DNA of 64,000 nucleotides from an uncultured Spirochaetales bacterium (GTDB taxonomy: Bacteria > Spirochaetota > Spirochaetia > Sphaerochaetales > Sphaerochaetaceae): NCBI GenBank assembly GCA_949293595.1, contig CASFDW010000002.1:1-64000 (forward strand), given 5' to 3'. This document shows positions 1 to 64,000 of the stretch, in pieces. The translations under genes and the position numbers were made by a program. Position 1 is the stretch's first letter. Every line of letters starts with the position of its first letter. The notes under the pieces are model-generated. The model was given only the letters and a program-made list of their open reading frames with translations. It did not search any database and was not told the origin of the DNA.

Positions 1-44
1 TGATTTCTGGTGAAAACTTAGGCTTCTTTCCCATTATGATTATT

Positions 45-89
45 CCCCTTAGATAGTTCATTGATTATTTCAATGTCCTACTTAAGGGG
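45..89. repeat. Long imperfect inverted repeat
   Basis: Outer arms CCCCTTA (45-51) and TAAGGGG (83-89) enclose an inner CATTG (59-63) / CAATG (71-75) pair, so the whole 45-nt stretch can fold into one long hairpin. No U-run follows on either strand, so it is not a canonical terminator. Apart from this hairpin and a T8 run near 112-119, I see no gene in the first 307 bases. Confidence 0.5.
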
Positions 90-307
90 AGCATATCAGG
101 ATTGGGGCGGCCTTTTTTTTCATGCTCAAAGCCCTGCGTCCCAATTGGTTTGGCAAATGGCACAGGATCCGGCAAAGTGGGAATGACGACCATATCCTTC
201 CTGCCCATTGCAGATCATGCATTCCTTTGATGCGGCGCACGATGGGTCCATCCACCTTTTTTCCACCACGGACATCCTTCGTGATAGACTGTCTGAAGGA
301 GGATGAC

Positions 308-1225
308 ATGAAAAGATTACTCGACCTCACACCACAGGAGCTTGTGAACCTCGACAAGGAAAACCTCATAAAAGCGATCGCCATGAGCGAAGGAAGGGTG
401 ATGGCCGCCGAGACAATAGGCATCACCCAGCCGGTGCTCACGGATGTGACGAACGCCGAGCTTGCCTCGGCCATGGGCGCGGACATCATAATACTCAATC
501 TTTTCGACGTGCTGTCCCCGAGGATAAACGCCCTGCCGGAATGCAGCGCCAAGGATACGGTCAGGATGCTCAAGAGACTCATTGGCCGGCCTGTCGGGAT
601 CAACCTCGAGCCAGTGGACATGGAAGCGATAAAAAGCGACGGAATCTGGAAAATGAGCGCAGGAAGGTGCGCAAGCGTCGAAAACGCACTGCTCTCAATG
701 GAAATGGGCGTGGATTTCATCGTCCTTACCGGAAATCCCGGCAACGGTGTGTCCAATGCAGCAATCGCATCCTCGCTGAGAAAGATATCCAAGGAAACCG
801 GAAACAGGATGATGCTCGTTGCCGGAAAGATGCATGCATCGGGCGTGCTCGGCGAAAGCGGGGAAAGGATAATCACGAAGGACGACACGGACCTCTTCAT
901 CGACAGCGGTGCGGACATGATCCTGATGCCCGCTCCGGGGACGGTGCCGGGCATAACCACGGAATACATAAGAAGCCTCGTAAGCCATGTGCACGAACGC
1001 GGAAAGCTGGCAATCACATCCGTCGGCACAAGCCAGGAGGGGTCGGATGCGGACACGATCCGGCGCATCGCGCTTGAATGCAAGATGACGGGCACCGACG
1101 TCCACCATCTCGGGGACAGCGGGTATCTGGGCATGGCCCTGGCGGAGAACATAACCACCTATTCCACCGCCATCAGGGGGATAAGGCACACATGGCACAG
1201 GATGGCGCAATCTTTGGCCAGATGA
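308..1225 (+). CDS. TIM-barrel-like protein of unknown function (DUF7916-like)
   Basis: 305 residues. The alternating strand/helix pattern and glycine-rich loops suggest a TIM barrel: a hydrophobic strand ADIIIL at about 58-63, a GNPGN loop at 142-146 and a MPAPG loop at 207-211. It resembles the DUF7916 / PEP-phosphonomutase-like proteins of bacteria, but this placement is from pattern memory only and no reaction can be stated. The ATG at 308 is chosen because AAGGAGG (296-302) sits 5 nt upstream; the frame is open back to 122 but that extension has no ribosome binding site. The esterase gene follows after 37 nt but appears to have its own promoter. Confidence 0.6.
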   Translation: MKRLLDLTPQELVNLDKENLIKAIAMSEGRVMAAETIGITQPVLTDVTNAELASAMGADIIILNLFDVLSPRINALPECSAKDTVRMLKRLIGRPVGINLEPVDMEAIKSDGIWKMSAGRCASVENALLSMEMGVDFIVLTGNPGNGVSNAAIASSLRKISKETGNRMMLVAGKMHASGVLGESGERIITKDDTDLFIDSGADMILMPAPGTVPGITTEYIRSLVSHVHERGKLAITSVGTSQEGSDADTIRRIALECKMTGTDVHHLGDSGYLGMALAENITTYSTAIRGIRHTWHRMAQSLAR

Positions 1226-1254
1226 TTGCCCTCAGGAAGGCTTTTCCTTATATT
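1226..1254 (+). promoter_or_regulatory. Promoter of the esterase gene, leaderless or nearly so
   Basis: TTGCCC (1226-1231), a 17-nt spacer and TATATT (1249-1254). The ATG at 1263 lies 8 nt after the -10 box, and no Shine-Dalgarno precedes it. Transcription is therefore expected to begin at or next to the start codon. Confidence 0.45.
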
Positions 1255-1262
1255 CTGTTGTG

Positions 1263-2159
1263 ATGGACAAGATGGTGAGGCTGATGGTCAAGGCCTACAA
1301 CGGCATGAAGAAGGCCGGTGACAGGATGGTCAGGAAAGGCGGGACCGACGGCATTTCGATAAAGGGCATACGCACGCAGGGAGGACCTGCAAATTTCTAC
1401 ATGGCAAAGGACGGCGCGCCATGCCGTAACGGTCTTCTGATAGACATACACGGAGGTGCATGGATATACGGGGACCAGGACCTCAACAGCGCCTATTGCT
1501 CGTTCTTTGCAAAGAACGGATTCCTCACTGCCTCGCTGGGCTACAGCCTGCTGCCCGAGGTGGACATCCGCGGGCAGGTGCAATCTGTCATCAACGGAAT
1601 GAACGGCATATGTGCTGCGGCAGCCGGCTACGGGGTATCCACCCGGAGGGTGTACCTCACGGGTGACAGCTGCGGCGCACATCTCATAACCCTGGCGTTT
1701 GCGACCGCCGGCAACAAAACGCTGAAAAAGGCGCTTGGGTCTCCGGATCTGGAATTCGAGGCCGCCGCGATGGCCCTGACCAGCCCCGTGTGCATGCTTG
1801 ACAACATAAACGGCTTCAAATCACCGGCCCTCAGTCTCAAGCTCACGGAAGAGATAAGGAAGATGATGATGCCCCTCAGGGAGGACGAGGAGGAGCTTGC
1901 CGGCCTCATAAGCTTCGAAAGCTATTCAAGGACGATGTCCTTCCCTCCCCTGTTCATCCTCACGTCCGAAGCGGATGTGTTCCACGACAACTCAAGAAGG
2001 ATGGCGGCATGCCTCGACGAGAACGGAGTGGCGTATGAAAAACTCTCCTACGACAGGACGCACAAGGGCTGCGTGCATGTCTTCAACGTCGCCGATCCTG
2101 ACAAAAAGGAATCGGTGGAGGCAAATTCAAGAATAATAGGCTTCTTTCTTTCAAACTGA
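1263..2159 (+). CDS. Alpha/beta hydrolase, HSL-type esterase
   Basis: 298 residues. Likely an esterase hydrolysing small acyl or aryl esters in the cytoplasm. The oxyanion-hole motif HGGAW (about residues 62-66) and the nucleophile elbow GDSCG (about 133-137) are the hallmarks of the hormone-sensitive-lipase family; an Asp in SEADVF (about 235) and a His in HVF (about 271) complete the triad. There is no signal peptide. A GTG directly precedes the ATG in frame and could also serve as start. No Shine-Dalgarno is present, consistent with the promoter seen just upstream. The substrate cannot be read from sequence. Confidence 0.8.
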   Translation: MDKMVRLMVKAYNGMKKAGDRMVRKGGTDGISIKGIRTQGGPANFYMAKDGAPCRNGLLIDIHGGAWIYGDQDLNSAYCSFFAKNGFLTASLGYSLLPEVDIRGQVQSVINGMNGICAAAAGYGVSTRRVYLTGDSCGAHLITLAFATAGNKTLKKALGSPDLEFEAAAMALTSPVCMLDNINGFKSPALSLKLTEEIRKMMMPLREDEEELAGLISFESYSRTMSFPPLFILTSEADVFHDNSRRMAACLDENGVAYEKLSYDRTHKGCVHVFNVADPDKKESVEANSRIIGFFLSN

Positions 2160-2181
2160 AAATACAAACAGGCCCCTGCTG

Positions 2182-5061
<2,880 letters not shown>

Positions 5062-5072
5062 GGAGAGACAGG

Positions 5073-6482
5073 ATGCCGGGATTCGATCATAATACGTACA
5101 TCAGCCCATACACATGGCGCTACGGTTCGTCGGAAATGAGGGCAGTCTTCAGCGAGAACCACAAGAGGAAGCTCCTGAGACGCGTATGGGTGGCCCTCGC
5201 CCGCGCACAGGCCAGGGCAGGGGTTGTGAGGGATGACCAGGTGAAGGAGCTCGAGAAGCACATGGATGACATAGACATCAGGCGTGCAGAAGAGATAGAG
5301 AGCCTGATCCACCACGACCTGATGGCCGAGATAAGGACATATGCGGAGCAATGTCCGGACGCGGGAGGGATAATACATCTTGGCGCCACCAGCATGGACG
5401 CGCTTGACAACGCCGACATCATCCGCTTCAAGGAGGCGTTGGAGATAATACGCTCCAAGCTCGGCGATCTGATCGGAAGGCTTGTGGAAAAGGCGCTGCA
5501 ATACAAGGATGTTCCGACCATGGCGTTCACGCACATACAGCCGGCGGAGATAACCACCATAGGCTACCGTCTCGCCCAGACCATACAGGACCTGTCCGAC
5601 GACATGGACGATCTGGAACGGTTCATCGGCAACATCCGTGCAAAGGGCTTCAAGGGTGCGGTCGGCACGCTTGCGAGCTACACGGAGCTTCTGAGCGGCA
5701 CGGGTGTAAAAGCCTGCGAGATGGAGGAATGGGCCTTGGACGAGCTTGGACTGAAGGCCTTCGATGCAAGCTGCCAGACATACACAAGGAAGCAGGACCT
5801 GAAGATGGTGGAGATACTCTCCGACATAGCCTGCAGCCTGCACAAGTTCAGTCTGGATTTCAGGATTCTGCAGACCCCTCCCATCGGAGAGTTCAGCGAG
5901 CCGTTCGGAAAATTCCAGGTCGGCTCGTCGGCCATGCCGTTCAAACGCAACCCGATAAACAGCGAAAAGATCGATTCCCTGGCAAGGCTGGTGTCATCAT
6001 CGTGCCAGGCCGCCTGGCAGAACGCTTCGCAGACGATACTCGAAAGAAGCCTGGACGACAGCGCGAACCGGAGGGTATTCATTCCGGAGACCTTCCTCGC
6101 CCTGGACGAGATGCTGCAAACGGAGATCAGGATCGTTTCGGGGATGAACATCCATGAGTCAGGGACAAAGCGCCTGATGGACGGGTATTCGATTTTCAGC
6201 GCCACCGAACGCCTTCTCATGGAGCTCGGCAGGCGTGGTGCGGACAGGCAGGAGATGCACGAGGTGATCAGAAGGCACTCCCTCGAGGCATGGAAGTACG
6301 TGCAGGAGGGAAAAGACAATCCGCTCAAGGATATGCTGACGGGAGATGCGGAGATACTTGGATTCCTTCAGGCAGAGGAGATCGAAAAGCTCCTGGATGC
6401 GGCGGCCTACACCGGTGAGGCAGCCGAGCGCACCGTAAGGGTTTGTCAGACGGCGACAAGACCGAGGACGAACAGAAAGTAA
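5073..6482 (+). CDS. purB: Adenylosuccinate lyase
   Basis: 469 residues, normal for the family. Cleaves SAICAR and adenylosuccinate in purine synthesis, releasing fumarate. The fumarase/aspartase signature GSSAMPFKRNP lies at about residues 287-297, and the N-terminal region with the TWRYGSSEM segment is typical of PurB. AAGGAGA lies 5-6 nt before the ATG. Its coding end overlaps the convergent VTT gene by 37 nt, so the last dozen residues (a basic TRPRTNRK tail) are encoded opposite the end of that gene. Confidence 0.95.
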   Translation: MPGFDHNTYISPYTWRYGSSEMRAVFSENHKRKLLRRVWVALARAQARAGVVRDDQVKELEKHMDDIDIRRAEEIESLIHHDLMAEIRTYAEQCPDAGGIIHLGATSMDALDNADIIRFKEALEIIRSKLGDLIGRLVEKALQYKDVPTMAFTHIQPAEITTIGYRLAQTIQDLSDDMDDLERFIGNIRAKGFKGAVGTLASYTELLSGTGVKACEMEEWALDELGLKAFDASCQTYTRKQDLKMVEILSDIACSLHKFSLDFRILQTPPIGEFSEPFGKFQVGSSAMPFKRNPINSEKIDSLARLVSSSCQAAWQNASQTILERSLDDSANRRVFIPETFLALDEMLQTEIRIVSGMNIHESGTKRLMDGYSIFSATERLLMELGRRGADRQEMHEVIRRHSLEAWKYVQEGKDNPLKDMLTGDAEILGFLQAEEIEKLLDAAAYTGEAAERTVRVCQTATRPRTNRK

Positions 6483-7033
6483 TACAGGGCCATGCGGAGT
6501 ATCCTTGTGGTGCAACACAGGGATACCTTCACAAGGTCGAGCTTCATCACCCCGGCCGCCATGCACACCGCGCTGAACGGAAGCGGGAGTATGCTTGCGA
6601 TGAGCACGAACACCACCCCGTATTTCTCGATGGTGGCCCCCCATTTGTCATGGGCCTTGACGGCACCTCTGTTCACCAGCGGTACCTTTGCCAAAAGCCG
6701 TCCTATGAAATATGCGGTCACCCCTCCGAGCGCGGATGCCAGCCCGGTCGCAGGTATTGCGAAATACCAGGGGAACTGGATCACCATCGGGAACACGAAC
6801 ATCGGCGACAGAGGAAGGACGAACGTGTCGGTCATCCAGATGTATAGACACATCTGGAAGAAATTGAAATGGCTGGTTATGTATTCTATCATCGCCTGAT
6901 AGTTGTTCCGCCCCAGGCGCTGCACGACAAAAAAGAATACGGCAAAAGCCAGTACTATGGGCACGAATCCCGCAACCGCATAAAGGGCTATACGCGGCCT
7001 GCGCCTATGTCTTATCTCGTCATCATTCTCCAT
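6446..7033 (-). CDS. VTT-domain (DedA/SNARE-associated) membrane protein
   Basis: 195 residues with about five hydrophobic segments. The central GGVTAYFIGRLLAK stretch and the later ILPLPFSAVCMAAGVMKL match the VTT/DedA pattern, a family implicated in membrane lipid scrambling and envelope homeostasis. The N-terminus is short and highly basic (RHRRRPR), which favours a cytoplasmic N-terminus. Its ATG overlaps the end of the upstream AlaX-like gene by 11 nt, so it is the third gene of a minus-strand operon. Specific substrate unknown. Confidence 0.8.
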   Translation of the reverse strand: MENDDEIRHRRRPRIALYAVAGFVPIVLAFAVFFFVVQRLGRNNYQAMIEYITSHFNFFQMCLYIWMTDTFVLPLSPMFVFPMVIQFPWYFAIPATGLASALGGVTAYFIGRLLAKVPLVNRGAVKAHDKWGATIEKYGVVFVLIASILPLPFSAVCMAAGVMKLDLVKVSLCCTTRILRMALYYFLFVLGLVAV

Positions 7034-8150
7034 ACATCACCTTCAGGGCTTCCTTCTCCAACGTGTCGGCGTCCATCACATACGCCCCCTGGAAAAGCCC
7101 CGCCCTGCCTCCTCCGCGCAGGAGGAGCCTGTCCTTCAGCTTCTTGAAGGCCTCATCACAACCAATATACAAAAATTCCTTTCTGTCGCCTTCCCCTATC
7201 AGCAAAATATCGGAAAAACCATGTTTCACAAGCCCCGTTCGGAAAAATTCCAGGGGTACGGATGTCCTGTGGACCTTTACGGAGGGATCCAGCAAGGCAA
7301 TCTCGTTTCCGGCCAGGCGCTCCTGCAGATGGCGGACCGAGGACCTGAGCGCCTCTATCTCTCCAATCTTCCTTTCAACCGCATCCACGACATCGGCAGG
7401 CTTTTCAGAAAGGAGGGTGGAAAGCCTCCTGACGGCATCCCTGTTGCGCCTCCTTTCCAGAACGGCGCTTCCTCCGACGAGCCAGAAGGTCCGCACGTGT
7501 CCGCGTATCGTCTCGCCGTACAGGAACGACACCTCGCCTATTTCGGATGTGGACGCAAGATGCACACCACCGCACGGCACCGCATCGTATCCGTCGATGA
7601 ACACAACCCTGACCTCATCCCCGGAAACCTTTATGCTGCGCCTCAGATGCATCTGCTCGACCTCCATGCGTGTGAATACGGCGGAGTGTATCGCAGCCTT
7701 TTTCCTTGAAGCCTCCGCCACCGCATCCTCGATCGCGTCAAGACAGTCCGGCCCCGGGGCGTCCCCGTCCAGCTCGATGGAGACATATTCGTCCGAAAGG
7801 TGCACCGCGACCGTCCCCAGCCCGAACATGCCGAAAAAGAGCGAAGAGATCAGATGCTGCGCACTGTGCTTTTCCATGAAAGCATGGCGGTGGTCCCAAT
7901 CAAGGGTCATCGTACCATGCATTCCGACATAAAGACCCGAAGCATCATCAAAAACATGCGCTATGCCCTTTCCGGTCTTTTTCGTATCGACGATGCGTCG
8001 TCCCTCGAACACCCCCCTGTCACCCGGCTGCCCGCCAGCCTCGGGGTAGAACACCGTCCTGTCGAAATAGACATTGTTCTCTTCCACCGCAACTATCCCG
8101 GCCTCTGCGGACCGGAGATATGGATCCTGGTAATAAAGCTTCTCCTCCAT
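7023..8150 (-). CDS. AlaX-like alanyl-tRNA editing protein
   Basis: 375 residues. Predicted to hydrolyse mischarged Ser- or Gly-tRNA(Ala) in trans. The second additional domain of AlaRS is recognisable from its zinc ligands: HSAQH (H95, H99) and CGGVH (C193, H197). A helical linker and a DHHA1-like C-terminus (GGGRAGLFQGAY) follow; there is no aminoacylation domain, so this is a long stand-alone editing factor. The ATG at 8150 is preferred over the more distant start at 8195 because GGGGAG lies just upstream and because the preceding gene ends at 8153. Confidence 0.88.
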   Translation of the reverse strand: MEEKLYYQDPYLRSAEAGIVAVEENNVYFDRTVFYPEAGGQPGDRGVFEGRRIVDTKKTGKGIAHVFDDASGLYVGMHGTMTLDWDHRHAFMEKHSAQHLISSLFFGMFGLGTVAVHLSDEYVSIELDGDAPGPDCLDAIEDAVAEASRKKAAIHSAVFTRMEVEQMHLRRSIKVSGDEVRVVFIDGYDAVPCGGVHLASTSEIGEVSFLYGETIRGHVRTFWLVGGSAVLERRRNRDAVRRLSTLLSEKPADVVDAVERKIGEIEALRSSVRHLQERLAGNEIALLDPSVKVHRTSVPLEFFRTGLVKHGFSDILLIGEGDRKEFLYIGCDEAFKKLKDRLLLRGGGRAGLFQGAYVMDADTLEKEALKVMYGE

Positions 8151-8152
8151 GG

Positions 8153-8776
8153 TCACTCCCCGTGCATCTTCGCCACCGGAAGGCGGAAATGGCACTCATA
8201 TCCGATTATCCTCAAAAGCGTCGTGCATACGGCGGTCGTTATCAGGACGGAGTTTCCGTCGAGCGACGTGAACATCGCGAGCAGGACATACAGCACGGAT
8301 CCGAGGATGGATGCGGACGCGTAGAAATCGGAGGTGAACACCATCGGTATCTCCTTCGAGAACACATCCCTGAGTATTCCCCCTCCGACGGCGGCGAACA
8401 TCCCGCTCATTATCATGCCGACGACCCCTACTCCGAGACTGGCCGCCTTTGCGACTCCCAGGGCCGTGAAGACCCCGAGGCCTATGGCGTCGAAATATAC
8501 GATCGCATGCCAGCGTCCGACAAGCTTCGGTGATATGATGAACACGACTGTCCCGGTGAGTATGCACACGACGAAATACGAGGGGTTGTTGAAAGCAGCA
8601 ACCGGGGTGCTTCCGATGAGCATGTCCCTGAGCATGCCGCCGCCGCAGCCTACAGTGATGGCGAAGAACACCACTCCAAGGAAATCAAGCCGGTTCCTTA
8701 TTCCCTTGACTGCTCCGGTGATCGCAAAGATCATCGTTCCGAACAGGTCGAAAAACAACACAATGTTTCCGTTCAT
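8153..8776 (-). CDS. TRIC-family (UPF0126) cation channel-like membrane protein
   Basis: 207 residues, about seven membrane segments arranged as two homologous halves. Each half carries the glycine-rich kink motif of bacterial TRIC/YadS/YicG proteins: GCGGGMLRD (about 45-53) and AVGGGILRD (about 128-136). The family forms homotrimeric cation channels; the physiological role in bacteria is unclear. It is the first gene of a three-gene minus-strand unit and ends 2 nt before the AlaX-like start. Confidence 0.88.
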   Translation of the reverse strand: MNGNIVLFFDLFGTMIFAITGAVKGIRNRLDFLGVVFFAITVGCGGGMLRDMLIGSTPVAAFNNPSYFVVCILTGTVVFIISPKLVGRWHAIVYFDAIGLGVFTALGVAKAASLGVGVVGMIMSGMFAAVGGGILRDVFSKEIPMVFTSDFYASASILGSVLYVLLAMFTSLDGNSVLITTAVCTTLLRIIGYECHFRLPVAKMHGE

Positions 8777-8843
8777 GGCCTAAGCCTACACAAAAGGCGG
8801 ATTAAATACAATAAAGAGCGGGCATGCATGCACGTGGTCTCTG

Positions 8844-8872
8844 TTGACAGAGGCAGGCAAAAGAAAAATAAT
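8844..8872 (+). promoter_or_regulatory. Promoter giving a predicted leaderless mRNA
   Basis: A perfect -35 box TTGACA (8844-8849), a 17-nt spacer, AATAAT (8867-8872), then 6 nt to the ATG at 8879. No Shine-Dalgarno. The promoter lies inside the longer open frame that begins at 8828, which argues for the 8879 start. Confidence 0.6.
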
Positions 8873-8878
8873 TTTGGC

Positions 8879-9454
8879 ATGGGAAAAATCAGAAGTGCAT
8901 GGGAAATCGCCCTTGAACGCACCCAGGGCATAGAAATCGACGAGGAAAAGATCAGACAGGCCGAAACCATGGACAGGATCAAAAGGATCGCGGGATCCTA
9001 CCTGTCCGCCGACGTCAGGGATGAAGGACTGCTTGCTCCGCTTTCATCATACGACGGCAACGAAGTCAGAAAGGCATTGAAGCCGGTTCTCATGGGAGGG
9101 CTCTCCCTGCCGGGATCGGAGACGGTCGACGACAGGATGGAGAGGCTGGACACGCTCGCCCGCACCGTTCTGGACAACCCGGAAGCGGCGGCGCTGTATT
9201 CGAAGCTGCTGGAATTCCTGAAGCAGTACACGGGACATAAAAAACAGCTTGTGGAAAGACTGAGGCAGCAGCTCGAGCCGATGCTCAAGCAGAAACAGGC
9301 CCAGCTCTCGGAGCAGTACGGAAGACAGGTGAATCTGCGCATCGAGGATGACAAGGAAGCGCTCGAGATCATAAACAACAACCTCGAGCAGCTCGACAAA
9401 CAGTACAACGACACGCTGGATAAGGCGAAGAAGGATCTGGAAAAGGCGTTCTAA
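8879..9454 (+). CDS. Small charged coiled-coil protein, function unknown
   Basis: 191 residues, soluble, highly charged. The C-terminal half (from about 105) is a long Gln/Glu/Lys-rich coiled coil ending in repeated [10 protein letters not shown]-type heptads. The N-terminus (GKIRSAWEIALERT) looks like that of a conserved small spirochaete protein family, but I cannot name a function. The start at 8879 follows from the promoter that places transcription on this ATG; a 17-residue longer form from 8828 would require transcription from further upstream. It ends in a 4-nt overlap with the convergent phosphodiesterase gene. Confidence 0.6.
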   Translation: MGKIRSAWEIALERTQGIEIDEEKIRQAETMDRIKRIAGSYLSADVRDEGLLAPLSSYDGNEVRKALKPVLMGGLSLPGSETVDDRMERLDTLARTVLDNPEAAALYSKLLEFLKQYTGHKKQLVERLRQQLEPMLKQKQAQLSEQYGRQVNLRIEDDKEALEIINNNLEQLDKQYNDTLDKAKKDLEKAF

Positions 9455-10620
9455 GCCATTTCCAGCACCTTTCCGTCGCAAGGCATATCCACATCAAAGA
9501 GGCTCATGACCGTTGGTGCGATGTCCACCGAATCGCACCATTCCGCCAGCAGCCTCCTGTTTTTGACGCAAAGCGGAGGGAACGGTCCTTTCCGTGGCAG
9601 ATAGCCATGTGCGGCATGGGAGACTCCGGACGGAAAGACAACGCCCTTGTCCATGTCATCGGAAAAGCTCACGCCGTCGGCAGCCTCCAGAACGAAGGAA
9701 AACGAACCGGAGAGGTGATGATGCTCCCGTGCCTCGGATTTTGTGAGTATCCTCTCCACAAGCCCTGGATGTCCGGTCATGATATCCGAAAGGATGGCTC
9801 CGGCCTCGTCCTCCGGGATGCCGGACAGGTACACCTGTGCGGACATCGAGCAGGAATGCACAAGAATCCTTTCCCCGAGCCCCATGTCGTCCAACAGTTT
9901 CCGAAGGCTGAAGAAACGGGAGAACCCGCGCTGTCCGTGATCCCCCAGGACGATTATCTCGGCATCGTCGCCCGCTGCGGAGAAAACCTCCCCCATCCTC
10001 TCGTCAATGAAGGACAGGGCCTCGGCGTTCACCCCGCTCGCCACCCCGTTCCTGTGCCGCTGGTGATCAAGGTATGAGAAATGTACGAAGGCAAGATCGA
10101 CATCGTTCTCCCTCATGATGTCACAAAAGCATGAGGAGGCGAAAAGATCCATCCCCGGGGTCCGCATCCAGTCCAGCAGATCCTTGTGCCTGAGATAATA
10201 CCTGAACCCCGCCTCCGAGCACAGACGGCCGAAAACAGGATCGGGATCGCCGCCCTCTTCCTCGGCCCAGGCCTCCGGAACAAGGAAATCCATGTCCGCG
10301 CCGCCGGTGACAGGCCAGCATACCGCGGCAGCAGCAAGTCCTGCACGACGGGCCAGATCGAACACCGTCGGCACTTTGACCACGGAGCTGTCCCACTGCC
10401 ATGCTTTCCCGGGAAAACTGCAATTGTGGTATACGCCGGTCTTGTCGGGATAGCATCCCGTGACAAGCGACACATGGCACGGATAGGTGTATGTGGGATA
10501 TATGGGGACCACCTTCATGCATCCGGCCTTTTCAAGATAGGGCCCCATGTGCTTCATGCGTGCAAGATATTCCAGATCCTCGCAGATAAGTGAATCTATG
10601 GAGACAACCACGACACTCAT
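9451..10620 (-). CDS. Alkaline-phosphatase-superfamily phosphodiesterase (nucleotide pyrophosphatase type)
   Basis: 389 residues. Belongs to the type I phosphodiesterase / nucleotide pyrophosphatase branch: metal-binding D9 in VVSIDSL, the nucleophile Thr in [14 protein letters not shown] (about 42-55), and the metal ligands of GDHGQRGF in the second half. Related proteins hydrolyse nucleotides or phosphodiesters; the substrate here is unknown. There is no signal peptide, unlike many family members, so it is probably cytoplasmic. The start overlaps the end of the malic enzyme gene by 4 nt (ATGA), indicating co-transcription. Confidence 0.82.
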
Positions 10621-11906
10621 ATCTTTTTCCAGTACTTGCCCATCCTGTTCCTCAGGCCTTCCCTGTAGGCCTGCCAGTCGGTGATCGGAGCTGCGGCCAC
10701 CCCGTCCTCGCAGGCGGCCTTCGCAACGGCCACCGCCTCGTACTCTATAACGCGCGGATCGAACGGCTTGGGAACGATGTAGTTGCGGCCGAAGGAGAAA
10801 TCCTGCCCGCCATAGGCCTTTCTGACCTCGTCGGTGACAGGTTCCTTCGCCAGGAGCGCAAGCGCCCTGGCGGCGGCCATCTTCATGTTCTCCGTAATCC
10901 TGGAGGCCCTGACGTCAAGAGCACCGCGGAATATGAACGGGAAGCCGAGCACATTGTTTATCTGGTTTGGATAATCGCTCCTGCCCGTGGCCATGATCAC
11001 ATCGCTCCGCAGGCCGGTGGCCTTCTCATAGGTGATCTCGGGATCGGGATTGGCCATTGCGAACACGATCGGATCCCTGTTCATCGAAAGCAGCATGTCA
11101 TCGCTGACGCAGTCCTTCACGGACAGTCCCATGAACACGTCGGCTCCGCGGAGGACCTCGGCAAGCGTTCTCTTTCCGGTCTCCGCGGCCAACGAGGCCT
11201 TCTCCTCCGTCAGGCCCTCGCGCCCCTTGTGGATGGCACCCTTGCTGTCGCAGATGACAAGGTTCTCCCGTCTGACTCCGGCCGCGAGGAACATTCTCGA
11301 GCACGAAATACCCGCCGCGCCGGCGCCGTTTACGACAACCTTCATCTCATCAAGCCTCTTGCCGACGATCCCGGCCGCGTTCATCAAGCCCGCGGTTGCT
11401 ATGATCGCAGTGCCGTGCTGGTCGTCGTGGAACACGGGGATCGAGCATCTCTCAATAAGCTTTTTCTCGATCCTGAAGCACTCGGGCCCCTTTATGTCTT
11501 CGAGATTGATGCCTCCGAACGTCGGCTCGAGGGAAGCGATGATGTCCACAAGCCTGTCCGGATCCTTCTCGTTGATCTCGATGTCGAACACGTCTATGTC
11601 GGCAAACCTCTTGAAAAGCACGCCCTTGCCCTCCATGACGGGCTTCGAGGCGAGGGCTCCCCTGTCCCCGAGTCCGAGGATCGCAGTACCGTTTGAGATG
11701 ACAGCGACGAGGTTGCCCTTGTTTGTATACCTGTATGCGTCCTCCGCATCCTTTTCTATCCTGAGCACGGGTTTTGCGACCCCGGGCGTGTAAGCGAGGG
11801 AAAGGTCCTCGGCAGTCATGCAGGGTTTTGTGGCCTCGACACACAGTTTGCCAGGTCGTCCGTCCAGGCAGTGATACGCCAACGCTCTCTTTTCAAGATC
11901 ATCCAT
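10617..11906 (-). CDS. Malic enzyme (malate to pyruvate, NAD(P)-dependent)
   Basis: 429 residues, the short bacterial form without a phosphotransacetylase extension. Oxidatively decarboxylates malate to pyruvate. The N-terminal catalytic region contains AYTPGVAKP and the metal-binding [12 protein letters not shown] segment, followed by a Rossmann domain with GAGAAGISC at about 199-207. AGGAG precedes the ATG by about 9 nt, and TA-rich -10-like sequences lie in the 11907-11960 upstream region. With pckG and the oad operon it feeds the C4-acid/pyruvate node. Confidence 0.92.
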
Positions 11907-12058
11907 ATGAAATCTCCTATTATGAATAATTTATCATATCACATATAATTGGATGTTAGTTTGCCATCATTACCAACATCGTTTGCCGCATTTCCTGCGG
12001 TTTCAATGGTCATTCTACCATGACGAAGCATGATTTGAAATGGAAATCATGAAAACCA

Positions 12059-13429
12059 TCATCCAAGGCCTTGTCCGCGGTCGAGACGGCGGAGCATGCC
12101 CAGCACCACGACAACGGCTGCGCAGGAAAGGACAAGCTCCGCCGCAAGCTGTGCATAGGCAAGTCCGTAAAGGGGGAAAAGCATGTTCAGCAGACATAGC
12201 GCGGGAATCTCGAGGACTATTTTCCTCAGGATGGCGAACACAAAGGAGTTCCGCCCCATCCCAACGGCCTGGAAAATACCAACACCAAGGAAATCAATGG
12301 CAAGAAACGGCAATCCCAGACAGAAACCGCGCAGGAATCTTGTCCCATAGGCTATGATTACATCGTTGTTCATGAACATCCGTATGAAGAACGGGGCGAA
12401 TATGTAGTAGGCCGAGCTTACAACCAGTATCCCGATGATGATTATTCTTGCGGCGTAGAAGATTGTCTCCTTCATTCTCCTGACGTCGCCGCTCGAGTAA
12501 TTGTAGCTTATGAGGGGCATTATACCCTGGCTGAAACCCATTGCGATGTTCATGGGGACATTGTTGACCCGGCTCGTGATGCCCATTGCCGCAACAGCGT
12601 CCGGACCGTAGGAGGATGTGAAATTGTTGAGTATTGTCATTCCGGTGACATTGAGCAGGTTCTGGATGGATGCCGGTATGCCGACCGCACAGACCCCTAT
12701 GACCACGGCTTTCTGGAGATTGAACTTCCTTATGTCTATCGATACGTACGTTTTTCCCTTTCTCCCGATCACGAGCATGAAAAAGTAAAGGCATGCGACG
12801 CAGTTGCTGATGAACGTGGCAAGGCCCGCACCCTCCGCACCCATTCCAAGGAAGCCGGGAAGGACGAAGAACGGGTCGAGCACTATGTTCAGCAGGCATC
12901 CGCTCATCGTACCGATGGAGGCATGCATGGCCGCACCCTCGGCCCTGACCATGTAGGCCATGACGACGTTCACTATGGCCGGGGCGGCCCCGTATATGAC
13001 CGTCCATTCCAGATATGCGGACGTCGCATCCCAGGTATTGCCATCGGCTCCAAGCAGGGAAAGAAGCCCGTCGTGGAAAACAAGGCAGAGCAGGGAGAAC
13101 ACAATGCCGAAGAAGACTGCGCAATAGAAACCGAACGCGCTGCTCTTGTAGACCGTGGGATAATCCTTACGTCCCAGAGCCCTGCTCATCATGCTGGAGG
13201 AGCCGACACCGAAAAGGTTGTTGACTGCATTGAAGGCCAGAAGGACGGGAGCCGCGAGCGTCACCGCCGCATTCTGCACGCTGTCGTTGAGCATGCCGAC
13301 GAAATATGTGTCGGCAAGGTTGTAGAGGACCATCACGAGGGACGAGAGTATCGTGGGCACGGCAAGACGGGCGACCGCCTGCGGAATCGGAGCCGTCTCG
13401 AAAAGGCTCATCCTGCTGAATTTCTCCAT
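12059..13429 (-). CDS. MATE-family efflux transporter
   Basis: 456 residues with about 12 hydrophobic segments in two homologous halves. The N-terminal LAVPTILSSLVMVLYNLADTYFVG pattern is typical of MATE exporters, which use proton or sodium gradients to expel cationic compounds or lipid precursors. AGGAGG lies just upstream of the ATG. It stands alone between the malic enzyme operon and a divergent methyltransferase gene. The 150 nt after it contain two short hairpins (for example CCGCA/TGCGG near 11991-12001) but no clear terminator. Confidence 0.9.
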   Translation of the reverse strand: MEKFSRMSLFETAPIPQAVARLAVPTILSSLVMVLYNLADTYFVGMLNDSVQNAAVTLAAPVLLAFNAVNNLFGVGSSSMMSRALGRKDYPTVYKSSAFGFYCAVFFGIVFSLLCLVFHDGLLSLLGADGNTWDATSAYLEWTVIYGAAPAIVNVVMAYMVRAEGAAMHASIGTMSGCLLNIVLDPFFVLPGFLGMGAEGAGLATFISNCVACLYFFMLVIGRKGKTYVSIDIRKFNLQKAVVIGVCAVGIPASIQNLLNVTGMTILNNFTSSYGPDAVAAMGITSRVNNVPMNIAMGFSQGIMPLISYNYSSGDVRRMKETIFYAARIIIIGILVVSSAYYIFAPFFIRMFMNNDVIIAYGTRFLRGFCLGLPFLAIDFLGVGIFQAVGMGRNSFVFAILRKIVLEIPALCLLNMLFPLYGLAYAQLAAELVLSCAAVVVVLGMLRRLDRGQGLG

Positions 13430-13506
13430 CCTTCCTCCTTCCCTTCTCTCTTATCCCAACGGGTCCGGGCTGTCAAGCAGAACCGGCCGTCCTTTCCTTT
13501 CGGATA

Positions 13507-13535
13507 TTGTAAACGGCTTTCGCAGAAGATAGAAT
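13507..13535 (+). promoter_or_regulatory. Promoter giving a predicted leaderless mRNA
   Basis: TTGTAA (13507-13512), a 17-nt spacer, TAGAAT (13530-13535), then ACCCGC and the ATG at 13542. No Shine-Dalgarno precedes the gene. Confidence 0.55.
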
Positions 13536-13541
13536 ACCCGC

Positions 13542-14294
13542 ATGGATTACAAGATGCTGAATGTAAAAACGATCACGAAATGGGTCGAAGAGGGATGGAT
13601 ATGGAGCAGGGAGATAAGCCATGAGGAGTTTCTGGCCGCAAGAAACGGTTCCTTCAGGCTCCTTTTGACGCCTACGAAGGCCGTTCCCGCCGGATGGCTT
13701 GGCGAAGTAAGGGGGAAGAAGGTCCTTGCGCTTGCATCGGGAGGCGGGCAGCAGGGTCCCGTATTCGCGGCCCTCGGTGCGGATACGACGGTACTGGACC
13801 TCACCCCTGCACAGCTGGAGAAGGATGCGCTTGTCGCCCGACGGGAGAACATACGCATAAACCTCGTCGAAGCCGACATGACGCAGCCCCTGCCGTTCGA
13901 GGACGGATCGTTCGACCTGATCTTCCACCCGGTGTCGAACGTCTACGTTGAGACCGTGGCCGGCATATGGAGGGAATGCTTCAGGGTGCTCAGGAAGGGA
14001 GGCAGGCTTCTGAGCGGGCTGGACAACGGAACAAACTTCATTGTCGCCATCGACGACGAAAGCCGCATCACCACCCCGCTGCCATACAATCCGCTGAAAA
14101 ACCCCGGACAGCTCGAGGAGGCGCTTGCATCCGGACAGGGAGTACAGTTCAGCCATGGCATGGAGGAGAACATACAGGGACAGATCGACGCAGGCTTCGT
14201 TCTCAAGGGAATATATACGGACACCAACGGGGAGGGATATCTTCACGAGCTGAACATCCCTACCTTCTATGCGACTTTTTCCGAGAAACCATAA
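13542..14294 (+). CDS. Class I SAM-dependent methyltransferase
   Basis: 250 residues. The SAM-binding motif I is VLALASGGGQQGP (about 62-74), with the acidic strand end TVLDLTP following and a motif IV-like FDLIFHPVS segment (about 126-134). The overall pattern is that of small-molecule methyltransferases of the Methyltransf_11 type; the acceptor is unknown. The ATG at 13542 is chosen because the -10 box ends 6 nt upstream; a second in-frame ATG lies at 13554 without a ribosome binding site. Transcribed divergently from the MATE gene. Confidence 0.82.
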   Translation: MDYKMLNVKTITKWVEEGWIWSREISHEEFLAARNGSFRLLLTPTKAVPAGWLGEVRGKKVLALASGGGQQGPVFAALGADTTVLDLTPAQLEKDALVARRENIRINLVEADMTQPLPFEDGSFDLIFHPVSNVYVETVAGIWRECFRVLRKGGRLLSGLDNGTNFIVAIDDESRITTPLPYNPLKNPGQLEEALASGQGVQFSHGMEENIQGQIDAGFVLKGIYTDTNGEGYLHELNIPTFYATFSEKP

Positions 14295-14406
14295 TTCAAG
14301 TATTAATATTCCGAATTAAGAATGATATTACTTAATAATATATTAAGAAATGATATGATGCCCTGTAAAAAAGCACATGCGGCATCGTTCTACGGGCAAC
14401 AGGAGC

Positions 14407-14434
14407 AAAAAAAATCCTTACCAAACCGGTAAGG
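14407..14434 (-). terminator. Rho-independent terminator of tRNA-Cys
   Basis: CCTTACC / GGTAAGG stem (14416-14434, loop of 5) followed on the minus strand by eight T residues. The same stem core is found after the tRNA-Ala gene near 60080. Confidence 0.88.
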
Positions 14435-14437
14435 AAA

Positions 14438-14512
14438 AGGAGTCGATCGGATTCGAACCGATGAAAAAACGGTTTTGCAGACCGTCCCCTTAGGCCACTT
14501 GGGTACGACTCC
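14438..14512 (-). tRNA. tRNA-Cys (GCA)
   Basis: A full cloverleaf on the minus strand: 7-bp acceptor stem (GGAGTCG/CGACTCC), anticodon stem ACGGT/ACCGT enclosing CTGCAAA, so the anticodon is GCA. The discriminator base is U73, the expected cysteine identity element. The 3' CCA is not encoded. The T-arm (ATCGG / TTCGAAT / CCGAT) is regular. Confidence 0.95.
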
Positions 14513-14526
14513 ATAACTGCTCTAAG

Positions 14527-14555
14527 ACTTTAACAGAAAGATTGCTGTTTTGCAA
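14527..14555 (-). promoter_or_regulatory. Promoter of tRNA-Cys
   Basis: On the minus strand TTGCAA (14550-14555), a 17-nt spacer and TAAAGT (14527-14532). The -35 box is identical to that of the tRNA-Ala promoter at 59958. Confidence 0.5.
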
Positions 14556-14612
14556 GAGCAAATATGTCGAAAAGCACTTGCTAAAAAACATGCGGGGAAA
14601 GAGAATTATGGC

Positions 14613-15185
14613 ATGAGGAAAAAAACACTTACTTTGCTGGCGTGGCTTCTGTTTTCATCGGCATCTCTCTTTGCAGCCGGACCGCTTTATTCCACGGGCA
14701 TGGACATGTTCTACGACAGTCCGATGGAATCGTTCGACATCGGCGTGTATACGAACGCCTTGTGGACGGCACCTGTCGGGCAATCCGGCAACGGGCTCGG
14801 GATCGGAGGACGGGCCGACGTGACCCTGGCGATACCGGCAGCCGAATTCTCCACCTCGTTCATGTTCGGTCTCGCCATCGAATCACCCATAGGAAAGACA
14901 GCGGTCTTCACTCTTGTGGCCGGACCTTCGATAGCCGTGTTCTCCGACACGGACAGCACGCTGTGCGTCGGCGGTGGGATCGATGCGGCCCTGACATTCT
15001 TTGCCGATCCCAAACAGTCAGTGGGCTTCACCGTCGGCATGAACGGCAACTTCTACGGAACGGTGATGCCGAAGGGCGATCCGCGCTTCTGCTTCTACGG
15101 AGGAGGATACTTCGGGGTTGCAATGAGGTTCGACGGGAAAAACATGCCGTACGCATATCATCCGTACAACATATACATCTATTGA
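14613..15185 (+). CDS. Small exported protein, probable outer-membrane beta-barrel
   Basis: 190 residues. An N-terminal signal peptide (basic MRKK, hydrophobic core to about residue 18, likely cleavage near SLFA-AG) is followed by alternating hydrophobic/polar segments rich in Gly, Phe and Tyr, as in small outer-membrane barrels. No family recognised. The open frame begins at 14550, but the ATG at 14613 is the one that starts the signal peptide; GGGGAAAGAG lies upstream. A hairpin with a U-run follows the stop codon and overlaps the ribosome binding site of the next gene. Confidence 0.65.
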   Translation: MRKKTLTLLAWLLFSSASLFAAGPLYSTGMDMFYDSPMESFDIGVYTNALWTAPVGQSGNGLGIGGRADVTLAIPAAEFSTSFMFGLAIESPIGKTAVFTLVAGPSIAVFSDTDSTLCVGGGIDAALTFFADPKQSVGFTVGMNGNFYGTVMPKGDPRFCFYGGGYFGVAMRFDGKNMPYAYHPYNIYIY

Positions 15186-15204
15186 GAAGTCGTACGGAAA
15201 TATT

Positions 15205-15254
15205 TTTTCAGAACCTCCGTTTTTACATTTATACTGGAAACGGAGGTTTTTTTT
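15205..15254 (+). terminator. Terminator hairpin overlapping the next promoter and Shine-Dalgarno
   Basis: AACCTCCGTTT (15212-15222) pairs with AAACGGAGGTT (15238-15248) and is followed by T8, a typical intrinsic terminator. The GGAGG of its 3' arm (15243-15247) is also the only Shine-Dalgarno of the gene starting at 15255. The loop contains a -10-like TATACT (15230-15235) with TTTTCA at 15205-15210, so a transcript starting near 15242 would lack the 5' arm. Confidence 0.65.
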
Positions 15255-16391
15255 ATGACCGAATTCGATAAAAGGTATCTCGACGGCTACAGCGACTGCG
15301 CATTCGTCTCCTTCGAGAAGCTGGAGAAATTCATGAAGGAGGCGCTCATGGGCGCCGGAATCCCGGAAGAGGACGCCGACATAATCTCGGACGTGCTCAT
15401 AGAAAGCGACAAGAGGGGGATAGACAGCCATGGGATCGGCAGGCTGAAGCCGATATACATCGACAGGATCGACAAGGGGATAATGAATCCCGTAACAAAC
15501 ATAGAGGTGCTCAGGGACGACAAGACGGCCGCGGTGCTGGACGGGCACAACGGCATGGGCCACGTCGTATCGCACAAGGCCATGCGCATGGCCATCGAAA
15601 AGGCGGAGGAATACGGCATGGGCATGGTTGCGGTCAGGAACAGCAACCACTACGGCATAGCGGGCTACTACGCGACCATGGCCACAAAGGAGGACATGAT
15701 CGGAATCACGGGAACGAACGCCAGACCGTCCATAGCACCGACATTCGGGGTCGAGAACATGCTCGGGACGAACCCTCTGACGGTCGGCTTCCCGACAAAC
15801 GACGAATTCCCGTTTGTCATCGACTGTGCGACATCCGTATCGCAGAGGGGCAAGATAGAGGTCTACGGAAGAGCCGGCAAGGAACTTCCCCCGGGATGGG
15901 TGATCGATGAAAACGGGAACACGAGGACCGATACGGAGCAGATACTCAAGGACCTGACCACGGGCAAGGCCGCCCTCACGCCGCTGGGAGGGCTCGGCAC
16001 AGAGACAGGAGGCTACAAGGGATACGGATATGCCACCGTCGTGGAGGTGCTTTCTGCGGCGCTGCAGGACGGCTCGTTTCTGAAAATGCTCAACGGAAAG
16101 GATTCCGACGGAAAAGACATACCTTATCCACTTGGTCATTTTTTCATTGCGATCAATCCCGACTTCTTCATGGGCAAGAAGGTTTTCAAGGCTGTCACAA
16201 CAGAAATCCTGCACCAGCTCAGGAACAGCAGGAAGGCGCCGGGGCACGACAGGATATTCACTGCTGGAGAGCTTGAATGGGAGGCCTACAGGATCAGGAG
16301 GGAGCACGGATGCCCCGTTCCTCCGTCACTGCAGAAGGTGATAAAGGAATTGTCCGGGCGCTACGGTCTGAAAGATGAATGGCCGTTCTGA
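15255..16391 (+). CDS. Malate/L-lactate dehydrogenase family oxidoreductase (Ldh2/MDH2 family)
   Basis: 378 residues. The family reduces 2-oxoacids (oxaloacetate, pyruvate, related) with NAD(P)H; it has no Rossmann fold. The catalytic His region is SHGIGRLKP (about 56-64), and the AVRNSNHYGIAGYYA segment (about 124-138) and GTNPLTVGFP are family hallmarks. The N-terminus is some 15 residues longer than usual. Substrate cannot be fixed from sequence; a malate dehydrogenase role would fit the malic enzyme and decarboxylase in the same window. Translation depends on the GGAGG within the terminator-like hairpin. Confidence 0.85.
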   Translation: MTEFDKRYLDGYSDCAFVSFEKLEKFMKEALMGAGIPEEDADIISDVLIESDKRGIDSHGIGRLKPIYIDRIDKGIMNPVTNIEVLRDDKTAAVLDGHNGMGHVVSHKAMRMAIEKAEEYGMGMVAVRNSNHYGIAGYYATMATKEDMIGITGTNARPSIAPTFGVENMLGTNPLTVGFPTNDEFPFVIDCATSVSQRGKIEVYGRAGKELPPGWVIDENGNTRTDTEQILKDLTTGKAALTPLGGLGTETGGYKGYGYATVVEVLSAALQDGSFLKMLNGKDSDGKDIPYPLGHFFIAINPDFFMGKKVFKAVTTEILHQLRNSRKAPGHDRIFTAGELEWEAYRIRREHGCPVPPSLQKVIKELSGRYGLKDEWPF

Positions 16392-16418
16392 CCAAGGAGG
16401 CCCCGTGCCCTGCCTTAT

Positions 16419-17603
16419 TCACAGTCTGACGGCGTCGGTGGAGGCCTGGAACAGGGATGACGAGACATCTCTCACGATATCGAACGAATGATCGCATGGA
16501 ATGAAGAACGTCGACTTTGTCCGTTTTGCCAGAAAACCTCCGTCCACGGCCTCGAACGAATAGAAGCCGAGGCTCATGCGCGGGTTGTCGTAGCTGAAAA
16601 ACGAATCCGCATAGTAAATGGTCTTCGACGAGCCGGCATCAAGAACGAAGTTACGCGTGCGGCTCGGCCCCCAGTTGAGACCTAGCGTTGCGGAGAAGAC
16701 CTGGCTGGTGGCTCCATCCCAAAGCGCCCATGGCGCATCCAGCCGTCCAAGATAGTTCTGGGTAAGCGAGATGTTCGGGAAACAGGAATCATCTCCGTCA
16801 ATACGCGGGGTGAATACCATGAAGCCCATCTGCAGCCGCGGGTTGATGCAGAGTATGCGTCCGCCACGGACATGCCCTGGTATCTTGCCCAGCAGATAAT
16901 CGTAGGTGCCGGTCGGGGCAGGAACATACGAGGCATCGGCATTGCCGCCCTTCGCAAGAGGGGCATGCTTGAGATCCTCGAACACGGGGCCGGATTGAAA
17001 CCTGTTGTCCGCAACCTCCCTGTGGGTCTTGGGATAGGCGGAGAAATGCCTTGCATTGGTGTCGAAGAAACATCCGCTTTCAAAGAACGGAGGGCCGAGC
17101 ATGACATTCAGGCTCGGATTGGCCACCAACGGCTCCTCGGAGGGATTGGTTATCCTGACCGCCGTGTAGACCACGGGCTGTCCGGGAATGACCAGGTCGA
17201 TTTTCTCGAGACGGTAACGGTTGCCTTCCTCGCGGCTCTTCATCTCGGAATAGAGCCACACACCGCCGTAACGGTCCTCGGTCCCGTATTTCCTGACGGT
17301 CCAGTATGTTCCGTTGCTCGTGACATGGTCCTCGCTGGGAAACGGAAACGTGAAGTAGCTTCCTCCCGCCTGATAGAGGGTCTGCTTCATCCTGTACCAT
17401 TCGCCGTTGGGATCGGAAAGGACCCCGCTTCCGGTTGCGCGGAAATAAGGAAGGCACAGTGCGTTCACCCGGCCGCCGGACGGGCATTCCGCAGATATCT
17501 CGAGCGTCACCGCACCCTGGTCCTCGACCACCACCTGAAGGATATCATTGCTCATATAGGTTGCATTCCTGCCTTCCCACAGCGGCAGACGACGAATATC
17601 CAT
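16419..17603 (-). CDS. Protein of unknown function, galactose-mutarotase-like beta-sandwich suspected
   Basis: 394 residues, soluble, rich in beta-strand and aromatic residues, no signal peptide. Segments such as YFTFPFPSEDHVTSNGTYW (about 81-99) and the YTAVRITNPSEEPLVANPSLN stretch recall the aldose-1-epimerase superfold, but I do not recognise a catalytic motif. It is transcribed divergently from the GH36-like gene across a 58-nt region with overlapping TATAAT-like boxes, so a role in sugar metabolism is likely. AGGAGGG lies about 9 nt before the ATG. Confidence 0.5.
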   Translation of the reverse strand: MDIRRLPLWEGRNATYMSNDILQVVVEDQGAVTLEISAECPSGGRVNALCLPYFRATGSGVLSDPNGEWYRMKQTLYQAGGSYFTFPFPSEDHVTSNGTYWTVRKYGTEDRYGGVWLYSEMKSREEGNRYRLEKIDLVIPGQPVVYTAVRITNPSEEPLVANPSLNVMLGPPFFESGCFFDTNARHFSAYPKTHREVADNRFQSGPVFEDLKHAPLAKGGNADASYVPAPTGTYDYLLGKIPGHVRGGRILCINPRLQMGFMVFTPRIDGDDSCFPNISLTQNYLGRLDAPWALWDGATSQVFSATLGLNWGPSRTRNFVLDAGSSKTIYYADSFFSYDNPRMSLGFYSFEAVDGGFLAKRTKSTFFIPCDHSFDIVRDVSSSLFQASTDAVRL

Positions 17604-17661
17604 GACAAATGCCCTCCTGTTGTTATAATATAATCATATCAGACCAAGCGCGGGGGCGACA

Positions 17662-19920
17662 ATGATAGAATGCGGGAACAATAAGACTTTCCATCTTTAT
17701 ACGGACAATCTGAGCTATGTGTTCGGAGTCACCGTTACAGGACATCTGGAACACCTTTATTTCGGCAAGAGACTCCGCGACCCGTTCCTCAACCGCAGGG
17801 CAATGGAAAGCAAGAACCTCGCAAAAGAAGGGTTCTCACTGGCAATCGACAGGACGAGACCTACGGTATGCCTCGAGGGGATGATGCTTGAATGCACGAC
17901 GGAGGGCAAGGGCGATTTCAGGCTCCCGCTCGTCTCGCTCGAGGAGAACAGGACATTGGACCTGCGCTATTGCGACCACAGGGCATATGCAGGAATAAGA
18001 AGATACAAGGAAAACCAGATAGCACAGGCCGTGATGGACGAAAGGAACGCGGAAACGCTCGAGGTGCTGCTCAGGGACGAAAGGGAGAAGATCGAGGTGA
18101 CACTGGTCTACACCATCTTCCCACGGCTGGACGCGGTTGTGCGCAGGACCATGGTCAGGAACGCATCGCAGGCACCTGTCAGGCTGTCATCATGCGCATC
18201 GCTGCAGCTGGATCTGGCACCGGACAGGTACACGCTTTTATGCCTCGCCGGCACCAACGCGGCGGAGGCCGAGGTCACAAGCACGGAGCTGGGGCGAGGA
18301 ACGCACGTGCTCCAATCCAGGAAGATAGTCACCGGAACGGACTCGAATCCCGCCTATGCGGTCATAGGCAGGGACGGCTGTGCCTACATGGGCAACCTGA
18401 TATACTCCGGCGCCTACAAGGAAACGTTCTCCGTGCAGGCGGACGGAACGCTGCACATCGTGTCAGGCCTGAACGACGACCTGTTCTGCTGGCTTCTTGA
18501 ACCGGAAGAGACGTTCGAAAGCCCGGATGCGGTGCTTACGTTTTCAGAGCGCGGGCTCGCCGACGCATCGCTGAGGATGAAAAACTTCATCGCCAGGGCG
18601 GTGCTCCGCGGCCAATGGAAGGACAGGCTCAGGCCGTTGATGTTCACGACGGCGGACATAACAGGCCATGCGATAGACCATGACAAGGCGGTCTCATACG
18701 CCGGAAAGGCGAAGGCCCTGGGCTTCGACGGAATAATAATCGACGACGGATGGTTCTCTGTCCGCAGGGGAAGGAACACATCGCTGGGAGACTGGTATGT
18801 GAACCCGATGAAGTTCCCCCACGGCCTTAAGGAGCTCGGAGCGGCCATACACCGCCAGGGCCTGATGTTCGGGCTCTGGTTCGACATCCAGACCGTAAGC
18901 AGGAACAGCAATCTGTTCGAAAAGCACCCCGAATGGGTTCTCCACGACCCGAAGAGAAAGAACTGGGCGTCGTCGGACGATGACTTCCTTTTGGACCTTA
19001 CGCAGACAAAGGTGCAGGACTGGGTCACGGAGACACTGTCGCACATCATAGAGACGGCAAAACTGGATTGGGTGCGCTGGGACCTGAGCAGGCCGGAATC
19101 GGACATATACCTGAACAGCGACGAATGCAGAAGCCAGGGAGAGTTCCACCACAGATACGTGATGGGGCTTTCAAACATACTCAACACGGTCACCAGGCGG
19201 TTCCCGAACCTGTTCATCGAGAACCATGCGGGTGGTGCCATGTTCGATCCGGGCACGCTCAACTACTGCCATGCCGTCTCGTTCAGCAGGAACACAGATC
19301 CCGTATCGCGCATGGACAGCACCAGGGGCTTCATGCTCTTTTACCCGCAGTGCGTCATGATGCAGGCGGTGGAGCCGACCCCGGACAGGATATTCTCACG
19401 CTATACGGACACGGACAGCAGGGCGAACATCTCGTTCTTCGGCATCCTGTCGTATTCCGTCGATGTTGCAGGCATGAAGGAGGACGAGCTTGTCGCGCTG
19501 CGCCAGCAGATCGGATTCTACAAGCAGTACAGGAACATATTCCAGTTCGGACGCATCAAGGTGGAAAGACTTGGTGACGAGGAGGTCTGGAGCGTGGCAT
19601 CGGGTGACTTGTCGGTCATCCTGGCCTTGTACGTGGAAAGGAACCTGAAAGCGGGAAGAGGCAGGGAACGGCTGAGGATCACGCAGGTGGACGAGAATGC
19701 CGATTACCGCATTTTCGCCAGGGACCACATACAGACGGAACTGAAGGATTCCCTATACCCGCAGGAGCTCGAGTGCTACGAGGTGTCGGGGGATGTGCTC
19801 AAATACGCGGGCATCGCGCTTGCGGACAAGGATACGGGAAACGGCTACAACGAAGACATGAGGAAGCTGTCCGACCGTTCCACAAGACTTTATATCATCA
19901 GGAAATTGGAGAAGAAGTGA
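17662..19920 (+). CDS. GH36-family alpha-galactosidase-like protein with atypical active site
   Basis: 752 residues, the length of classical GH36 tetrameric alpha-galactosidases: N-terminal beta-supersandwich, (beta/alpha)8 barrel with GIIIDDGWFSVRRG (about 358-371) and a C-terminal sheet domain. The nucleophile motif is RWDLSR (D474) instead of the usual KWDMNR. The segment that normally reads SCSGGGGRFD is ENHAGGAMFD, and the acid/base motif normally SDDTD or SDNTD reads SRNTD (S542-D546), with Arg543 where the acid/base Asp is expected. It may have a different specificity. No signal peptide. gpsA starts within its stop codon. Confidence 0.78.
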   Translation: MIECGNNKTFHLYTDNLSYVFGVTVTGHLEHLYFGKRLRDPFLNRRAMESKNLAKEGFSLAIDRTRPTVCLEGMMLECTTEGKGDFRLPLVSLEENRTLDLRYCDHRAYAGIRRYKENQIAQAVMDERNAETLEVLLRDEREKIEVTLVYTIFPRLDAVVRRTMVRNASQAPVRLSSCASLQLDLAPDRYTLLCLAGTNAAEAEVTSTELGRGTHVLQSRKIVTGTDSNPAYAVIGRDGCAYMGNLIYSGAYKETFSVQADGTLHIVSGLNDDLFCWLLEPEETFESPDAVLTFSERGLADASLRMKNFIARAVLRGQWKDRLRPLMFTTADITGHAIDHDKAVSYAGKAKALGFDGIIIDDGWFSVRRGRNTSLGDWYVNPMKFPHGLKELGAAIHRQGLMFGLWFDIQTVSRNSNLFEKHPEWVLHDPKRKNWASSDDDFLLDLTQTKVQDWVTETLSHIIETAKLDWVRWDLSRPESDIYLNSDECRSQGEFHHRYVMGLSNILNTVTRRFPNLFIENHAGGAMFDPGTLNYCHAVSFSRNTDPVSRMDSTRGFMLFYPQCVMMQAVEPTPDRIFSRYTDTDSRANISFFGILSYSVDVAGMKEDELVALRQQIGFYKQYRNIFQFGRIKVERLGDEEVWSVASGDLSVILALYVERNLKAGRGRERLRITQVDENADYRIFARDHIQTELKDSLYPQELECYEVSGDVLKYAGIALADKDTGNGYNEDMRKLSDRSTRLYIIRKLEKK

Positions 19921-20873
19921 ACAGGATTGTAATAGCAGGTGCCGGAACATTCGGAACAAGCGTCGCGGAACGTCTCGCTTGGAACAAGGACAACGAGATC
20001 GTCCTCCATACGATCGAAAGGGAGGTCGAAAAGGACATAACGGAAAACCACCGCAACAGCAAGTATTTCCCCACAAGATACATAAACCAGGGGATAAAGG
20101 CCTCCGGAGACTATGCCGTGTTCGAGGATGCCGACGTCGTCCTGCTGGTGATTCCGTCCAAGGCCATAGTGAGCTTCAGCCAGGAGATCAGGAACCACGC
20201 CAAGAAGAACCCACTGGTGATCAATCTGGCAAAGGGCATGAGCGACGACGGGGCGTTCATAACAGAGAAGATCCCGTTCGACAGGACCGCAAGCATGAAG
20301 GGGCCGTCGTTCGCCATAGAGACCCTGAATGGCTTCCCGACATCGTTCACCTTCGGCGGGAAGAAGGAGGATTACCATTACTTCAGGGACAAGGTGCTCC
20401 CGGGAACCGGCTTCTCGCTCGACTACAGCAGCGACGTGAGGGCCGTGGAGCTGATGAGCATACTGAAGAACATGTATGCGATAGCGATCGGACTGGTGTC
20501 CGGACGCTACAACAGCCCGAACGTGGACTTCCTTGTATACACGAAGGCAGTCAACGAGATGAGGGGGCTTCTGAGGATATTCGACTGTGACGAGGAAACA
20601 ATATTCCGCTACTGCGGCATAGGCGACCTGGGGCTAACCAGTCTGAACGACCTTTCCCGGAACAGGACGTTCGGGATGCTCATCGGAAAGGGGTTCTCCT
20701 ATGACGAGAGGGGCGGAGCAACGGTCATCGAGGGAAAGAGGACAATACGCCTGATAGGGGAATTCACCAGGAAGGAGGGAAAGGCTGAGGATTTCCCGCT
20801 CGTCCAGGCCCTGTACCGGCTCATATACGAGGACTCAAGTCTGAACGACTACATAATGGAAGTGCTCAAATAA
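19917..20873 (+). CDS. gpsA: NAD(P)-dependent glycerol-3-phosphate dehydrogenase
   Basis: 318 residues. Reduces dihydroxyacetone phosphate to sn-glycerol 3-phosphate for phospholipid synthesis. GAGTFG at residues 8-13 is the dinucleotide-binding loop; the active-site Lys lies in LKNMYAIAIG (about 183), and GDLGLTSLNDLSRNRTFG is the substrate-loop signature. The start is a GTG overlapping the preceding stop (GTGA) with GGAGAAG upstream, so it is translationally coupled to the GH36-like gene. Confidence 0.93.
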   Translation: MNRIVIAGAGTFGTSVAERLAWNKDNEIVLHTIEREVEKDITENHRNSKYFPTRYINQGIKASGDYAVFEDADVVLLVIPSKAIVSFSQEIRNHAKKNPLVINLAKGMSDDGAFITEKIPFDRTASMKGPSFAIETLNGFPTSFTFGGKKEDYHYFRDKVLPGTGFSLDYSSDVRAVELMSILKNMYAIAIGLVSGRYNSPNVDFLVYTKAVNEMRGLLRIFDCDEETIFRYCGIGDLGLTSLNDLSRNRTFGMLIGKGFSYDERGGATVIEGKRTIRLIGEFTRKEGKAEDFPLVQALYRLIYEDSSLNDYIMEVLK

Positions 20874-20876
20874 AGC

Positions 20877-20900
20877 AAAACGCCCCGTCCGGGGCGTTTT
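20877..20900. terminator. Bidirectional terminator between gpsA and the SIMPL gene
   Basis: A perfect 10-bp stem (AAAACGCCCC / GGGGCGTTTT) with a GTCC loop. The flanking A and T runs make it functional on both strands, serving the two convergent genes. Confidence 0.9.
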
Positions 20901-20902
20901 CG

Positions 20903-21607
20903 CTAATCAAGCTCGACCACGAGATACACGGTGTCGCTTATCTCTATGTCGTAGGCATAATAGCTCGTGGAATATGCGGAGGCGGACTCCATCTTGACGA
21001 ACGCATCGCTCCTGTAGTTGGACGTATACGGGCCGGACTGGCTTCCATCGCCGATATGCACCACATCACCGACCTTGCGTCCTATGGACGAAGCATAGTC
21101 GCAGGCCTTTTCCAGGGCATCCTCGACGGCAAGCTTCCTTGCAAGACGCTTCTCTTCGTCGGTGTTCTTCCTGCCAAGGCCGATGGATGACACGGAGATC
21201 CCGTTTATTCCGGAGAGGTCCTCCACCACCGCCCCGATCCTCGAAATATCGTCGAACGTCACGTTGACCGACTGGTAGCAGCGCTGACCGGAAAGCACAC
21301 GCTGGTTGTCAACCCAGGAATATTCGGGGGAAATGGACAGGATGCCTGTCTCGAGATCCTCGTCCCCGAGGCCGTATCCGTCCTTCAGGATACCGACGGC
21401 CGAAGAGATCATCACATCCATACCGGCCCTAGCCTCCTCCGTCGTCTGTCCGACGCATTCGGCGGATATTGTGAAGGATGCCGTGTCGGCCTCCACGGAC
21501 ACGGACGCATGCCCGGAAACCTCTATCCTGGGCTTTTCCGAAACGCTTGTGCACGAGACAAGCATGAGAAGCACGGCCAGAACGGCTGGAAAAACGATCT
21601 TTCTCAT
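20903..21607 (-). CDS. SIMPL (DUF541) domain lipoprotein
   Basis: 234 residues. A lipoprotein signal ends in LMLVSC (lipidated C19). The mature part is the SIMPL fold, with EVSGHASVSVEADTASFTI at its start and repeated GL/SL.GR elements; family members are periplasmic or surface proteins of unclear function, some linked to stress. The start overlaps the NUDIX gene stop by 4 nt, so this is the last gene of a three-gene operon with mrp and the NUDIX hydrolase. Confidence 0.85.
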   Translation of the reverse strand: MRKIVFPAVLAVLLMLVSCTSVSEKPRIEVSGHASVSVEADTASFTISAECVGQTTEEARAGMDVMISSAVGILKDGYGLGDEDLETGILSISPEYSWVDNQRVLSGQRCYQSVNVTFDDISRIGAVVEDLSGINGISVSSIGLGRKNTDEEKRLARKLAVEDALEKACDYASSIGRKVGDVVHIGDGSQSGPYTSNYRSDAFVKMESASAYSTSYYAYDIEISDTVYLVVELD

Positions 21608-22224
21608 TTCAAGACCTCCCTGAGATACGGATGCTTCCCGGCATGGCGTAGGAAATATCCAAGCGCCATCATCATGGTCCCGTTGTCATAGATGCCGCGT
21701 CCCATGCCTTCAACCGCTTCCTCGACAGGCACGGAGAAAACATCTATCTCCTCGTTCTCGTCGAGGTTCTGCGATCCTTTGAGCTCCATATCCTCGGCAA
21801 GATAGAACCTCTGCCTGTTGTCCATGAAGGCGGCGTTCGGGCTGACATCCCCCAGAAGGGTCAGCCTTCCCTCGAGCCCGGTCTCCTCACGCAGTTCCCT
21901 GGCTGCGGCAAGCGCGCTGTCCTCACCGTCCTCTACAAGTCCTCCGGGAAACTCCCATGTGACGGAATCCGTGCCATGCCTGTACTGTTGCTCCATGATG
22001 AAGCGGGGAACCCCTTCCCCGTCCCGGAACCAGGGTATCACGACGATCCAGTCGGTGGTATGCAACTGCACGAAGGATCCTTTTCTGGAGCCGTCGAGAC
22101 TTTGTCTTTCAACCCTTACCACATCAAAGATGGGCGTATGATGCGAAACTTCCTTTTTCCCGCTGACCCACATCAGCCTTTCCGGGTCTCCCGGAGCCTT
22201 GAAGAGATCTTTGTCCATTGTCAT
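21604..22224 (-). CDS. NUDIX hydrolase (ADP-ribose pyrophosphatase-like)
   Basis: 206 residues. The NUDIX box is complete: GGLVEDGEDSALAAARELREETGL, i.e. G-x5-E-x7-REUxEExGU, placed after an EFPGG strand as in ADP-ribose or nucleoside-diphosphate-sugar pyrophosphatases. The open frame extends upstream into mrp, but the ATG at 22224 overlaps the mrp stop (ATGA), which is the organisation used elsewhere in this operon; a second ATG lies two codons later. Substrate inferred from the family only. Confidence 0.85.
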   Translation of the reverse strand: MTMDKDLFKAPGDPERLMWVSGKKEVSHHTPIFDVVRVERQSLDGSRKGSFVQLHTTDWIVVIPWFRDGEGVPRFIMEQQYRHGTDSVTWEFPGGLVEDGEDSALAAARELREETGLEGRLTLLGDVSPNAAFMDNRQRFYLAEDMELKGSQNLDENEEIDVFSVPVEEAVEGMGRGIYDNGTMMMALGYFLRHAGKHPYLREVLK

Positions 22225-23141
22225 TTCTTCCTCGAGGGACAGTTTGCGGTGCAGGAGGCGCAGGCGCTGGGCTTGCAACCGGGAGTCCCCAAGAACGAGG
22301 TGTCCCTTCCTGTGGAGCATGCCGTCCCGTTGTTGATTTCGTTGGCTATGTCGTACAGTGCCTTGCGCGACGGGTGCGAGGCACCCACATGACTCCAGTC
22401 CTTGCCTTCGTCCTCGGCCTCGCGGAGATCCATCTCCATCGGAATCTCACCAAGGAACGGAACATGCATGTCGGAGCACATCCTCCTTCCGCCGCCCTTG
22501 CCGAAAATCGGAATCTCCTTTCCGCAATGCGGACATACGAGCCCGCTCATGTTCTCGATGACGCCGATTATCGCAACACCCATCTTGCGGGAGAAATTGA
22601 CGCTCTTGCGCGCATCGAGGACCGCCACATCCTGGGGGGTTGTCACGATCACCGTTCCAGTGAGCTCCGGTATCGCCTGGCATACGGTCAGCTGTTCGTC
22701 GCCGGTTCCGGGCGGCGTGTCTATGAGCAGGTAGTCAAGATCGCCCCACTCGCAATCCCCCAGAAACTGTCTTATGGCACCCATCTTCATGCTTCCCCTC
22801 CAGATCACCGGAGCATCCTGGTCCTCCAGGGCAAAGGAAAGCGAGATCACCTTGAGATTGGGCCTGACCTCCACCGGGAGGAAGGAAACCCCGTCCGCCG
22901 AGGAGAGGGTCGCCCCCTCAACACCGAACATTTTCGCGACATTCGGGCCATGGAGGTCCGTATCGAGCACACCGACTGTGCATCCCATGTCCGCAAGCTC
23001 GTTCGCCAGATTCACCGTGACGGTCGTCTTACCCACGCCGCCCTTGCCGCTCATTATCATGATCTTGCGGCCGATGCGGTCCATGCGGGCCCTTATCTTC
23101 TCGTTCTGAAGCTCAAATTCATCCTTTTCGTCATCAGGCAT
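22221..23141 (-). CDS. mrp: Mrp/NBP35-family Fe-S cluster carrier ATPase
   Basis: 306 residues. Carries iron-sulfur clusters to apoproteins in the cytoplasm. The deviant Walker A SGKGGVGKTT is at 31-40; NMSGLVCPHCGKE supplies the CxxC pair that binds a bridging cluster between monomers. A Cys-rich tail (CKPSACASCTANC) is present, as in several anaerobe homologues. GAGG lies about 7 nt before the ATG. First gene of the mrp-NUDIX-SIMPL operon. Confidence 0.92.
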   Translation of the reverse strand: MPDDEKDEFELQNEKIRARMDRIGRKIMIMSGKGGVGKTTVTVNLANELADMGCTVGVLDTDLHGPNVAKMFGVEGATLSSADGVSFLPVEVRPNLKVISLSFALEDQDAPVIWRGSMKMGAIRQFLGDCEWGDLDYLLIDTPPGTGDEQLTVCQAIPELTGTVIVTTPQDVAVLDARKSVNFSRKMGVAIIGVIENMSGLVCPHCGKEIPIFGKGGGRRMCSDMHVPFLGEIPMEMDLREAEDEGKDWSHVGASHPSRKALYDIANEINNGTACSTGRDTSFLGTPGCKPSACASCTANCPSRKK

Positions 23142-23321
23142 ATGTCATCCTCTCATCAGATTATGTTCCATTGCCATAAAATCTAATACAAACGGGCATT
23201 TCGGGCAAGAAGCAACGTAATGACAAAGCGATCGTACGGACGTTGCTATTTCTTGATCAGACAGAAATTAGAAAAGGTTTGAACTTTTACGGTTTCCAAC
23301 CGATAAAAGAACATCCATTAC

Positions 23322-23350
23322 TTGATGAAAGGGTTCAATTCATATAAAAT
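23322..23350 (+). promoter_or_regulatory. Promoter of the oad operon
   Basis: TTGATG (23322-23327), a 17-nt spacer and TAAAAT (23345-23350), followed by a roughly 36-nt leader with GAGGAG before the ATG at 23393. The rest of the 23142-23392 gap is AT-rich and I see no other element in it. Confidence 0.45.
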
Positions 23351-23392
23351 CCTATCTTGAATGATTTTTTAATCAAAATGAGGAGATAAACG

Positions 23393-23677
23393 ATGTTGAC
23401 ATTGTTAACAAACCTGCCAAAGGACGTTCTCATCCAACAGATCAAGGACGGAGGGATTCTTCTGGTTCTCGGCATGGGCACAGTCTTCCTATTTCTTGTA
23501 ATACTCATATTTGCAACAAAACTGATGAGCAAGATCGTGATGAAGATCCAGCCCGCACAGCCGGCGGCGCCTTCTGCAGGAAGGCCCCAGGCGGCAGCAC
23601 CGAAGGCCGCAGCAAAGAAGGACGATTCCGCTGCAATCGCAGCTGCAATCGCGGCAGCCTATGACAAAAACAGATAA
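23393..23677 (+). CDS. oadG: Oxaloacetate decarboxylase gamma subunit (OadG family)
   Basis: 94 residues. A single membrane helix (about 21-42) is followed by an Ala/Pro-rich linker and a short cytoplasmic tail, the architecture of OadG, which holds alpha and beta subunits together and helps bind zinc. The ILLVLGMGTVFLFLVILIFATKLMSKI segment is highly typical. GAGGAG precedes the ATG. First gene of oadGAB. Confidence 0.9.
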   Translation: MLTLLTNLPKDVLIQQIKDGGILLVLGMGTVFLFLVILIFATKLMSKIVMKIQPAQPAAPSAGRPQAAAPKAAAKKDDSAAIAAAIAAAYDKNR

Positions 23678-23689
23678 GGGGAACGAAAA

Positions 23690-25804
23690 ATGAGCAAGAA
23701 AAAAGTAAAATTCATGTGTACAGCATTCCGTGACGGATTCCAGTCCGTTTATGGAGCCCGTGTTTTCACAAAAGACTTCATGCCTGCGGTAGCGGCTGCG
23801 AAGGAAGCCGGCATCACACATTTCGAAGCAGGCGGCGGAGCAAGATTCCAGGCGCTTTATTTCTACACCAACGAAGATGCGTTCGCAATGATGGACGAAT
23901 TCAGGAAGGTCGCAGGACCTGATGCAAATCTCCAGACCCTCGCAAGGGGCGTGAACATCGTAGGCCTCGACTCCCAGCCAAGGGACATGATCAAGCTCCA
24001 TGCAGAGCTTTTCAAGAAGCACGGCATGACGACGATCAGGAACTTCGACGCGCTCAACGACGTCAACAACCTCATCGACAGCGGAAAGGCAATCCATGAC
24101 GCAGGACTCCGCCATGAGGTCACAGTCACCATGATGAGCCTCCCCGAAGGGGTCACCGGCGCACATGATCCCGACTTCTACGAAAAGATACTCCGCCAGA
24201 TCCTCGATGCGGACATCCCGTTCGACAGCGTATGCTTCAAGGATGCATCGGGAACAAGCACGCCTCACAACGTGTATGAGACGATCAAGAGGGCCAGGAA
24301 GCTCCTCGGGCCGGACATGAACATCGTCTTCCACTCCCATGAGACGGCAGGTGTGTCCATCCAGCAGTACATGTCCGCACTTGAAGCGGGAGCCACCCAG
24401 GTCGACCTTTCGATGAGCCCCTGCTCCGGCGGAACATGCCAGCCCGACATCATCACGATGTGGCATGCCCTCAGGGGAACCGACTACACCCTCGACATCG
24501 ATATCGCCAAGGTCCAGGAGGCTGAGCGCGTGTTCGAGGAGTGCATGAAGGACTACTTCCTCCCGCCGGAAGCGACGATGGTCAATCCCAATATTCCGTT
24601 CTTCCCCCTGCCGGGTGGAGCCCTTACCGCCAACACACAGATGCTCAGGGACAACAACCTCATGGACAAGTACCCGCTCATCGTGGAGGCCATGGGCGAG
24701 ACAGTGGCCAAGGGCGGATTCGGAACAAGCGTGACACCTGTCAGCCAGTTCTATTTCCAGCAGGCGTTCAACAACGTCATGTTCGGGCCCTGGAAGAAGT
24801 TCGCAGAAGGATATGGAAAGATGGTCCTCGGATATTTCGGCAAGACTCCCGTGGCTCCAGACCCGGAGGTCGTGAAGCTTGCCAGCGAGCAGCTCAAGCT
24901 CGAGCCGACAACCGAAAAGTGTGTCGACATCAACGACAGGGACCCGAAGAAAGGCAGGAAGGCCGCGGAAGCCATGCTCAAGGAAGCAGGTCTCCCGATC
25001 ACCGACGAGAACGTGTTCATTGCTGCTGCTTGTAAGGAGAAGGGCATCCTCTACCTCACCGGAAAGGCTCATGTCAATGGAGTCAGAAAGGTCAGCGCCG
25101 AAGCCAAGAAGGAAGAAAAGAAGAGCGGAAACGGAGAATACACCGTGACCGTCAACGGAGTCAGCTATGGTGTCAAGATCGAAAAGGACAGCGCTGTCGT
25201 CAACGGCGTCAAATATCCGCTTTCGATCGAGGACGGAATCAAGGTTGCATCGGCAAAACCGGCAGCAAAGGTTGTGACAACCACTGCAACAACCGAAGTC
25301 AAGGCACCGATGCCGGGCCTCGCGCTCCGCTTCAACGTCAAGGTCGGAGATACCGTGAAGAAGAACGACATACTCATGGTCATGGAGGCCATGAAGATGG
25401 AAAACGAGATCTACAGCCCGTGCGACGGCGTGGTATCGTCCATAGTCATCAACCAGGGTGACCAGGTGCAGGCCGGGGACGTGCTCATCACCATCGGCGG
25501 CACAGTTGTGGAGACTGTGGCCGAAGCGGCTCCGGAAGCTCCAGCGGCTGCAGAACCGGCGGCAAAGGCTCCGGTTGCATCCGCAGCAGGTGCCACTGAG
25601 ATCAAGGCACCGATGCCGGGCCTCGCGCTCCGCTTCAACGTCAAGGCCGGGGATGCCGTGAAGAAGAACGACATACTCATGGTCATGGAGGCCATGAAGA
25701 TGGAGAACGAGATCTACAGCCCATGCGATGGCGTTGTAAGTGAAATCTGCGTCAACCAGGGGGATCAGCTCCAGGCTGGCGACACGCTCATGATCATCGG
25801 CTGA
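23690..25804 (+). CDS. oadA: Biotin-dependent decarboxylase alpha subunit (OadA type) with two biotinyl domains
   Basis: 704 residues, about 100 longer than usual. The N-terminal carboxyltransferase barrel transfers carboxyl from the oxoacid to biotin: FRDGFQS at about 10, the CFKDASG Lys loop at about 183, and metal ligands in [16 protein letters not shown] domain follows. The C-terminus carries two tandem biotinyl domains separated by an Ala/Pro linker; both have the EAMKM site (K569 and K670). The first motif reads RDGFQS rather than the commoner RDAHQS, so oxaloacetate is probable but methylmalonyl-CoA or a related substrate is not excluded. It lies 12 nt after oadG and 13 nt before oadB. 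Confidence 0.9.
25301..25434 (+). repeat. Biotinyl-domain repeat, copy 1
   Basis: This 134-nt stretch recurs at 25604-25737 (offset 303 nt) with seven mismatches by eye, encoding the [12 protein letters not shown]...EAMKMEN core of the first biotinyl domain. Similarity falls off sharply after the SPCDGVV segment. Confidence 0.9.
25604..25737 (+). repeat. Biotinyl-domain repeat, copy 2
   Basis: Second copy of the 134-nt repeat at 25301-25434. The two copies are separated by an Ala/Pro/Glu-rich linker. The near identity, including synonymous sites, indicates recent duplication or ongoing gene conversion. Confidence 0.9.
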
Positions 25805-25817
25805 TGGGGAGAATAAA

Positions 25818-27014
25818 ATGCAGGCAATTATAAACGGATTCCAACAGCTTGCACTTTCCACGGGTCTCAAGGGTTTCCTCCTCGATCAGGGAGGAATCGG
25901 AAACGCCCTCATGATCCTTGTGGGATTCGTGCTTTTGTATCTTGCTATCAAGAAAGGATTCGAGCCTCTTCTGCTCGTACCGATCGGAATGGGCTGCATC
26001 CTTTCCAACATCCCGATGGCGTACATCGCCAGCATCGACCCGTCGACGGGGGATCCGGGCTTCATCTCGATCCTCTTCTCGGCAGGCATCGACACGGGAC
26101 TCTTCCCCGTGCTCATCTTCATGGGCGTCGGGGCGATGACCGATTTCGGACCGCTCATCGCGAACCCGAAGACCCTTTTGCTCGGAGCCGCCGCACAGTT
26201 GGGCATCTTCACCGCGCTCATCGGATCGTTGCTGCTTTCCTTCATTCCAGGAATCAACTTCGACCTTTTCGTGGCTTCCTCAATAGGAATCATCGGAGGT
26301 GCGGACGGACCTACGGCGATTTATGTCACCAGCAGGCTCGCACCGGATTATCTTGGATCGATCGCGGTCGCGGCCTACTCCTACATGGCCCTCGTGCCGA
26401 TCATCCAGCCGCCTATAATGAAGGCCCTCACGACAAAGAAGGAAAGGATGATCAGGATGGAGCAGCTCAGGCCCGTATCCAAGCTTGAGAAGATAATCTT
26501 CCCGATCATGGTTCTCACCGTCTGTGCGATCCTTCTTCCCTCGGCATGCCCGCTCATCGGAGCGCTCATGTTCGGAAACCTTGCAAAGGAGTGCGGAGTC
26601 GTTGGAAGACTTTCCGATACGATGCAGAACGCACTGATGAACACGGTTACCATCTTCCTCGGCCTCTCCGTAGGTTCGAAGATGGCCGCCGACAAGTTCC
26701 TCAACCTCGAGACACTCGGCATCCTTCTTCTCGGAATGGTTGCCTTCGGAGTCGGAACCGCGGGTGGAGTCCTCCTTGCGAAGCTCATGAACAAGGTGGA
26801 TCCGAAGCATCCGGTGAACCCGCTCATCGGTTCTGCCGGAGTATCCGCGGTACCTATGGCCGCACGTGTCTCCAGCAAGGTCGGGCAGGAGGAGGATCCC
26901 CAGAACTTCCTTCTCATGCATGCCATGGGACCGAACGTTTCCGGAGTCATCGGAAGCGCGGTGGCGGCGGGAGTGCTCATCTCGGTCGTACCGACGATGA
27001 TGAACGCCATCTGA
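25818..27014 (+). CDS. oadB: Sodium-translocating decarboxylase beta subunit
   Basis: 398 residues with many hydrophobic segments. Decarboxylates carboxybiotin and exports sodium across the inner membrane. The [19 protein letters not shown] stretch (about 155-173) contains the conserved Asp implicated in sodium transport, and the [18 protein letters not shown] segment near the C-terminus is equally diagnostic. GGGGAG lies before the ATG. Together with oadG and oadA it makes the complete membrane pump. Confidence 0.93.
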
Positions 27015-27035
27015 CAGGCATAGTACATTCGACGG

Positions 27036-27066
27036 ACCGCAGGAGGGATTCCTTCTGCGGTTTTTT
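27036..27066 (+). terminator. Terminator of the oad operon
   Basis: CCGCAGGA...TCCTTCTGCGG hairpin (27038-27060) followed by six T residues, 22 nt after the oadB stop. Confidence 0.85.
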
Positions 27067-27127
27067 CATCATTTTCCAAAGAGGACGTTTCTAATCGCAG
27101 GCGGCTCATGGTATAGTTGTCTTATCC

Positions 27128-28051
27128 ATGGCAACATACATCATCGCAACACTGGCCGTCGTGCTGTTCATCATATGGAACATCGCCCTTCCGTTCTACA
27201 AGGATGAGGGAAGGGACAAGCTATCCAGCGACGAGGACAAATGCTTCAGTCCAAAGTGCAGGTCGGTCAGGCTTGAGAACGGCAGCGACCGATGCGTCCT
27301 CTTCATACATGGTTTTCCGACCACGCCACAGATGTACAGCTATCCGATACAGGTATTCAGCGCGCACGGGTACGATGTGCACGCACCTCTGATACCCACG
27401 TTCGGAGCGGACTGGAGGGATTTCGAGAATACGACGTTCAGCCAATGGTTCTCATTCATCGACGAATATTACGTCTCATTGAGGAGAAGGTACGACAAGC
27501 TGTTCGTGGTCGGTGTCTCCATGGGCGGTGAGATGACGCTCAAGCTTGCGGAGAAATACTCCGGCACACGGCTGGAGATGTCCGCAATAGCCGTGCTCTC
27601 GGCTCCGGTCGTGTACAACAGCCTCATCAGGTACGGTATCGTCACAAGCTTTTCCACATATTTCGCACGAACTCCCGGCCTGTTCGTCAAAAGCATCGGG
27701 GCAAAGCCTGTCTGCGGACATCCGGGCTCGGAGGACGGCGACCAGGAGTGGACCGGCTATTCGGGACTCTTCATCAAGCCGGGGCTGTCCCTGATACACA
27801 GCATGAAGGATGTCAGGAAAAACCTCGCACGGATCACAGTCCCGATGATCAGCATTCACGACAGGGGCGACAGGACCGTTCCCTTCAAAAACCAGAGGAT
27901 AATCCTTAATAACGTGAAAAGCAGGCGCATCGAGGCAAAAAGTCCATCGATGCCGCCTTTCAGGCATACACGGCACTCGCTTTTGATGTATGATTCTACA
28001 AAAGCGGAATACACACGCGACATACTCGATTTCTTTTCACAGGAGGAATGA
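27128..28051 (+). CDS. Membrane-anchored alpha/beta hydrolase (carboxylesterase type)
   Basis: 307 residues. An N-terminal hydrophobic segment (about 2-21) anchors or exports it. The hydrolase part has the oxyanion-hole HGFPTTP (about 60-66), the nucleophile elbow GVSMGG, and a DRGDRTVPF acid loop; the pattern resembles Est30-like monoglyceride/carboxylesterases. TATAGT (27112-27117) lies 10 nt before the ATG and there is no Shine-Dalgarno, so the leader is at most a few nucleotides. The dCMP deaminase gene follows after 3 nt. Confidence 0.78.
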   Translation: MATYIIATLAVVLFIIWNIALPFYKDEGRDKLSSDEDKCFSPKCRSVRLENGSDRCVLFIHGFPTTPQMYSYPIQVFSAHGYDVHAPLIPTFGADWRDFENTTFSQWFSFIDEYYVSLRRRYDKLFVVGVSMGGEMTLKLAEKYSGTRLEMSAIAVLSAPVVYNSLIRYGIVTSFSTYFARTPGLFVKSIGAKPVCGHPGSEDGDQEWTGYSGLFIKPGLSLIHSMKDVRKNLARITVPMISIHDRGDRTVPFKNQRIILNNVKSRRIEAKSPSMPPFRHTRHSLLMYDSTKAEYTRDILDFFSQEE

Positions 28052-28054
28052 AAA

Positions 28055-28537
28055 ATGGACAAGAGGAAGGACTACATATCCTGGGATGAATACTTCATGG
28101 GCATCGCGGTGCTCTCCAGCATGAGGAGCAAGGATCCGAACACCCAGGTCGGAGCCTGCATCGTGAGCCCCGAGAAAAAGATCATCGGGGTCGGCTACAA
28201 CGGGTTTCCGATCGGATGCTCCGACGACGAGCTGCCCTGGGCGCGCGAAGGCGAATGGATAGAAACAAAATATCCGTACGTCTGCCATGCGGAGCTCAAC
28301 GCAATACTCAATTCCCCTGTCTCCTCGTTGAGGGGGGCCACGCTCTACGTCGCCCTGTTCCCTTGCAACGAATGTGCGAAGGCCATAATACAGACGGGAA
28401 TAAGGAAGGTGGTGTACCTGTCGGACAAGTACAGGGACACAGATGCGACCAAGGCCTCCAGAAGGATGATGGAAAGCGCCGGAATCGAGCTGATGCAGCT
28501 CGTGCCGGAAAAGAAGGAGCTGACACTGAGGTTCTGA
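28055..28537 (+). CDS. Deoxycytidylate (dCMP) deaminase
   Basis: 160 residues. Converts dCMP to dUMP for thymidylate synthesis. Zinc site: C77-H78-A-E80 with the catalytic Glu, and P-C104-N-E-C107, where canonical zinc deaminases have the PCxxC pair. The N-terminal SWDEYFMGIAVLSSMRSKDPNTQVGA segment is characteristic of the dCMP deaminase/ComEB group. AGGAGG spans the end of the preceding gene. Confidence 0.9.
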   Translation: MDKRKDYISWDEYFMGIAVLSSMRSKDPNTQVGACIVSPEKKIIGVGYNGFPIGCSDDELPWAREGEWIETKYPYVCHAELNAILNSPVSSLRGATLYVALFPCNECAKAIIQTGIRKVVYLSDKYRDTDATKASRRMMESAGIELMQLVPEKKELTLRF

Positions 28538-28571
28538 CATCGGACTGCAGGCTTTTCCAGGGAAGCTGTGC

Positions 28572-28599
28572 CGGGCAATGCGGCAAATGCCGCAACCCG
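28572..28599 (+). repeat. Hairpin in the dCMP deaminase to xanthine dehydrogenase interval
   Basis: TGCGGCA / TGCCGCA (28579-28594) inside outer arms CGGG/CCCG (28572-28599). No U-run follows. It lies just upstream of the xanthine dehydrogenase promoter; terminator, mRNA-stabilising stem or operator are all possible. Confidence 0.5.
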
Positions 28600-28602
28600 A
28601 GA

Positions 28603-28631
28603 TTGACAAACGGAATATTTCAACTGAAAAT
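28603..28631 (+). promoter_or_regulatory. Promoter of the xanthine dehydrogenase gene
   Basis: A perfect TTGACA (28603-28608), a 17-nt spacer and GAAAAT (28626-28631). The implied leader of about 90 nt has a CCGCT/AGCGG pairing but no riboswitch I can recognise. Confidence 0.4.
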
Positions 28632-28727
28632 GATAATGGACGGGTATCACTGACCGCTGTTGAAGACATAACAGAAGCAAAGCGGCCCTGAAGGACATTT
28701 GAGAAACACTCTTTCATGGGGAGAATT

Positions 28728-31283
28728 ATGAACATATTCGTCAATAACAGGCTTTACCACCCGGCAGAAGATAAAAAACTTCTCTCATTCCTCAGGGACG
28801 ATCTCGGTCTGACAGGAACCAAGGACGGCTGTTCGGAGGGGGCCTGCGGCTCATGCACAGTCATAATAGACGGAAAGGCCGTGAAGGCCTGTGTGCCGTT
28901 GCTGTCGAAACTCGAAAACAAGCATGTTGTCACCATAGAGGGGCTGTCCGACAGGGAGAAGGAGGTATACTCCTACTGTTTCGCAGAATGCGGCGCCGTC
29001 CAATGCGGCTTCTGCATCCCGGGAATGATAATGAGCGCCAAGGCCCTGCTGGACGTGAATCAGGAACCGACCAGGGAGGATGTCAAGAAGGCGATACGCG
29101 GGAACATCTGCAGATGTACCGGATACATAAAGATCGAGGATGCGATCCTCATGGCATCCCATTTCTTCAAGGACGGCCTCGAGGTGACACCCGGCCATGA
29201 GAACGGTAGGATCGGTGAAAGGTTCCGGCGCATAGATGCGGCGGAGAAAGCCTTGGGACAAGGTGTGTTCGTCGATGACATGAGAATCGACGGGATGTGC
29301 CATCTGGCCGCGCTCAGGACACCATACCCGAGGGCAAGGATAAAAAGCATAGACACCTCCGAGGCCGAGAAGGACGAACGGTGCGTCGGGATCATAAGAA
29401 AAAAAGATGTTCCATTCAACCTCCACGGACACATAAGCCAGGACTGGCCCGTGCTTTACGGGGAAGGCGACATAACCGCCTATCAGGGAGACGCGCTGCT
29501 GCTCATTGCAAGCTACGATAAAAACGCTCTCGAGGAGCTGAAGAAGAAGGTGCGCGTCGAGGCTGAGAAGCTGGACGGGGTTTACAGCGCACAGGATGCC
29601 CTGTCGGGACGCATCATCGTCCATGAAGGAATGGACTCAAACCTGTACAGGGAGGAGAACATAGTCAGGGGGGATACGGCAAAGGCCTTCGAGAAGGCAA
29701 GCCACATCATCAGGCGCACCTACTCCACCCCGCACACAGAGCATGCGTTCATGGAGGTCGAATGCGCCATCGCGCTCCCGGATCTGAACGGGGGGATACG
29801 GTTGTTCACAACCGGTCAGAGCGTATATGATGAAAGGCGTGAATGCGCGAGGATGCTGAAGCTTCCGGAAGACAAGGTACGCGTGACCTCGTGCCTCGTC
29901 GGAGGAGGCTTCGGAGGAAAGGAGGACATGTCCGTGCAGCATCATGCCGCACTTGCCGCATACATCCTCCAGCGTCCGGTCAAGATGAAGCTCACCAGAC
30001 AGGAAAGCCTGATAGTGCATCCGAAGAGACATCCCATGACAATGACCCTTGCCCTGGCCTGCGACGGTAAGGGACGCATACTAGGGCTGGAGGAGGACAT
30101 TCTGGCCGACACAGGGGCGTACGCCAGTCTCGGAGGCCCGGTCCTTCAAAGGGCATGCACACATGCGGGCGGGCCGTACAACTACCAGAACCTGAAGGTA
30201 AGGGGACGTGCGATGTATACAAACAACGTCCCATCCGGCGCATTCCGCGGCTTCGGGGTGACCCAAAGCTGTTTCGCTCTCGAGTCCGCATTGGATGAGA
30301 TGGCGGCGGAAATCGGAATCGATCCGTTTGAAATCAGACATATCAATGCGATAAGGCCCGGCCAGGAGCTTCCGAACGGACAGATAGCAGGACCGGACAC
30401 CGCCATGGTGGAATGTCTTGACGCCGTGAGGGATGATTATTACGGGGCAAAGCATGCCGGCATAGCCCTGGCACTCAAGAATGCCGGACTGGGAATGGGA
30501 GTCCCCGATACCGGGCGCTGCATAACAAGCGTGGAGAACGGACGCATACACATACGTACAAGCGCGGCATGCATGGGACAGGGCTTGAAGACAATGGCGC
30601 TTCAGGTGGCGGTCGAGACGACAGGCCTGGATCCGGAGCTTTTCATAGTCGAGGAACCCGACACCTCGAGAACCCCAAACAGCGGCACCAGCACGGCAAG
30701 CCGTCAGACAGCCTTCACAGGAGAGGCGGTCCGCCTCAGTGCGGAAAAGCTGAAAAAGGCCTTGGAGGGCCATCGGCTACATGAATTGGAGGGCCAGGAA
30801 TTTTATGCGGAATTCTGTCCCCATACCGATCCGCTGAACAGCAGGAAGAAAAACCCGGTAAGCCATCTCGCCTATTCCTATTCGGCACAGGTCGCGATCC
30901 TGGATGACGGGGGGAAGGTCGAAAGAATCATCGCGGCATGCGATGCCGGAACCGTGATAAACCGCCAGGCGATAGAGGGCCAGATAGAAGGTGGCGTCGT
31001 GACCGGCATGGGATATGCCGTGAGGGAAAACTTCATACAGGAAGAAGGTGTGGTCAAGAGCAGGTACGGCACCCTGGGGCTGTTGAGAAGCAACGAGGTT
31101 CCTGAAATAAAGGTGATAACCGTAAAGGGCCGGGGTGACAGCCCCAGCACCTACGGAGCGAAGGGGATCGGTGAACTCTCCGCGATACCGACAGCGCCCG
31201 CCGTCAGGAACGCCTACTATCACCTGGACGGCAAGCCGCGCAGCACACTGCCGCTGGAAAAGACCTTTTATCTGAAAAAATAA
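28728..31283 (+). CDS. Xanthine dehydrogenase family protein, Fe-S/molybdopterin fusion (selenium-dependent type)
   Basis: 851 residues. The N-terminal domain binds two 2Fe-2S clusters (C35, C40, C43, C55; then C93, C96, C128, C130); it is fused directly to the large molybdopterin domain with AFRGFG, QGLKTMALQ and GAKGIGEL (catalytic Glu) motifs. There is no FAD domain. This two-part fusion of about 850 residues matches the selenium-dependent xanthine dehydrogenase subfamily, in which selenium is a labile cofactor ligand, not selenocysteine. GGGGAG supports the ATG at 28728 over the one at 28716. No selenium-maturation genes are in the window, so substrate remains inferred. Confidence 0.85.
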   Translation: MNIFVNNRLYHPAEDKKLLSFLRDDLGLTGTKDGCSEGACGSCTVIIDGKAVKACVPLLSKLENKHVVTIEGLSDREKEVYSYCFAECGAVQCGFCIPGMIMSAKALLDVNQEPTREDVKKAIRGNICRCTGYIKIEDAILMASHFFKDGLEVTPGHENGRIGERFRRIDAAEKALGQGVFVDDMRIDGMCHLAALRTPYPRARIKSIDTSEAEKDERCVGIIRKKDVPFNLHGHISQDWPVLYGEGDITAYQGDALLLIASYDKNALEELKKKVRVEAEKLDGVYSAQDALSGRIIVHEGMDSNLYREENIVRGDTAKAFEKASHIIRRTYSTPHTEHAFMEVECAIALPDLNGGIRLFTTGQSVYDERRECARMLKLPEDKVRVTSCLVGGGFGGKEDMSVQHHAALAAYILQRPVKMKLTRQESLIVHPKRHPMTMTLALACDGKGRILGLEEDILADTGAYASLGGPVLQRACTHAGGPYNYQNLKVRGRAMYTNNVPSGAFRGFGVTQSCFALESALDEMAAEIGIDPFEIRHINAIRPGQELPNGQIAGPDTAMVECLDAVRDDYYGAKHAGIALALKNAGLGMGVPDTGRCITSVENGRIHIRTSAACMGQGLKTMALQVAVETTGLDPELFIVEEPDTSRTPNSGTSTASRQTAFTGEAVRLSAEKLKKALEGHRLHELEGQEFYAEFCPHTDPLNSRKKNPVSHLAYSYSAQVAILDDGGKVERIIAACDAGTVINRQAIEGQIEGGVVTGMGYAVRENFIQEEGVVKSRYGTLGLLRSNEVPEIKVITVKGRGDSPSTYGAKGIGELSAIPTAPAVRNAYYHLDGKPRSTLPLEKTFYLKK

Positions 31284-31300
31284 AAGCCCCGGAAGGGGCT
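31275..31300 (-). terminator. Terminator of the glycerate kinase gene
   Basis: AGCCCC / GGGGCT stem (31285-31300) followed on the minus strand by TTTTATTTTTT. Its U-run lies inside the last codons of the convergent xanthine dehydrogenase gene. Confidence 0.8.
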
Positions 31301-31303
31301 GGC

Positions 31304-32443
31304 TCAAATGCCGCAGAGCGACTTCTGATACCTCAGAAGGTTGTCGACGGTAAGGGCAAGATCGCTTTTGGCCCTTGGTCTTGCCTCCTTGTAAGGTACT
31401 GCGACGCGGTTGATCGAGAAGATTCCTGACACGCCCTCGTCATAGGCCTTCGCAACATTGTCGCCTATGTCCCCGACGAACGCGATGGTCGGCACTCCTT
31501 TTTTCCTGGCCTGTCTCGCAACACCTATGACGACCTTGCCACGGAGGCTCTGGCCGTCGATCCGGCCCTCGCCGGTATAGACCGCGTCGGCATTTTCAAT
31601 AAGGTTGTCGAAGCCGACCGTATCGAGAACCGTCTCGATGCCCATCTGCAGCTCCGATTTGAAATATGCGGCGACACCGCCTCCCATCCCGCCTGCGGCA
31701 CCGGAACCAGGAATAGCCTGGACATCGACGCCGAGGTCCCGCATGATCACCTCTGCCAGATGCTTCATGTTCTCATCAAGGAACGCAACCATCTCCCCGT
31801 CAGCCCCCTTCTGGGGACCGTAGACGGCCGCCGCACCCTCCGGTCCGTAGAACGGGTTGTCTATGTCGCACATCGTGACGATGGGAATGTTCCTGAAACG
31901 GGGATCCATCGTACCCACATCGATCCTGTCCACATCCTTCAGCGTGCCTCCGACGGGCACGAACCTCTCTCCGGATGCGTTCAGGAAGGAAACGCCGCAA
32001 GCGGCGGCCAGCCCGGCGGCACCGTCGTTCGTGCAACTTCCGCCAAGGGCGAGGATTATCTTCACCGCCCCCCGGTCAAGGGCATCAAGCATGAGCTGTC
32101 CGACACCGTAGGTGGTCGTCCTGCATGGGTCCTTCCTTCCCTCCACCATGGGCAGCGCAGCCGCTGCGGCCATCTCTATGACGGCTACGTCTCCGGGCAG
32201 CATGCCGTAATATGAATCGATCATCTCGCCCGGAAACGGACCGTTGACACGGACTGCGATGCGCTTCCCGCCCAAGGCCTCCAGAAACGCATCCACGGAG
32301 CCTTCCCCTCCGTCGGCCACCGGAATCGACACGACCTCGCATTCCGGGTAGTGGCGGAGGATCACCTCCTTCATTATCAGGCATATCTCGCTGGAGGACA
32401 TCGTTCCCTTGAATGAATCCGGGATAAGAACAACTTTTTTCAT
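31304..32443 (-). CDS. Glycerate kinase (GlxK/GarK family)
   Basis: 379 residues, normal length. Phosphorylates glycerate with ATP, feeding the lower part of glycolysis. N-terminal IPDSFKGTMSS is the family signature, followed by PVADGGEGSVDAF and the GGSCTNDGAAG loop near the middle. The start at 32443 (MKKVVLIPDS) is preferred over the longer frame from 32491 because the conserved domain begins right there and AAGGATGG lies upstream. Transcribed divergently from the DUF362 gene. Confidence 0.93.
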   Translation of the reverse strand: MKKVVLIPDSFKGTMSSSEICLIMKEVILRHYPECEVVSIPVADGGEGSVDAFLEALGGKRIAVRVNGPFPGEMIDSYYGMLPGDVAVIEMAAAAALPMVEGRKDPCRTTTYGVGQLMLDALDRGAVKIILALGGSCTNDGAAGLAAACGVSFLNASGERFVPVGGTLKDVDRIDVGTMDPRFRNIPIVTMCDIDNPFYGPEGAAAVYGPQKGADGEMVAFLDENMKHLAEVIMRDLGVDVQAIPGSGAAGGMGGGVAAYFKSELQMGIETVLDTVGFDNLIENADAVYTGEGRIDGQSLRGKVVIGVARQARKKGVPTIAFVGDIGDNVAKAYDEGVSGIFSINRVAVPYKEARPRAKSDLALTVDNLLRYQKSLCGI

Positions 32444-32541
32444 GGCACCATCCTTATGCTCGTCAGACATGATATCATCTGTTTTACACATTTTAAGATT
32501 ACCACATCCGATTTACAATAAAAACATCGGAGAAACCACAC

Positions 32542-33633
32542 ATGACGGAAAAGAAAAGAATATACGTGACATACGGACGGGACATCGGCAGGATGACATT
32601 GTCTCTTGCGGCACACTACCCGTTCGAGGAAAGACTGCCGGACAAGGATGCATTGATAGGCATCAAGCCGAACCTTGTAATCGCGGCAACTCCGGATACG
32701 GGTGCCACGACCCATATGGAGATAATCCATGCGCTCATCGAGCATCTGCAGAACCTCGGATACAAGAACATCACGATTCTTGAAGGCTCATGGGTCGGGG
32801 AAGATACGAAACGGGCTTTCCGTCTGAACGGATACATCGACACCGCACGAAAATACTCGGTCGGTCTCCTCGACATCAAGGATGACAGATACGTCGAAAG
32901 GGAAAGCCACGGGATAAGGATGGAGATATCAGAAACCGCTTCAAAGCTCGACTTCCTCATAAACCTGCCGGTTCTTAAAGGGCATTGCCAGACCGGCATG
33001 ACCTGTGCATTGAAAAACATGAAGGGGTGCCTTTCCGACAGGTCGAAACGGATGTTCCATGCAATGGGGCTGATGAGACCGATAGCGGCGTTGAACACGG
33101 TATTGAGGCCTGATTTGACGATCGTGGACGGAATCTGCGGGGACCTCGACTTCGAGGAAGGAGGGAATCCTGTCGAAATGAACCGGATGATGATGTCAGA
33201 GGATCCGGTGCTGATCGACGCCTACTCCACAGCGCTTCTCGGATTCAGTCTCGAGGACGTGTCATACATACCGCTTGCAGAGGCCTTCGGAGCCGGTTCG
33301 ACAGACTGGCGTGGCGCCGAAATACTGGAAATAGGAAAACCTGCCGATGCAATCGGTGTCCGTCCCACCGGAGAAGCGGGACGGCTTTCCAGGTATGTGG
33401 CGGCCGAATCCGCCTGCTCCGCATGCCAGGCAAACCTGATACACGCCTTGAAAAGGCTCGACGGAGCAGGACTGCTGCACAAACTCGGCACCAACAGGAT
33501 CGCGATCGGACAGGGCTTCAGAAACAAGGCCTGCGCAATCGGCGCCGGAGAGTGCTGCAAAATGGCAATTCATCATGCAGGCGGCTGCCCGGTGAAGGCG
33601 GAGGATGTAGTGGAAATGGTCAGGAACCTCTGA
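32542..33633 (+). CDS. DUF362 domain protein, probably iron-sulfur
   Basis: 363 residues. The DUF362 core is seen in IGIKPNLV, GATTHMEII and NLPVLKGHCQTGMTCALKNMKGC. The C-terminal part has clustered cysteines (CSACQ at about 293-297, and GAGECCKMAIHHAGGCP near the end) that could bind an Fe-S cluster, although not in the standard 2[4Fe-4S] ferredoxin arrangement. Function unknown. GGAG is about 10 nt upstream of the ATG, with a TACAAT box at 32514. The 3' end overlaps the convergent gene by 14 nt. Confidence 0.8.
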   Translation: MTEKKRIYVTYGRDIGRMTLSLAAHYPFEERLPDKDALIGIKPNLVIAATPDTGATTHMEIIHALIEHLQNLGYKNITILEGSWVGEDTKRAFRLNGYIDTARKYSVGLLDIKDDRYVERESHGIRMEISETASKLDFLINLPVLKGHCQTGMTCALKNMKGCLSDRSKRMFHAMGLMRPIAALNTVLRPDLTIVDGICGDLDFEEGGNPVEMNRMMMSEDPVLIDAYSTALLGFSLEDVSYIPLAEAFGAGSTDWRGAEILEIGKPADAIGVRPTGEAGRLSRYVAAESACSACQANLIHALKRLDGAGLLHKLGTNRIAIGQGFRNKACAIGAGECCKMAIHHAGGCPVKAEDVVEMVRNL

Positions 33634-34156
33634 CGGCAGTCATTTTTTCAAGAAGAAGAGCTCTTTCCACCACACGGTAGGCCGGCGTGTAGGCATTGCG
33701 GTAACGGATGCTGTGGCGTACAGGACGCACCCCCTGTCCAAGATATGAATCGAGATAATCCATCCATGGATGATACAGATGGGGATGCTTTGTCCTGATG
33801 GTTTGCGAACACCCGGAAAGCAACTGCATGAATGGATACTCCATTCCGGCGGCACCTACGGTGCAGGATGCCGAAAAAATCGAGAAGAGGAGCTCTCCGT
33901 CGAATCCCATTTCCTTCCAGGCTGAGAGATCGACCCGGCAGAACCTGTCGGAAAGATTCTCGTACAGCACCCTTCCTCCCGATCTGGAGATGCCGTATTC
34001 CTCGAAGAACATGATCCTGGCCCAGTTCTCATCCTCCAGCATGTGTCCGGGACCGAAGAACGCCTGATGACAGAACTTCATCACATCCTGGGCCTCGGCT
34101 TCAGGATGCGATGCAAGATGTGCGTCCAGATAATGCTCAATGTTCATTTCCATCAT
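33620..34156 (-). CDS. Conserved hypothetical protein downstream of the ECF transporter
   Basis: 178 residues, soluble. The segment VMKFCHQAFFGPGHML (about 25-40) with its GPGH motif reads like a conserved active site, and HPHLYHP further on supplies extra histidines, but I do not recognise a family. The start overlaps the S-component gene by 20 nt and has no Shine-Dalgarno of its own, so translation is probably coupled. Being last in the ECF operon, it might act on the imported compound; this is inference from position. Confidence 0.55.
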   Translation of the reverse strand: MMEMNIEHYLDAHLASHPEAEAQDVMKFCHQAFFGPGHMLEDENWARIMFFEEYGISRSGGRVLYENLSDRFCRVDLSAWKEMGFDGELLFSIFSASCTVGAAGMEYPFMQLLSGCSQTIRTKHPHLYHPWMDYLDSYLGQGVRPVRHSIRYRNAYTPAYRVVERALLLEKMTAVRGS

Positions 34157-34688
34157 AGCGCACGGGAATGAGCCGTGCCTTCTCCAAGGCGAAGACCAGG
34201 CTTGGGATCAATGCCAGTTGTATCACAAGCCCGGGCAGGGCAGTTATGAAATAACTCGTCGTCCATGCGGCAAGCGAATACTTTCCCGCGGAGAAGATCA
34301 GCGCCTTGGCACATCCGGCCAGAATCCTTCCGGCGACAAGGGCTGCCACAAGGCTTATGTACAGATCGGCATAAAGGCTTCTTGTATGTACAACCGACAT
34401 AAGCAGACCGGCGACAAAACCGTATGCGGCAAGCTCTACAACCATGGCCGGAAGATAGGCCATCGGAGGCATGCCTGTAAGCAGGCTCGAAAGAAAGGGC
34501 CCCGCGATGCCGCAAAGGAGCCCGAACGGCCAACCGCACACGAGACCGCAAAGAAGCGCTGGCACATGCATCGGGCAGTATATGCTGGCGGCATTCGGTA
34601 TGGCATGGAACGCCATCGGCAGCACAACGCAGAGCGCGATGCATGCTGCCGTGATGATCGACTTCTTGACTGAAGACATTCTGTTCAT
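34137..34688 (-). CDS. ECF transporter substrate-binding (S) component
   Basis: 183 residues with about six membrane helices, the S-component architecture. The YCPMHVPALLCGLVCGWPFGLLCGIAGPFLSSLLTGMPP region (about 31-69) matches a vitamin-precursor type of S component, perhaps of the HmpT/PanT-like group, but the substrate cannot be assigned. AGGAGGG sits 8 nt before the ATG at 34688, which excludes the longer frame from 34721. It follows ecfT by 45 nt. Confidence 0.82.
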   Translation of the reverse strand: MNRMSSVKKSIITAACIALCVVLPMAFHAIPNAASIYCPMHVPALLCGLVCGWPFGLLCGIAGPFLSSLLTGMPPMAYLPAMVVELAAYGFVAGLLMSVVHTRSLYADLYISLVAALVAGRILAGCAKALIFSAGKYSLAAWTTSYFITALPGLVIQLALIPSLVFALEKARLIPVRYDGNEH

Positions 34689-34733
34689 GGTAAAAACCCT
34701 CCTGGATATTTCCAGCCGCACGGTTGCGGCTGT

Positions 34734-35528
34734 TCAAAAAACAAATATTTCACAGAGCAGAAGCAGCAGGCAGGACGAAAGGAGCACGGCACCGAAGGCC
34801 GAAAACCTCCTTGCAACCCTTCTTCCCAAAACCCTTTCCGAGCAGCGGTAGCCACGTGCCTCCATGGCGACAGAAAGCTCGTCGGCACGTCTGAAGGCGG
34901 ACAGGAAGATCGGTATGACCAATGGAAGGACCGCCCTGGCGCGTTCTCCGGGCCTTCTGCTTTCGAATCCTGCCCCACGTGCGGTCTGGGCCTTCTTTAT
35001 CATCCCGGCCTCCTCGATAAGAACCGGGACAAACCTGATGGAAACCCCGATGATCATGGCAACCTCCCCCACCGGGACCCCGATGAACCTCAAAGGTCTG
35101 ATGAAATCCTCGACGGCCACCGTCATCTCCAAAGGAGATGTCGTCGAGGTGAGGATGTTCCCGAGCACAAGGGCGAAGAACACCCTCAGGACCACGACAA
35201 GCCCCTGCACGAGACCTTCGGTGGTGAATGAAAAGATCCAGAACGAAAACAATGGATCTTCCGTGGAAAAGAACAGCGAGTTCATGAGAACGATGATGAC
35301 GAAGAACGGGTACATCCCCGGAATACCGCCGAGGACGTGCCTCCATCCAAGACGGGAGGAGATGGACAGAAAGACAAGGAAAACGGTTACGGCCGCATAC
35401 TGGAGGACGGAGTCGGCGATGATTATGCAGGCAAGCAGCACAAACACGCAGACAAGCTTGACCAGCGGGTCCGTCCGATGCAGCGGTGACGGGATGTCGA
35501 CATATCGTCCGGCAGGAAGACCTTTCAT
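34734..35528 (-). CDS. ecfT: ECF transporter transmembrane (T) component
   Basis: 264 residues with about five to six helices and the cytoplasmic coupling segments. AQTARGAGFESRRPGE (about 187-202) and ADELSVAMEARGYR (about 222-235) are the two coupling motifs (Ala-Arg-Gly) that contact the ATPases. The start overlaps the end of ecfA2 by 4 nt. Confidence 0.92.
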   Translation of the reverse strand: MKGLPAGRYVDIPSPLHRTDPLVKLVCVFVLLACIIIADSVLQYAAVTVFLVFLSISSRLGWRHVLGGIPGMYPFFVIIVLMNSLFFSTEDPLFSFWIFSFTTEGLVQGLVVVLRVFFALVLGNILTSTTSPLEMTVAVEDFIRPLRFIGVPVGEVAMIIGVSIRFVPVLIEEAGMIKKAQTARGAGFESRRPGERARAVLPLVIPIFLSAFRRADELSVAMEARGYRCSERVLGRRVARRFSAFGAVLLSSCLLLLLCEIFVF

Positions 35529-36343
35529 GACAAGCCTCCTGCTATCGCATCCAGAAGCTCCTCATAGCTTTTGACGGGATGGTCAAGACCGATCATGGAT
35601 GCCAGTTCGATTATCGCCGGACGGCCTACCCCGGCATGCCTTTTTGAAAGCACGTCGTAAGCCGGTCCGAATGCGGCGACCCTCCCGTCCTCGAGCACCA
35701 TGACCTCGCCGGCACATCTGAAAAGGCTGTCGGAGTCATGGGATACGATCACGACCGTCGTACCATTCTCGTTCAATGTCCGCACAAGCCTGATGAAATC
35801 CTCCCTGGAAAACGGATCCAGCCCGGCAAACGGTTCGTCGAAGATGAGTATTTCAGGACGGGATACGAGCGCACCGGCGATCGCAACCCTCCTCTTCTGA
35901 CCTGAAGAGAGGGCAAGAGGTGATTTCCCCCTTATCTCGCAAAACCGGAAACCCATGGTTTCCAAGGCCCATTCGACCCTCCTTCCGATCTCGTCTCTTT
36001 CCATTCCCATCTGTCTCAATGAAAAAGAGACATCCCTCTCCACCGTAGTCTCAAACAGCTGGTATTCCGGAAACTGGAACACTATGGAAAGGCTGCGCCT
36101 CAGCTTTCTGCGGTCATACCCGGGAGCGTTTATATCCTCCCCTCCTACAAGGATGCTTCCTTTCGAGGGCTCCAGCAGTCCGGCCATAAGCTGTACGAGG
36201 GTGGATTTCCCACATCCGGTTCCACCTGTGATTCCGAGAAACGCACCGGTGTCCAGAGAGAAAGACACATCAAGAAGGGCCTTGCATTCCATAGGGGTGT
36301 CCGGCATGTATGTGAAAAAAAGATTGCTCACCTCAATCCGCAT
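35525..36343 (-). CDS. ecfA2: ECF transporter ATPase, EcfA2 type
   Basis: 272 residues. Walker A GGTGCGKST (about 40-48), the signature LSSGQKRRVAIAG and Walker B ILIFDEP are intact. The C-terminal extension ends in the EELLDAIAGG segment. The start overlaps the end of ecfA1 by 16 nt. The two ATPases form a heterodimer energising uptake. Confidence 0.93.
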   Translation of the reverse strand: MRIEVSNLFFTYMPDTPMECKALLDVSFSLDTGAFLGITGGTGCGKSTLVQLMAGLLEPSKGSILVGGEDINAPGYDRRKLRRSLSIVFQFPEYQLFETTVERDVSFSLRQMGMERDEIGRRVEWALETMGFRFCEIRGKSPLALSSGQKRRVAIAGALVSRPEILIFDEPFAGLDPFSREDFIRLVRTLNENGTTVVIVSHDSDSLFRCAGEVMVLEDGRVAAFGPAYDVLSKRHAGVGRPAIIELASMIGLDHPVKSYEELLDAIAGGLS

Positions 36344-37152
36344 ATCACCTCCGCAAGACCCTGAAGGTCCAAAGGGGCATCGCCTATGTCGATCCCGCGT
36401 TCAAGCAGGTCGCAACGCACCCTGACAGAAAGGGGTGGCAGAAATCCCGCCTCCTTCAGAAGCTGGACATCAGAGAGTATCTCGGCAGGGGTTCCCGTCC
36501 TGAGGACCGTCCCCTCCTTCATGAGCACGACAAGATCGGCACCGACGGCATCCTCGACGTCATGGGTCACGAGGAACACTGTCCTTGATCCGGCATGAAG
36601 CTTTTCCACGTAGGCAATAACATCCCTGCGTCCATCGTGATCAAGCATGGAGGCCGCCTCGTCGAAGACCAGTATTTCAGGATCGGTGACCATGACCCCG
36701 GCAAGGGCGACCCTCTGCTTCTGTCCGCCGGACAACGTATCGACATCCCTTTTCTCAAAACCGGAAAGTCCGACGACCGAGAGGGCCTCGGCCACCTTGG
36801 CATCCACCTCGTCCTTTCCGGCGTTTCCGAGTCCGAAGGCGACATCCTCCCACACGACGGAGGATACGAACTGGTTGTCAGGATTCTGGAAAACCATGCC
36901 GACACGACGGCGCAGCTGATAAACCGATCTTTCGTCCCCTGCATCCAGACCGGACACGACGAGATATCCCTTCTGTAACCGGAGCAGGGCATCAAGATGC
37001 TTCATCAACGTCGACTTACCGGATCCGTTTGCCCCGAGGACCACGACAAAACTCCCCTTTCTGACGGACAAGCAGACATCATGCAGGACATTGCGCCCAT
37101 CCGGACCGTCATAAGAAAAAGATATGTTTCTGCCATCGACCGCTTTTGTCAC
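36328..37152 (-). CDS. ecfA1: ECF transporter ATPase, EcfA1 type
   Basis: 274 residues. Walker A GANGSGKST, signature LSGGQKQRVALAG, Walker B ILVFDEA. The last is DEA where DEP is commoner, as often seen in EcfA1. The start is taken as GTG at 37152 with GGAGG 4 nt upstream; the frame extends to 37230 without a better site. An attenuator-like hairpin with eight U residues lies immediately before the ribosome binding site. First gene of the ecfA1-A2-T-S-hypothetical operon. Confidence 0.9.
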   Translation of the reverse strand: MTKAVDGRNISFSYDGPDGRNVLHDVCLSVRKGSFVVVLGANGSGKSTLMKHLDALLRLQKGYLVVSGLDAGDERSVYQLRRRVGMVFQNPDNQFVSSVVWEDVAFGLGNAGKDEVDAKVAEALSVVGLSGFEKRDVDTLSGGQKQRVALAGVMVTDPEILVFDEAASMLDHDGRRDVIAYVEKLHAGSRTVFLVTHDVEDAVGADLVVLMKEGTVLRTGTPAEILSDVQLLKEAGFLPPLSVRVRCDLLERGIDIGDAPLDLQGLAEVICGLR

Positions 37153-37165
37153 GGCTCCTCCATAC

Positions 37166-37204
37166 AAAAAAAACCGCCACTGGCCTCCTTCTGGATGCCG
37201 GCGA
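37166..37204 (-). terminator. Terminator-like hairpin in the ecfA1 leader
   Basis: On the minus strand TCGCCGGC (37204-37197) can pair with GCC...GGCGG (to 37174), followed directly by eight T residues (37173-37166) and then the GGAGGA of ecfA1. It lies between the predicted promoter and the gene, so it may attenuate the operon, or else terminate transcripts arriving from the DUF3842 gene. Confidence 0.45.
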
Positions 37205-37217
37205 CGGCCTTCTGACC

Positions 37218-37246
37218 ATCTTATATGCAAACTGAATCCGATTCAA
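37218..37246 (-). promoter_or_regulatory. Promoter and palindromic operator of the ECF operon
   Basis: On the minus strand TTGAAT (37246-37241), a 17-nt spacer and TAAGAT (37223-37218). A perfect 13-nt palindrome, TGAATCGGATTCA (37233-37245), overlaps the -35 box and looks like a repressor site. Confidence 0.45.
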
Positions 37247-37318
37247 AAAGAAAACACCGTCTTCTGCGATGCGCAAGTCCGGGTAGGCCCGGTGATATGA
37301 TGATACAGAAAAAACGGG

Positions 37319-37750
37319 TCAGAGGCAACCCTTTTCCGAAAGCACCTTTCCGAGCTGCGAAAGCGCATCCGCGATCATCGCGGGAAGGGACAGATCAGAG
37401 ACTCCTGCGACATAGTTGCCGCACAGGTTCATCGGAAGAAGTATCCTCGCCGCGCCGCTCGAACCGACAGCACAGGCCATTGCGGGGGATATCTCCCCCC
37501 ACAGGGCGTCCGCGATAGCGATCCCCACCGGGCCTATTATCACATCCGCCCTCCTGGCGGCCACCACGACGGCGTTCTCACCAGTAGCCGCATGATCCGC
37601 CCCGGCTTTGAGCATCGCCTGCGATGCGAGCGCATTAGTGCCGACAGCCGTCACGGTCACGGATGGAAACGACCTTTTTATGTTCTCCACGAGCTGGCGG
37701 CCGACACCGCCGCCCTGCCCGTCCATTACAAGCACGTTGAAATCAGACAT
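37319..37750 (-). CDS. DUF3842 family protein
   Basis: 143 residues. The N-terminal VLVMDGQGGGVGRQLVE (about 6-22) resembles a nucleotide-binding glycine loop, and VIIGPVGIAIADALWGEISPAMA is the central conserved segment of DUF3842. Function unknown. The ATG lies 6 nt after a TAATAT box and lacks a Shine-Dalgarno. It is upstream of the ECF operon on the same strand but separated by 166 nt carrying hairpins and a second promoter. Confidence 0.8.
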   Translation of the reverse strand: MSDFNVLVMDGQGGGVGRQLVENIKRSFPSVTVTAVGTNALASQAMLKAGADHAATGENAVVVAARRADVIIGPVGIAIADALWGEISPAMACAVGSSGAARILLPMNLCGNYVAGVSDLSLPAMIADALSQLGKVLSEKGCL

Positions 37751-37756
37751 GCTTCA

Positions 37757-37765
37757 ATATTAGCA
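37757..37765 (-). promoter_or_regulatory. Extended -10 promoter, leaderless DUF3842 transcript
   Basis: On the minus strand TGC-TAATAT (37765-37757) followed by TGAAGC and the ATG at 37750. The -35 region is weak, compensated by the extended TGn motif. No Shine-Dalgarno. Confidence 0.45.
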
Positions 37766-37796
37766 GACATGCCGCCGATAGACCATAAGCAAACAC

Positions 37797-37825
37797 TTGG
37801 AAAAAATACTTCCATGGCACAGAAT
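37797..37825 (+). promoter_or_regulatory. Promoter giving a predicted leaderless peptidase mRNA
   Basis: TTGGAA (37797-37802), a 17-nt spacer, CAGAAT (37820-37825), then 6 nt to the ATG at 37832. No Shine-Dalgarno. Confidence 0.42.
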
Positions 37826-37831
37826 ATTGTC

Positions 37832-38881
37832 ATGGACATTTTCTCTTATTTCAGGAATCTGGCTTCCATCTCCTCGCCTTCCGGGCAGGAGGACGAGGTC
37901 AGGAAATATCTTGAGAGGCACTTCATGTCACTCGGATACGGCAGCAGGACGGACGAAAAAGGCAACATACTCTTCTTTCTGGACGAAGAAGGCAGGAAAC
38001 TGATGTACTGTGCGCACATGGACACGGTGCCGATCGCCGCAGACGCACATGTCATGGAGGATGGAAAAAGATTCTTCACGGACAGGACGACCGCGCTCGG
38101 AGCCGATGACAAGGCGGCCGTGGCCGTACTGATGAAGGAGGCGGAGAGGAGGGACAGTAGCGTGCTCTATCTGTTCACGGTGTCCGAGGAAACAGGACTG
38201 ACCGGATCCGCAGCCATCACAAGGGAATTCCTGTCCCCGTTCGACATAGCATACGCGATCGTGCCGGACACAGGTGGAAAGGTCGGGGACGTGATCGTCT
38301 CAGCCCCGGGCAAGACCCGTCTGAGGCTTGTTTTCAAGGGAAAGGCGGCACATGCGGGATTCGCCATAGAAAAAGGTGTCAACGCAATCCTCCTTGCGTC
38401 GGAATTCGTCACTCAGGCCGGCTCGGGAAGACTCAAAGACGGCTCTACCGTCAATATCGCGACCTTCTCAAGCGTGAACAGCACGAATGTTGTTCCAGCG
38501 GAGGCGGTGGTGGTGCTTGAATCCAGAAGCCTCGATGAAAAACGGCTCGACGGGATCATATCCGATCTCATCGAGAAAGCGGGCAAGATCAATCCGGATG
38601 TCGGAATCCTCGAAGAAAGGCTGTACAGGCCCTACCGCCACGATCCGGACAGCCCGGTAATCAGATTCGCAATGTCGGCGATTCCTGGTGCTGGAACGCG
38701 CTCCTCCATGGGAGGATCGGATGCGAACAATCTGAACATGCTCGGAATTCCGGCGCTGGTCATAAGCTGCGGCTATGAGAACGCCCACTCCGTGGACGAA
38801 GCGGTGGAAAAAAGCGAAATGCTGGAGCTGGAAAAGGTGATATCAGACATCAGCGCGGCCTTCAAGCTCGCAAATGCCTGA
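37832..38881 (+). CDS. M20-family metallopeptidase (peptidase T-like)
   Basis: 349 residues. A di-zinc aminopeptidase or amidohydrolase of the cytoplasm. Metal and catalytic motifs in order: HMDTVP, ALGADDKAAVAVLM, SEETGLTGS (catalytic Glu pair), GKAAHAG of the dimerisation domain, and the last ligand His in ENAHSVDEA. The start at 37832 (MDIFSYFRNLASISSPSGQ) fits both the family N-terminus and the promoter spacing; an ATG 18 nt earlier (37814) is possible. The 3' end overlaps the convergent RNase D gene by 39 nt. Confidence 0.85.
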   Translation: MDIFSYFRNLASISSPSGQEDEVRKYLERHFMSLGYGSRTDEKGNILFFLDEEGRKLMYCAHMDTVPIAADAHVMEDGKRFFTDRTTALGADDKAAVAVLMKEAERRDSSVLYLFTVSEETGLTGSAAITREFLSPFDIAYAIVPDTGGKVGDVIVSAPGKTRLRLVFKGKAAHAGFAIEKGVNAILLASEFVTQAGSGRLKDGSTVNIATFSSVNSTNVVPAEAVVVLESRSLDEKRLDGIISDLIEKAGKINPDVGILEERLYRPYRHDPDSPVIRFAMSAIPGAGTRSSMGGSDANNLNMLGIPALVISCGYENAHSVDEAVEKSEMLELEKVISDISAAFKLANA

Positions 38882-39724
38882 CTCCACCGCTTTTTCGAAC
38901 GCCTCGATCAAAAGGCTCCTGAATCTTTTGGGAGCCCCTTCGAGCTCCTTCGCCATGTCCGGACGGCATTTCGGACACTTCAGGCTGATCCTCAGCACCT
39001 CCCTCTTGTCAAGGACGTTGACCGCCGGAACATTGAAGCGTTCCGCAATCGCCTCCCTGGCATTGAACAGGTTCCTGAGATAGACCTTCTCCGCACGGTT
39101 CAGCATGCGGGTGTTCGTAAGCTTCATCCATCCCGGCTTTCCGGGGCTGACGGCGCAGATGTTCCTCATGGCGCCTGCGACCTGGTCCTCCAGACCGGCC
39201 TCGGCCACCCGTCTTTCAAGCTCGTGTCTGAGCAGGAACAGATATTTAACGTCATCCAGGGCATAGGCTATCTGCCTGTCGGAAAGAGGGCGTCTCATCC
39301 AGTTCTCCTGCTGGTTCTTTTTCTTGTCCCCTGCTCCAGGAAGATCGAGAAATGCGGACAGCACCTTGTCAAGCCCTCCGTTTTCCCCGAGGGCCTTTGC
39401 AAGGACGCGCAGATCAAATACCCTCTTTGTCCTGATTCCGTATTTCTTGAACAGGATGGACAGGTCGCTCCTGCATTCAAACCATATCTTTTCGAAATCC
39501 GCAGAGAAAAAGCTTTCCAGACCGCGTCCGGTCAGGGAATCGGAAAGCACGTCTGCCAGATAGAATGCGGTACCGTCATAAAGCTGCATCGTGCATATGT
39601 GCTCGCCGTACACATGCAGGTTGCACTCCTCCTCGAAATCGACGGCTACGGAAATACCCTTGTCCTCCCATCCGCGGGCAAGCTCGGCAAGCCTGTCGTC
39701 ATCCAATACAATCTCGTAGTCCAA
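38843..39724 (-). CDS. rnd: Ribonuclease D
   Basis: 293 residues. A 3'-5' exoribonuclease trimming tRNA and other stable RNA precursors. DEDDy motifs are visible: D29-x-E31, the ECRSDLSIL Asp, and YALDDVKYL with Tyr and Asp of ExoIII. The region after about 200 is an HRDC-like helical extension. The start is TTG at 39724, immediately after the TGA of the WYL regulator gene (TGATTG), with GGAGG 9 nt upstream, so the two are co-translated. Confidence 0.88.
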   Translation of the reverse strand: MDYEIVLDDDRLAELARGWEDKGISVAVDFEEECNLHVYGEHICTMQLYDGTAFYLADVLSDSLTGRGLESFFSADFEKIWFECRSDLSILFKKYGIRTKRVFDLRVLAKALGENGGLDKVLSAFLDLPGAGDKKKNQQENWMRRPLSDRQIAYALDDVKYLFLLRHELERRVAEAGLEDQVAGAMRNICAVSPGKPGWMKLTNTRMLNRAEKVYLRNLFNAREAIAERFNVPAVNVLDKREVLRISLKCPKCRPDMAKELEGAPKRFRSLLIEAFEKAVESGICELEGRADV

Positions 39725-40630
39725 TCAGGAAAACCTCCCGGCCATCTCGATGCAGGCCCTCTGATATTTTTCAACGAACGACGGAGGCGAAACGGGCATC
39801 GCCGACGTACCGTAGAAAAGGATCCGGGACAGAAGCTCGGTATCGTTCGACACCGGCATCCTCAGCTCGAGCGTCCCGTCACCGAGCTCCACGATCTTCT
39901 GGTTCTTCTGCCAGACCTGGTTCTTGACGATATCCTTCGCCCACCCTGTGAAATGGATGACATACTCGCTTTCCTCCAGATCGTTGTTGAATATCCCGTA
40001 GCCGTCCAGAAACCTCTCGAGCCTTGCCCCGTCGGAAAATAAAATGTCCTCGTCCGTAGGCAACACATCGGATATCCTTGAAAGGGAGAACGTCACCATC
40101 TTGCCGCCCTTGTCGACATCTATTGCGGCAAGATACCAGATTTCCCCGTAATTGACAAGCTTGAGCGGCTCGACCAGGCGCAGCCTGTCCGCCGACAGAT
40201 AACGGAGAAGGACGCGTTTCGAATTCTTCAGAGCTTCCATGAGGCGCAGGTAAATTCCCGGCTTGAAATCCTCACGTGCATATGACTTGTATTTTACATA
40301 CCCGGAATCACCGGATATGACGGCGGAGGAGGAACGCTGGCGGAACGGCATGTCCTCCTCCCGGCTGCGCGCCATCAGAAGCGATTCATCGGCCCTCCAT
40401 GCGGCAAGCCTCCGCGAGCTTTCCGGTGTGAGGTGGAAGGACTTCGTCCCAGGATCGTAGCATATGTCCAGATTCCCGCACGCAAGCGGGCACCTCTCCA
40501 TGAGGTAGTTCTTATCCCGCCGTATCTGCTTCAAAGAAACCTCGTAGCGTGTGGCGACATCCTTTATGCGGAAACACCCCTTTTCCATAAGCTGGTCCAG
40601 GATGTACATGACTCTTTCTGTCTGGCTCAT
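39725..40630 (-). CDS. WYL-domain transcriptional regulator
   Basis: 301 residues. An N-terminal winged helix-turn-helix (about 5-60, with IKDVATRYEVSLKQIRRDKNYL) is followed by a WYL ligand-sensing domain (AIDVDKGGKMVTFSLSRISDVLPT) and a WCX-like C-terminus. Such regulators often sense nucleic-acid or nucleotide signals in stress, repair or defence contexts. Transcribed from a strong promoter whose -10 box ends 6 nt before the ATG. Stop codon abuts the start of rnd. Confidence 0.88.
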   Translation of the reverse strand: MSQTERVMYILDQLMEKGCFRIKDVATRYEVSLKQIRRDKNYLMERCPLACGNLDICYDPGTKSFHLTPESSRRLAAWRADESLLMARSREEDMPFRQRSSSAVISGDSGYVKYKSYAREDFKPGIYLRLMEALKNSKRVLLRYLSADRLRLVEPLKLVNYGEIWYLAAIDVDKGGKMVTFSLSRISDVLPTDEDILFSDGARLERFLDGYGIFNNDLEESEYVIHFTGWAKDIVKNQVWQKNQKIVELGDGTLELRMPVSNDTELLSRILFYGTSAMPVSPPSFVEKYQRACIEMAGRFS

Positions 40631-40636
40631 GCATAC

Positions 40637-40665
40637 ATTATAAGTTCGGGGCCCGAGGTAATCAA
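40637..40665 (-). promoter_or_regulatory. Strong promoter giving a predicted leaderless WYL-regulator mRNA
   Basis: On the minus strand TTGATT (40665-40660), a 17-nt spacer, a perfect TATAAT (40642-40637), then 6 nt to the ATG at 40630. No Shine-Dalgarno. Confidence 0.65.
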
Positions 40666-41375
40666 TTCATCTCCTCGATGTAATGCACGTAGTCCAGAGC
40701 TCCGAGCGCCTCTATTATCTCGTTGTGTGTCTTGTATTTCTTGAGATCGCTTCCGATTATGGTCAGCGATATGGAGTAAACGCACAGGCCTGTGTTCATG
40801 TACGACGGGTTGGCCTCTATGTCGTCTATCCTCAACCCGAGCCTGCGCAGCGTTGCGGAGAAATCCTGTATGCGGGTCCTGTCCGCAAGCTCGAGGTGGA
40901 TGTCGAAATGGTTGGAACGGTTCTTGAGCCTGAACTCAACGACCGGAAGGAAGCACAGGATGAGGAACATCGATACGGTGGCAGCCAGCGTCAACGTGTA
41001 GAACCCGGCACCCACGGTAAGCCCGAGGATACCGCATGTCCACAAGCCGAAGGAGGTCGTAAGACCCTTTATCCTGCTTCTGGAGCTGAAGAGGATGGAG
41101 TTGTTGCTCATTATCGCCATGCCTATCACCGCGGCGGCGGACAAAAACGGGATTCCAAGGAAATACTGGTCCAGCAGCATGGACATCACGGTTGCCAGGG
41201 AGACCAGGATGAACGTCCTCATCCCTGCCGAATGACGTTTGTTGGAACGCTCCGCACCTATGACGGCGGACAATACGACGGCGAGCAGGATCCTGAGGAC
41301 GACGGATCCGGCACACAGCACCGACGACCATGGCCCCAGAAGCACCGCAATTGGATCTGTAAAACCGATATTCAT
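40662..41375 (-). CDS. MgtC/SapB family membrane protein
   Basis: 237 residues. Four to five N-terminal helices contain the MgtC motifs RILLAVVLSAVIGAERSNKRHSAGMRT (about 28-54) and MVIGMAIMSN-type glycine loops, followed by a soluble ACT-like domain (about 155-237). Family members modulate magnesium homeostasis or ATP synthase activity. The ATG at 41375 has GGAGG 6 nt upstream. Downstream of the antiporter gene by 19 nt and probably co-transcribed with it, as both concern ion balance. Confidence 0.85.
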   Translation of the reverse strand: MNIGFTDPIAVLLGPWSSVLCAGSVVLRILLAVVLSAVIGAERSNKRHSAGMRTFILVSLATVMSMLLDQYFLGIPFLSAAAVIGMAIMSNNSILFSSRSRIKGLTTSFGLWTCGILGLTVGAGFYTLTLAATVSMFLILCFLPVVEFRLKNRSNHFDIHLELADRTRIQDFSATLRRLGLRIDDIEANPSYMNTGLCVYSISLTIIGSDLKKYKTHNEIIEALGALDYVHYIEEMN

Positions 41376-41394
41376 CACACACCTCCGATTAAAC

Positions 41395-42825
41395 TCATCT
41401 GTACCGGGCGCCCATCCGCCTCCGTCCTGCGAACGCCAGATACTGTTCCGCAGCCTCCGTGAAGGCCTCCTCGTCCGTCATGATCCGGCTCGGATGGGGA
41501 ATCTCGTCCTGTATGCGCATGACGCGGTCGACAAGCGCGCCAAGACCATCGTCGCCACGAGCGGCGGAAAACACGATTTCATCCTTCACCGCATTCTGGT
41601 CATAGGAATGCGAAAGATACAGCGCCAGCTTGGCGGATGCCGGACCTATAAGCTCGTAAAGGACGCTTGAAGCCAGGATTATTGTCTCCAGGGCCTCTCC
41701 CGCCTCCCCGCCGAGGGTACGGGCACCTATCGCTGCAAGTCCTATTGCGACACCGGCCTGCGGGACCAATGCAAGCCCGAGGTAATTCCTTACCTCCGGC
41801 TTCTTCCCGACAACCGCGGAGCCCAGGAACGCACCGGAATACTTTCCAATGATGCGGACCAGGAAATACGAGAACCCGACCGTAAGCAGAGATACCGATC
41901 CTACAGACGACGACATTGAGAACAAAGCACCGAGGTTGAAAGACAAGCCCGAACGTACGAAAAACAAAAGAAGTATGGGAGGGCTGAAATAATTCAACTG
42001 CTTGAAAAGCCTTTCATCCTTGGCGAAATTGATGTACACGGTCCCCATGGACATGCATCCAAGCAGCGGGGAGACGCCCAGAAGCGCACAGATCCCGCAA
42101 AACGTGAACAGCATGGCCACAAGCACGATGAGCCTGTTGTCCGTGGACCTTTTCGCAAGCAGGAGCTTCAGAAGGAATCCGAAGAAGCATCCGAGGACAA
42201 GGACCGCGATGTTCACGATCATGGGCTGCGCGAGGCTTGATGCGCTGAAAGTCCCCGACATGGATGCCAGAGCCGCCGAAATAGCTATGCTGTACGCCAT
42301 CAGTCCGACGACATCGTCCAGGGCCACGACCTGCAGCAGTGTGTCGACGAAATCACCCCTGGCTCCGGTCTGCCTTATTGTCATGAGCGTCGATGCCGGC
42401 GCGGTGGCCGAAGCAAGCGCGGCAAGCACGATTGAAAACGAGAAATCAAGTCCCAGAACGTAGAACAACGCCACGAACACGAAAACAGACGCCAGAAGGG
42501 CCTCCATCACGGTTATGATGAAAACCTTTGCCCCGTTCCTCCTCAGGACGTCGAACCGGAAGAATTCGGCCGCACTGAAGGCGATGAACGCAAGGGCGAT
42601 GTCGGAAAGGAAATCCATGCCGTCTATCACCTTGACCGGTATCACACCCAGGCAGTACGGTCCGAGCACAACACCGGCAATGATGTATGCGGTGACATTG
42701 GGCAACTTCAGCAGCTTTGCAACCCTTGTGAAAAGAAATCCGAAAAAAAGCATGAAGGCGATCGAAACCATGACCGCCGCAGCAGATGAAGAGCCCTCAA
42801 GCAGGCCCGCTATGTAATGATACAT
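41395..42825 (-). CDS. Cation:proton antiporter, CPA2 family
   Basis: 476 residues with about 12 helices. FTRVAKLLKLPNVTAYIIAGVVLGPYCLG (about 33-61) and the SATAPASTLMTIRQTGARGDFVDTLLQVVALDDVVGL region (about 138-174) are the classic CPA2 signatures, the latter with the ion-binding Asp pair. The C-terminus is short and lacks the TrkA-N regulatory domain seen in Kef proteins. AGGAGGAGGGG precedes the ATG. Likely exchanges sodium or potassium for protons, relevant to an organism with a sodium-pumping decarboxylase. Confidence 0.9.
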   Translation of the reverse strand: MYHYIAGLLEGSSSAAAVMVSIAFMLFFGFLFTRVAKLLKLPNVTAYIIAGVVLGPYCLGVIPVKVIDGMDFLSDIALAFIAFSAAEFFRFDVLRRNGAKVFIITVMEALLASVFVFVALFYVLGLDFSFSIVLAALASATAPASTLMTIRQTGARGDFVDTLLQVVALDDVVGLMAYSIAISAALASMSGTFSASSLAQPMIVNIAVLVLGCFFGFLLKLLLAKRSTDNRLIVLVAMLFTFCGICALLGVSPLLGCMSMGTVYINFAKDERLFKQLNYFSPPILLLFFVRSGLSFNLGALFSMSSSVGSVSLLTVGFSYFLVRIIGKYSGAFLGSAVVGKKPEVRNYLGLALVPQAGVAIGLAAIGARTLGGEAGEALETIILASSVLYELIGPASAKLALYLSHSYDQNAVKDEIVFSAARGDDGLGALVDRVMRIQDEIPHPSRIMTDEEAFTEAAEQYLAFAGRRRMGARYR

Positions 42826-43045
42826 CGTCCCCTCCTCCTGATAATCGATAATGGTTCGGAATCACCAGGGACTGTGGTATAAATCGGGATGGAAATGAAA
42901 TCGCAACATCCTTTGAAAAATTTCTTTTCCCATTTGTGTCCATCCTCCCGGTTTTTTTATTTTCAACATGTTAAAATGGATTTATTATAAATTCAAATTA
43001 TATTTTTTTTAGTGTTCATAAAAAAAATTTTTAGAGGAGCCCCAC

Positions 43046-43939
43046 ATGCTTGATATGAAACTGGAAACACTCATCACCGTCGCCTCCCAAAAATCCTTTA
43101 CGAAGGCCGCGCAGGTCCTCTGTCTGACGCAGCCTGCGGTAAGCCACCACATAAAGGAATTGGAGGAGGAGCTCGGGCATAAGCTGATACACAGGGTTAA
43201 AGGAACACTTCTCCTTACAAGGGAAGGAGATATCGCAGTCAATTATGCAAAAAGGCTAAAAGCCTTGTATGAGAAGATGAAGGCGGAGATGGACGACGAG
43301 GACAAGAACCCCACAAAGCTGAGGATAGGCATCACCCATACGGCGGAAAGCAACGCCATACCCCTTTCACTGGCAAAATACAGTAGTGAATCGGGAGACA
43401 TGAGCATAACGATTATTACTAATACCCTAAAAAAACTTTATGCAAAGCTGGAAAACTATGAATTGGATTTGGCAATAGCCGACGGGAAGCCTGATAATCC
43501 GAACCTGAATTCGTTCATGCTCGACACGGACTACCTGGTCTGTGTCATGTCCAACAACAATCCGCTTGCGAGGAAATCGATGATAAGGCTCAGCGACCTG
43601 AAGAAGGAGAAAATGATACTGAGGCTTCCCTCCTCTGCATCCAGGGTATACTTCGAATCGATGCTTGCAAACCTCGGGGAGAGCCTCAGCAATTTCAACG
43701 TGATCATGCAGGTGGACAACATAGCAACGATAAAGGACCTCATCAGGAAGGACTTCGGGGTATCGATCCTTGCGAAGAGCACCTGCCAGGACGAAATCCA
43801 GAAGGGAAAGATCACAGTGCTTCCGATAGAGAACATGAGCATGGTCCGGGAGACGAACATAATCTATAACAAGGATTTCACCCATATAGACATCCTCAAC
43901 GAAATTGCAAAGGTCTACCACGAGGTGGTCGGGAAGTAA
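43046..43939 (+). CDS. LysR-family transcriptional regulator
   Basis: 297 residues. The N-terminal winged HTH (FTKAAQVLCLTQPAVSHHIKELEEELGHKLI) is canonical; the effector domain begins near 90 (LRIGITHTAESNAIP). AGAGGAG precedes the ATG. The 220-nt upstream region, shared with the divergent antiporter gene, is very AT-rich with long A and T runs, as typical of LysR operator regions. Target genes are probably the antiporter/mgtC unit or the nearby pckG; this is positional inference. Confidence 0.9.
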   Translation: MLDMKLETLITVASQKSFTKAAQVLCLTQPAVSHHIKELEEELGHKLIHRVKGTLLLTREGDIAVNYAKRLKALYEKMKAEMDDEDKNPTKLRIGITHTAESNAIPLSLAKYSSESGDMSITIITNTLKKLYAKLENYELDLAIADGKPDNPNLNSFMLDTDYLVCVMSNNNPLARKSMIRLSDLKKEKMILRLPSSASRVYFESMLANLGESLSNFNVIMQVDNIATIKDLIRKDFGVSILAKSTCQDEIQKGKITVLPIENMSMVRETNIIYNKDFTHIDILNEIAKVYHEVVGK

Positions 43940-43940
43940 A

Positions 43941-43968
43941 AAAAAATCCCGGCACCTTGATGCCGGGA
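43941..43968 (-). terminator. Terminator of pckG
   Basis: TCCCGGCA / TGCCGGGA stem (43947-43968, loop 6), followed on the minus strand by a T-run that reaches into the LysR stop codon. No T-run follows on the plus strand. Confidence 0.85.
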
Positions 43969-43986
43969 AAATGTTCAGATCCGAAC

Positions 43987-45810
43987 TTATTTCTTGAGCG
44001 CAGCCTCGAGAGTGTCGAGCATTGCCGAAAGCTCCTTCGGAAGATGCTTGCCGAACTTCGGATAGTGGTTGGTCCTGATGTCCTCCACTTCCCTGAGCCA
44101 TCCGGCGGTATCGACCTTGAGGAGTTCGGCCATATCGGCTTCCGTAACCCCTTCCGGGCGGTCGATGGCGTCGACTGTCGGCATGATTCCGATTGCGGTG
44201 TCGACTGTCTTCGCGGTTCCGTCGCAGCACTCGAAAATCCACTTGAGGACACGGCTGTTGTCACCGTAACCCGGCCAGAGCCACTTGCCGTCCGCAGTCT
44301 TTCTGAACCAGTTGACATAGAAGATCTTGGGCAACACATCCTGGCTCGGAGCAGCCTTGCCCACATCGATCCAGTGCTGGAAATAGTCGCCCATGTTGTA
44401 TCCACAGAACGGAAGCATTGCGAACGGATCCCTTCTGATCGTTCCTGCCTTCACATCGAGGGTTGCGGCTGTAACCTCGGAACCGACGATGGAGCCGAGG
44501 AACACGCCATGGTTCCAGTTCCTCGCCATATGTACGAGAGGAATCGTCGAAGGCCTTCTGCCACCGAAGAGAATTGCGGAAACGGGAACACCCTGCGGGT
44601 CCTCCCATTCGGGAGCGATGCACGGGCACTGCTTTGCAGGAGCGGTGAACCTTGAATTCGGATGAGCCGCAGGCTTCTGCTCCTTGTTGCCCTTGTCCTG
44701 TACCCATTCGTTTCCTGTCCAGTCGATGAGCTTTCCGGGGGCGTCATAGCCGATCCCCTCCCACCATACATCCTTGTCCTCGGTGAGGGCGACGTTGGTG
44801 AAGATGGTGTTCTTGCTTGCAGCCGCAAGTGCGTTGAAGTTGGAGGAAGCGGATGTTCCGGGAGCGACTCCGAAGAAACCGGCCTCCGGGTTGATGGCAT
44901 AGAGCCTGCCATCCTTGCCGGGCTTCATCCATGCGATGTCGTCACCGATGGTCTCAACCTTCCAGCCCGGGATTGTCGGGATGAGCATAGCAAGGTTGGT
45001 CTTTCCGCAAGCCGACGGGAATGCGCCGGTCACATACTTGCTCTTTCCTTCAGGACTTGTGATCTTGAGGATGAGCATGTGCTCGGCAAGCCATCCCTCG
45101 TCACGGGCGAGGACGCTGGCGATCCTGAGCGCGAGGCACTTCTTTCCGAGAAGGGCGTTTCCACCGTATCCGGAACCATACGACCAGATCTCCCTTGTCT
45201 CGGGGAACTGGCTGATATACTTGTGCTCCATCGGAGCGCACGGCCACTTGCCGTTGTCGGACTCGCCCTCCGCAAGGGGCTTGCCAACGGAATGGAGGCA
45301 AGGAACAAAATATCCGTCGGTTCCGAGAAGGTCGACGACCTTTTCACCGACACGGGTCATGATCATCATGTTGCATACAACATATGCCGAATCGGTGATC
45401 TCAACACCAATCTTGCTGATTGGAGAACCGAGGGGTCCCATCGAGAAAGGAATGACATACATGGTCCTGCCCTTCATGCATCCCCTGTAAAGATCCGTCA
45501 TGGTCTTCTTGAGTTCGGTGGGATCGATCCAGTTGTTGGTCGGGCCGGCAGCCTCCTGGGTCTTGGCTGCGATGAAGGTTCTCTTTTCAACACGTGCCAC
45601 GTCAGAAGGGTCGGAATTGAAAAGTACGCAACCCGGCTTCTTTTCCTCGTTGAGGCGGACGGCAAGACCGCTGTCGACGCACTGTGAGATAAGAGCGTCA
45701 TACTGCTCCTTGGAGCCGTCTGCAAGCACTACGTCATCCGGCTGGCAGAGTTCCTTGATTTCCTCAATCCAGCTGATAAGCTTCGCATGTTTGAGATCTT
45801 TAATAGTCAT
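43987..45810 (-). CDS. pckG: Phosphoenolpyruvate carboxykinase (GTP)
   Basis: 607 residues, the GTP-dependent form. Interconverts oxaloacetate + GTP and PEP + CO2 + GDP. The kinase-1 loop [14 protein letters not shown] (about 260-274) contains the reactive Cys of the GTP family; the [26 protein letters not shown] region and the [14 protein letters not shown] segment are also diagnostic. AAGGAG lies 8 nt before the ATG at 45810 (an in-frame TTG precedes it). In fermenters the enzyme can run towards oxaloacetate, supplying the decarboxylase and C4 acids. Confidence 0.96.
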
Positions 45811-46038
45811 CAAAATTCTCCTTATATCGAATCCGGCATTGCCGGCTTCACATCTAGTTCTAAGAGTATCCTAAATGAGCAACGTGTGCAATACGGGGGA
45901 AAGCTAAATTTCACCCCGTGGAACCTAGAGGATATGTCTATCCCCCATATGGAATAACAAACGTATGCAAACACATTTCAAAACAGCATTTTCCGGGTGT
46001 TGTCCAACGAGTGCGGAGCATGTGGAAGGCATGACGGC

Positions 46039-46076
46039 CCGCCGCGGTTATCAGCGGCGGCTTTCTTTGCTATACT
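46039..46076 (+). promoter_or_regulatory. Promoter with inverted repeat, leaderless U32 peptidase mRNA
   Basis: TTATCA (46048-46053), a 17-nt spacer and TATACT (46071-46076, with an upstream TG), then GGATCC and the ATG at 46083. An inverted repeat CCGCCGC / GCGGCGG (46039-46045 and 46054-46060) brackets the -35 box exactly and may be an operator. No Shine-Dalgarno. The rest of the 45811-46082 gap holds only the pckG leader. Confidence 0.55.
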
Positions 46077-46082
46077 GGATCC

Positions 46083-48158
46083 ATGATCGAACTGGCAATA
46101 CCTGCCGGCAGTCTTGAAAACGCACTCGTTGCATTCAGGAACGGAGCCGACGCCGTATATTTCGGAATGAAGGATTTCTCCGCAAGAAAGGCGGCAGTCA
46201 ACTTCTCATTCGAGGATCTTGCGAAAATAAAACGATACGCCGGCGACAACGGCAAAAGGATATATGTGACGGTCAACACCCTGGTGGACGACAAAAACCT
46301 GGACAAGGCTTTCGAGCTTCTCAAGAGGATCGAATACTACAGACCGGACGGTGTCATCATACAGGATCTCGGCCTGGCAGGAATGATCAAGAAAAACTTC
46401 CCCCACCTGCCACTGCACGGTTCCACCCAGCTTGCAATCCATAACATAGGTGGTGTGAGGATGCTGCATAGCCTGGGATTCGAGCGCGTGGTGCTAGCCA
46501 GGGAACTCTCGCTTGAGGAAATACGCACCATACGCCGGGCGGTTCCGGACGTGGAGCTGAAGGTGTTCATCCATGGAGCGATGTGCTATGGGTTCTCCGG
46601 CCTGTGCATGGCATCCTTCCTGAAGACCGGCAGGAGCGCGAACGAGGGGGAATGCGCCCAGATCTGCCGCACATGGTTCACTGACGAGGAAAGCGGGAGA
46701 AAGCTCCATCCATTCAGTCTCAAGGATCTCGAGGCCGGCGAGGCCATAATCGAGCTGGACGAGATCGCCATAGACAGCGCAAAGGTCGAGGGACGGTTGA
46801 AGGGCAACAGCTATGTTGCTTCCGTCACAAGGTTCTACCGGGCACTGCTTGATGGAAAGCGGGACGGCCTTATGGCCCATCGCACAACATTCAGCAGGGA
46901 ACGCGGGGACGGGTACCTCGCCTACCGCGGTCCAGGGCATGAGAGGCTGACAACGACACTGTTCACCGGCCATATCGGGATTCCGGCCGGGCATGCAAAG
47001 AAGCAGGTCGGACGCAGACTGTACATGGCCCCTGAATGCACGATAAAGGATCATGACGGACTCATGTATATCAAAAAAGGCGGGCCGGACCTTTGCGAGG
47101 CTGTGAGGTTTTCTGCAAAACGTCTTGAGGACGGATCGTTCCTGCTGCCATCCGAAGAGAGGCTTGAAGCGGATGCCACGATCTACAAGGTGAGCGACAG
47201 CTCGATGAACGAGAAAAAACCATCGACGGACATACCGGAGGAAAAAAGGCTTGTATCCTGCAACGTGGAGGTTGGGGCCGGTTCTGTGGTGCTAGAGGCG
47301 GCGGGACTGAAAAAAACATATACCCCGCAGATCGTCGATTCCCGGAACCCCGGCGGGAAGGAGAAGCTGAAGACACTGCTCGGCCAAAGGGGTGAAGGAG
47401 GATGCGCCCTCGTGGTTGACAAGTTTTCCAACCGCTATCCAGGAGGCTCCTTCTTCATCAATCCGAAGGATGCAAAGGCTATCAGAAGGGACTTCTGCAG
47501 CATGCTTGACACAATACCCGATAAAAGAAGCTATTCATGCGGCGTACACGGAAAAGAAGGAGGAACAATCCTCCCGCCCAGGACGGTGATATCGGGGGCC
47601 CATACACCGTTTCAGACGGAAGGGGTTGTCGTGGATGGCAGGCTCTACATCACACTCGATCCGGTCATCTACGACGAGGAGGAGTATTACGGAAAGCTCG
47701 AGGACAGGTTGAAGGAAGCCAGGCTTCCCGTAATGATCGGTCTCAACAACATCGGACAGGTCATGTTCGCGCAAAAGCATCCGGAGCATGGATATTTCGC
47801 CGACATCTACCTGTACCTTTCAAACAGGGAATGTGCGTCATTGCTCGCCTCCCTGCTCGGAAACAGCCTCAAGGGCGGGTATCTGTGGCTGGAGAGGGAT
47901 GTATATGTGGATCCATGGCCCTTCGAGCCCACCATCGTCAGGGACTTCACCCCTCCGCTGTTCATAAGCCGGTCCTGTTACAGGCATGACTCGCTCGGAC
48001 ATGACTGCAAAGGCTGCCTCCGGGAATATGTCTTCCAATTATCACAGAACGGGGAGAGATATGAGGCGTACGTCAAGGACTGCTGCACGTATGTAAGCAG
48101 AAAAAAACAACCGTCCGGTTTCCCGGACGGCAGTGAAAGCCCAAAACGCCTCAGATGA
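46083..48158 (+). CDS. U32-family peptidase-like protein (RlhA/YhbU group)
   Basis: 691 residues. N-terminal U32 barrel: IPAGSLENALVAFRNGADAVYFG (about 5-27), LHGSTQLAIHNIGG, and the signature ELKVFIHGAMCYGFSGLCMASF (about 159-180) with Fe-S or active-site cysteines, followed by CAQICR. A second, less conserved half (DUF3656-like) follows; a C-terminal CKGC...C cluster is present. Members include the 23S rRNA hydroxylation factor RlhA and collagenase-like proteins. The last seven codons or so coincide with the terminator and end of the convergent asd gene. Confidence 0.85.
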   Translation: MIELAIPAGSLENALVAFRNGADAVYFGMKDFSARKAAVNFSFEDLAKIKRYAGDNGKRIYVTVNTLVDDKNLDKAFELLKRIEYYRPDGVIIQDLGLAGMIKKNFPHLPLHGSTQLAIHNIGGVRMLHSLGFERVVLARELSLEEIRTIRRAVPDVELKVFIHGAMCYGFSGLCMASFLKTGRSANEGECAQICRTWFTDEESGRKLHPFSLKDLEAGEAIIELDEIAIDSAKVEGRLKGNSYVASVTRFYRALLDGKRDGLMAHRTTFSRERGDGYLAYRGPGHERLTTTLFTGHIGIPAGHAKKQVGRRLYMAPECTIKDHDGLMYIKKGGPDLCEAVRFSAKRLEDGSFLLPSEERLEADATIYKVSDSSMNEKKPSTDIPEEKRLVSCNVEVGAGSVVLEAAGLKKTYTPQIVDSRNPGGKEKLKTLLGQRGEGGCALVVDKFSNRYPGGSFFINPKDAKAIRRDFCSMLDTIPDKRSYSCGVHGKEGGTILPPRTVISGAHTPFQTEGVVVDGRLYITLDPVIYDEEEYYGKLEDRLKEARLPVMIGLNNIGQVMFAQKHPEHGYFADIYLYLSNRECASLLASLLGNSLKGGYLWLERDVYVDPWPFEPTIVRDFTPPLFISRSCYRHDSLGHDCKGCLREYVFQLSQNGERYEAYVKDCCTYVSRKKQPSGFPDGSESPKRLR
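48101..48130 (-). terminator. Terminator of asd, located inside the U32 coding end
   Basis: CCGTCCGG / CCGGACGG stem (48111-48130) with a GAAA tetraloop on the minus strand, followed by TTG and seven T residues. It lies wholly within the 3' coding region of the convergent gene. Confidence 0.85.
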
Positions 48159-49173
48159 GGTTGAAGCGCTGGACGAAGGCTTCCGCATTCTGGATGGAAC
48201 CGCCTGCCGCCCCCTTCACGATATTGTTGACAAGCAGACAGAAGCCTATCTTGCCGTTCTGCTCCTTGATCCTTCCCGTATAGACGACCATTCCCTTGGG
48301 ATTTCCCCAGAACGCATATTTTGGCTGCGGGAACGTGGGTTCGGACGAATACACGACAGGCTTTGCCGGTGTGCTGGGAAGATCCGGAACAACATTGAAC
48401 TCATCCCAGTCCCTGATTATCATGTCCGCAGTCACCTTCTGCTCGAAATCAAGCCATACGGTCTCGAGATGTCCGAACATGACAGGCACACGGACCGTGT
48501 AGGCATAAACCTCCGGATCGATTGAGAGGATTTTCTTGACCTCCCTCTCGATCTTCTCCTCCTCACCCTTGATGAACGGGATGCAGTTGTCGGTGATGTC
48601 GAATGATGAAAGTCCGGGATATCCTGCTCCGGAAACACTCTGGTAGCTGTTTATTGTAATCGTCTTGATGCCGTATTTCCTCAAAGGAGCGAGCGCCATC
48701 GCAAGACCGGTCGTGACACAGTTTGCATTGGTTACGCAGAAGCCTGTCTGAGGATAGCCCTGCTTGCGGATCAGCTCGAGCTGCTCCATGTTCGCCTCAG
48801 GAATCAGAATCGGGACGTTGGCATCATAGCGCATCGCGGCGGCATTGGAAAAGACATAGAACCCGTTTGCCCTGAGCTGTGGCTCGGCCTCGCTGGCGAC
48901 AGCAGCAGGAAGCGCAGAAAACACAATCTGGACGCCTGCTTCCTTCATCTGGGCATAATTGAATTCCCTGACATCCATATCTTTGATGCTCTCGGGCATC
49001 TCGAACGGCATGACCCAGTGCACCGTCGCGGCATATTTCTGTCCGACACGGGCGGCACTGGCCGTCACATAGCTCAACTCAAACCAAGGATGCTCGGAAA
49101 GCATCCACATGAAAACCTGGCCTACAGCACCAGTTGCGCCGATAACGGCTACTTTGATTTTCTTGTTTTCCAT
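48151..49173 (-). CDS. asd: Aspartate-semialdehyde dehydrogenase
   Basis: 340 residues. Reduces aspartyl phosphate to aspartate semialdehyde for lysine, methionine and threonine, and for diaminopimelate of the cell wall. NADP loop GATGAVG (12-18); the catalytic Cys is C152 in NANCVTTGLA. The overall spacing is that of the archaeal/fungal-like ASADH branch rather than the E. coli one. Monocistronic, with its own terminator inside the neighbouring U32 gene. Confidence 0.94.
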   Translation of the reverse strand: MENKKIKVAVIGATGAVGQVFMWMLSEHPWFELSYVTASAARVGQKYAATVHWVMPFEMPESIKDMDVREFNYAQMKEAGVQIVFSALPAAVASEAEPQLRANGFYVFSNAAAMRYDANVPILIPEANMEQLELIRKQGYPQTGFCVTNANCVTTGLAMALAPLRKYGIKTITINSYQSVSGAGYPGLSSFDITDNCIPFIKGEEEKIEREVKKILSIDPEVYAYTVRVPVMFGHLETVWLDFEQKVTADMIIRDWDEFNVVPDLPSTPAKPVVYSSEPTFPQPKYAFWGNPKGMVVYTGRIKEQNGKIGFCLLVNNIVKGAAGGSIQNAEAFVQRFNLI

Positions 49174-49360
49174 CTTACTTCAAGTCCCCACAAGGATATA
49201 GTGAGCTCAAGAATAGTGTTTTTGAAAACCTTGGTCAATGACTTTCAATAAATTATGTTAAAATTTTTACATATTGTTATTATTATAACAAAATGAAAGA
49301 AAATTCCCCATTCACATCCACCTTCCCCAAATCCTTGGCGGGTATTATCTTATGTCCACA

Positions 49361-49380
49361 CCCGGCTCGATAGCGCCGGG
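49361..49380 (+). repeat. 5' leader hairpin of the Fn3-like lipoprotein gene
   Basis: CCCGGC / GCCGGG arms (49361-49366 and 49375-49380) lie about 14 nt before the ATG and just upstream of its GGAG. A TATTAT box at 49343-49348 would place the transcript start near 49355, making this a 5'-terminal stem. Confidence 0.4.
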
Positions 49381-49394
49381 AGTCATGGAGACAT

Positions 49395-51122
49395 ATGAAG
49401 ACAAAAATTACGGCCGCACTGCTGGCCCCGGCATTACTGATGCTGCTTTTTTCCTGTTCCCCCGTGCCGGCACCGGACCGCATGGGCCTAATACCCGTTG
49501 CATCCGACAGCCTCACGGTGCTCAACGTAACGGCTGCAAGCGAATCGGCAGAGATATTCTTCACGCCGGTGATGGGCGCGGAAAGCTATGAGATAAGATA
49601 TTGTGAAAAAGGTTCTGACGAGACCAGGTCCACAGCCGTTTCCACCTCGTCATACAGCCAGTCCGGGGTGTTCAAGGTGCTGATACGGCCGTTATCACCA
49701 AATACCGGATACACGGTGTCGGCCTATGCGAAAAACAGCGCCAATACGGATTTCATCATGATAGGACAGACAGACTTTTCCACTGCGGAAGCCGGCATGC
49801 TCGAGTATGCACCGGTGGCATGGCTTTCCTACCGTACAAAGGACGTCGTGGCCATCGATGTGAACATGGTCGCTGGAATCACATATTCGGTCGATCTCGA
49901 GAATGCGGACGGAGAAACAATCAAGACAGCCGCTCCGGAGGACGGGAAGGTGGAATTTGACGAACTGGTTCCGGACGATTCATACAAGGCTGTCGTCAAA
50001 CACGGTACAAGCGCCGATGATTTTTCTGCATATACCACCGGGATCGCGATACCGGAATACAGCACGGACTATGACACGGGCTTCACCATCAGCTATCAAA
50101 ACGGGGTGTTGGATGCAAACGGCATTCCAGCAGGAGCCGTCTCGTTGAAGCTGTGCAGGGACGGAGTGCCCGTACAGACCAGCGCACCGGAGTATCCGTC
50201 GTTTCAAATTGTCCCCTCGACCAGTTTCGAAAGTGCGGTATACAACGTCGTCGCCACGACGCCCGGCGGGGAGACAAGCAGCTGCAACCTGCTCGTTACC
50301 TCCGGAATAGCACTGGAATCGAGGCAGGTGGGATACCAGGATATCCGTCTCGCATGGAATGCCGGAGGATATGAGGATGGAGAGGTGATATACAACATCA
50401 CGGTATCGGACGGGATTTCCGCAGAACCGGTGATCGCAGGAGGGAAGGCAACGCTTGTCCTGGACGGTTTGGACAGCAAGACCGGATATCGGATCGGAAT
50501 AGAGGCCGTGCTTCCGGACAAACGGACCTCCACCACGCTCCTCGACCTCACGACAAAGGATTTCTCCGGCATATACCAGTGGATAAACACCACATACCCG
50601 CTAAGCAGGAAGGTCGGCAATTTTGCCGTGACGGTAGTGAACGCCCCCTCGGAAAGCGCATATGCCTATTACATATACGTGAACGACCAGGACTGCTACT
50701 ACGACGGCTCGTCCTACAGGATACTGCCTCTCATAGACAACAGCTACCAGTCTGGAGAGACCATGCCAGAAGGCATGATTCCCTACTCCTCCTCGCAAGG
50801 CTATGCCCAATCCTACAGATGGAACGCCGGCAAATGGAACACGACGTCCATGTCCCCCGCAAAATGGAGGATAGCAGACACCGTGGTATCGGCCGATACG
50901 TACAAGACGACGGTCAACAGCAGCCTTGCCGGATCCTCGTCGGAGCTTCCGACAGACACATCGTGGACGTTCTCGACGGACGAAAACGGAGATCCGGTAC
51001 TTTATTTCAAGAACTACTCCTCAAGCCTGCTTGTTGCGATGGGCCTGTATACAAACCCTGACTTCAAGGCGGAGGGAGTCGACAAGAACACATTCCTTCT
51101 GAAGAGGATTGCTGACATATAA
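49395..51122 (+). CDS. Surface lipoprotein with fibronectin type III-like modules
   Basis: 575 residues. A lipoprotein signal ends at LLFSC (C21). Four or so modules of about 90 residues follow; the clearest Fn3-like patterns are ESAEIFFTPVMGAESYEIRYCEKG (about 50-73) with SPNTGYTVSAYAKNS, and later DIRLAWNAGGYEDGEVIYNITVSDG. The last 180 residues are Tyr/Ser-rich and different. No enzymatic motif. Probably attached to the outer membrane surface or its inner face. The putative barrel gene starts 10 nt downstream, so the two products may form a unit. Confidence 0.7.
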   Translation: MKTKITAALLAPALLMLLFSCSPVPAPDRMGLIPVASDSLTVLNVTAASESAEIFFTPVMGAESYEIRYCEKGSDETRSTAVSTSSYSQSGVFKVLIRPLSPNTGYTVSAYAKNSANTDFIMIGQTDFSTAEAGMLEYAPVAWLSYRTKDVVAIDVNMVAGITYSVDLENADGETIKTAAPEDGKVEFDELVPDDSYKAVVKHGTSADDFSAYTTGIAIPEYSTDYDTGFTISYQNGVLDANGIPAGAVSLKLCRDGVPVQTSAPEYPSFQIVPSTSFESAVYNVVATTPGGETSSCNLLVTSGIALESRQVGYQDIRLAWNAGGYEDGEVIYNITVSDGISAEPVIAGGKATLVLDGLDSKTGYRIGIEAVLPDKRTSTTLLDLTTKDFSGIYQWINTTYPLSRKVGNFAVTVVNAPSESAYAYYIYVNDQDCYYDGSSYRILPLIDNSYQSGETMPEGMIPYSSSQGYAQSYRWNAGKWNTTSMSPAKWRIADTVVSADTYKTTVNSSLAGSSSELPTDTSWTFSTDENGDPVLYFKNYSSSLLVAMGLYTNPDFKAEGVDKNTFLLKRIADI

Positions 51123-51132
51123 GGATATGAAA

Positions 51133-52386
51133 ATGAAAAAAATGATCATAATTCTGCTGCTTGCGGCATCGGCGGCCCCTGCCTTCGCAGTCTTCAGCCC
51201 GACATTCGAAAAACAGACCAAGGGGGAATTCCTTTCCCCCGCGATGATTGCCGAAGTCTCCGATGAAACACCTTTCGCGTTCGATCTGCGGGCAGGAAGC
51301 GACATAGACGCCCTGGGCTTTCTTGCCGCACCGGCCGGAACGCTTGCAGGAAAACCTGCAAGAGCACTTGCAAACCACCTGGCAGGCAGAAGCCTGTCGT
51401 TCTGGCAGGACAACCCGCAGCTTGTGCAGGTGTTCACCTCCCTGGATGACAATTTTCCAAAGGACACCGGGGACCAGTACTACCTTGCCTCGATAAGGAA
51501 CTACTTTGCCACAACGTTCCTCTCCAACGACTACGGAGACGCAAGAAGGGCATATGCCGTCGCAAACAGCCTTCCCCTCGTGCAGGCCTACCCCTACGAC
51601 CCGTACAGGATCCTCGGAGGTGACATGTATCTGTCGCTCGAGATGTACGGGGGCAGGATCAAAAACGGATTCGGATGGAACTGGGACGTGAACATGGATT
51701 ATGACGGAGCCTCGTCACTGCTGGGAACGATGGGCAACAGGATGTCCGTGGATGCACGGGCGAACATAGCCTATGCCGTTCCTGTCGGGGAAAGGTTCTC
51801 GCTGGGAATTTCGGCCCAGCCGATGCTGCGTTTCCAGATGGACATTCCAAACGAGGCATTCATAAGCGCGCGGATGAACGACGACATCCTGTACATCTTC
51901 ACAGGCGACCTCATGTTCGGCACCGGGGTCTCGATAAACATCGGCGCATCATACAAGGTTGACAACAGCCTCTCGTTCGCTCTGGATTTCAGGAACATAC
52001 CGTCATTCCGCAACTACGTGCTGCTCCCGGTAAGCGGAATAGCGGAAGGTAACATATCCTTCAGCGAGGACGATACGATCTACTTCGTGCCTCCGGACAT
52101 CGCCCTTTCCGCATTCTGGGACAGGGACAGGTACCACCTCCATGTCGAGGCCGGTGACATACTGAACCAGGTGATATATGACAGATATGTGACGGAGCGG
52201 CGTTTCGATTACTATTCGATAATCAAACTCTCCTTCGCCTACGACTTGAGCAACAACCTTGCCCTGACAGCAGGATACCGATACAGGGCGGTGTTTCTTG
52301 GAATCAGATACAATGGCATGGAAGCCGGAATCTCGACAAAGCTCGACAGGGCCGCAATAGGCCTGGACTTCGGATGGAAATTCTGA
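51133..52386 (+). CDS. Probable outer-membrane beta-barrel protein
   Basis: 417 residues. Signal peptide MKKMIIILLLAASAAPAFA. The second half is a series of amphipathic beta-strands with aromatic girdle residues (GFGWNWDVNMDYD, ANIAYAVPVGERFSLGISAQPMLRF, ALTAGYRYRAVFLGIRYNGMEAGIS, ending GLDFGWKF), with a terminal aromatic Phe as BAM substrates have. No family recognised. AAGGA 7 nt before 51133 selects that ATG over 51127. Likely partner of the preceding lipoprotein. Confidence 0.65.
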   Translation: MKKMIIILLLAASAAPAFAVFSPTFEKQTKGEFLSPAMIAEVSDETPFAFDLRAGSDIDALGFLAAPAGTLAGKPARALANHLAGRSLSFWQDNPQLVQVFTSLDDNFPKDTGDQYYLASIRNYFATTFLSNDYGDARRAYAVANSLPLVQAYPYDPYRILGGDMYLSLEMYGGRIKNGFGWNWDVNMDYDGASSLLGTMGNRMSVDARANIAYAVPVGERFSLGISAQPMLRFQMDIPNEAFISARMNDDILYIFTGDLMFGTGVSINIGASYKVDNSLSFALDFRNIPSFRNYVLLPVSGIAEGNISFSEDDTIYFVPPDIALSAFWDRDRYHLHVEAGDILNQVIYDRYVTERRFDYYSIIKLSFAYDLSNNLALTAGYRYRAVFLGIRYNGMEAGISTKLDRAAIGLDFGWKF

Positions 52387-52389
52387 AAC

Positions 52390-52413
52390 GGACGGGGCCG
52401 GACGGCCCTGTCC
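52390..52413. repeat. GC-rich hairpin between convergent genes
   Basis: A 10-bp stem (GGACGGGGCC / GGCCCTGTCC, one G-U) with a GGAC loop, occupying nearly the whole gap between two convergent genes. No U-run on either strand, so it may act as a Rho-assisted or 3'-end-protecting element. Confidence 0.5.
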
Positions 52414-52415
52414 AA

Positions 52416-53000
52416 TCAAAGACTTATATAAAACGATTTCCCGCAATGCGGGCACACGACAAGAATCCTTTCGGAAACCTCGGCCTCCGGCTCCGCCGTC
52501 TGTTGCTGTGCGGCACGACCTGCGGATAAGAATGTGACAACATCCCCGTCCACGGAAACAACGGTGCCGAAGCTGACAGGTATCATCGAGGTTCCGTTCT
52601 TCCTCAATACCGTCTGCACATCAGGCTTGAAAGACTGCAATGCCACATAGTCGAACGCCCTGGATTCGAAAAAGGAGGCGTCGACACTGCTGTCGAACGA
52701 AATCAGAAGTAGAAGATCCTTGTTCCCGTCTATCTTGCCAAGAACGCTTTCCGATGCACCAAGAGCCACATAGACAAGCCCGTGTCCGCTGTCAAGCGAC
52801 CAAAGCCCGTCACCTTCCTTCATGATCCTGCAGCCCATGACGCGCACGGTGCGGATGCTCCCGTCAACGGTGAAGGAAGAGCCACCGTTACTAAGGACAA
52901 AGCCTTTCTCCGCATAATCCCCATCCACGACGACATCATACGAAAAGATGGAAACACACACAAAGCAAAGAAGCAGTAAAACCGTAATGATTCTTTTCAT
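52416..53000 (-). CDS. Exported protein with C-terminal CPHCGKSF motif
   Basis: 194 residues. An N-terminal signal peptide (MKRIITVLLLLCFVCVSIFS) marks export. The body is beta-rich (DGSIRTVRVMGCRIMKEG..., LLLLISFDSSVDASFF) with no recognised fold. The very C-terminus reads ILVVCPHCGKSFYISL, a half zinc-ribbon knuckle normally seen in cytoplasmic proteins. A G-rich stretch precedes the ATG at 53000. It follows the UPF0158-like gene on the same strand by 87 nt. Confidence 0.6.
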   Translation of the reverse strand: MKRIITVLLLLCFVCVSIFSYDVVVDGDYAEKGFVLSNGGSSFTVDGSIRTVRVMGCRIMKEGDGLWSLDSGHGLVYVALGASESVLGKIDGNKDLLLLISFDSSVDASFFESRAFDYVALQSFKPDVQTVLRKNGTSMIPVSFGTVVSVDGDVVTFLSAGRAAQQQTAEPEAEVSERILVVCPHCGKSFYISL

Positions 53001-53087
53001 AAACCCCCCCGTCACCAATCTGAAACAACCGATGATGCAAAATCCAGATATCGGAATTCTAACATGGACGGGAAAGCGATTGCAACT

Positions 53088-53465
53088 TCACTTTGCCCAC
53101 GTAGCCGTGGATATCCACTTCGCCACAGCGTCGGCAACCACATCGTGACGGAACACGGCATATGGGGCAAGAAGCGAATTCATGCGCAGTGCATCCATGA
53201 AACGTACGCATCCGCAGTCATCCAGCATGGATGATAGTTTTTTTGAAAGCATGGCGTCCTCAATGGATCCGGCATACCGGCGCATGACCGTCTCCTCGTC
53301 CACCAGGTTTTCCGGTATCACGAGGAACGAGGGATCTCCCTCATGCGGATTTTTTCCAATCCCTTTGAAAAAGCCTTCGACCTTACCTGTATCGATATTC
53401 AAAAGGAGCACCTCGTCCACTGCACGGTCCTCGACAGCCTCGGCGATTGCGGAGAAATCAAACAT
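53088..53465 (-). CDS. Small UPF0158-like protein
   Basis: 125 residues, soluble. The pattern of an N-terminal helix (MFDFSAIAEAVED), a short hairpin (EVLLLNIDTGKVEGF) and then helical VDEETVMRRYAGSIEDAMLSKKLSSML and CGCVRFMDALRM segments resembles UPF0158 proteins of unknown function. GGGAGG lies 6 nt before the ATG at 53465; the open frame further upstream runs into dctM and is not used. Function unknown. Confidence 0.55.
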   Translation of the reverse strand: MFDFSAIAEAVEDRAVDEVLLLNIDTGKVEGFFKGIGKNPHEGDPSFLVIPENLVDEETVMRRYAGSIEDAMLSKKLSSMLDDCGCVRFMDALRMNSLLAPYAVFRHDVVADAVAKWISTATWAK

Positions 53466-53527
53466 AAAGCCCTCCCAATGGCATTTTACCGCCACAGGGA
53501 GGGCCATGCAATCTCCAATATGCAATC

Positions 53528-54829
53528 TCAGAGCGCACCTACAAGTGCGGGAAGCGCCAGAGAAAGAGCCGGGACAAACGTCACGAGAAGCAGGAGTGCA
53601 ATCAGCACCGCAAGATAGGGAAGAAGCATCCTGACAACCTTCTCGATCGATATCTTGCTGATTCCACAGCTGATGAAGAGGACCGATCCGACAGGAGGCG
53701 TCATGGTTCCGATGCACATGTTGAAGATCATGACGACACCGAACTGTATGGCGCTCATTCCGAAGCTCTGTGCGATGGGCAGGAAGATCGGAGTGAAGAT
53801 CAGGATGGCCGGAGTGATGTCCATGAACGTGCCGATGACAAGCAGGATGATGTTCATGAGTATGAATATGATTATCCTGTTGTTCGTCACGGACAGCAGG
53901 GCCTCTGAAATTGCCGCAGGGATTCCCGAGTATGCCATGACCCAGCTCATCGCGCTGGATGCGGAAATCAGGAACAGGATGATTCCGCTGGTCTTCGCGC
54001 TGTCGAGCAGGATGTCCATGAAATCCTTAACTGTGATGCTCTTGTAGATTATCGAAAGCACGAGGCAGTAGAGGACTGCCACGCCCGCGCCCTCGGTGGC
54101 GGTGAAGATCCCGCCGACGATACCGCCGATGACGATCACGATCAAAAGCAGCGAGGGAATGGCCTCAAGCGTCGTCTTGACCGCAAGGCTGAGCGTCGGA
54201 CGTTCGGAGACCGGATACTTGTTCTTCTTCGCATAGATGAACGCGACGATCATCGTTCCAAGGCCCATCAGGATTCCGGGTATGTACCCGGCCATGAACA
54301 GAGCGGAAATCGATACGCCTCCGGCAACCGTCGAATAAACGATGAAAGCACTGGTAGGCGGTATCAGAAGTCCGGTTGGAGCCGATGCGATGTTGACGCA
54401 TGTGCTGAACGCCTTGTCATAGCCTTCTTCCTCCTCCATTGGAGCGAGCGCACCTCCGATGGCTGCCGCCGCCGCGACCGCGGATCCGGAAAGGGCACCG
54501 AAGAGCATGTTTCCAAGAACGTTGGTCTGAGCCAGGGATCCGGGAACACGTCCGACTATGATTTTTGCGAAATTGATCAGTCGTCTGGCAATTCCGCCGT
54601 TGTTCATGATGTTTCCCGCTAGCACGAAGAGCGGGACTGCAAGCAGGGAGAAACTCTCGATGCCGCTGTTCATCTTCTGCATCACGATGAAGGTTACCTG
54701 GTCCCAGCTCAAAGTCGAAAGAGCTGTAACGATGCTCGATACGAGGATGCCGATGCTGATTGGAACTCCAAGGAACAGCAATACACCGAACACGACGAAA
54801 AGCAATATTGTTGTAAGTGCGATGCTCAT
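53528..54829 (-). CDS. dctM: TRAP transporter large permease
   Basis: 433 residues, about 12 helices. The N-terminal FGVLLFLGVPISIGILVSS segment, the FSLLAVPLFVLAGNIMNNGGIARRL stretch (about 60-84) and SGSAVAAAAAIGGALAPMEEEEGYD (about 115-139) are DctM hallmarks. Exchanges sodium for an organic acid delivered by DctP. The start overlaps dctQ by 4 nt. Last transporter gene of the GH31-TRAP operon. Confidence 0.95.
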   Translation of the reverse strand: MSIALTTILLFVVFGVLLFLGVPISIGILVSSIVTALSTLSWDQVTFIVMQKMNSGIESFSLLAVPLFVLAGNIMNNGGIARRLINFAKIIVGRVPGSLAQTNVLGNMLFGALSGSAVAAAAAIGGALAPMEEEEGYDKAFSTCVNIASAPTGLLIPPTSAFIVYSTVAGGVSISALFMAGYIPGILMGLGTMIVAFIYAKKNKYPVSERPTLSLAVKTTLEAIPSLLLIVIVIGGIVGGIFTATEGAGVAVLYCLVLSIIYKSITVKDFMDILLDSAKTSGIILFLISASSAMSWVMAYSGIPAAISEALLSVTNNRIIIFILMNIILLVIGTFMDITPAILIFTPIFLPIAQSFGMSAIQFGVVMIFNMCIGTMTPPVGSVLFISCGISKISIEKVVRMLLPYLAVLIALLLLVTFVPALSLALPALVGAL

Positions 54830-55329
54830 ACCCTATCCTCCTTCGCCACCGTCCTGCCGGTGACATCCTCATAGATGTTGATGGCCTGGGCAACCATTAT
54901 GAAAATGCCTGATATCGGAGCCATCGAGTAAACGAGGGACCTCGGTATTCCAAGGAGTGCTGAAAATTCCTTTACGGCGCTGAGAGCAAGTTTGACCCCG
55001 CCGATCACCATCACAAAGAGGGCGAAGAGGAATACAAGAAGATCCGTAAGCGTCACAAGGATCTTCTTCCTGTTCTCGGGAAGCTTGTCCCTCAGGAATA
55101 CGAGAGCCATATGGCCGCGCACACTGAAGGCATAGGCCGCACCGATGAAGCCGGTCCACATGAGAAGGTATCTGACCACCTCCTCGGTGAAAGCACTCGG
55201 ATTGTTAAGCACATATCTGGTGAAAACCTGATAGATCACAAGCAGCGACATCGCCACAAGCAGAACCGCTGCGATACGGGAAAGAAGCCAGTTCATCCCA
55301 TTCTTTATTTTTGCCAATACTTTTTCCAT
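54826..55329 (-). CDS. dctQ: TRAP transporter small permease
   Basis: 167 residues with four helices. The VIYQVFTRYVLNNPSAFTEEVVRYLLMWTGFIGAAYA segment (about 33-69) is typical of DctQ. GGGGGAA precedes the ATG at 55329. It lies 11 nt after dctP. Confidence 0.92.
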   Translation of the reverse strand: MEKVLAKIKNGMNWLLSRIAAVLLVAMSLLVIYQVFTRYVLNNPSAFTEEVVRYLLMWTGFIGAAYAFSVRGHMALVFLRDKLPENRKKILVTLTDLLVFLFALFVMVIGGVKLALSAVKEFSALLGIPRSLVYSMAPISGIFIMVAQAINIYEDVTGRTVAKEDRV

Positions 55330-55340
55330 TGTTTCCCCCG

Positions 55341-56366
55341 TCACTCCACAGAATCGATCAGATCGAGCAATTCACCAACCTCGGGATACATCAGACTGTA
55401 CTCCTCGAGCATGGGAGCCGTAGCATCCCTGAATGCCTGCTTGTCGACATCATAGACGAATTCGACACCCATCTCGTTCTGTGCGATCTCGACCGCCTCG
55501 TCGATGGCGGCATCCCAGGCTATCTTATGATTGTCGGTACTCTCACGAGCCGCCTGAAGGATGATCTCCCGATCCTCCGGTGCAATTCTGGCCCATACAT
55601 CGGAGCTCATCACAAGAACATCCGGAATCATCGCATGCTCATCGACACTGAACACCTTGCAGACCTCTCCGTGAAGACCGGTGGTGAGAGCTGTCTCGTT
55701 GTTCTCGGTACCGTCTATTATTCCGGTCTGGAGGGAGGTGTAGACATCACCATAGGCCATTGCGACCGGAGTGCCGCCAAGCGCCTGCATCATGTCGATC
55801 TGGCTGGCCATGTCCTGCACGCGGATCTTGAGTCCTTTCAAATCGGAGGGTGTCCTGATGGCCTTGTTCTTCGTATAGAAGCTTCTGGCACCGGATGTGT
55901 AGTATGTGAGGGCCACGAATCCGTCCTCCTCGGTGGAAAGGAAGAAATCCCTCATCTCGTCGGAATCCATGACATGGTAGAAATCCTCCGTGTTGTCGAA
56001 AAGATACGGCAGGCCGAATGTGTGGTAGGCGTTGTCGTAGGTGGCAAGACCGGGGGCGGAGACCTTGGTCATCGCGACCACTCCCGCCATGAGCTGCTCC
56101 AAAACCTCCACCTCGCTGCCAAGCTGTCCGTTTGGATAGATCTTTATCTGTATCCTTCCATCGCTGAGCTCATAGACCCTGTTTGCGAACTCCTCAAGCG
56201 CGATGTGGACCGTATGGTTTTCAGCCATGTTGTGGGCAAGGGCCAAAACCATCGGGTTGTCCGCCGTCGCATCCTTGCTGTACCCGGCCCCCTGCTTGGC
56301 GCAGGAGGTCAGCATCAGGAAACAGGATATGACGAAGACAACCAATACGATCAATTTCTTTTTCAT
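55341..56366 (-). CDS. dctP: TRAP transporter substrate-binding lipoprotein
   Basis: 341 residues. A lipoprotein signal ends in LMLTSC (C22). Hallmarks of DctP: LALAHNMAENHTVHIALEEFANRVYELSDGRIQIKIYPNGQLGSE (about 41-85), the conserved Arg of KGLKIRVQDM, and NNETALTTG. Such proteins bind carboxylated substrates, commonly sugar acids, so the GH31 partner may release an acidic sugar; substrate not determined. Located between the GH31 and dctQ genes. Confidence 0.93.
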   Translation of the reverse strand: MKKKLIVLVVFVISCFLMLTSCAKQGAGYSKDATADNPMVLALAHNMAENHTVHIALEEFANRVYELSDGRIQIKIYPNGQLGSEVEVLEQLMAGVVAMTKVSAPGLATYDNAYHTFGLPYLFDNTEDFYHVMDSDEMRDFFLSTEEDGFVALTYYTSGARSFYTKNKAIRTPSDLKGLKIRVQDMASQIDMMQALGGTPVAMAYGDVYTSLQTGIIDGTENNETALTTGLHGEVCKVFSVDEHAMIPDVLVMSSDVWARIAPEDREIILQAARESTDNHKIAWDAAIDEAVEIAQNEMGVEFVYDVDKQAFRDATAPMLEEYSLMYPEVGELLDLIDSVE

Positions 56367-56384
56367 TTTGCCTTCTCCTATTGT

Positions 56385-58892
56385 TTACATGCCAATCATG
56401 TCAAACTGTTCAAACGAGACCTTCACCGTGAAATCCTTTTTCGGGTAAGGTGCCTTGATAAGGACGCTCTTGAGCCTCTGGCTGTAATACCATCCCTCAT
56501 CCGCCATCTCGAACTTGCGCCTATGCAGGAAATGCTCCAGCTCCTTTCCTTCCATGTACACATGGAACGGAGCCTTCTCGCGATGGATCAGATCCAAAAG
56601 AATGTTCTCGATACTGGATTTGTATCCGCCTACCTTTTGGAAGGAAATCTCGGTCATGACACCGCTCTTCACACTGATTGTCGTCGCCAGGCTCTTGCCA
56701 TCGAGGTAATCAAGTGAAATACCATCGTCTTCAACCATCTTGAAAGAGCCGTCCCTGTCGGCGGCGACAAGAAGGTGCAGGTTCCTCACCTCCTCCGTCC
56801 TCAGGTTCTTCAGGCCGTCATCGCTCATCGGAATTATCGCATTGTCGGTCACAAAAAGAGGAATGGAGGAAATATCTACAGGGAATGTATGGGTGCTTCC
56901 TCCCTCATAGCGCTCACGTGTATAAAAATCGTAGAACGCACAACCTTTCGGGAAAGTCACTGTGCGCTCCTTTGCACCTTTTTCCACAACATTCGCAACA
57001 AGAAGGGAATCGCCTTCCATGAAATCGACATCCTCGTCATAGATGCCCTCATCTTCCTGGAACGCCGAGCACATCGGCTCCATTATGGGCAGCCCGGTCT
57101 CATGGGCCCTTACCATCAACGAATAAAGATACGGGGAAAGTGCATAACGGAGGTTTACCGCGTCACGGATGACGCCCTTGACATCGGAATACATCCAAGG
57201 CTCGGTGACGGTGTTGTCCGTATTGACGGAATGGATGCTGAAGCGCGGCTGGAAGATCCCGTTCTGTATCCAGCGTACGAACAGCTCCTTCTCCGGAGAC
57301 GGTCCGTAGAACCCTCCGATGTCGCAACCTTGGTTTGCGACCCCGGAAAGACTCATTCCGAGTATCGTCGCGATGTTGAACCTGAGAGCCTGCCAGCATG
57401 TCAGGTTGTCCCCGGCCCAGGTCTGGGCATAGCGCTGTATGCCTGCATGCCCGCTCCTGCAGACTATGAACGGACGTTCCTTCCTGCCGTAGACCTCGCC
57501 TATCGCCTCCTTGGTGACATGGCACATGATGTTGCTCATCACGGCCTTTGTCGCACCGATCGTGGAGCCTTTTCCCTCGAAGAATACACGGGCGTCCTTG
57601 TCCACAAGGCTGTCATACTCGCAGTTGTCGTTCCATACGGACGAAGTGCCCTTTTCGATGACGTTTTTCTTGAGCATCCTCTTCCAGACTTTTCTCGAGT
57701 GCTCGTTTGTAAAGTCGACGAAAACCCCTTTGCCGCCCCACCATGTACCGACTGCAGGCTCATCCGAGACGCTTGATTTGACAAAGATTCCTTCCTTCTT
57801 CATCTCCTCCAGATCCGGATGCACCAGAAGTATGCCGGGCTTGACGTTCGGCGATACTCCGATGCCACGCTTCGTCATTTCGGAAAAGAACTTCTCCGGA
57901 TTCTTGAACCGGTCCTTGTTCCATGTGAACACGCATCTTTTTAGCCCCTCTGCTGTCTCCTGGCTGGTATATCCGCTTGAAAGCTGGAAACCATCCACCG
58001 GAATCCCCTCTTCTTTTGTCGTGTCTATGAATTCAACGATGGCATCGTCGCAGTCCTTGTCCAACTCCGGATAATACATGCTTGAGCCCATGTAGCCCAG
58101 CGCATAACGCGGAAGCATCGCCGACTTTCCGGTAAGGTCGGTATAGCGCTCGATCACGGTCCTCACCGCAGGGCCGTTTATGAGGAACAGGTCCACATCC
58201 CCGCTGTCGGTCCTGTATATAGCACTCGGCTTCCAGTAGTTGCTCTTCCTTCTGCCGATGTTGAAATCGCATTCCGCGGTGTTGTGGTAAAAATACCCGA
58301 CGGCCTTTTTGGTCCTGCTGTTAAGCTTGATGAAGAACGGTATGTGCTTGTAAAGGCTGTCGGTCTCCTCGGGATTATAGCCCATGGCATCCGTGGGGCT
58401 CATCGTCATGAACTTCTCACGCTTGTTAAGATGTCCGGATTTTTCTCCAAAACCGTAGTAATGGTCCTCTGGAAGCATTTCGAAGGTATGGATCCTTCTG
58501 TTGTTCCCATCCAACTGCCAAGCCAGATCGACAGTATCGGAATGGATCATCGTGCCTTCCGAATCGTAAACGGAAATCTTGAAGGCCTTCTTCTCGATCA
58601 CGACCTTCAATGTGCGGCCTTCTATAACAGTCCTGTCCTCATCATCGGATACAATCTCCGATTCTGCGGGCTCCACCCTCTTCCTGTAACCGGCCATGAA
58701 TGCATCCATCCGATCGGGCCATGCGGTGAGCGTAAGTGTATAGCTCTCCTCGGCGAAAGTTCTGTCGAATCCCGCACGGATCCTTACGATGTCGTCCGTA
58801 AGGAAGAATATCCTGATTTCCACCGCATCGGTGAGGACGCTGTAGTATCCGTCTTTCTTTTCCACAGATTTGCATACGGTGCTGATTTTCAT
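56385..58892 (-). CDS. GH31-family alpha-glycosidase
   Basis: 835 residues. N-terminal galactose-mutarotase-like domain, then the GH31 barrel with nucleophile D422 in WNDNCEYD and acid/base D495 in WAGDN preceded by RSGHAGIQRY, then two beta-sandwich domains. Family activities include alpha-glucosidase, alpha-xylosidase and alpha-glucan lyase; the specificity is not evident. No signal peptide, so it acts on imported oligosaccharides. AGGAGG precedes the ATG. First gene of a four-gene operon with the TRAP system, divergent from an AraC regulator. Confidence 0.92.
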   Translation of the reverse strand: MKISTVCKSVEKKDGYYSVLTDAVEIRIFFLTDDIVRIRAGFDRTFAEESYTLTLTAWPDRMDAFMAGYRKRVEPAESEIVSDDEDRTVIEGRTLKVVIEKKAFKISVYDSEGTMIHSDTVDLAWQLDGNNRRIHTFEMLPEDHYYGFGEKSGHLNKREKFMTMSPTDAMGYNPEETDSLYKHIPFFIKLNSRTKKAVGYFYHNTAECDFNIGRRKSNYWKPSAIYRTDSGDVDLFLINGPAVRTVIERYTDLTGKSAMLPRYALGYMGSSMYYPELDKDCDDAIVEFIDTTKEEGIPVDGFQLSSGYTSQETAEGLKRCVFTWNKDRFKNPEKFFSEMTKRGIGVSPNVKPGILLVHPDLEEMKKEGIFVKSSVSDEPAVGTWWGGKGVFVDFTNEHSRKVWKRMLKKNVIEKGTSSVWNDNCEYDSLVDKDARVFFEGKGSTIGATKAVMSNIMCHVTKEAIGEVYGRKERPFIVCRSGHAGIQRYAQTWAGDNLTCWQALRFNIATILGMSLSGVANQGCDIGGFYGPSPEKELFVRWIQNGIFQPRFSIHSVNTDNTVTEPWMYSDVKGVIRDAVNLRYALSPYLYSLMVRAHETGLPIMEPMCSAFQEDEGIYDEDVDFMEGDSLLVANVVEKGAKERTVTFPKGCAFYDFYTRERYEGGSTHTFPVDISSIPLFVTDNAIIPMSDDGLKNLRTEEVRNLHLLVAADRDGSFKMVEDDGISLDYLDGKSLATTISVKSGVMTEISFQKVGGYKSSIENILLDLIHREKAPFHVYMEGKELEHFLHRRKFEMADEGWYYSQRLKSVLIKAPYPKKDFTVKVSFEQFDMIGM

Positions 58893-58982
58893 ATATCTCC
58901 TCCTGTCAGGAACAAGTATCGGTCACAATTTCAGACAAATCTTGACAGATTTTGCTAATAAAAACCTATTTTTTTACATTTC

Positions 58983-59011
58983 TTGACATATGTGTAAACC
59001 GGTTTTACACT
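58983..59011 (+). promoter_or_regulatory. Promoter with palindromic operator for the AraC gene
   Basis: TTGACA (58983-58988), a 17-nt spacer and TACACT (59006-59011). A near-perfect palindrome, GTGTAA-ACCGGTT-TTACAC (58992-59010), fills the spacer and -10 region, suggesting repression or autoregulation. TTGACA recurs at 58942-58947. Confidence 0.55.
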
Positions 59012-59064
59012 TAATGTGGGTAAGAAAATAAAATGCTGCAAACTAAACATTTAAGGAGTTTCAA

Positions 59065-59937
59065 TTGATAGACCGGGCAGCTTTGAGGATAGCGATGGGA
59101 AATGACGTGACAGCAGAACGTGCGCAAGGGGTGAACGACAACATGTTCCTTTCCCACTTCCATGACTTTTTTGAAATCTACTATCTCGAACAAGGGGAAC
59201 GCTACCATGTCGCAGAAGACAAGATAATAAAGATAAAAAGCGGGGACCTGATCATATTTCCACCACATGTGCTGCACCGCTCGTTCGGTGATGATGGCAT
59301 GGCGTTCAAACGTATTGTGATATATTTCACCAAAAACGCCATCGATCCTGAAATATGCGACAGATTTCTTCAGACAGGGGTTGCGGCCTATTCGATATCC
59401 GGCAGGAATGCAAACCTCATAAGGAACCTTGTCATAGACCTTAGGGACGAGGATGAGAAACAGGAGGAATACACGCAGTTGCAGAAGAAAGTGCTGATCA
59501 ACTCCCTCTTGATAACGATCGTACGCTCCAAAGCAGAACCGGAGAAGCCGCTTGCCCGCACCCGTATAACCGACGTGCTGTCGTACATAAACAAGAACTA
59601 TTTCAAACCTATGACGCTTGAGGAGCTTGCGGACATGGCAAACATAACCCCGTTCTATCTTTGCCGCGAGTTCAAGAAGTATACAAACTCGACAATCGTG
59701 CAGTATATAAACACAATCCGTGTACTCCATGCGCAGCGCATGTTCCTGGAGACCGACAAGAACATGACAGAAATAGCCTTCGACACAGGATTCTCCAACA
59801 TAACCCACTTCACACGAACATTCAAACAAGTGACGGGCTCATCCCCTCTCAAAACGAAAAAGCGTTTGAAGGAACAGGATGGATACACGGTGATGGCAAA
59901 AAAAGGAAGGGAACTTCTTTCTGGAATGGAAGATTGA
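59065..59937 (+). CDS. AraC-family transcriptional regulator with cupin sensor
   Basis: 290 residues. The N-terminal half is a cupin-like sugar-sensing domain (LSHFHDFFEIYYLEQGERYHVAEDKIIKIKSGDLIIFPPHVLHRSF, about 28-73); the C-terminal half has two HTH motifs (MTLEELADMANITPFYLCREFKKYT and MTEIAFDTGFSNITHFTRTFKQVTGSSP). The start is TTG at 59065, with AAGGAG 6 nt upstream. Divergent from the GH31-TRAP operon, which it most likely controls. Confidence 0.92.
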   Translation: MIDRAALRIAMGNDVTAERAQGVNDNMFLSHFHDFFEIYYLEQGERYHVAEDKIIKIKSGDLIIFPPHVLHRSFGDDGMAFKRIVIYFTKNAIDPEICDRFLQTGVAAYSISGRNANLIRNLVIDLRDEDEKQEEYTQLQKKVLINSLLITIVRSKAEPEKPLARTRITDVLSYINKNYFKPMTLEELADMANITPFYLCREFKKYTNSTIVQYINTIRVLHAQRMFLETDKNMTEIAFDTGFSNITHFTRTFKQVTGSSPLKTKKRLKEQDGYTVMAKKGRELLSGMED

Positions 59938-59957
59938 ACAATCCCATTCAATCGCTC

Positions 59958-59986
59958 TTGCAAAAAATTCCCGCACATGCTATATT
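59958..59986 (+). promoter_or_regulatory. Promoter of tRNA-Ala
   Basis: TTGCAA (59958-59963), a 17-nt spacer and TATATT (59981-59986), 11 nt before the mature tRNA. Confidence 0.6.
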
Positions 59987-59997
59987 CAGCCTGTTGC

Positions 59998-60071
59998 GGG
60001 GCTGTAGCTCACCTGGCTAGAGCGGTTGAATGGCATTCAACAGGTAGTCGGTTCGATCCCGATCAGCTCCA
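59998..60071 (+). tRNA. tRNA-Ala (GGC)
   Basis: A complete cloverleaf with acceptor GGGGCTG/CAGCTCC containing the G3-U70 wobble that defines alanine identity, anticodon stem GTTGA/TCAAC enclosing ATGGCAT (anticodon GGC), discriminator A73 and no encoded CCA. Confidence 0.95.
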
Positions 60072-60077
60072 AAATAA

Positions 60078-60103
60078 GTCCTTACTTTGTAAGGGCTTTT
60101 TTT
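60078..60103 (+). terminator. Terminator of tRNA-Ala
   Basis: CCTTAC / GTAAGG stem (60080-60094, loop TTT) followed by GC and seven T residues; the stem core matches the tRNA-Cys terminator. Confidence 0.88.
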
Positions 60104-60119
60104 GTGCTTCCGCACCTCC

Positions 60120-60137
60120 CCGACTACCTGTTGAATG
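60120..60137. repeat. Inverted partial copy of tRNA-Ala
   Basis: These 18 nt are the exact reverse complement of tRNA-Ala bases 60034-60051 (anticodon loop to T-stem). The copy lies beyond the tRNA terminator, at the edge of the AT-rich island, so it is a DNA-level feature rather than part of the tRNA transcript. Confidence 0.85.
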
Positions 60138-60211
60138 TGAAAAAAAAGAAACCTAAAATTCATTCTTTGTATCAGCTATGTCAGCTTTGTAATTCAATTA
60201 CACTTTTATGA

Positions 60212-61204
60212 CTATTTGGGGTTGCTTTCAACTGATGCCAAAAATATATTCTGCCTCAGCATATCCTCTAAGAAGACATCCGCATCAAACCCATATACAG
60301 GTTCATATCCAAATATCATTTTCTGATGGTAGCTCAAATACTTCTCTGTACCATCAGGCATAAAAGACAGGCACTTATCGTCAGTGATTCCAAGGCGTTC
60401 AAGATTCCTCCAGAAAGATGCACTCATCTTTTCTGGAAGCAGTATTTTCCCGTTTGATGCGTTGAATGATATTACGCCTCTATCAAACAGCTTGTCGTAA
60501 TTCGGTGATAACAGAAGAGAGTTCTTTGGATCTACCCTTTCGAAATCAGTTGACTCCCTCCACGGTTTTATATGGCTTGCAATAAGCCACTTCGTTTCAT
60601 CAACGCCTGTCACAGCACACTGTCCATGCCACAAAGCAATAACATCCTGTCTATACGTAGACTGCCTTGTCCTGATAGTTTGGATGTTTTGCCGTTCTGT
60701 TGAACCTACAAAATATGAGGCGTTCATTTCCGCGATAACTTCATGTTGTATTTGCTGATTTTGATTCAAACTCTCATATTCAGGAAGATAAAGAACAAAA
60801 CGTGATGGAGTATCAATCTGGTTAATTTGCTGTCGCAGAACAACAGCCCGACCATAATAGATGTAAACAGACCTTCTAATTCTGTGAATAAAGACGTGAC
60901 AATCAAGTCCAGAGGCAAAGGCATTCTCTGCAACCCGTTTTACCTTCTGCCCTTCCCAGAAAAGTAAAGAAGACGATTCAAAGAGGCTATCTTGATATGG
61001 CGTAGTTTCACTACCTTTTTCTAATGTAACAAGGATAGCTATACAATCAGCATTCTCGGCATGATACACACCACCGCGAACAGCAGAAGGCTTGCAACCC
61101 AATGCATTTGCTATATCCTCCATGGTACAGACCTGCCCGACAGATAGACATTGCTTTACACGAAAAGAAGCTCCACCTAATCTTGTCTCTGCCATTCCAA
61201 CCAT
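60212..61204 (-). CDS. HNH endonuclease with N-terminal DUF3427-like module
   Basis: 330 residues. The C-terminal HNH_2-type nuclease has CAVTG (C196), the ASHIKPW His (H211) and LLLSPNYDKLFDRGVISF (N235). Residues about 40-145 (PYQDSLFESSSLLFWEGQKVKR, CHVFIHRI, YIYYGRAV, PSRFVLYLPEY) follow the pattern of DUF3427-like modules. It may be a restriction enzyme or a modification-dependent nuclease. Codon use is AT-richer than the chromosome. The ATG lies 6 nt after a TATACT box, with no Shine-Dalgarno; a second ATG is three codons in. Confidence 0.82.
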   Translation of the reverse strand: MVGMAETRLGGASFRVKQCLSVGQVCTMEDIANALGCKPSAVRGGVYHAENADCIAILVTLEKGSETTPYQDSLFESSSLLFWEGQKVKRVAENAFASGLDCHVFIHRIRRSVYIYYGRAVVLRQQINQIDTPSRFVLYLPEYESLNQNQQIQHEVIAEMNASYFVGSTERQNIQTIRTRQSTYRQDVIALWHGQCAVTGVDETKWLIASHIKPWRESTDFERVDPKNSLLLSPNYDKLFDRGVISFNASNGKILLPEKMSASFWRNLERLGITDDKCLSFMPDGTEKYLSYHQKMIFGYEPVYGFDADVFLEDMLRQNIFLASVESNPK

Positions 61205-61210
61205 AAATTC

Positions 61211-61239
61211 AGTATAACATCAGGCCTTTTCGTGGTCCA
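61211..61239 (-). promoter_or_regulatory. Promoter giving a predicted leaderless HNH nuclease mRNA
   Basis: On the minus strand TGGACC (61239-61234), a 17-nt spacer, TATACT (61216-61211, with an upstream TG), then GAATTT and the ATG at 61204. Confidence 0.5.
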
Positions 61240-61325
61240 TATCACGCCTAAATGCTTCGCTATGATTGATTACCAATGCAGTCACTATGCTAAACCAGGA
61301 TGCTATCCGCGTTACCTCCAGCGAT

Positions 61326-61621
61326 AAGGAAAACTCTTACCTTCGACGGAGTAGCGCGTTCACCACCTTGAGGAGCGTTCGGAATGTTGGACGTACTTCG
61401 CGGACCCGTACTGCGCATGGTAGAAGGGGACGAACGAGAACAGCAACGGGCTTCTGAGGGAGTTCTATCCCAAAGGAAGGGACCTGAGCAGGGTTTCGGA
61501 GAAGACGCTGAAGAAAAACCTGGCGCTGATGAACGCCAGGCCCAGGAAAGTTCTTGGATTCAAATCTCCTATGGAGCTGTTCGAATCTGAACTTCATAAC
61601 TTGTCTAAGTGTTGCACTTAG
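61326..61621 (+). pseudogene. IS30-family transposase remnant
   Basis: Only the C-terminal part of an IS30-type transposase remains. It begins at RKTLTFDG (the second catalytic Asp region, about 61330-61356), then a frameshift leads to YFADPYCAW, an in-frame TAG where Gln is usual, and KGTNENSNGLLREFYPKG...MNARPRKVLGFKSPMELF to the stop at 61619. The sequence after the stop (TTTGACAATTC) resembles an IS30 right inverted repeat. No left end is recognisable. GC content is closer to the chromosome than to its neighbours. The 61622-61823 stretch after it holds no gene. Confidence 0.8.
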
Positions 61622-61823
61622 TTTGACAATTCACTTTCACATCCCATAGTTATTAAAACAGAATTAATGTCAATAAGATGCCACTGATTTGGTTTAAAAT
61701 TGAAAAGGGAGTCAGCTCAACCCCTAAGCAATACCGATAATCCGCCATGCCTATTCTTGCAAATTCGCCAATTCTGGGGCTGCCCATAAAAACCAAGATG
61801 TGCTAAGCTATGTATCGATAATC

Positions 61824-62891
61824 ATGGAAACACAGATAAAAGAATTCAAATTAGGAGAACTATTTTGTGGACCAGGAGGATTAGCTTGGGGAGCCATGCA
61901 CGCAGATGTGCCTGGATACAGAATTGTCCATCAATGGGCAAATGATTTTGATAAGGCTACTTGTGACACTTATATCAGGAATATCTGTCCTGAGTATGCT
62001 GATTCCGTTATCTGTGAAGATGTCCGTAAGCTTGAAATCTCAAAGCTGTCACCGATTGATGCACTCGCATTTGGTTTTCCATGTAATGACTTCAGCGTAG
62101 TCGGAGAGCAAAAAGGTTTTGATGGCATCTATGGGCCGTTATATACATATGGTGTTAAGGCCCTTCAGATCTTCAACCCGGCATGGTTTCTAGCTGAAAA
62201 TGTTGGTGGCCTTCGCTCTGCCAATGAAGGTAAAGCTTTCACAAAGATTCTTTCAGATTTTAAAGCGGCGGGTTACAAAATCACTCCGCACCTATACAAA
62301 TTCGAGGAATATGGCGTTCCTCAAGCAAGGCACAGGGTTATAATTATCGGCATCAGAGATGATTTACCGTATGAATTCCGTGTTCCATCCCCTACTCCTT
62401 ATCAAAATGATGACAATACTTGCCGCAATGCAATCGAGAATCCGCCAATTCCAGCCGGAGCAATGAACAATGAGAAGACAAAGCAATCAGAGGCTGTTGT
62501 CGAGAGGCTGAAATACATCAAACCTGGTCAGAATGCCTTTACAGCTAAAATGCCAGAAGCTCTCAAGTTGAATGTAAAAGGCGCTAGGATGAGCCAGATT
62601 TACAAGCGTCTTGATCCAGAGAAACCAGCATATACAGTTACTGGATCAGGCGGTGGTGGTACTCATATCTATCACTGGTCGGAACCGAGAGCTCTAACCA
62701 ACAGGGAACGTGCCCGCCTTCAGACGTTTCCTGATGACTACATCTTTGAAGGTTCCAAGGAACAAGTTCGCAAGCAAATTGGCATGGCTGTTCCTTGCAA
62801 AGGTGCAAAAATCATTTTTGAAGCAATCCTGAAAACATTTGCTGACATCAATTATGAATCTGTACCGACAAACCTGGAGGATGATGCATGA
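61824..62891 (+). CDS. DNA (cytosine-5) methyltransferase of a restriction-modification system
   Basis: 355 residues. Motif I FCGPGG (14-19), motif IV FPCNDF with catalytic C87 (Asn rather than the more common Gln follows the Cys), motif VI ENVGG (125-129), motif VIII QARHRVII, and motif IX-like NRERARLQTFPDDY before the final VPCKGAKII. It methylates C5 of cytosine in a target that the paired nuclease presumably recognises. ATG at 61824 is preferred; a GTG at 61800 is possible; neither has a Shine-Dalgarno. The restriction gene starts in its stop codon. AT-rich codon use suggests transfer. Confidence 0.92.
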   Translation: METQIKEFKLGELFCGPGGLAWGAMHADVPGYRIVHQWANDFDKATCDTYIRNICPEYADSVICEDVRKLEISKLSPIDALAFGFPCNDFSVVGEQKGFDGIYGPLYTYGVKALQIFNPAWFLAENVGGLRSANEGKAFTKILSDFKAAGYKITPHLYKFEEYGVPQARHRVIIIGIRDDLPYEFRVPSPTPYQNDDNTCRNAIENPPIPAGAMNNEKTKQSEAVVERLKYIKPGQNAFTAKMPEALKLNVKGARMSQIYKRLDPEKPAYTVTGSGGGGTHIYHWSEPRALTNRERARLQTFPDDYIFEGSKEQVRKQIGMAVPCKGAKIIFEAILKTFADINYESVPTNLEDDA

Positions 62892-64000
62892 TAAATGTGT
62901 GGTGGTTCACAAGGCCAAAGCGTCGAGTTACTGGCATTCCTAATATCATTGCTTCAGTAGTTTCTGAAGTTATTGGTCAAAAATGGTCTGGTGAAAGAAA
63001 CACACATCTATCTGTAGAGTCGGCACTAGAAAAAGAAGGCTTAAAACGCATTGGGGATCGCAGAGACCAGAGTGGTAGTGGTGCAAGGACATATCTTGCT
63101 TGGCTTCGCTCCTATGGGTTCATCTTTGAATATAACAAGCAACTGGAATTCACTCTTGCAGCAGAAGACATTCTCAATGGTGCATCCCCAGTAGAAGTAA
63201 TGCGAGCCCAAGTTCTGAAATATCAATTCCCCTCAAATTTCAGCACACGCCAGAAATCTGAAGTTGCACCTCGTTTCAAGATTCGTCCATATAGATTTGT
63301 ACTGAAGCTCCTAAAGGACCCAGTACTAAAAGGGTATCTTACTGAAGACGAGATTGCTTTCATTCTTATTGAAGAAGCAGAAAATGAATCCGATAGCTGT
63401 TACAGAAAGGTAGTCAACCATATCCTCGATTACAGAGACAGGGGTAGCGTTGCAATTCCATCCATAGAAGAACTGAATCGCTTATACAGAGATGACAATG
63501 ACGGAAAGATCGGATACTTCACTGATATTGCCAATACTATGGTGAATGTATTCGAGTACACACAGCTCGTTTACAGAACTATCACAGATGAAGGGAAAAA
63601 CTGCATCAAAATAGCCACAGAAGCTTCTGAATATGTTGATTCAATACTCTCAACAAATCCAGCGTTCATTGATCGTCCAGAAGATGAGGTTTATTTCCAA
63701 CGGAAATACGGTGTGGGACCTTTCCATAAGAAGGATACAAGAAACCTGGCCGAAACAAGGACAATAACACCAAAAATCTTGATGGAAACAAACATCAAAA
63801 AGAGTTTCATCAAGTTGTCTTTGCAAGAACCTATATATCGAATTGATTCTCATGTTATAGACATGCTCGTTGCAGATAATGCTTACACATATACGTACAA
63901 CCAGGTTGAAGATGTTGTCAGGGAAGTATACCCAGGCGGCGCTATCAATGGCTTTCTCAGCAACTATTACCAGATGGCGTTCTCAGGAACCCAGCTTGCA
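62888..64000 (+). CDS. AlwI/BstNBI-like type II restriction endonuclease, cut by the window edge
   Basis: 371 residues are visible and the frame stays open at the right edge. The start overlaps the methyltransferase stop (ATGA). The N-terminal half tracks the DNA-recognition region of the AlwI / BstNBI / PleI group: WWFTRPKRRVTGIP at the start, LRSYGFIFEYNKQLEFTLAAEDIL (about 73-96), ...AQVLKYQFPS (about 107-116), and IRPYRFVLKLLKDPVLKGYLTEDEIAFIL (about 134-162). Such enzymes cleave outside an asymmetric site; the nuclease domain should lie beyond or near the edge. Not found by a stop-to-stop scan because no stop is in the window. Confidence 0.75.
   Translation, partial: MINVWWFTRPKRRVTGIPNIIASVVSEVIGQKWSGERNTHLSVESALEKEGLKRIGDRRDQSGSGARTYLAWLRSYGFIFEYNKQLEFTLAAEDILNGASPVEVMRAQVLKYQFPSNFSTRQKSEVAPRFKIRPYRFVLKLLKDPVLKGYLTEDEIAFILIEEAENESDSCYRKVVNHILDYRDRGSVAIPSIEELNRLYRDDNDGKIGYFTDIANTMVNVFEYTQLVYRTITDEGKNCIKIATEASEYVDSILSTNPAFIDRPEDEVYFQRKYGVGPFHKKDTRNLAETRTITPKILMETNIKKSFIKLSLQEPIYRIDSHVIDMLVADNAYTYTYNQVEDVVREVYPGGAINGFLSNYYQMAFSGTQLA

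Follow-up and report, generated by a model that had tools for sequence, protein, structure and literature searches.

We describe a putative sodium-pump decarboxylase whose alpha subunit carries two nearly identical C-terminal biotinyl domains in place of the usual single one. The gene is located in a 64,000-nt stretch of contig CASFDW010000002.1 (assembly GCA_949293595.1, here called the window) from a gut spirochaete, an uncultured member of the Sphaerochaetaceae. Comparison with related genomes demonstrates that the tandem form is real, conserved and dynamically maintained. In this energy-conserving enzyme, the count of swinging arms thus seems to be a trait that evolves.

In the window, the alpha gene lies between the genes for gamma and beta in the order oadG-oadA-oadB (Table 1). 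By this gene context, the locus is assigned to a biotin-dependent decarboxylase with predicted Na+ transport. The closest solved structure of the OadB protein is the beta subunit of StOAD (6iva, E 3.8e-140). Nine functional residues known from work on the Salmonella and Klebsiella OAD (PMC7274780) are all identical in the window protein (9/9): the Na+-site and other essential residues E40, D203, R304, N311, S382 and N412, and further Y229, N373 and G377. The association with the pump extends to the relatives, as 86 of the 91 family loci with at least one lysine-bearing domain hold both OadG and OadB (17 + 55 + 14, counted with flanks complete or not).

Table 1. Features of the decarboxylase locus in the window.
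Feature	Position	Strand	Evidence
94-aa gamma subunit of the oadG type, anchors the pump in the membrane	23393..23677	+	PF04277 E 7.4e-19; TIGR01195 above cut-off
704-aa alpha subunit, oadA-like, with a carboxyltransferase, a PYC_OADA domain and a pair of biotinyl domains	23690..25804	+	PF02436, PF00364 twice; solved relatives 5ks8, 1rqb, 2nx9
Biotinyl domain 1 (aa ~535-603), predicted biotin lysine K569 (codon 25394-25396)	25292..25498	+	PF00364 80.3 bits; barrel-sandwich model
Ala/Pro-rich flexible linker between the biotinyl domains, 32 aa, 56% Ala+Pro	25499..25594	+	Composition; pLDDT <50 at aa 605-633
Biotinyl domain 2 (last; aa ~636-704), predicted biotin lysine K670 (codon 25697-25699)	25595..25801	+	PF00364 78.9 bits; barrel-sandwich model
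Homogenized core, copy 1; 7 differences/134 nt to its partner	25301..25434	+	Repeat comparison
Homogenized core, copy 2	25604..25737	+	Repeat comparison
398-aa beta subunit of the oadB type (Na+ channel and decarboxylase of carboxybiotin)	25818..27014	+	PF03977 E 6.2e-159; TIGR01109 above cut-off; nine functional residues kept

The carboxyltransferase part of alpha is divergent, with about 26-29% identity to solved ones, the best of which are the pyruvate carboxylase beta subunit 5ks8, the transcarboxylase 5S subunit 1rqb and the OAD carboxyltransferase 2nx9. Its fold is of the OAD/PC/5S type, with target-normalized TM scores of 0.85-0.86 in Foldseek comparisons with 1rqb and 2nx9. The RDGxQS, KDxxG and HxHxTxG motifs, which we take to be the conserved metal and lysine motifs, align to 5ks8. 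Since the alpha subunit scores below the cut-off of the oadA equivalog TIGR01108 (364.7 vs 756.5 bits), we call the gene oadA-like and infer that its substrate is most likely oxaloacetate.

The two tandem domains of the preliminary description were recovered by Pfam as two PF00364 matches, each with its EAMKM motif (K569 and K670 of the 704-aa chain, encoded by 23690-25801). An AlphaFold2 model of alpha, built from 56 family sequences with a mean pLDDT of 82.5, contains two separate all-beta barrel-sandwich domains (~534-603 and ~636-703, pLDDT about 90), each preceded by a linker modelled as disordered (aa 519-531 and 605-633, pLDDT <50). K569 sits at the hairpin between strands 561-567 and 570-575, and K670 between 662-668 and 671-676. 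Both domains place the MKM motif on a predicted surface hairpin within a barrel-sandwich fold; they are assigned as biotinyl and not lipoyl domains, and both lysines are presumably biotinylated.

At the DNA level, the domains contain a direct repeat of 144 nt (25292-25435 and 25595-25738, spacing 303) with 134 identical positions (10 differences, 93%). Exactly 7 of the 134 bases differ within 25301-25434, as had been estimated, and the edges are as abrupt as first described: identity falls sharply to about 9/20 on the 5' side and to about 13-15/20 on the 3' side. When the codons of domain 2 were redrawn from the operon's own usage with the amino acids unchanged, a core identity of 0.845 was expected (sd 0.024, maximum 0.935 in 10,000 draws), compared to 0.959 observed. 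Likewise, 14 of the 16 comparable four-fold sites are alike in the two cores, against an expectation of 0.40 from the codon bias of the same gene (P about 1e-4). The repeat identity is thus beyond what amino-acid constraint and codon usage explain.

To place this architecture in its family, 139 genomes of the Sphaerochaetaceae were sampled; a match was present in 135 of them, and 95 loci were read. Biotinyl copies were located by the MKM motif, and the domain profile was then used to seek decayed copies. The alpha subunit has two domains in 59 loci, three in 14 and one in 18; three further loci are without biotin lysine and one is cut at a contig end. The expectation of a single domain in OadA is thus not borne out by the family, in which two is the commonest state and three is recurrent. 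In the window's genus (g1), each of the 40 loci sampled has two or three domains, and single-domain alphas occur in many family members, the g16 genomes among them. On a tree of the catalytic part, from which truncated loci had been removed, at least 16 copy-number changes were counted, six of them between one or fewer and more than one domain and nine between two and three. Linkers between the domains are 24-46 aa long (median 60% Ala+Pro).

The individual copies are well preserved. MEAMKMEN is found in 175 of the 179 family copies, and the profile detected no further decayed copy in the multi-domain chains of the 95 loci. Among near relatives, pN/pS amounts to 0.056 for first domains, 0.079 for last domains and 0.026 for the catalytic part, which points to purifying selection at both domain positions. 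With the motif kept, no decay and low pN/pS, a dead second domain was rejected at the sequence level.

Several loci deviate from the common arrangement. The two-domain OadA at locus L070 (G076:C1:1528150-1530324, a one-contig genome) has no adjoining OadB or OadG; two OadB homologues (52-60% identity) are located elsewhere in the same genome, away from this locus. In g22 (L093, L094, L095; G136:C14:3789-5280, G138:C7:28976-30462, G137:C143:23249-24299), OadA ends in a C-terminal domain remnant that is devoid of the biotin lysine, with neither OadB nor OadG at the locus. The g22 genomes encode a small separate biotinyl protein just upstream of an OadB elsewhere, which suggests that the carrier moved from cis to trans. 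Contigs are broken inside the biotinyl repeat in three genomes (G009:C82/C7, G016:C125/C9, G018:C43/C39), where the copy number could exceed three. In a sample of 296 Spirochaetota genomes, matches to the DNA pattern of the tandem were confined to the Sphaerochaetaceae, a lower bound because the exact pattern misses some true cases (e.g. G076, G029); a search at order level brought no gain, as the order equals one family here.

The repeat had initially been attributed to recent duplication or gene conversion, and only the second part of this proposal stands. In a domain tree of g1 and g2, last copies are mostly apart from copies that are not last (7 label changes vs 39 with shuffled labels), and copies 1 and 2 of three-domain chains are mostly sisters. 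In the core (codons 5-46 of the domain), the fraction of identical four-fold sites is 0.667 within and 0.464 between genomes, with 0.43 expected from codon bias; the domain tail reaches 0.402 against 0.378. Third-position identity of the g1 cores is 0.682, compared to 0.564 +/- 0.011 with shuffled partners. Judged by these comparisons, the domain ends are position-specific and the central ~42 codons are homogenized within genomes. The position-specific ends place the split between first and last domains ahead of the radiation of the window's genus, and the duplication is hence old; a recent de novo duplication was rejected on the basis of the domain tree and the tails. Core four-fold matches between the copies are 14/16 in the window but only 9/16 and 7/15 in its nearest relatives (98% protein identity), and the orthologous cores of the window and L005 match at only 7/18 and 8/18 sites. 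This argues for an old duplication that was recently converted in the lineage of the window. The system clearly illustrates how gene conversion continues to act on a domain's core, with the edges staying position-specific.

The genome of the window (94.5% complete) encodes BirA and the biotin importer BioY about 2.4 kb apart. A biotin carboxylase domain was not found in it, and an AccB model gave weak matches within OadA only. A third PF00364 match was rejected as a biotin protein, as it belongs to an HlyD/RND-type adaptor. The two alpha domains are accordingly the only predicted biotin acceptors of this 94.5% complete genome. The idea that the second arm works for a different biotin enzyme, such as acetyl-CoA or pyruvate carboxylase, was rejected, since neither biotin carboxylase nor AccB was found at this completeness. 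AccB is present in many congeners but was not detected here; acetyl-CoA carboxylase may be missing from the lineage, an unusual situation with regard to fatty-acid synthesis if so.

Tandem carriers also exist in other groups. When GTDB contigs were scanned and the matches checked for frame and domains, at least 54 were obtained outside Spirochaetota, in Bacteroidota, Cloacimonadota, Bacillota, Thermodesulfobacteriota, Pseudomonadota and Lentisphaerota. Short frames that hold a single true domain, e.g. from Lachnospiraceae and Desulfobulbaceae, had matched the pattern through chance MKM occurrences and were discarded. Among the matches listed, 37 of the 54 tandem carriers have an OadB homologue in the same retrieved locus, a raw count by which enrichment near OadB is only suggested. 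The matches listed comprise separate carriers of 230-285 aa, classical OadA/PycB-type chains (Geobacter, Telmatospirillum) and three-domain Alistipes chains, together with relatives of the window alpha in Desulfoluna (L118) and Lentisphaerae (L159). Stand-alone two-domain carriers of 230-285 aa (L103, L112, L121, L133, L147, L166 and similar) are found beside OadB homologues in Bacteroidales, Cloacimonadota and Clostridia. The OadA/PycB-type chains of Alistipes/Rikenellaceae (L100, L163, L195, L196, L204) are about 790 aa long and have three biotinyl domains, with no OadB in the retrieved locus. As the multi-domain chains of Geobacter and Alistipes lack OadB in the retrieved locus, the tandem is not exclusive to pumps.

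The reading that we consider probable is a Na+-pump decarboxylase with two equivalent, redundant biotin carriers on Ala/Pro tethers, in which the extra arm adds density and reach. The carboxyltransferase would move the carboxyl group from the substrate to the biotin of either domain, and carboxybiotin arriving at OadB from either arm would be decarboxylated and drive Na+ export. The second arm would increase carrier density and the reach from the cytosolic head to the membrane pump, with the arms being redundant, as is assumed for the one to three lipoyl domains in E2 of pyruvate dehydrogenase. Duplication or deletion of the tandem unit would change the copy number, and repeated gene conversion would keep the copies alike in their core, to which the biotin loop belongs. 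Both arms presumably work and would offer a kinetic benefit. The homogenized biotin loop indicates that the arms are equal and not specialized. The earlier idea of a higher carboxybiotin supply, or of simultaneous contact with both sites, is plausible as a putative function. However, gamma binds alpha in a 1:2 ratio in the characterized OAD (PMC7274780), and carriers may already outnumber the beta sites in enzymes with one domain, so that a simple supply argument loses force. A benefit of redundant carriers is likewise weakened by the many family members, including g16, that manage with one domain.

The main rival, which we regard as unlikely, is that neutral repeat dynamics account for the pattern, with unequal crossing-over generating tolerated copies, conversion keeping them alike and the second domain bringing no benefit. 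The frequent fluctuation of copy number and the existence of one-domain relatives are in agreement with it, and the strong conversion can by itself maintain the likeness of the copies, with no need of selection for two. Against this, two or three copies persist in every sampled locus of the window's genus (40/40), multi-domain chains are free of decayed copies, pN/pS is 0.06-0.08 at both positions and also low in the non-homogenized tail, and the tandem recurs in several phyla. A division of labor appears improbable. First and last domains would here be specialized, e.g. for the carboxyltransferase of the own chain vs a neighboring chain or the beta subunit, consistent with position-specific domain ends across genera and with the conservation of both positions. 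Such specialization predicts the opposite of a homogenized core with the biotin loop; the tail differences may only reflect linker adjacency or the C-terminal place, and some lineages have one or three domains. Insurance against incomplete biotinylation, by which two sites would raise the share of chains with at least one biotin in a host-associated biotin importer, is very improbable: the BioY importer near BirA and OadA as the only predicted biotin acceptor of the genome would fit, but additional sites would supply no further biotin where the cofactor itself is scarce, and AccB is retained in many congeners whose alpha has two or three domains. An assembly or binning artefact (a collapsed or falsely duplicated repeat) can practically be dismissed, for although contigs of relatives ending within the repeat (G009, G016, G018) indicate that short-read assemblies struggle there, the window copies differ in the core and strongly so outside it, and the same architecture occurs in dozens of independent assemblies, one isolate (Bullifex porci, L139) and the one-contig genome of L070 (G076). 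For the family as a whole, these multi-domain forms led us to reject an artefact; the tandem is present in relatives of the window, and the motif at K670 is intact.

Beyond the proposed redundant carriers of the window itself, we tentatively raise the possibility that carrier number is adaptive and tunable in sodium-pump decarboxylases, with one to three arms set by duplication, equalized by conversion, arising independently in several phyla and setting the pump flux. The natural series of one to three arms in close relatives with an otherwise identical operon makes limitation by carrier number or reach testable in biotin enzymes, a long-standing question that is debated likewise for lipoyl domains.

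Among known systems, the OadGAB-type OAD shares with the window locus the three subunits, the type of gene order, the carboxyltransferase and biotinyl domain on alpha, and the nine beta residues (PMC7274780). Its described alpha subunits (Klebsiella, Vibrio, Salmonella) have one biotinyl domain (PMC7274780), in contrast to two in the window and one to three in the relatives, and the carboxyltransferase of the window is divergent. In the open-access literature, where absence is a weak indication, we found no account of a pump-linked alpha with biotinyl domains in tandem. Two biotin attachment domains were reported in 2010 for the Geobacter bemidjiensis OadA Gbem_1454, whose genome lacks OadB and OadG, and pump-associated OadA homologues were said to have only one domain (PMC2996986), a statement that the pump-linked tandem form corrects. 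Gbem_1454 resembles the window alpha in its two biotin domains on an OadA chain, and differs from it in having no sodium pump and a classical OadA-type carboxyltransferase. The glutaconyl-CoA decarboxylase of Clostridium symbiosum possesses two separate carriers, GcdC1 and GcdC2 (PMC7145394). It likewise pumps sodium and uses more than a single biotin carrier, on Ala/Pro linkers, but its carriers are separate proteins and its carboxyltransferase is of the unrelated crotonase type, whereas the window carriers are in tandem on alpha. The closest likeness in working is offered by pyruvate dehydrogenase E2 (dihydrolipoyl acetyltransferase), which has one to three lipoyl domains that are thought to be redundant (PMC8421416, PMC6270654). 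E2 and the window alpha have the same domain fold, near-identical tandem copies and Ala/Pro linkers; E2 carries lipoyl instead of biotin, forms a soluble multienzyme core and transports no ions, and alpha is not of the E2 family. If carrier number is indeed tuned, the carrier array would correspond, with biotin as the cofactor, to the array of lipoyl domains in pyruvate dehydrogenase.
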